This document shows positions 1 to 21,334 of a stretch of 21,334 bases of DNA, in pieces (the first letter of the stretch is position 1; every line of letters begins with the position of its first letter). The DNA is from a virus. The notes beneath the pieces were generated by a model that did no database searches, was not told where the DNA came from, and saw only the letters and a program-made list of their open reading frames with translations. Location: positions 1-21,334 of IMG/VR virus record IMGVR_UViG_3300027522_001051, one strand, 5' to 3'. A program made the translations under genes and the position numbers.

Positions 1-189
1 AAGAGATGGAACTGAGCATGGAAGAATCAAGTAGAACCAGAGGTCACTACGAATTTCATTCAATAGCAAAATCTGGTTCTTAATGACTTGGATGTAACTG
101 TCTTTCTCCAAGTCTTCTTGAAAAGTGATGTTAGGGTACACAAGCACCCTAACAGTTTTCACCTTCTTCTTATCGTCAAAGAGTTTCAT
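1..189 (-). CDS. Hypothetical protein, N-terminal part only (window edge); possibly a glycosyltransferase
   Basis: This reading frame begins with ATG at 189-187 and runs off the left edge, so only the first 63 residues are visible. It starts MKLFDDKKKVKTVRVLVYPN. Its ATG overlaps the stop of the DUF262-HNH gene (ATGA), which indicates translational coupling in one transcript. The visible part has a basic start, then a beta strand (VRVLVYP) followed by a helix (QVIKNQILLLNEI) and a second hydrophobic strand (LWFYLILP). That beta-alpha-beta start fits a Rossmann or GT-B-like fold, and similar N-termini occur in putative glycosyltransferases of marine T4-like phages, but this is from memory and weak. 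The frame is well supported; the function is not. Confidence 0.72.
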   Translation of the reverse strand, partial: MKLFDDKKKVKTVRVLVYPNITFQEDLEKDSYIQVIKNQILLLNEIRSDLWFYLILPCSVPSL

Positions 190-1670
190 GCGGCCTCTTT
201 AGTTTTAAGCATCTCCATGAAATCATCACCATGCATATTCGACTTCTTGATGTTAATCCTCTTAGAGCAAACTACAAGATTGGAATATTCAGTAACACCA
301 CCAAGAGCAACACCGAACGAGCGAGGGATAAAGTGATCCCCAGCAAGGTCATCTTCAACAATAGGTTCGTCAGTGTAGAAACACTTACCGCCCTGTTCTT
401 GCCACTTCTTCAAGATTTCTGAACGAGTGAATGATACCCTTGGATCAAGTTTTATCAAACCCATCTGAACTTCCTTCTCTGGAGAAGGAAACAAAGGACT
501 TTCAAGATACTCTATATCAAGAACCTTAAAGATGGTTTTGATAGCATTACCATTCTTACCATTAAAGAGTTCATTAAACTCCTTCATCTGATTACCATTA
601 TCCATCGTTTCATTCATATACAACTTTGTAGTTGTATCACTCCAACGAGTATAGATATCAAAGAATGCTGGAGAATACTTTTCTGGTACAACATTAAATC
701 CACGATTTTGAGATTCAACAGCATACAATACAAGCATCAGTGAAGTCATAGGATTCAACTTTACCTTATATTCTACTGGTACAGCCTTCAATATAGCAAG
801 AGCAAGATTAAGGATATCTTCAATCTTCTTCTTATCCTTAAACTTAACGACATAATCACCGTTAGGAGACTGAACCTTCTCAGCCCAGAGATAATGACCA
901 TCCTGTGTGATTCCAGAGCGCCAACCATTTATTACTAAGTAGATAAGAGAAGATAACCACTCATCAACTTCCATGTGTCCACCCAAGGTAAACTTACTAG
1001 AGAAGTGTTTCAAGTACGACTTTTCTACACCCTTCTTTATAACAGTGTAGCGTTCAAATAAAAGATGGGGATCAAGTTTTACAGCAGGATCATCGTTTCC
1101 ACGAGCAGTATCACGAACATACTCAGAATAAAAACCAAGGATTGCATTACGAAGTTCTTGTGGCCTCATACCATTCACGTTGTTAAGCACATTGATAAAA
1201 AGGTGAGCAGTTTGAAGATCAGTTAAATCTTCATACCACTTACAAGTGATACGATAATCCTTGATGCGCTGATAGATTTTTGGGTATGAGGCAAGGAGTT
1301 CTCCAGCAACCATTCCACCGATATCACAAAAATCTACTACTAATCCTTCAGGCATTGGATAATCACCATCAAGGTAATCAGTGATTGAAGTGATCCTCTG
1401 CTGACCATCAATGATTTCATAGCAATAACCACCATCAGTTTTTATAACACGAATATGGACTTCTGGGATACGAGCATAGGTATTCAATAGAACCGTAAGC
1501 ATTATGTTCTGCTTCCATTCTTCAGTAGTGACCTTTTCACGTTGATAAGCACGTTGCTGAGTATTGATATTGGGGTTTGTTGTCCAAAGGACAGATAAGT
1601 CTCCGTTGTTGCATGGTACTTCACTTTTACCGAAATACGTCTCGGCGTCTTCACAGGCGTAATATGTCAT
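186..1670 (-). CDS. DUF262-HNH nuclease (GmrSD-like/ParB-like N-terminus, HNH C-terminus)
   Basis: A 494-residue protein with two recognisable ends. The N-terminal half carries the DUF262 signature: QQRAYQRE near 38-45 and DGQQR at 88-92, the ParB/sulfiredoxin-like nucleotide-binding motif found in GmrS of the GmrSD type IV restriction enzymes. The C-terminus has an HNH-type beta-beta-alpha nuclease module: Cys430, Asp445-His446 in GDHFIPRS, Asn464 in YSNLVVC, and Asn473/Lys475 in RINIKKS. The pattern looks intact, so an active DNase is likely. ATG 1670 has a strong Shine-Dalgarno (AAGGAG, 5 bases away). The gene has its own promoter at 1765-1793 and a folded leader. By family it could be an NTP-stimulated nuclease for modified DNA; in a phage it might degrade host or competitor DNA. 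The target is unknown. Confidence 0.85.
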   Translation of the reverse strand: MTYYACEDAETYFGKSEVPCNNGDLSVLWTTNPNINTQQRAYQREKVTTEEWKQNIMLTVLLNTYARIPEVHIRVIKTDGGYCYEIIDGQQRITSITDYLDGDYPMPEGLVVDFCDIGGMVAGELLASYPKIYQRIKDYRITCKWYEDLTDLQTAHLFINVLNNVNGMRPQELRNAILGFYSEYVRDTARGNDDPAVKLDPHLLFERYTVIKKGVEKSYLKHFSSKFTLGGHMEVDEWLSSLIYLVINGWRSGITQDGHYLWAEKVQSPNGDYVVKFKDKKKIEDILNLALAILKAVPVEYKVKLNPMTSLMLVLYAVESQNRGFNVVPEKYSPAFFDIYTRWSDTTTKLYMNETMDNGNQMKEFNELFNGKNGNAIKTIFKVLDIEYLESPLFPSPEKEVQMGLIKLDPRVSFTRSEILKKWQEQGGKCFYTDEPIVEDDLAGDHFIPRSFGVALGGVTEYSNLVVCSKRINIKKSNMHGDDFMEMLKTKEAA

Positions 1671-1694
1671 CTTTTCTCCTTTCGAGAGATTTAA

Positions 1695-1756
1695 TGTGTT
1701 GGGTTTACCCTAGGCAAACATTTAACACAAGTTTTCGATGGGGACAATTCCTCATC
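1695..1756 (-). promoter_or_regulatory. Structured 5' leader of the DUF262-HNH gene (two hairpins)
   Basis: The roughly 90-base leader between promoter and start codon contains two inverted repeats. The first, at 1737-1756, pairs GATG(a)GG with CC(c)CATC around a 6-base loop. The second, at 1695-1729, pairs TGTGTT with AACACA and, inside that, GTTTGCC with GGGTAAAC around a tiny loop. Neither is followed by a T-tract, so they are not ordinary terminators. A 16-codon frame (MRNCPHRKLVLNVCLG, ATG at 1755-1753) spans most of the leader and starts almost at the predicted transcription start; it may be a leader peptide or chance. Confidence 0.5.
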
Positions 1757-1764
1757 TTATATAG

Positions 1765-1793
1765 AGTATAGACTAATTTTATATCTTTGTCAA
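1765..1793 (-). promoter_or_regulatory. Sigma-70-type promoter for the DUF262-HNH gene
   Basis: A perfect -35 (TTGACA, 1788-1793) is separated by 17 bases from a near-perfect -10 (TATACT, 1765-1770). It lies in the 138-base gap between the two accessory genes downstream of gp43, so the DUF262-HNH gene can be expressed independently of the polymerase transcript. Confidence 0.8.
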
Positions 1794-1808
1794 GGACTTT
1801 TTTACATT

Positions 1809-2951
1809 TTATCGAATTATATCTATCTTATTCATGGTATCTTCATTCCATACCTCAAGCTCCTTTCTAATTCTTCCGTCAGCAACTATATTGTTATATC
1901 GTTTAATAGCTTTTTTCTTCCACCAATTAACGATATTCTCCATCTCAAATTTATCATACTGATCACCCTTTATCAAGGTATCGGTTTTACCAAGCAGAAC
2001 ATCCTTTGCATTGGAATATCCATATGTACTCATGAAGAAACGTTTTTTGGTTGTGACATCACTCGCCTTAGCAATAGCATCACAAAAGATTTTATACCCT
2101 TTAGCATCATACTCTTTCAAACTATTTTTAATAATAGATACAAACTTAGTCTGCATCTTTAATTTTCTGCTTGCTGTAGGTATTCCCTTATCTGTCTTAA
2201 CTGGAACTAACTCTTCACCACCATTTCTTTCAGTAAACCAATCTTTCAGCTCTGGATAGATTTCTTCCCCCAATGTCAATAGAAATTTAGATTCCGTCAT
2301 ACCTTGGAATCTCAAATATGGCCGCATACCGTCATACATCGAAGCTCCACCATTTGCAGTTTTCAGATTTCCATATAAAGATGTGGTTTCGAATAAACAA
2401 AACTCATTATTATACTTCTCATTTAACATTCTACGAGTGTCGTGTGAACAGCAGATGGCAGCAAGTAATTTACCACCAAGACAATTAAATCCAAATGGTT
2501 GTGCGGGTACAATATTAAAACCCATGATTGCACGATGATTGAATATATCTAAATCTGGCACACCACCAAGGAAATCATTACGAGGTTTACTATTAATCAG
2601 TGGACTACCATATCGAATGAAACCTACAATAGTGTTCGTACTCTTTTCTTTAACTACAAGCTTCAATGCCTTGCCTGGATTTTCATCAGGAGAAAATGAA
2701 GCAGTCTTCTCAATTAAAGTGTCAAACACTTCGCCTGGAACTTTTACAACTTCGAAATCCATATCTTCTGGATGCATATTATAATCTTGAAACAATTCAT
2801 CTTCAATACTCATACCTGGCAGACCAGCTGGCATATCCTTTACTCGTTCAATCTTTCTTGCACGAAAATAATCATCGATACGATTGAAATCTTTAAAGTA
2901 GTTCATTACTTTATGAGCAACATAAAATGTATCTTGTTTTTCTAAAATCAT
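1809..2951 (-). CDS. Protein of 380 residues, distantly DUF4338 (DruA)-like
   Basis: I recognise this only by a distant pattern. Residues about 108-220 follow the order of motifs in DUF4338 proteins, the family of the Druantia defence protein DruA: IVGFIRYG, then PRNDFLGG, NHRAIMGFNIVP (109-149), a helix with GGKLLAAI, then LNEKY followed by FCLFETTSLYG (184-194) and a ..AN..S..Y..M pattern. In DUF4338 the equivalents are an RD-IGW motif, NN-RFLILP, and LLETF. The C-terminal third is basic (MQTKFVSIIKNSLKEY; WWKKKAIKRYNN), compatible with nucleic-acid binding. Its ATG overlaps the gp43 stop by one base (TAATG), so it is co-translated with the polymerase. No catalytic residue can be assigned. 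Alternative: a marine-phage protein family unrelated to DruA. Confidence 0.8.
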   Translation of the reverse strand: MILEKQDTFYVAHKVMNYFKDFNRIDDYFRARKIERVKDMPAGLPGMSIEDELFQDYNMHPEDMDFEVVKVPGEVFDTLIEKTASFSPDENPGKALKLVVKEKSTNTIVGFIRYGSPLINSKPRNDFLGGVPDLDIFNHRAIMGFNIVPAQPFGFNCLGGKLLAAICCSHDTRRMLNEKYNNEFCLFETTSLYGNLKTANGGASMYDGMRPYLRFQGMTESKFLLTLGEEIYPELKDWFTERNGGEELVPVKTDKGIPTASRKLKMQTKFVSIIKNSLKEYDAKGYKIFCDAIAKASDVTTKKRFFMSTYGYSNAKDVLLGKTDTLIKGDQYDKFEMENIVNWWKKKAIKRYNNIVADGRIRKELEVWNEDTMNKIDIIR

Positions 2952-5434
2952 TAAAAGAAATCCTCTAGTGTAGATTGGGCGCCGTAACTTATTAACCAGT
3001 TAATCTTTTCAGTGATCACCTTGAGTGGCTCAATGAATGATTTCTCATACTGCATATCATAGTCTATCTTATTAGAAATATCAAGTTCCTTTGGTACTTC
3101 TGTCATAAAAGAAAATGCAGAGGAGGAATAGATATTTGGCTGCCTCATATGAAGGAAACGTATCTTGTCTCCGTTTTGTATCAATTGGTATTTGTTTTCT
3201 AGTTTCTTCTTTTTGATCAGATGATTGTATAGGATTGCTCCTTTACAGTGGATGGGAGCTCCCTTTGCAAATAGAGTACTCTCACCAGAAAACTTTTCTA
3301 GTCCATTGACTGACCTTGGATATGCAATATCTTCTGGTGGTAGATTCATAAATTCGTCCCTAAACTCTTTTATGAAAGTATTTAGCATTTTCTCATCACC
3401 CGACATTATAATCTTTAGTGCTTCCTTGATCTTCTCTCTACAAGGAGCAGGAGTAGATGACTTGACTGCTTCAATACCCATAATCTTTAAGTGAGGTTCC
3501 TTATATCGAACACCTTCCATATCATGAACATTGAGGATATATCGTTTCTTTGCAGTCCAAATCCCCTTGTCAGCAATTGCTTCTCTGGCCATAAACATCT
3601 TTTGATCGTATGCATTTACAGTTTTAGCAAGAGCTTGATAAGATTTGTCAATAAAAGGTTCCAACTTCTCTTTTGCAACCTTATCCAAGAAGGTGACGAT
3701 TTTGCTAGTCTCAGCTCCTTCTTTGAAGACACTATTAACCAGTGAGTCAAAAGTGATGTAAACTGAATCAGTATCACTTGCAATAACGTAATCCACGTGC
3801 TTGGTTTCCAAGATTTTGTTAAGATAAATGTTGAGACTTTTTTCAATCCAACGTATAGATAATTGCCCAGAAGTCGTAATTGCAGTAGCAACCAACAAAT
3901 CAAAATACCTAAACCAATTATTGCCAATTGCACCATAAGCGGAATTAAGAGAAATCTTCTTTGCCATTTGGATGTTATCGTATCTTGATATTTTCTTGAG
4001 TATTGAGGAGTCATTAGTGTCCTCATACTGTTGTTTAGCTTCGAGCATAAGTTTTTTATATTTAACACGGTCATTATACATATTCTCCATTAATTCTGGC
4101 AAAAACCCTCTAACGTCTTTACGAAAAAACGCACCATTAGGAGTCATACAATACTCTGTATCATTTTTAATCTTACCATCTAATATCTTATCAACCATAC
4201 CCTCAACCATATCAGTACCACCATTCACCAATGTCTCAGGCGAAATGTTATACTGCATTATAAGGTGAGGATATAGCGAGTTCAAGTCAAAAGACATAAC
4301 CCATTTGTGCATACCAACTTGTGGGTCTTTTACATACGCACCTTCAAACTTTTCTACCTTTTTGTGTTCAGTCTTTTGTGGGATAACAATATTCTTTTTT
4401 CGTAGATAGTTGTATATTACAATATCCCAATAACGAACAGAGCCAAGGACATCAGTAAAGTTGACCTTACCATCATACGCCATAGTTAAACACAGTTCAA
4501 TAAGACGCATCTTATCTTCTAGTTTATCTACAATCTCAACGTCTTGAATGTTGTATTCGATAAACGATTGATAGTCTTTCTGATACCATTCTTTGAAAGT
4601 TTCATATGGGTTGCCGTCTTTGCGTTCACCTAGCTCTACAAATGCAATATGGTCTAGTGTGTATCGTTCTTGGTTTGTATATGTAAACTTGCGATATAGA
4701 TCAAAGAAATCTAGTGCAGCAACACCGTAAATATTATAGACTTGTTGTTTACGGCCCATCTGATATACTTCACGTTCATGCACCTTACCCCAAGGAGATA
4801 ATTTATCAACCATCTCTCCACCTAGAATTTTTGCAATTCGATTACACAGATAAGGAATATCAAAAAACTCAGTATTCCAGCCAGTAATAACGTCTGGCTC
4901 AATCATAGACCAAGTGTCAAGGAATTTAAATAGCAAGTCTGCTTCATCCTTACACAAGCGATAGTCCACATCATCACGATGGTTTTGGAACTCATGAAGA
5001 CCCCAAACAATAATCTTTTTGTTTTGGTGGTTCTTCATTGTGATTGACAGCATAGGTTCTGCTGCATCTTTTGGATTTGGAAATCCGTTCTCGCATTCAA
5101 CCTCAATATCAATCGTCACAATGCATAGCTGATCTTTATCCCACGGAATATCGTTAGGAAACTCATCACCAATGTAGCAATAATTGTATTGAGTGTTACC
5201 AAACACAAGACCTTGCTTCTTATGAAGATCATACCAATCCTTCGCCTCTGTAATAGAGTCGAACTTGTTGGGTTTTACATGCTTACCATCTAAGGTCTTA
5301 TACCCAGTGGGTTGTGAAACAAGATCAAAAAGTGTAGGTTCATAACGAATCTTCTTCTTGAAACGAAGGCCATTATCAACTCCTCTAACGAAAAGTTGAT
5401 TGCCCCATTGAAGTACATTAGTGTAAAAGTCCAT
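2951..5434 (-). CDS. gp43: DNA polymerase gp43, family B, with 3'-5' exonuclease
   Basis: The phage replicative polymerase, 827 residues, close to T4 gp43 (898). Exonuclease motifs are intact: Exo I TIDIEVE (Asp109, Glu111), Exo II WNTEFFDIPYL (Asn187, Asp192) and Exo III YNIQDVEIV (Asp298). Polymerase motifs are A DLNSLYPHLI (383-392), B KKISLNSAYGAIGN (492-505) and C ASDTDSVYI with catalytic DTDS at 554-557. It ends in STLEDFF, like the C-terminal clamp-binding peptide of T4-type polymerases. The start MDFYTNVLQWGNQL matches the usual beginning of marine gp43 proteins. There is no well-placed Shine-Dalgarno; the promoter -10 lies only six bases before the ATG, suggesting a leaderless message, while a hairpin covers the same stretch on read-through transcripts. 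Confidence 0.98.
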   Translation of the reverse strand: MDFYTNVLQWGNQLFVRGVDNGLRFKKKIRYEPTLFDLVSQPTGYKTLDGKHVKPNKFDSITEAKDWYDLHKKQGLVFGNTQYNYCYIGDEFPNDIPWDKDQLCIVTIDIEVECENGFPNPKDAAEPMLSITMKNHQNKKIIVWGLHEFQNHRDDVDYRLCKDEADLLFKFLDTWSMIEPDVITGWNTEFFDIPYLCNRIAKILGGEMVDKLSPWGKVHEREVYQMGRKQQVYNIYGVAALDFFDLYRKFTYTNQERYTLDHIAFVELGERKDGNPYETFKEWYQKDYQSFIEYNIQDVEIVDKLEDKMRLIELCLTMAYDGKVNFTDVLGSVRYWDIVIYNYLRKKNIVIPQKTEHKKVEKFEGAYVKDPQVGMHKWVMSFDLNSLYPHLIMQYNISPETLVNGGTDMVEGMVDKILDGKIKNDTEYCMTPNGAFFRKDVRGFLPELMENMYNDRVKYKKLMLEAKQQYEDTNDSSILKKISRYDNIQMAKKISLNSAYGAIGNNWFRYFDLLVATAITTSGQLSIRWIEKSLNIYLNKILETKHVDYVIASDTDSVYITFDSLVNSVFKEGAETSKIVTFLDKVAKEKLEPFIDKSYQALAKTVNAYDQKMFMAREAIADKGIWTAKKRYILNVHDMEGVRYKEPHLKIMGIEAVKSSTPAPCREKIKEALKIIMSGDEKMLNTFIKEFRDEFMNLPPEDIAYPRSVNGLEKFSGESTLFAKGAPIHCKGAILYNHLIKKKKLENKYQLIQNGDKIRFLHMRQPNIYSSSAFSFMTEVPKELDISNKIDYDMQYEKSFIEPLKVITEKINWLISYGAQSTLEDFF

Positions 5435-5440
5435 TGTTAG

Positions 5441-5469
5441 ACTATACCACCTTTGTAGTTATTTGTCAA
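5441..5469 (-). promoter_or_regulatory. Promoter for gp43 (leaderless start predicted)
   Basis: TTGACA (5464-5469), 17-base spacer, TATAGT (5441-5446). Six bases then separate the -10 from the gp43 ATG, so the expected transcription start is at or next to the A of the start codon. It lies in the 42-base gap after the RimK-like gene. Confidence 0.75.
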
Positions 5470-5475
5470 GGGTAT
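5444..5475 (-). promoter_or_regulatory. Hairpin in front of gp43, possible autogenous operator
   Basis: On transcripts that read through from regA/rimK, ATACC-CTTG (5475-5467) can pair with CAAAG and GGTAT (down to 5444), with small bulges, around a loop containing AAATAACTA. The 3' arm contains the only Shine-Dalgarno-like run (AAAGGTGG). T4 gp43 represses its own mRNA by binding a hairpin with an AAUAACUC loop next to the Shine-Dalgarno, so the resemblance is suggestive. The hairpin overlaps the promoter, so only read-through RNA would carry it. Confidence 0.45.
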
Positions 5476-5476
5476 A

Positions 5477-6898
5477 TTAATCTATTTCGTCTGTTTCATC
5501 GCCTTTTTCTGACCAATCAGATAAGACAAATTTTCTACTTGGATTGACACTAACTTTAAATCTTTTCAACAAATCTCTATTAATAAGAAATGTACTTGCA
5601 GCATCTTCTAGCTGAAGTCCAATAGGAACATCTGTATAAATCATATTATTAAATTTTACATTTATATATACTATTGGCCGTTCAGTAATCTTACCAATAT
5701 GAGTAGGTTTTGAAATTCCCTGTAATTTGCTGGTGAATTTTTTACCCTTTCTCTCCCACTTAACAGTTTTACCAGACACTTCTACTTTATCAACAACTAA
5801 CATAGATGCCTTTGTACCATTGCCGGTATCAAATTTAGCTCTTATTGGTCCATATCCATCAATCTCTACAGTCTCATGATAACCCGATTCTTGATTAAAA
5901 TCAAACCTTCTGTGTACAGGATTTTGCAAATACTCAACCATTAATTTAACGATATCTTTTTCTTTTGTTGGTTCTTGTGGAACCGTAGTCATATCGTAGT
6001 TTTGAAACTCTGATCCCATACCAGGCGAACCATTACACTCTAAGACATAAATTTCATTATTTACAATTGCATGATCAACACCAACCATGTATGCACCCGT
6101 TGCTCTAGCAGCTGCAAGAACTTCTGCCTTCTCATCTTTACTCAAGGTATAAGGTTTTGTCTTTGCGCCCATATGACGATTGGAACGAAAATCTTTTTCT
6201 GGTTTAATTCTCTTAGTTGAGGCAACGATACGACCATTAAGAACGATAGTCCTAACGTCAAATTCTATTTTTAAAAATTCTTGAATGATAAGGGGCGCAT
6301 TGAATTTCCACAATGACTGAATAACACTCATCATGGATTCCATACTGTCAACCTTAGAAACACCGATACCTTGTGTTCCTGTCAAAGTTTTGATAATGAC
6401 AGGAAACTTACCACCGATACGTTCATGAGCATCAATAATACTTTTTTCATTGTTGACCAGTGATGTACGGGGAGTGTTGATATTGTTTCGTTCAAACGAT
6501 GTATAGGATGACATTTTATTATCACATGTCAACATACCATCACGATCATTGATCATCATGCAACCAGCATTTTGCAGTGTACCTAGTAATGCAAGACCAA
6601 TCTCATCTTGCAGAACACCAGCCCGCACAAACACCACAGTCGATGCAGTTTCAACTTCAATATCTTTTTCTTCACCATCATAATTTTTAATGGAAACTAT
6701 ACCCTTTTCGATATCGTTATCAGACACCCATGCCTCAGTTGTTACCACCCTATAGCATGGCAATCCTAAGTCTGAACAGGCCGCTAAGAGCATACCAGTA
6801 ACAACTTCTGGTTTTTTTGATTTAGAGTTTGTTAAAATAAGAACTGTTATCTTATCTCCAACAGCTTCCTCAGTTATAAAAGACTTGAAATTTTCCAC
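5477..6898 (-). CDS. rimK: RimK-type ATP-grasp ligase fused to a retropepsin-like (RimB/DUF785) domain, with a capsid-targeting N-terminus
   Basis: A 473-residue fusion. Residues about 17-325 form an ATP-grasp ligase like RimK, which adds glutamates to ribosomal protein S6: PVIIKTLTGTQGIGV (166-180) in the ATP-binding lobe, FDVRTIVLNGRIVAS (213-227), and the metal-binding end LECNGSPG (Glu287, Asn289). Residues about 340-460 match the ATP-dependent zinc protease/RimB family: DTGNGTKAS (357-365) carries the aspartate, and FLINRDLLKRFKV with NPSRKFVLS is the typical end. The first ten residues, MENFKSFITE, closely resemble the capsid-targeting propeptide of T4 internal proteins (MKTYQEFIAE), cleaved by the prohead protease after the Glu. 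The start is GTG, two bases past the regA stop (TAA-TA-GTG); no other start is available before residue 36 and an in-frame stop lies upstream. Substrate unknown. Confidence 0.9.
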   Translation of the reverse strand: MENFKSFITEEAVGDKITVLILTNSKSKKPEVVTGMLLAACSDLGLPCYRVVTTEAWVSDNDIEKGIVSIKNYDGEEKDIEVETASTVVFVRAGVLQDEIGLALLGTLQNAGCMMINDRDGMLTCDNKMSSYTSFERNNINTPRTSLVNNEKSIIDAHERIGGKFPVIIKTLTGTQGIGVSKVDSMESMMSVIQSLWKFNAPLIIQEFLKIEFDVRTIVLNGRIVASTKRIKPEKDFRSNRHMGAKTKPYTLSKDEKAEVLAAARATGAYMVGVDHAIVNNEIYVLECNGSPGMGSEFQNYDMTTVPQEPTKEKDIVKLMVEYLQNPVHRRFDFNQESGYHETVEIDGYGPIRAKFDTGNGTKASMLVVDKVEVSGKTVKWERKGKKFTSKLQGISKPTHIGKITERPIVYINVKFNNMIYTDVPIGLQLEDAASTFLINRDLLKRFKVSVNPSRKFVLSDWSEKGDETDEID

Positions 6899-6900
6899 TA

Positions 6901-7305
6901 TTAAGTTTCCCGTTTTTTGCCAATGTTATACTTAGTCTCTAACGACCACTCAGATTTATCTTTGAATGATATAACTTTGATTTGACTAAGAGGTGCAGAT
7001 GGTTCTGCGACACCAACAATTTCAACCAAGCCCCAATCATTGAGAAGATTTACAATTGTATTTCTCCTTGCAATATCATTCTCAGAAAGATTAGTACTTT
7101 TACCGTCTAGTGCGAATAGTTCCTTAAAATGAACAATATAATATTTACCCTGCTTATGTAAAATATGGCAGGATTGATATAATTTCTTTTCTTTACGTGA
7201 AGCAACTCCAATTCGTGATAGTGTCTCTCTTACTTTCAGAAAATCATCGGGCTGTTTCAAAACAACCTCTAACATGTCCTTCTGTGTCCAACTAACTTCT
7301 TCCAT
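6901..7305 (-). CDS. regA: RegA translational repressor
   Basis: RegA binds short AU-rich sites at start codons of early phage mRNAs, including replication genes, and blocks ribosomes. The match to T4 RegA is strong along the whole length: KQPDDFLKVRETLSRIGVAS, KLYQSCHILHKQGKYYIVHFKEL, LLNDWGLVEIV and VISFKDKSEW. I chose ATG 7305 (134 residues) because AGGGTGG lies five bases before it. A GTG at 7314 would add three residues. An ATG at 7275 (MLEVVLKQPDDF) aligns best with the T4 start and is a real alternative, but its Shine-Dalgarno is only two bases away. It overlaps the end of gp62 and sits in the T4 position between gp62 and gp43, with the RimK fusion inserted after it. Confidence 0.96.
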   Translation of the reverse strand: MEEVSWTQKDMLEVVLKQPDDFLKVRETLSRIGVASRKEKKLYQSCHILHKQGKYYIVHFKELFALDGKSTNLSENDIARRNTIVNLLNDWGLVEIVGVAEPSAPLSQIKVISFKDKSEWSLETKYNIGKKRET

Positions 7306-7690
7306 TTTTTCCACCCTTATATGTTCTTTGTTTTATGGCAGAAATCTGTTCATCATCTAGTACATCAAGAGCGGCCTTAGCCTTCTCATTATTATATCCA
7401 TAATACTCTTTAACATACTCTAGATTAGCTAATTTCGTCGCCTTCGCCCAAGGACTAAATCGTTTCCTTGGTCTTAGACTATTTAGGAAAAAGTCAAACT
7501 GTAACTTTTTATCTATGTTTGGTAGTTGATTTATCTCATTAACAAATAATATAGTATCTTGAAACGGCATAAGACACTTATTCACAACAAAAGGCGGGTA
7601 TTTCTTTTCCCACGTTTTATCCCCACTATCCATCAAAGGTTCTTTTGTTTGGTTAATCGCTTTTAAGTAGTCTTTTAATTCATAAGTCAT
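7292..7690 (-). CDS. gp62: Clamp-loader small subunit gp62
   Basis: The small subunit of the sliding-clamp loader, which works with four gp44 subunits to place gp45 on primed DNA. It is 132 residues, the short form typical of marine T4-like phages (T4 gp62 is 187). Typical stretches are YELKDYLKAINQTKEPLMD, WEKKYPPFVVNKCL, KKLQFDFFLNSLRPRKRFSPWAK and LEYVKEYYGYN; the RPRKRFSPW block corresponds to the PRGKRYGKW block of T4 gp62. The ATG overlaps the stop of the upstream DUF6817-like gene (ATGA). Unlike in T4, three extra genes separate it from gp44, so the two loader subunits are not immediately coupled. Confidence 0.93.
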   Translation of the reverse strand: MTYELKDYLKAINQTKEPLMDSGDKTWEKKYPPFVVNKCLMPFQDTILFVNEINQLPNIDKKLQFDFFLNSLRPRKRFSPWAKATKLANLEYVKEYYGYNNEKAKAALDVLDDEQISAIKQRTYKGGKNGRS

Positions 7691-8133
7691 GAACGCCTTC
7701 CACCATTATAATTCCACAATCCTTCATACGCTTCATCCAACTCCATTTCGGGAACTGGACGCCTATTCATTTCCATTTCATTTGCACCATTAAGAAGAGT
7801 TAAATCTTGTCTTAATTGACCATCTGATAACTCACCAATAAAATATGTTCTAGGTCTTTCTAAGATAGAAAACTCATAAACCAAATGTTCAGCTGCCTCT
7901 CCTATTAATTCTCGAATCATATCACGATCTTCAGTGCTCTTATGTTGAAAAGACGTTGTTCCATATATTGAATGAAACAGACCAGCTTCACAAATATAGT
8001 TAGGAGAATTATTTGTAACAAGAATATCATGTACAGCGATAAGATGTTCTATCAAGGTTCCACCACTATGAGGAACCTTATCAGCACCCATTGCAATAAG
8101 AAATTTAATCTTTGTAGTGATCGAGTCTTGCAT
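7687..8133 (-). CDS. DUF6817-like (HD-superfamily-like) protein
   Basis: A 148-residue protein resembling DUF6817: MGADKVPHSGGTLIEHLIAVHDIL (about 15-38), AGLFHSIYGT (50-59), and a later acidic helix. Conserved histidines at about 22, 30 and 54 are spaced as in small HD-type metal-binding helical domains, so a metal-dependent phosphohydrolase is possible, but a full HD pair is not clear and the substrate is unknown. Two ATGs are adjacent; I chose the second (8133) because AGAGGTG lies at a better distance from it. The start overlaps the end of the upstream 2OG oxygenase, and the stop overlaps gp62 (ATGA), so it is made as part of the clamp-loader operon. Confidence 0.82.
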   Translation of the reverse strand: MQDSITTKIKFLIAMGADKVPHSGGTLIEHLIAVHDILVTNNSPNYICEAGLFHSIYGTTSFQHKSTEDRDMIRELIGEAAEHLVYEFSILERPRTYFIGELSDGQLRQDLTLLNGANEMEMNRRPVPEMELDEAYEGLWNYNGGRRS

Positions 8134-8710
8134 CATTCACCTCTGTAGTAAAACACTTAAATACAATACAGCTTCTTAATTTGAAACAGTTCTTGGACAC
8201 AGGCATTGCTTGATGCAATCTCTTTGCTGGAAAAACCATCAATCTATTTCCAGTGTATGCAACGTGTTTTTCAATTTCCTTTGGTTGTTCTTGTTTCTCT
8301 TGATCGTGTTCTGTCCATATTACAGTTCCGCCGCCCCAATCTTTTCTCCAATCCATAAGAGGAAAATAGATCATGGTAAACTCACCATCATCAATATGAG
8401 GCCGAGGTTCTACGCCATATGTATGTGCATTAAAATATATTCTACGAAAAGTATCAATACCATATTTTAATTTGAAATCAATTTTATACATAAAGTGATT
8501 CCACACAGGAATCAACCACTCAAATCCATTATCAGTAATCTGTTTTTCAGTTTTTCCAGCAAGCCGATGCCAGTGATATATATCCTGTTTATTATCAGAT
8601 TTATGGTAGTACTGCCACATAAATTCTTTGTCAGACATTAAATCACTAACCATCTGAGCATCATGATTATTCATAACATTATCATAAACGTGTATTTTAG
8701 ATTCACTCAT
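8105..8710 (-). CDS. 2OG-Fe(II) oxygenase (tandem copy 2)
   Basis: A 201-residue 2-oxoglutarate/iron(II)-dependent dioxygenase of the prolyl-4-hydroxylase type. The iron-binding triad is visible: His105 and Asp107 in RPHIDDGEFT, and distal His166 in RLHQAMPV, with Arg179 (LRSCIVFK) for 2-oxoglutarate. The stretch MIYFPLMDWRKDWGGGTVIW is the usual core strand and loop. It shares layout with the gene directly upstream (HVYDNV start, PLMDW/PILNW, WGGGT, GNR motif), so the two look like an old tandem duplication that has diverged. It overlaps that gene by eight bases. The substrate (protein side chain, nucleic acid or small molecule) cannot be inferred. Confidence 0.88.
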   Translation of the reverse strand: MSESKIHVYDNVMNNHDAQMVSDLMSDKEFMWQYYHKSDNKQDIYHWHRLAGKTEKQITDNGFEWLIPVWNHFMYKIDFKLKYGIDTFRRIYFNAHTYGVEPRPHIDDGEFTMIYFPLMDWRKDWGGGTVIWTEHDQEKQEQPKEIEKHVAYTGNRLMVFPAKRLHQAMPVSKNCFKLRSCIVFKCFTTEVNDARLDHYKD

Positions 8711-9374
8711 TATAAAAATCTAACCTCTCATTATTACCACCATTTGCAACAGTTTTATATGTTATAGTGTATCTCATATTATGACAAATTCTTGCAACTG
8801 GTTCAGCTTTATGCCAATGCCATGCGTCAAAAAGAACCACTCTATTTCCTCTATTGGTAACATGTTTTAGCACTTCAAGTTCTTCAATCCTATCTACACT
8901 ATTTTCAATATAAGGTTCCCAAATAGTTGTACCACCACCCCAATGATACTGGTTCCAATTTAGAATAGGGTAATATAATAAAGTCATATTGCCCCTATTA
9001 CCATCATAATGAATATGTGGCTCTTGTCCATGACTATGAACGTTTATATAAGCATCACCATAACTATCAATACTAAACTTTGATTTGAGATTAATACTTT
9101 TTTGAAAATCATCAAACAAATCATGTATCCATTTTAGATCAAGATGTTCTAAAGATTTTTCATCCTGACCATGTTTTGACATCCAATGACGATTAGGCCC
9201 CTCTTGAGGCTCCCATTCTCCCCACTTTAGTCCTTTTGGTAACTCAAATGGATAGTAGCTACGACCAGATAATGGCAAACTATATGCAGGACCATATTTA
9301 TGATTCTTTACTAATTTCTCTATCTTTTTTGCTACTTCTATAGGAAGCACATTATCAAATACATGCACACTCAT
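8703..9374 (-). CDS. 2OG-Fe(II) oxygenase (tandem copy 1)
   Basis: A 223-residue dioxygenase related to its downstream neighbour. Iron ligands: His122 and Asp124 in PHIHYDGNRG and distal His188 in WHWHKAEP; 2-oxoglutarate is probably held by Arg201 (NMRYTITYK). The core YYPILNWNQYHWGGGTTIWEP matches the P4H-like fold. The start MSVHVFDNVLP is the usual first strand of this phage family. The ATG overlaps the gp44 stop (ATGA), so it is coupled to the clamp-loader ATPase. It carries about 20 extra residues near position 40-70 (FELPKGLKWGEWEPQEGPN) compared with its paralogue. Substrate unknown. Confidence 0.88.
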   Translation of the reverse strand: MSVHVFDNVLPIEVAKKIEKLVKNHKYGPAYSLPLSGRSYYPFELPKGLKWGEWEPQEGPNRHWMSKHGQDEKSLEHLDLKWIHDLFDDFQKSINLKSKFSIDSYGDAYINVHSHGQEPHIHYDGNRGNMTLLYYPILNWNQYHWGGGTTIWEPYIENSVDRIEELEVLKHVTNRGNRVVLFDAWHWHKAEPVARICHNMRYTITYKTVANGGNNERLDFYNE

Positions 9375-10306
9375 TTGAATTTTGCCCTTGACATTATCTC
9401 AGTTAAACAAGCGAGAGTGTTAATTTCTTGATCTGCGACAAACGCTGACTTATACTGGTACTCGCCCAATATAACAACGACATGAGGTATACTGCCACCA
9501 TCCACGCAATCATACAGGTTATCATACAAGTTACGAAACAAACGTACAGGATCGTTATCAAGATTATCGACAACCCATTCACGAACATCAGTAAACTCCT
9601 TTTTTTTCATGTGACTCATAAGTTCATTTATGTTGTCACTCTTTATATTTACCAAGATACCAGCGTCAATAGTTCCAGAAACAGAATATCTTTGCAACTC
9701 ATTTAGAACTCTTCGCCAGTCAGGAAAGTGTTTCTGTACTAGAGCAGCAACGGCCTTGGGTTCAAAATCAACATTCTCATTCTTGAGAATTTTCAAAGCA
9801 CTCTTGAAGAACTCACCAGAAAGTTCTAGTTTCTCTTCTTTTGGAATTGAGAAATCATAAGTTGGACATCTGGATATGAGTGCAGGGATAATACGATTTT
9901 GATAATTACAAGTTAGAACAAATCCACAATTTGAACTAAACTCTTCAATGAACCCACGTAACGCAGGCTGTGTTGATTGAGGATTAAGGTAATCAGCCTC
10001 ATCCAAAATCAAGTATTTGCGACCACCATGTAGAGACACAGTGGAAGCAAAGTTTTTGATCTTGGTTCTGAGAATGTCAATACCTGACTCCTCAGAACCG
10101 TTGATCATCATGTAGGTTAGACCCATCTGTTCAAGCATTGCTTTTGCAGCTGTGGTCTTTCCTACGCCTGGCCCACCAGAGAGAGTGACATTTGGAAGTT
10201 CTCCAGCTGACACAAACTCAAGTAGAGTCTTCTTTAACTCTTTAGGGAGTACGCACGATTCGACTTCAGTTGGGCGGTATTTCTCTACCCATAAAAATTC
10301 TTCCAT
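9371..10306 (-). CDS. gp44: Clamp-loader ATPase subunit gp44
   Basis: The AAA+ subunit of the clamp loader, 311 residues (T4: 319). It begins LWVEKYRPTEVESCVLP, a signature of RFC/clamp-loader subunits. Walker A is GGPGVGKTT (44-52), Walker B LILDEAD (99-105), and the SRC motif with the trans-acting arginine finger is ISRCPTYDF (144-152). The C-terminal helical collar domain follows. The gene starts 14 bases after gp45; between them is GGGAGAAATTATATT, resembling the RegA operator of T4 gene 44. Confidence 0.97.
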   Translation of the reverse strand: MEEFLWVEKYRPTEVESCVLPKELKKTLLEFVSAGELPNVTLSGGPGVGKTTAAKAMLEQMGLTYMMINGSEESGIDILRTKIKNFASTVSLHGGRKYLILDEADYLNPQSTQPALRGFIEEFSSNCGFVLTCNYQNRIIPALISRCPTYDFSIPKEEKLELSGEFFKSALKILKNENVDFEPKAVAALVQKHFPDWRRVLNELQRYSVSGTIDAGILVNIKSDNINELMSHMKKKEFTDVREWVVDNLDNDPVRLFRNLYDNLYDCVDGGSIPHVVVILGEYQYKSAFVADQEINTLACLTEIMSRAKFK

Positions 10307-10319
10307 AATATAATTTCTC
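10304..10319 (-). promoter_or_regulatory. RegA operator-like site at the gp44 start
   Basis: The initiation region reads GGGAGAAATTATATTATG. The T4 gene 44 RegA site, as I recall it, is AATGAGGAAATTATG. The shared GAG-AAATTAT core next to the start codon, together with regA in the same operon, supports a RegA target. This is inference from similarity over a short AT-rich stretch. Confidence 0.4.
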
Positions 10320-10320
10320 C

Positions 10321-10998
10321 CTATTTACCATAGTATGATTCTGGTTCTAGAGCAATAAAGTATTCAATATCAACCTGAGTGTTTTTGAAGTTACTAATTT
10401 TGTTTTTAGAAACACCAACATTGTAAGTTCCAGGCATCAACTTCAAATTCTCAACTTTGAACCAAAACTTATGATCTACAGGAATAGGTGTTTCATGATC
10501 CATCTTATCATAATCAACTTCCATAGAAAACATATTTGCAGTATCGTTCTTCTTGTCAGTTACTCTAAGAGTGCCATTATGCAATACCATGTCTGGCACA
10601 CCAATAACAGCAGCTGCTTTTGTAATGTCAGACAATACTTTATCAGAAAGATTGAAACTAATCTCAGCAGGAGGCATATTAATTTCATCTTTAACTGCCG
10701 TAACAACAGATGGATCACTATACCAGTATTTTAATACGTTGTTAGTTTTATCTTTCATTATTACAAATTTATCTTGAAAATCTAAATCTGGATTTTCAAA
10801 TAAAGATAGGGCTGCAAGAAATTCATTCAAGTCATAAATTGCAACGTCCTTCTCAAATGTTTCACTTACTGTAGCCTTTGCCACAATATTCTTCATAGCA
10901 GACATTGTAGATAGTGTATTGCCCACTTTAATCATTAGGTTCTGATTTATTGTAGAATAATTCTTCAATACAGATACCGTTTTATCACTTAGTTTCAT
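10321..10998 (-). CDS. gp45: Sliding clamp gp45
   Basis: The trimeric processivity clamp, 225 residues (T4: 228). The start MKLSDKTVSVLKNYSTINQN aligns with T4 MKLSKDTTALLKNFATINSG, and VAIYDLNEFLAALSLFENPD aligns with VAIYDLNGFLGILSLVND. The end ..QVDIEYFIALEPESYYGK matches the usual last strand. It encircles DNA, tethers gp43 and, in T4, also activates late transcription with the gp33/gp55 factors. Its ATG lies 11 bases inside the DUF3310 gene, so translation is probably coupled. Confidence 0.97.
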   Translation of the reverse strand: MKLSDKTVSVLKNYSTINQNLMIKVGNTLSTMSAMKNIVAKATVSETFEKDVAIYDLNEFLAALSLFENPDLDFQDKFVIMKDKTNNVLKYWYSDPSVVTAVKDEINMPPAEISFNLSDKVLSDITKAAAVIGVPDMVLHNGTLRVTDKKNDTANMFSMEVDYDKMDHETPIPVDHKFWFKVENLKLMPGTYNVGVSKNKISNFKNTQVDIEYFIALEPESYYGK

Positions 10999-11293
10999 TA
11001 CTTAGATTCTCCATCTCATTAATATATAGTGCTATTATACCATAGTGTATAACTTTTAACAAGTCCTTTTTGTCCTTGCCGTTCTTTTTTCCATACCGTT
11101 GTGCATATTTCAATATGTTTCCGATACAAAAACCTTCACCGTGTCCACCGTCTATGATGAACTCTGTAGCTTGAAAAGTGTTCTTGCTATAGTGTCCATC
11201 ATATGTGGAATCAATGTATTCTTTTAATCTCGCAAGAATATCTCCTTCATTGTATTTGTAATCTGGATTAGTCACTTGCATTTTCGCCATCAT
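10985..11293 (-). CDS. DUF3310-like protein
   Basis: A 102-residue protein with the DUF3310 pattern of many phages: HYSKNTFQATEFI, GFCIGNILKYAQRYGKK, then KKDLLKVIHYGIIALYI. The family occurs in T7-like and T4-like phages and is sometimes labelled nucleotide kinase-like, without clear proof. I chose ATG 11293, which is preceded by GAAGAGAG at a suitable distance; the longer in-frame extension lies inside the previous gene and has no good start. The start overlaps the upstream 2OG gene and its stop overlaps gp45, placing this small protein in the clamp operon. Role unknown. Confidence 0.8.
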   Translation of the reverse strand: MMAKMQVTNPDYKYNEGDILARLKEYIDSTYDGHYSKNTFQATEFIIDGGHGEGFCIGNILKYAQRYGKKNGKDKKDLLKVIHYGIIALYINEMENLSNETK

Positions 11294-12317
11294 ATAAACT
11301 CTCTTCACGATCTGACATGTACTTCTTTTTTTCTTCTTCAGAATCATTCACATTCCAATTCATAGCAATAGAGCGGCGTTCACCTTCACCAAAGAAAGGC
11401 AACACTTGATGTTTGAGCCACTGAGGAAAGATTAACATAGCACCTTCAGTAGGTTTAATGTAATCCTCTGTCTGTGGTCTAAGCTGCATAAGATCACGCA
11501 TAGTGTTAGTGCCCCAACACAAATGAGTCCACCCATCAACAGCACCTGAGGCACCCTTAATATTAGGAACGTCTGGAGTATCTTGGATACACTGAGGAAC
11601 TTTCAACCATAGGAAACCCGATAGACCAGCAACAGTCTTAACACCGTGGTCATGAAACGGATTGTAGTCACCAGCATATGCATGGTTAGTCCAACACTGA
11701 GAAACTTCAGCTTCAGCATCACGATCATATCCCTTTTTAAGATAAGTAGTACCTATCTGATTGAAGACAGTTTCTAGTTGTTTGCCAACATCACTATCTA
11801 ACGGGAAATTTAGTTGAGCAGAACGTTCATCCTCTTTCAGTTGACCGACCAATCCATCAGCAAAACTTTCACTTTTTGGTACAATTTCTGAATCAATATG
11901 ATCGTTAATCTCATCAATAATTTCTTGTGGAAATTCAACCCTAAGAATATTAAAATTTAGGATTGGACGCATTGCAAGCTGCATTCCACTTTGAACTTCA
12001 CCAACGATATCATTATATTCAGTAGAGCCTTCTGGATAGGTATTTCCACCAGACGTTCTTACTTTTTTAACACCATCATCAGTAACAAATATTTCATAAT
12101 CTTTTTCTTCTTCAACTTGCTCAACTTGCGTTATTTTTGCAGCATCAGCCTCAGCCATTTCAAACTCCTTATTGTTAGGATCAATCATTTTATTATAGGT
12201 ATCTACAGAAAGCGTACCCTTTGTATTCGGCGAGACTTCTACCCTACCATTATCGGTTAGGGCTTCAATACCAAAGTCAGCAAAACTTATATCTTTTTGC
12301 ACTAATTTACTTACCAT
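11268..12317 (-). CDS. 2OG-Fe(II) oxygenase with long N-terminal extension
   Basis: A 349-residue protein. The C-terminal 220 residues are a 2OG-Fe(II)_Oxy_5-like domain: CWTNHAYAGDYNPFHDHG (His222 and His224, the HxH variant of the iron site), LSGFLWLKVP, then a distal FPQWLKHQVLPF (His303) and RRSIAMNW (Arg314/315). The first roughly 110 residues are acidic and unusual for the family (MAEADAAKITQVEQVEEE; IFVTDDGVKKVRTSGGNTY) and may be a targeting or interaction segment. ATG 12317 is right because AAGGAG lies seven bases before it; a longer frame from TTG 12368 would begin inside the terminator/promoter. It starts the unit that leads into DUF3310, gp45 and gp44. Confidence 0.87.
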   Translation of the reverse strand: MVSKLVQKDISFADFGIEALTDNGRVEVSPNTKGTLSVDTYNKMIDPNNKEFEMAEADAAKITQVEQVEEEKDYEIFVTDDGVKKVRTSGGNTYPEGSTEYNDIVGEVQSGMQLAMRPILNFNILRVEFPQEIIDEINDHIDSEIVPKSESFADGLVGQLKEDERSAQLNFPLDSDVGKQLETVFNQIGTTYLKKGYDRDAEAEVSQCWTNHAYAGDYNPFHDHGVKTVAGLSGFLWLKVPQCIQDTPDVPNIKGASGAVDGWTHLCWGTNTMRDLMQLRPQTEDYIKPTEGAMLIFPQWLKHQVLPFFGEGERRSIAMNWNVNDSEEEKKKYMSDREESLYDGENASD

Positions 12318-12339
12318 TTCATACTCCTTATAATTATTA

Positions 12340-12368
12340 ATAATAAAGGAAAAAGGGGGTTTTGTCAA
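12340..12368 (-). promoter_or_regulatory. Promoter nested in the hsp20 terminator
   Basis: TTGACA (12363-12368) lies in the loop and upper stem of the terminator hairpin; 17 bases on is TATTAT (12340-12345), just past the hairpin. It would drive the 2OG oxygenase, DUF3310, gp45 and gp44 unit. Confidence 0.7.
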
Positions 12369-12379
12369 CCCCCCTTTCC
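12342..12379 (-). terminator. Rho-independent terminator after hsp20
   Basis: Starting two bases after the hsp20 stop, GGAAAGGGGGGTT pairs with AACCCCCTTTTTCC around a short loop (12348-12379), including two G-U pairs, followed by TTTATT. It is the strongest hairpin in the window. The opposite strand has no T-tract, so it acts in the minus direction. Confidence 0.82.
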
Positions 12380-12381
12380 AA

Positions 12382-12819
12382 TTATTTTACCTCAACGAGT
12401 CGAGGCTTCTTTTCTTCTGGAATAATATGCTCCAGTTCAATAGTGAGCATTCCATTTTCAAGTTTAGCACCGTTGACAACGATATCATCAGCTAGTGTAA
12501 ACTTACGGTCAAACTTTCGATAAGAAATTCCACGATGAAAAGTATATTCATCGCTTTCATCTTTTTTGTCTGACCTGATCGACAAAGTATTTTCCGTCAC
12601 TTCCACCGTGATGTCTTCCTTACCGAATCCGGCAAGGGCGACTTCAATAGTATATTGCGTGTCACCGCCTTTCTGGATGTTGTATGGTGGAAACCCTGTA
12701 GACTGCAAATTGTTTTTTGCATACTGTTGAAGCTGATCAAAAATTCGATCATATCCTACAGCATAGGGTGTGAGTTGATTGAAATTGTCGAACAGATTTA
12801 GTGCTTTTTGCGTAACCAT
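12382..12819 (-). CDS. hsp20: Small heat shock protein Hsp20 (IbpA-like)
   Basis: A 145-residue alpha-crystallin-type chaperone that binds unfolding proteins without ATP. The alpha-crystallin domain runs from about 43 to 135: YNIQKGGDTQYTIEVALAGFGKEDITVEV, HRGISYRKFDRKFTLAD, then GAKLENGMLTIEL with the A-x-x-x-n-G-x-L signature. It ends PEEKKPRLVEVK, a short tail after the IxP-like IIPEE. The N-terminal LFDNFNQLTPYAVGYDRIFDQL matches IbpA-type starts. Hsp20 genes are common in marine T4-like phages. The gene stands alone between its own leader and a strong terminator. Its Shine-Dalgarno (AAGGAG, 12827-12831 and nearby) is buried in a ROSE-like hairpin, so translation is probably temperature controlled. 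Confidence 0.96.
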   Translation of the reverse strand: MVTQKALNLFDNFNQLTPYAVGYDRIFDQLQQYAKNNLQSTGFPPYNIQKGGDTQYTIEVALAGFGKEDITVEVTENTLSIRSDKKDESDEYTFHRGISYRKFDRKFTLADDIVVNGAKLENGMLTIELEHIIPEEKKPRLVEVK

Positions 12820-12824
12820 TGGTT

Positions 12825-12911
12825 ATCTCCTTTATAAAGCAAGATTATATTGTGCATCCCATTACGGCGATGCGTTAAGTTGAAATGGTTTTTAATTGGA
12901 GAACCATTTCA
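12825..12911 (-). promoter_or_regulatory. ROSE-like RNA thermometer in the hsp20 leader
   Basis: The hsp20 leader has three hairpins in series. I (12881-12911) pairs TGAAATGGTT with AACCATTTCA, a perfect 10-bp stem. II (12854-12873) pairs GCATC-CC with GG-GATGC. III (12825-12845) pairs ATCT with AGAT and then, after an unpaired U, GCTT with AAGG around a UAUA loop, leaving a G-G pair. That gives the U-U-G-C-U sequence opposite AGGA that defines ROSE thermometers of small heat shock genes, with the hsp20 Shine-Dalgarno inside the helix. The ROSE rule is established; its use here is inferred. Confidence 0.75.
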
Positions 12912-12948
12912 TAAACTCCCTTCCAAGGACTTACGAATTGCCCTGTGT

Positions 12949-12954
12949 ATTATA
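12949..12954 (-). promoter_or_regulatory. Candidate -10 element for hsp20
   Basis: TATAAT sits about 38 bases upstream of the first leader hairpin. No clear TTGACA lies 16-18 bases before it, unlike the other promoters here, so this promoter may be of a different class or be a chance match. Confidence 0.35.
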
Positions 12955-12982
12955 TATAGTCATTTAGATAACACCATCTGAC

Positions 12983-14146
12983 TTAGTAGGTGAAACCATC
13001 TGGTTTTTCTTCACCCTCTAAAGTGTTGGGTTGATCATCAGTGGACATCACACCAGCATCAACCTTGGTATAAAGGTCAATAAAGGATTCTTTTGTATCA
13101 TCATCAAAACGTGCAACACACATTTCAATAGCGGTCATCTTGTCTTTGAAGATAGCATATGCTTTCACAATGTGATCCAGACGGCGAGTAGAAATAATCT
13201 CATCCACACCACCATCGTAAAAGGTCTTACGAATGACCTCAGCCCACATTACAAGGTTGTCAGCAAAGGCATCATCGACTTCACCATACTTCATCATAGA
13301 ACCAACAACGATTTTCTTTTCAATCGTAGCAGTAGGATATGGTTGTTCAATCGTGATTGCAAAGCGTTCAAGAAACGCCTCGTTCAGAATGTTGGTTCCG
13401 ATAAAGCGTCCATCTTCAGAACCTTTACCTTTAGTGTTGGCAGTAGCCATCACATTGAAACCATTTTTAGGAGTGATCCACTTGTTAATCTTTTTAAGGA
13501 ACACGCCCTGACCCTCAAGGACAGGCTGTAGAGCAAGTAACTTATTAGAACCTAGATCACACTCATCAAGCAACAACGTGCAACCACGTTCCATTGCTTC
13601 GATCACAGGGCCGGGCACAAACTTGGTTTCACCATTTACCAAACGGAAACCACCAAGCAAATCATCCTCATCAGTCTCAATTGTGATATTGAGTCGGATC
13701 AATTCTTTACCTAGTTCAGCGTGTAACTGTTCGACCATTAGAGTCTTACCGTTACCAGACAAACCAGTAATGAAAACAGGATAGAACATGCCGGACTTAA
13801 CAATCTTTTTAAGGTTAGCATAGTTGCCCCAAGGAACGAAACCTACAAACGGAGCAGGAACAAGATTCTGTTTCTCCAAATTAGAAGCAACTAAGTTCAT
13901 AACCGTATCTGGTTCATTAGTAACTGGCGCAGTAACGGCACTAACAACTAAATTTGTCATATCAAGGGAAGGTAATTTATGTTGATTGTAACCAACCTTA
14001 GTACGTGACATCCATGAAGGATAAGGAACGCCTACTTTTTCAGCAGCAATACGAATCTGGTCTTTACTGATTACCGATCCATCGCCGAACATTTCGGCCG
14101 CAGATTCAACAAACATCTTTTTACGTGGAGTCAATTTAATAGTCAT
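12983..14146 (-). CDS. cobS: CobS-like MoxR-type AAA+ ATPase
   Basis: A 387-residue AAA+ ATPase like the CobS subunit of aerobic cobaltochelatase and MoxR ATPases. Walker A is GLSGNGKT (128-135), Walker B LLLDECD (191-197), sensor 1 NVMATANTKGKG, and the arginine finger region NEAFLERFAI. The N-terminal ~110 residues hold a helical segment (TPRKKMFVESAAEMFG) typical of phage CobS. ATG 14146 is chosen: GAAAGAG precedes it, and the upstream in-frame codons include the promoter. Its partner, CobT, is the gene just upstream, the usual AAA+/VWA pairing. No CobN or cobalamin genes are present, so a chelatase role is uncertain; the pair may instead remodel or process another protein. Confidence 0.92.
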   Translation of the reverse strand: MTIKLTPRKKMFVESAAEMFGDGSVISKDQIRIAAEKVGVPYPSWMSRTKVGYNQHKLPSLDMTNLVVSAVTAPVTNEPDTVMNLVASNLEKQNLVPAPFVGFVPWGNYANLKKIVKSGMFYPVFITGLSGNGKTLMVEQLHAELGKELIRLNITIETDEDDLLGGFRLVNGETKFVPGPVIEAMERGCTLLLDECDLGSNKLLALQPVLEGQGVFLKKINKWITPKNGFNVMATANTKGKGSEDGRFIGTNILNEAFLERFAITIEQPYPTATIEKKIVVGSMMKYGEVDDAFADNLVMWAEVIRKTFYDGGVDEIISTRRLDHIVKAYAIFKDKMTAIEMCVARFDDDTKESFIDLYTKVDAGVMSTDDQPNTLEGEEKPDGFTY

Positions 14147-14183
14147 ATTTTTCTCTTTCACAGTTTTCATCATCATTATCTTT

Positions 14184-14212
14184 ATAGTACCATACAAAAC
14201 AAGCTTTGTCAA
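14184..14212 (-). promoter_or_regulatory. Promoter for cobS
   Basis: TTGACA (14207-14212), 17-base spacer, TACTAT (14184-14189), with the first of three consecutive ATGs seven bases after the -10. The likely cobS start is further on, at 14146. Confidence 0.65.
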
Positions 14213-14216
14213 TAAG

Positions 14217-14238
14217 AATCGACATCTAATTGTCGATT
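14217..14238 (-). promoter_or_regulatory. 22-bp perfect palindrome upstream of the cobS promoter
   Basis: AATCGACA-tctaat-TGTCGATT on the plus strand is a perfect 8-bp inverted repeat, ending four bases before the -35. With no T-tract it looks more like an operator than a terminator. Confidence 0.45.
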
Positions 14239-14253
14239 TATTGTTTTTTCTGT

Positions 14254-14276
14254 AAAGTGTGACATTTTTATCACTA
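14254..14276 (-). repeat. 3'-end hairpin repeat, copy 1 (after cobT)
   Basis: A 23-bp sequence (AAAGTGTGACATTTTT, then aTCACTA) overlapping the cobT stop codon, matching copy 2 at 16886-16908 in 22 of 23 positions. On the transcript it forms a small GTGA/TCAC hairpin. It may be a weak terminator or RNA 3'-end element. Confidence 0.55.
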
Positions 14277-16517
14277 TGCCACCATTGCAACAAATTTATT
14301 CAGAAGAACACGACTCTGGATGCGGCCCTTATTAGATTTAGCAAAGGCAGTCTTTAGTTTGCCCTTTGAAGCACCAACAAGATCATCTGATAAACCAGTA
14401 TTTTCGACATTCAAGGCATCACCACCGGGCAGGATAAAATACTGATCATATCCTACAGAGTCTAGAGCTACTACCTTATCTTTACGCATTTTTGACATTG
14501 CTGTTTCTAATGGCATATTATTTCCTGTTGACTCAGCTTTAGCAAGGATATAAGACCAAGTATTACGAGAAACAATACCCTTACGACCAGAACCAGCAAG
14601 GAAAAATCCAACCAAATTCATGTCTGGCACCCGTTTCTTGAGAGCAGAGAGCAATACTTGAGTGATGTTATTGCGACGAAAATCGTACTGTTTATTATTT
14701 ACAGGATCAATCAAAAGATTTTCTTTATCAAATGGAGAAACAATATCACTGGCAGTATAAGTTTGGCCGGCCTCTCTATAATCTTTAACACCATAAAGAT
14801 TATTACTAGCACCATCAGTCAGAAAAATTGTGTTAAGTTTCTGAACGCCTGTAGACTTTTTGTACTTAGGGAGAAAATCCATCATCATAATAATAGAATC
14901 ATTTAGCGGAGTTCCACCCAAGTAATAATTTCCAGGCGGGTTTTGAGGATAACCAGATACAGACCAATTCTCATATGTTTGAGACATGTATTTTGCAAGC
15001 ATCCAAATATAGTGCATTGATTTTTCTTCTTCAGCCGCAGACATTTTACTTGAAAAGAAGTTTAGCAACTTAACATCACGATCAATCATGATATCACCAT
15101 ATTCCATAACATCTAAACTGTCCATCTTGTTGGAAATCGAACGACCATTAAAAGCACTGGTGAAAGCAAATACTTCAAAAGGAATCTTAGTACGGCGACA
15201 GAACATAACCAACTGAAGTAGCTGTTCAACCGTTCCTTTCAGATTGTCTTGCATTGATCCAGACCAATCAAGCATAATAATCATACCGTGATTTGTAGCG
15301 CCAGGCAGAGTTGTTACTTTCTTGAACAGATCATCATTGAACTTGTAAGTGTGAAGCGCACCCATATCGAGACTACCAGTTTTGGCAGTTGAAGCACGAG
15401 CATACTGGTCAGCAGACTTCTTCATCTCAAATTCTTTGACCATGTAGGATACAGTCTTTTTAGATTCAGTCTTAAATTCTTTGATTTCATCCAAAGAAGT
15501 ATTAAACCACATATCAGATTCATAGTGATTTTCTAAATCTTCAATAATTGTTTTGTAATCTACGATATAATCTTCTGATTTCAATTTAGGAATACGAGCA
15601 TAAGTTTTCTCAAAAGCAGTATCATCAGCAAGAGTTTTCAATGCATCAGTTAAAGCAGTATCAGTTTTAGCTTCTGGAACAGCAGTTCCAGAACCAGAAC
15701 CATCACTACCAACTTCAGAACCTATACGTTCTTCAGAAATGGGGCCAGTAGGATCAGCAGAACCACTGCTGTTATTGCTGTTGCCATCAGTGTTACGAAT
15801 ATCTTGTCCATCATTTACTTCATCACTTTTATCAGAACCGGCTTCATTACCATCATTGGAATCATTTCCATTGTCATCGTTAGAATTACCATCGCCACTA
15901 GTATTATTTCCATTTTCACCTTCTTCACCAGAATCATTTCCATCAGTCTTTGCTTCTTTGTTTTCTTCTTCATTCATTTCTGCTTTCATGAAAGCATAAA
16001 GGTCTTCAGCAAGATCAAGAACTTCATCCTCAGTCTCAAGACTTTTTGCACGATTAACAAAGACATTTTCTTTCTCAGAAAACTTAACACCAGGCATCAT
16101 CTTAAAATATAGGTTGATACGATCAATTAAGTTTTGAGCATTTACATCCTCATCAGCAATCCCGAAAAAATCACGGGCAGCAAGAGCTTTATAACCTTTC
16201 TTAAAAAGATTAATAGAGCCAGGATATTTATTTTGTACAAACTTCTCAATACGAGCATCTTCAAGGATATTCACAAAAGAGTGATTCAATTTACGCTCCC
16301 TTGATTTATCAAGCATATCCATAGAAGTCCAGAGAGCGTGTCCAATCTCATGACAAACCATGAGCTCTTCTTCATCCTTGGAGATTTCATCTTTCCAAAT
16401 AGGAAGGCCTAACTCACGCTTCTTAATATTGAAGTAAGCAGTATCCATTGCCTTATTGACAACATGGATATCTTCTTCAGCGAGGAGTCGTGCAATCGTG
16501 TTTTTGTTTTTCATCAT
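14274..16517 (-). CDS. cobT: CobT-like protein: HExxH metallopeptidase-like domain plus VWA domain
   Basis: A 747-residue partner of the CobS-like ATPase. The N-terminal domain has CHEIGHALW (His56, Glu57, His60) and NILEDARIE (about 83-91), whose glutamates could be the third zinc ligand, as in gluzincin peptidases. A Ser/Asp/Asn/Gly-rich acidic linker covers about 183-285 (GNDSGEEG, NSNDDNGNDSNDGNEAG), as in CobT and other phage relatives. A VWA domain follows with the MIDAS motif DWSGS (417-421) in IIMLDWSGSM and a later LTDG. The promoter -10 lies six bases before the ATG and there is no Shine-Dalgarno, so the mRNA is probably leaderless. Either of two adjacent ATGs could be used. The peptidase motif is a striking addition to a chelatase-like protein; substrates are unknown. 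Confidence 0.92.
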   Translation of the reverse strand: MMKNKNTIARLLAEEDIHVVNKAMDTAYFNIKKRELGLPIWKDEISKDEEELMVCHEIGHALWTSMDMLDKSRERKLNHSFVNILEDARIEKFVQNKYPGSINLFKKGYKALAARDFFGIADEDVNAQNLIDRINLYFKMMPGVKFSEKENVFVNRAKSLETEDEVLDLAEDLYAFMKAEMNEEENKEAKTDGNDSGEEGENGNNTSGDGNSNDDNGNDSNDGNEAGSDKSDEVNDGQDIRNTDGNSNNSSGSADPTGPISEERIGSEVGSDGSGSGTAVPEAKTDTALTDALKTLADDTAFEKTYARIPKLKSEDYIVDYKTIIEDLENHYESDMWFNTSLDEIKEFKTESKKTVSYMVKEFEMKKSADQYARASTAKTGSLDMGALHTYKFNDDLFKKVTTLPGATNHGMIIMLDWSGSMQDNLKGTVEQLLQLVMFCRRTKIPFEVFAFTSAFNGRSISNKMDSLDVMEYGDIMIDRDVKLLNFFSSKMSAAEEEKSMHYIWMLAKYMSQTYENWSVSGYPQNPPGNYYLGGTPLNDSIIMMMDFLPKYKKSTGVQKLNTIFLTDGASNNLYGVKDYREAGQTYTASDIVSPFDKENLLIDPVNNKQYDFRRNNITQVLLSALKKRVPDMNLVGFFLAGSGRKGIVSRNTWSYILAKAESTGNNMPLETAMSKMRKDKVVALDSVGYDQYFILPGGDALNVENTGLSDDLVGASKGKLKTAFAKSNKGRIQSRVLLNKFVAMVA

Positions 16518-16523
16518 ATTATA

Positions 16524-16552
16524 ATATTACCATATAGAAAGGGTTTTGTCAA
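16524..16552 (-). promoter_or_regulatory. Promoter for cobT (leaderless start predicted)
   Basis: TTGACA (16547-16552), 17-base spacer, TAATAT (16524-16529), then TATAAT directly before ATG ATG. The -10 to ATG distance of six bases matches the gp43 promoter. Confidence 0.65.
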
Positions 16553-16560
16553 GCATTATT

Positions 16561-16770
16561 TTAGGCAATAACACTTTTATTTGCAAATAATTTTAGACCA
16601 GAAAATAGGGTAAAACCATCGATTCCCCGTATTTTGACCATAACCTCAAGGTCAATTCCGGCCTTAGTACGAACATTCGAAATCGTACCAACACCAAGCG
16701 GCGTGTCGATCATCTTACCTTCAGCACTCCAAAGGTCTTCCATAAATTGTTTTTCGGGAAAATTTGTCAT
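16561..16770 (-). CDS. Small hypothetical protein
   Basis: A 69-residue protein I do not recognise. It starts MTNFPEKQFMEDLW and holds a beta-rich stretch (TPLGVGTISNVRTKAGIDLEVMVKI) ending in LFANKSVIA. The short strand pattern could be a small SH3-like barrel, but there is no motif to prove it. ATG 16770 has GAGAGG eight bases upstream; a longer version from GTG 16797 is unlikely. It has its own promoter and sits just before the CobT/CobS pair. Confidence 0.7.
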   Translation of the reverse strand: MTNFPEKQFMEDLWSAEGKMIDTPLGVGTISNVRTKAGIDLEVMVKIRGIDGFTLFSGLKLFANKSVIA

Positions 16771-16804
16771 ATCAATAACCTCTCTTGTTTCTCTCACTAT
16801 ATAC

Positions 16805-16833
16805 AGTATCGCATATATAGATCAGTTTGTCAA
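16805..16833 (-). promoter_or_regulatory. Promoter for the small hypothetical gene
   Basis: TTGACA (16828-16833), 17-base spacer, GATACT (16805-16810), then a short leader of about 30 bases with a normal Shine-Dalgarno. The -10 is weaker than in the other promoters. Confidence 0.6.
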
Positions 16834-16885
16834 GCAAATAGTGGCTATTAATCAAGATTTAGGTCATTTTTTTAGGTTTTATGCA

Positions 16886-16908
16886 AAAGTGTGACATTTT
16901 TGTCACTA
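16886..16908 (-). repeat. 3'-end hairpin repeat, copy 2 (after 2OG oxygenase)
   Basis: Copy of the element at 14254-14276, three bases after the stop of the 2OG gene. On the transcript GTGAC pairs with GTCAC around AAAAAT, followed by ACTTTT, so it could be a short terminator for the upstream accessory run. The 141-base gap here otherwise holds only the promoter. Confidence 0.6.
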
Positions 16909-16911
16909 CTA

Positions 16912-17445
16912 TCACGCCAGCACAGTAAAGTCTATAGCTATTCTCTTTACAGTAGTATTTATATCTGTTGCCCTATGTTCAACTAAAGGGTCAAAACATA
17001 AAAATGTACCTGGCGTTAGGATATGTTCCTTGCCCCCGTGGTAGAAATTTCCACCATATTCTTGGGGCCATTCTGCATGGAGGAGTCCTAGAATTTTTAT
17101 TACCTTCATATTTTTAGGAATATCATCCTTGTGATCTGTGTGTAAATTATCATTTCTATATTTGTCTTTAATTGCAGCTCCACACCACAACATTTGAGGT
17201 TTGAAGAAATTGTTTCCATCCTTGATCATTTTGTTATATATCATTAAAAGTACCATATGTGATATACCCTCAAGGAATTTGCTGCCCGGAATCTCACTTC
17301 CGTCATATATGGTAAGTTTAGGATGTTTTTTCTCAAAAGCTGTACCTTTGGGATAAGTGAAACTCCAACGTTGTTCATTCTGTACTTGCGTCCTTAGATA
17401 TTCTAAAATCATAGGCGGGATTGCATTTTCAATTCTTTCAACCAT
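16912..17445 (-). CDS. 2OG-Fe(II) oxygenase, P4H-like
   Basis: A 177-residue dioxygenase. Iron ligands His102 and Asp104 lie in NLHTDHKDD, the distal His157 in FDPLVEHRAT, and the 2-oxoglutarate-binding Arg168 in VKRIAIDF. The stretch HAEWPQEYGGNFYHGG with PGTFLCF is the usual middle of phage P4H-like proteins. It overlaps the upstream DNA methyltransferase stop by one base (TAATG). It is not obviously a copy of the other oxygenases here. Substrate unknown. Confidence 0.88.
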   Translation of the reverse strand: MVERIENAIPPMILEYLRTQVQNEQRWSFTYPKGTAFEKKHPKLTIYDGSEIPGSKFLEGISHMVLLMIYNKMIKDGNNFFKPQMLWCGAAIKDKYRNDNLHTDHKDDIPKNMKVIKILGLLHAEWPQEYGGNFYHGGKEHILTPGTFLCFDPLVEHRATDINTTVKRIAIDFTVLA

Positions 17446-17969
17446 TATATTCTCCCAAAAAATTCTGTAGATGACGATTCTTTACCAAACAAATACCAAG
17501 CACAATTATCTTTGCCTGTCATATTACCAAACCACTTAATTCGGCCGACACTTACGATCTTATTGCATAAGGGCATATACTCACGACTCTGTTTGGTATG
17601 CATCCAATCTGCATCAAAAAGTAGCCATGTTGGTTTAAATTTTATAAAATGTTCAATCATTGGATGAAGCATTTTTCTATCCCAAGGCGGATTTGTTATT
17701 ATATATTCAGATTCTTCTAACTCACAACTTGTTAATTGTGAATAATCATTTTTAAATACACGTTTATTTTGTGGTTCAATATCACTTGCCCATGTACAAA
17801 CAGCACCTTCTATCAAATTTTCAATGTGATTTGCCAACGTGCCATCACCAGCACATGGCTCTGCAAAATCAAAAGTCTCTGGTAAATGTTCAACTAATGG
17901 AATTACGGCCTCAATCGGTGTAGGATAGAAGTCTCTAGGTTTGCGTTCAAAGTCTGATCGTTTTCCCAT
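17445..17969 (-). CDS. DNA methyltransferase (N6-adenine type, small)
   Basis: A 174-residue class I SAM methyltransferase with the features of a small phage adenine methyltransferase: DFYPTP near the start, SAM motif I FAEPCAGDGTL (about 35-45) and the catalytic NPPW (93-96) in IITNPPWD. There is no separate target-recognition domain, so its specificity is unknown. ATG 17969 is preceded by GGGGTGG at five bases and lies two bases after the SufT-like stop; a GTG at 17978 would add three residues. It could protect phage DNA from restriction or mark it. An RNA or protein substrate with an NPPW motif cannot be excluded. Confidence 0.87.
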   Translation of the reverse strand: MGKRSDFERKPRDFYPTPIEAVIPLVEHLPETFDFAEPCAGDGTLANHIENLIEGAVCTWASDIEPQNKRVFKNDYSQLTSCELEESEYIITNPPWDRKMLHPMIEHFIKFKPTWLLFDADWMHTKQSREYMPLCNKIVSVGRIKWFGNMTGKDNCAWYLFGKESSSTEFFGRI

Positions 17970-17971
17970 TA

Positions 17972-18274
17972 TTACCACCCCATAATCATTTTTACTTCTT
18001 CTGAAACAGACTCCATAGTAAATGGAGGGTCAAATGTTGTTATGACCTCAACATGTTCTACTCCGGGCGCATATCCAGCCTGTCTTATATTCTCTGTAAT
18101 CTCATCTGCAAAACCACACCAAGCACTTGTGAGCGTGTGGGTGATTGTGACCCATGCGTTTTTCTCCTCAACCTTTATATCATATATTAAGCCAAGGTCA
18201 TATACATTAATACTGATTTCTGGATCATGGACTTGTTTTAAATTTTCAATAATTTGATTGTAATCTATTTTCAT
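17972..18274 (-). CDS. MIP18/SufT (DUF59)-like Fe-S assembly protein
   Basis: A 100-residue protein of the MIP18/PaaD/SufT family, which helps deliver iron-sulfur clusters. It matches from end to end: VHDPEISINVYDLGLIYDIKV (15-35), then ITHTLTSAWC with the family cysteine at 53, and FDPPFTMESVSEEVKMIMGW at the end. The start overlaps the upstream oxygenase stop (ATGA). It sits beside iron enzymes (several 2OG oxygenases), which may be relevant, although those use mononuclear iron, not clusters. No other Fe-S assembly gene is seen here, so it would have to work with host SUF components. Confidence 0.92.
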   Translation of the reverse strand: MKIDYNQIIENLKQVHDPEISINVYDLGLIYDIKVEEKNAWVTITHTLTSAWCGFADEITENIRQAGYAPGVEHVEVITTFDPPFTMESVSEEVKMIMGW

Positions 18275-18876
18275 TTCATAATCACCCTAAAATTAGATGC
18301 TAAACTTACTCGTACATCATCTGTTTTATTTTCCATAACACCATGCTCTAACCAACTTGGAAATAGTATCAATTCTCCAGAACTAAACTCTTTCTTCTGA
18401 GTTAACGTGTGATACTTATTTTTTAGTAAGGGAACCGAACTATCCATTACAGGTAGAGCTCTAGGGTCTTTAAAATATAAAGGAGAATTACCAGTTGCAG
18501 TTAAGTAGTAAACACAAGACCAATGGCTATCTTCATGTATGTGTAGGGGAGCATAGTCTCCCTTTCGAAAAATGTTTGCCCAGCTGTCGTTATAAACTAT
18601 TTCTACACCATCAATATATAAAGGTTTCAAAATTAGATTGACAATATTTGAAATACCAGATTTCAATTCGTCAAACACTGGTTGATTAAGTAAATTTGGT
18701 GGAGTAGCAACACCATATGCATCAAGCTTATCTTGAGAAGTTTTTTCTAATATTCGACTTTCCCATTGCAAAATCTCCTTCACCCAAACTTTATTATCAC
18801 CAATAGGAAACTTTAGTCTGTAGGAATAGGTGCTATATGCATCAAGTACTTCTCTATTAACATTAACCTCTGTCAT
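18271..18876 (-). CDS. 2OG-Fe(II) oxygenase, Oxy_5-like
   Basis: A 201-residue oxygenase of the 2OG-Fe(II)_Oxy_5 type: SWANIFRKGDYAPLHIHEDSHWS, with the HxH iron site (His112 and His114), CVYYL, then FPSWLEHGV (distal His178) and RVSLASNF (Arg189). The same layout occurs in the gp45-operon oxygenase at 11268-12317. ATG 18876 is chosen; the longer frame from GTG 18900 lies inside the previous gene. The start overlaps the upstream methyltransferase end by 14 bases, and its Shine-Dalgarno is weak (AAAG), so translation is likely coupled. Substrate unknown. Confidence 0.88.
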   Translation of the reverse strand: MTEVNVNREVLDAYSTYSYRLKFPIGDNKVWVKEILQWESRILEKTSQDKLDAYGVATPPNLLNQPVFDELKSGISNIVNLILKPLYIDGVEIVYNDSWANIFRKGDYAPLHIHEDSHWSCVYYLTATGNSPLYFKDPRALPVMDSSVPLLKNKYHTLTQKKEFSSGELILFPSWLEHGVMENKTDDVRVSLASNFRVIMK

Positions 18877-19465
18877 GATCTTTATCCCAGTTGTATACAC
18901 TAAAATACCCTCTTAAATGAGGAACAATAGAATTGCTGTGGAAGAATGTATCCTTTAATTCAACACATTTAAATCCAATCACATTAAAGAGCTCTTGTAG
19001 TTGTTTCTCACTAAAACGATATGGGCCAGCATCAATAGATGGGTGCATTCTAGGCTCATAAGGACTCATAACCTTCAACACAATATAACTTTTTTCATGA
19101 GTTATATCATTAAGCATTTTAAAATATTTAATTCTATTCTTTAGATGATAAATATTATGAAGCAATCCTCTATCAAAAACTATGTCGTATCTTTGATCTA
19201 GTTTAGAATCTAGTGCATCATCTATAATAAAATTTTTAACATCATACTCTAGAGCATTTACAATATCTGTGCCTGTAGTATTAGTAAATCCTAATTTTTG
19301 TATGTAATGAATTTGTGATCCTGTACCACAACCCAAATCAATAATCTTTTGATTTTTTATTGTAACACTGTAATCTTTAAAAAACTTTTTAAAATCTGGA
19401 TCAAATTTATCATAATCCCACGGAGGACTTTTCTTATCATATTGAGTTTGCCACTTATGTTTCAT
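18863..19465 (-). CDS. SAM-dependent methyltransferase, thiopurine/TehB-like
   Basis: A 200-residue class I methyltransferase. SAM motif I is IIDLGCGTGSQ (41-51); a later FDRGLLHNI (about 97-105) and the SPPWDYDKF start resemble the thiopurine methyltransferase/TehB group that acts on small molecules. No DNA-methyltransferase NPPY motif is present. The ATG has GGGAG seven bases away, and it follows gp46 by 20 bases. What it methylates in infected cells is unknown; small-molecule or protein targets are possible. Confidence 0.83.
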   Translation of the reverse strand: MKHKWQTQYDKKSPPWDYDKFDPDFKKFFKDYSVTIKNQKIIDLGCGTGSQIHYIQKLGFTNTTGTDIVNALEYDVKNFIIDDALDSKLDQRYDIVFDRGLLHNIYHLKNRIKYFKMLNDITHEKSYIVLKVMSPYEPRMHPSIDAGPYRFSEKQLQELFNVIGFKCVELKDTFFHSNSIVPHLRGYFSVYNWDKDHDRG

Positions 19466-19485
19466 AATTACTCCCAGAATATTTT

Positions 19486-21195
19486 TTATTTGGTAACATG
19501 ACTAAAATTTTTCACCTTATCAAATCGTATTGTATTTCTAAATTTGTCAACCAGTTGATCTTGTTTATGGCTGATCACAAACACATTCTCATCACCCAAT
19601 GTATTGAGAATTTTTAGAAACTCATCTGTTCCTGTGCCGTCAAGTGAGCTGTCAAAGATTTCATCCAGTATCAATAGGTTCGTGTTCGTGCTGTTCTTCA
19701 TCTTTGCAACGGCTCTCCAAGTGAACAACAATGCAAGGTCAATACGCATCTTCTCACCTTCACTAAATGATGTATAAGAAAAATCATCACGGTATCGTGA
19801 CTTGATTGTTTCCTCAAAATTTTCATCCAGAGTAAAGTTAACATAAAACTCCATAGACGTTAGATAGGTATTAATCAGCTTGTTCATGATAGGAAGGTAC
19901 TGCTTGATGATCTTGGTCTTGATACCTGTATCAGTAAGCATACTTCTGGATGCTTCTGCATAAGTCTTATCTTCTCGTAGATTTGATTTAATTTTTACAA
20001 GGGCACTTAAAGATTCTTGTAGACGCTTAATTTCATTGTGATCACTTTCTTCTATGTTACCATTTTCTAAATGATCAACTTCAGCATGTAACTTCGCATT
20101 AAACTTTTCCAACTCACCAATAGAACTATTTTCCTTAGCTACCTCAACATTATTTGTTTGTATATTTTTATTTACATCGTTAATAATATTAATTTTTGAT
20201 TCAGTTGCACTAATCTCATCAATAAGTTCTTTGATACCAGAAGATAATTTATTTGATTTAGAATTTTCAGTGGTTATCATTTCTTCTTTGAAAACTTCAT
20301 CAATATGTTGCTGACATGTTGGGCAGTCTTCATTCTTTTCAAAAAATTTAATCAGTCGAGTGTGTGATCTATGTTTCTCTTTTAATTGAGAATGTAAGTC
20401 TTTAAGCTTAGTATACTTATCTTCAACCTTGGTAGAATTTTCAATCTTCTTATGCATAATGATAACATCATCTTGAAGATCATTAATACGTCTATGCTTC
20501 TTGAAAACTTCTTCCTCATTACCAACAATAAGATTTCTTTTTTCAACTAGAAGCTTTCGTTTATTTTCTTCAAGGTCTTCTACATATTTTTCTTTTAGTC
20601 GAACTTCACTTTCTGCTAAACGATAATCAAAATCTACTTTAGTAAAATCATCATCAATAGATTTTAATTTTTGTTTTAACAACATGTTCATTAGAGAGAA
20701 AATTTGAATATCAAGAATTTCCTCAACAACCTCACGGCGATGACGAGCCTTTAATTGCATGAAGGGTATAAACGTAGATGATCCTAGAATAACAACCTGA
20801 GTAAAACTACGATAATTTAGTTTGAGTATTTGTTGTTCTAGATATTTCTGGTAATCTCTAGCATTTGCATCTTGATTATACATCTTATCATTGATGTAAA
20901 TTTCAAACACATTTGGTTTAATGCCACGAACAACTCTAACTTGTTTTGATCCAATAGAAAACTCTACCTCAACTACAGCTGCACTGCCATTGACAGTATT
21001 AACCAACTGATTTTTGTTGATACTACGAAACGCCTTACCAAACAAACCAAAGCACAATGCATCTAAAATTGTAGACTTACCAGCACCATTATCACCAATA
21101 ATAAGAGTAGTAGAGTCTTTGTTAAGATCAATTTCTGTGAAATTGTTGCCTGTTGATAAAAAGTTCTTCCATTTCACCTTCTTAAATATTATCAA
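19486..21195 (-). CDS. gp46: Recombination endonuclease subunit gp46 (SbcC/Rad50-like)
   Basis: The ATPase half of the gp46/47 nuclease, which resects DNA ends for phage recombination and host DNA breakdown. It is 569 residues (T4: 560). Walker A is GDNGAGKS (34-41), a long coiled coil spans about 190-420 and is split by a zinc hook CPTC (291-294), the ABC signature is FSEGEK (477-482), Walker B is LLILDE (507-512) and the switch His is 543 (VISHKQD). The start codon is TTG (21195-21193), overlapping the gp47 stop (TTGA); no ATG or GTG start fits between the upstream in-frame stop and this point, and AGGA lies nine bases upstream. Confidence 0.96.
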   Translation of the reverse strand: MIIFKKVKWKNFLSTGNNFTEIDLNKDSTTLIIGDNGAGKSTILDALCFGLFGKAFRSINKNQLVNTVNGSAAVVEVEFSIGSKQVRVVRGIKPNVFEIYINDKMYNQDANARDYQKYLEQQILKLNYRSFTQVVILGSSTFIPFMQLKARHRREVVEEILDIQIFSLMNMLLKQKLKSIDDDFTKVDFDYRLAESEVRLKEKYVEDLEENKRKLLVEKRNLIVGNEEEVFKKHRRINDLQDDVIIMHKKIENSTKVEDKYTKLKDLHSQLKEKHRSHTRLIKFFEKNEDCPTCQQHIDEVFKEEMITTENSKSNKLSSGIKELIDEISATESKINIINDVNKNIQTNNVEVAKENSSIGELEKFNAKLHAEVDHLENGNIEESDHNEIKRLQESLSALVKIKSNLREDKTYAEASRSMLTDTGIKTKIIKQYLPIMNKLINTYLTSMEFYVNFTLDENFEETIKSRYRDDFSYTSFSEGEKMRIDLALLFTWRAVAKMKNSTNTNLLILDEIFDSSLDGTGTDEFLKILNTLGDENVFVISHKQDQLVDKFRNTIRFDKVKNFSHVTK

Positions 21196-21334
21196 ATTTC
21201 TAAATCCTGTGTCTCTTTAAAAAATGGTTCAAGCCCACATCCATCAAAATTTAACATTTTTTCATAGACTATAATTGGACGTTTACTTTTACTCTCTTTT
21301 TGATTTAACCATGTAGATATTGTATTTTCTACAG
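21192..21334 (-). CDS. gp47: Recombination endonuclease subunit gp47, C-terminal end only
   Basis: The last 46 residues of a gene cut by the right edge. The frame reads ..NTISTWLNQKESKSKRPIIV, then YEKMLNFDGCGLEPFFKE, ending TQDLEI. Position directly before gp46, with stop/start overlap TTGA, is where gp47 (SbcD/Mre11-like nuclease) lies in T4 phages. The identification rests mainly on this order; the catalytic part is outside the window. Confidence 0.75.
   Translation of the reverse strand, partial: VENTISTWLNQKESKSKRPIIVYEKMLNFDGCGLEPFFKETQDLEI

Follow-up and report, generated by a model that had tools for sequence, protein, structure and literature searches.

The hsp20 leader of a marine bacterial virus: a probable ROSE-type RNA thermometer with relatives before other phage chaperone genes

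The leader of hsp20 on the minus strand of a marine bacterial-virus record, IMGVR_UViG_3300027522_001051, is very probably a phage-borne RNA thermometer of the ROSE type, which would let translation of the small heat shock protein follow temperature. The best reading of the data is that it belongs to a family of ROSE-type thermometers spread through phages and extended to dnaK and groESL. The stretch analysed, called here the window, comprises 21,334 nucleotides (positions 1 to 21,334 of the record). The ROSE-type reading had been put forward in the original prediction, and every feature of sequence and structure of the class that could be checked was found.

Of 127 positions aligned between the hsp20 product and IbpA of E. 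coli, 43% are identical, and the element lies in the 5' untranslated region of its gene, as expected for the ROSE class. In the clade of the window, an extra 5' hairpin and a putative pseudoknot are added to the leader (Table 1). Among the other ORFs of the window a RimK-like ATP-grasp protein and a CobS/CobT-like pair were noted (5477-6898, 12983-14293 and 14274-16517, minus strand), as in T4-like cyanophages, together with several 2OG-Fe(II) oxygenase-like ORFs.

Table 1. Features of the hsp20 leader region; positions are those of the window.
Feature	Position	Strand	Basis or remark
hsp20, class A small heat shock protein of 145 aa	12382..12819	-	ORF; PHROG 432 Hsp20, E=4.4e-41
Whole two-hairpin element (match of model R1)	12823..12875	-	53.7 bits, E=2.7e-13
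Hairpin III, ROSE-type SD hairpin, AUCUUGCUUUAUAAAGGAGAU	12825..12845	-	UUGCU opposite AGGA, AUCU/AGAU flanks
Shine-Dalgarno, AAAGGAGA	12826..12833	-	sequence; predicted accessibility
Hairpin II, GCAUCGCCGUAAUGGGAUGC, GCAUC(G)CC..GG GAUGC, bulged G conserved as Y(G)C/G(G/A)	12854..12873	-	present in 57/61 diverse leaders
Putative H-type pseudoknot: S1 GGAG/CUCC, L1 UUUA, S2 UGAAAUGGUU/AACCAUUUCA, A-rich L3	12881..12919	-	36/37 related leaders above 95th percentile of shuffles
5' hairpin (CAGGG..CCUUG), conserved loop CAAUUCGUAAGU	12923..12945	-	adjoins TATATATAAT promoter-like box
Promoter-like box CTATATATAATACAC, T4-late-like or sigma70 -10-like	12945..12959	-	sequence only

The Shine-Dalgarno sequence (SD) of hsp20 had been placed in a hairpin with UUGCU opposite AGGA and with flanking AUCU/AGAU pairs, and the fold of the isolated sequence agrees with this drawing (-2.7 kcal/mol at 37 °C, -8.2 kcal/mol at 5 °C). 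Read from 12845 to 12825, hairpin III is composed of AUCU, UGCU, UUAUA, AAGG and AGAU; the outer AUCU and AGAU are paired, one G is left unpaired between UUGCU and AGGA, and one C-G and two U-A pairs close the UAUA loop. When the leader of the window is folded together with the first 30 nt of its coding sequence (ViennaRNA, 37 °C), GCUUU takes another partner. The mark of the ROSE class is a U(U/C)GCU imperfectly paired to the SD in the 3'-proximal hairpin, with a bulged or non-canonically paired G. This anti-SD is UUGCU in the window and UCGCU in other clades, and a G opposite the SD is unpaired in all leaders. Two to four hairpins are usual for the class, and hairpins II and III were present in 57 of 61 diverse leaders. 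The four consecutive U residues pairing with the SD that define a fourU thermometer are not found in this leader, whose anti-SD is UUGCU.

A relative of hsp20 was detected by protein similarity in 508 phage records. Relatives gathered in this way alone, from 80 IMG/VR loci and cultured phages, gave 53 distinct leaders, and UYGCU-n-GGAG was found before the start codon in 52 of them, the chance rate being 1.5% when the SD was fixed and the upstream bases were shuffled; Vibrio phage PWH3a-P1 is the lone exception. The comparison with related phage leaders proposed at the outset came out in favour of the element. The UUGCU form occurs in the window and most relatives, the UCGCU form in Syn33, S-SSM4, P-SSM4, S-PM2, HTVC115P and others, and the element is retained where the Hsp20 proteins share just ~44% identity.

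The placement of the element was also followed from the RNA side, by scanning IMG/VR for the SD-hairpin pattern ATYTYGCTTNNNAARGGAGA without reference to genes. More matches exist than are listed; of the 155 listed (all loci collected, some contigs counted twice), 154 precede a chaperone gene (142 hsp20, 11 dnaK, 1 groES), and the remaining one lies within a coding sequence. Two supposed dnaK entries (L182 1881 and L239 5095) were left out of the counts, since in both the real dnaK element begins ~100 nt further downstream. A 57-kb contig, IMGVR_UViG_3300032560_001015, assigned to viruses by IMG/VR and two informative PHROG hits, carries three elements, before hsp20, dnaK and groES-groEL, the last detected by R1 alone; side-by-side hsp20 and dnaK copies were found on four other contigs (G020, G037, G038 and G039). 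Phage genes on some of the multi-copy contigs encode a DexA-like exonuclease, endonuclease VII, a T4-type clamp loader, thymidylate synthase and a tail fibre, and some also encode ClpS or a ClpX-like protein. With copies at dnaK and groES in other phages, the element has a wider use than as the switch of a single small heat shock protein. A set of hsp20, dnaK, groES-groEL, clpS and a ClpX-like gene was noted on the phage contigs L182/L370/L371 (G018), L372 (G039) and L376 (G038), several of these genes having a ROSE-type leader.

For the covariance model R1, 12 leaders other than that of the window served as the seed, and their structure was specified. Its match to the hsp20 leader is the only one in the 21-kb window. 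In the whole genomes of ten cultured phages the best hit was the hsp20 leader in seven, with E-values of 2.5e-8 (Melnitz), 3.7e-6 (C48C1), 5.4e-5 (Mosig), 8e-4 (P-SSM4), 1.6e-3 (Syn33), 3e-3 (HTVC008M) and 0.044 (S-SSM4); S-PM2 was at noise level. The genomes of PWH3a-P1 and HTVC115P gave no R1 match, and in the latter the UCGCU/AGGAG motif is visible by eye despite this.

Aligned to R1, 67 distinct sequences gave a covariation score of 0.437, compared with 0.133 after shuffling and at most 0.072 after sliding. Nearly all of this signal comes from hairpin II, in which 7 of the 9 pairs show changes on both sides. In an independent count over 61 leaders whose mutual similarity was below about 74%, three outer positions of hairpin II were 100% paired, with 4-6 pair types each, against 43-52% in shuffled sequences, and the bulged G was kept as Y(G)C/G(G/A) in 54. 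A MAFFT alignment of diverse leaders (A1) misaligned loops and was excluded from the counts in favour of the gap-free seed A2. An alternative drawing of hairpin II, with a bulged pyrimidine and a G-G pair, was dropped, U-A standing for U-G in some leaders. Hairpin III is nearly invariant, 99.8% of its cells being paired in the 67 sequences, and its sole pair with changes on both sides is x2-y2, where U-A gives way to A-U in C48C1 and to C-G in the types of Mosig, HTVC008M and L059. Since the SD is under constraint of its own, hairpin III is not provable by covariation alone. A lack of compensatory changes in related leaders had been named as grounds for giving up the thermometer; such changes are strong in hairpin II and present at one pair of hairpin III.

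Across diverse leaders, the median predicted accessibility of the SD rose from 0.06 (5 °C) to 0.20 (37 °C). In controls with shuffled upstream sequence it stayed near 0.37-0.40, and for 13 other genes of the window the SD was near 0.42. The E. coli ibpA leader, treated in the same way, gave 0.04 and 0.15. For the SD of the window, between 5 and 37 °C, accessibility went from 0.06 to 0.50 for hairpins II and III with 30 nt of coding sequence, from 0.06 to 0.26 for the whole leader with the same 30 nt, from 0.19 to 0.16 for the two hairpins ending at the AUG, and from 0.52 to 0.25, the opposite trend, for the whole leader ending there. The value of 0.06 at 5 °C is thus reached in two of the four contexts, and the changes are modest and depend on flank length. 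Deletion of the bulged G in silico closed the SD at all temperatures (0.00-0.01) and breaking of the anti-SD opened it (0.60-0.77), which is how published Pseudomonas ROSE mutants behave (PMC3669281). As the folding result depends on flank length and is once reversed, the computed energies are consistent with a thermometer and are no proof of it.

Two further hairpins had been drawn upstream of the SD hairpin. The nearer one, hairpin II, is real by the data above. The outermost, ending at 12911, corresponds to the S2 stem of a putative pseudoknot whose S1 stem, GGAG/CUCC, had been overlooked, and an H-type pseudoknot is the better description of the segment 12919..12881, in the order GGAG, UUUA, UGAAAUGGUU, CUCC, AAUUAAA, AACCAUUUCA, with a U-rich first and an A-rich third loop. 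The S1 stem covaries (GGAG/CUCC, ACAG/CUGU, ACGG/CCGU, GAAG/CUUC, AGAG/CUCU, GGG/CCC), and in a few rows of the search (L025, L103, L034, L243) the wrong alternative was probably chosen. The pattern of the 5' hairpin, GGCAATTCRTAAGTCCTT, precedes hsp20 in 67 of 67 matches, some contigs being counted twice. In relatives, TATATATAA or TATAAATA stands at the place of the promoter-like box. A candidate pairing of the start codon (AAUGGUU) with an arm of the pseudoknot was strong only if the RNA ended at the AUG, was lost with 30 nt of coding sequence, and was rejected. This 5' module of hairpin and pseudoknot (12881-12945, minus strand) has no match in Rfam. It is absent from other clades, such as L017, L020, L047 and the cyanophages, and is therefore, judged from these leaders, unlikely to be required for the thermometer. 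Melnitz-like phages have a second late-type box (TATAAATA) between the module and hairpin II, so that the module may be a separate transcript there, and it could be a separate regulatory RNA.

The following course of events is proposed. The hsp20 mRNA would probably start from a phage-type promoter near 12945-12959 and would carry, in order, the accessory 5' hairpin and pseudoknot, the stable bulged-G hairpin II and the weak hairpin III. At the low end of the growth range, hairpin III would hide the SD by imperfect pairing of U(U/C)GCU with AGGA; warming would melt it and Hsp20 would be translated, a host heat-shock sigma factor being dispensable. The analysis shows the anatomy of the element, its conservation and covariation, and its specific placement at chaperone genes; the start of transcription, melting inside cells and the range of temperatures that matters physiologically are inferred. 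In this reading the element has also spread to dnaK and groES-groEL of phages, and some phages would thereby have an RNA-run heat-shock regulon. It is tempting to speculate further, and we regard this wider picture as tentative, that some marine and freshwater phages possess their own heat-shock regulon of hsp20, dnaK and groES-groEL run wholly by a shared, mobile ROSE-type leader, possibly also an operator bound by Hsp20, so that chaperone supply would track temperature and protein damage without host sigma32, the 5' pseudoknot being a further input in the clade of the window.

The leader could instead be chiefly an operator for autorepression, from which Hsp20 would be titrated by unfolded protein. 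According to PMC10474464, E. coli IbpA represses itself through its own 5' UTR, for which it needs Arg93, an aromatic residue at 34 and a positive charge at 97/98. At these key positions the phage Hsp20 carries R, F, R and K, Arg101 being the equivalent of Arg93; among 167 Hsp20 proteins with the element, R93 is found in 152 and an aromatic residue at 34 in all 167, and the only phage Hsp20 of the set lacking the element, that of Vibrio PWH3a-P1 (L251), has Ser at the position of the RNA-binding Arg. However, the element is kept in the 15 of 167 cases with Lys at 93, which inactivates E. coli IbpA, K98 is not conserved, and the element also stands before dnaK and groES. Both the proteins with Lys and the copies of the element at dnaK and groES argue against autorepression as a full explanation, and we consider it rather unlikely as the chief role. 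It is compatible with temperature sensing: dual control by temperature and Hsp20 is possible, and thermometer and operator could be the same RNA.

It is improbable that the hairpins merely set a fixed, low rate of translation or stabilise the 5' end of the mRNA, temperature being irrelevant. A stable 5' hairpin can protect mRNA, as was suggested for hairpin I of the Pseudomonas ROSE element (PMC3669281), and the predicted melting is modest. A fixed low rate, however, would need neither a U(U/C)GCU anti-SD with a bulged G specifically at chaperone genes (154 of 155 among the matches listed) nor the match to experimentally proven ROSE elements. Common descent of the hsp20 leaders alone, the hairpin merely accompanying the SD, would account for the almost invariant columns of hairpin III. 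It is a very remote explanation in view of the element's retention at ~44% protein identity, and it is contradicted by the presence of the element before the unrelated genes dnaK and groES and by the compensatory changes in 7 of 9 pairs of hairpin II. The reading as a ROSE-type thermometer is the one we prefer.

Matches to a similar pattern in the genomes of bacteria are mostly due to chance, yet 13 of 116 precede hsp20. By genome name nearly all of the 13 are from alphaproteobacteria, and most have the same GCC..GGG hairpin, so that phages and some bacteria have the element in common. On 115 alphaproteobacterial genomes R1 gave two matches at hsp20, one of them in the source genome; a third match was weak and preceded an unrelated gene. 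On E. coli ibpA/ibpB R1 gave only weak matches, none at the ibpA leader, and thus falls short of gammaproteobacterial ROSE. Alphaproteobacteria, many of them marine, with the two-hairpin element before their own hsp20 were noted as L254, L265, L267, L269, L277, L314, L315, L325, L335, L344, L350 and L379; these elements lie below or outside the Rfam ROSE families.

A search with the Rfam ROSE families, suggested with the original prediction, left the leader of the window unmatched even at E<=10 and matched relatives below the cut-off. Relatives scored some 25-36 bits with ROSE_3 (RF02523), namely 36.5 in L051, 34.1 in Melnitz, 32.2 on the L199 contig at its second element, that of hsp20, and 26.8 in C48C1 among others, none reaching the gathering score of 43, so that curated membership is not attained. 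Rfam as a whole gave nothing at its gathering cut-offs in the window or in ten bacterial loci, and matches in the window at E 1-10 (snoRNAs, freshwater-2) were judged to be chance.

The genes hsp20 and dnaK are known in aquatic jumbo phages, in a report that does not mention a thermometer (PMC12619734). In the open-licence literature of PubMed Central, subscription journals being outside the scope, no report was found of a ROSE element or thermometer in connection with a cyanophage or hsp20, and the papers found there do not report how phage hsp20 output is controlled. As far as we have found, no earlier ROSE-type element is known from phages, and the present one would also be the first that hsp20, dnaK and groESL share. 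The gene hsp20 is common in T4-like marine phages. A conserved thermometer would couple the yield of abundant marine viruses directly to sea temperature. The cultured phages Syn33, S-PM2, P-SSM4, HTVC008M and Melnitz carry the element, which is therefore testable immediately.

Three phage thermometers are counted in one publication, and one of them, given there through a reference, we take to be that of lambda cIII. With the SPbeta blyA fourU and a sigma70-gene thermometer it makes up the count, and all three likewise lie in a phage mRNA leader (PMC11182007). Unlike the present element, none of them is of the ROSE type and none controls a chaperone according to the publications consulted. The thermometer of cyanobacterial hsp17 (PMC4477652) also belongs to a small heat shock gene but is a single hairpin of another design. 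Small heat shock proteins of cyanophages are nearer to bacterial class A than to those of cyanobacteria (PMC3827213), with which the ROSE type of the cyanophage elements agrees.

The closest likenesses are with bacterial ROSE elements. In E. coli, ibpA is under sigma32 control. Like the phage element, its ROSE leader pairs UCGCU with AGGAG in the SD hairpin and has another hairpin (GCGCC..GGGUGU) upstream; it differs in being longer, with a further 5' hairpin. The bulged-G hairpin of this leader (L369), C(G)CC..GGG, resembles hairpin II of the phages, a hint that ROSE leaders have long had this hairpin in common. Rfam ROSE_3, like the phage element, has a bulged-G hairpin with GCC..GGG, then an ACUyGCU..AGGAG hairpin and then the AUG. 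The short two-hairpin ROSE of Pseudomonas ibpA shares with the phage element a stable hairpin I, a short second hairpin in which U(U/C)GCU faces the SD, an unpaired AUG and a class A small heat shock gene (PMC3669281). The Pseudomonas element is bacterial and served by sigma32 promoters, whereas the phage element is AU-richer, has a putative 5' pseudoknot module in the clade of the window and probably a phage-type promoter.
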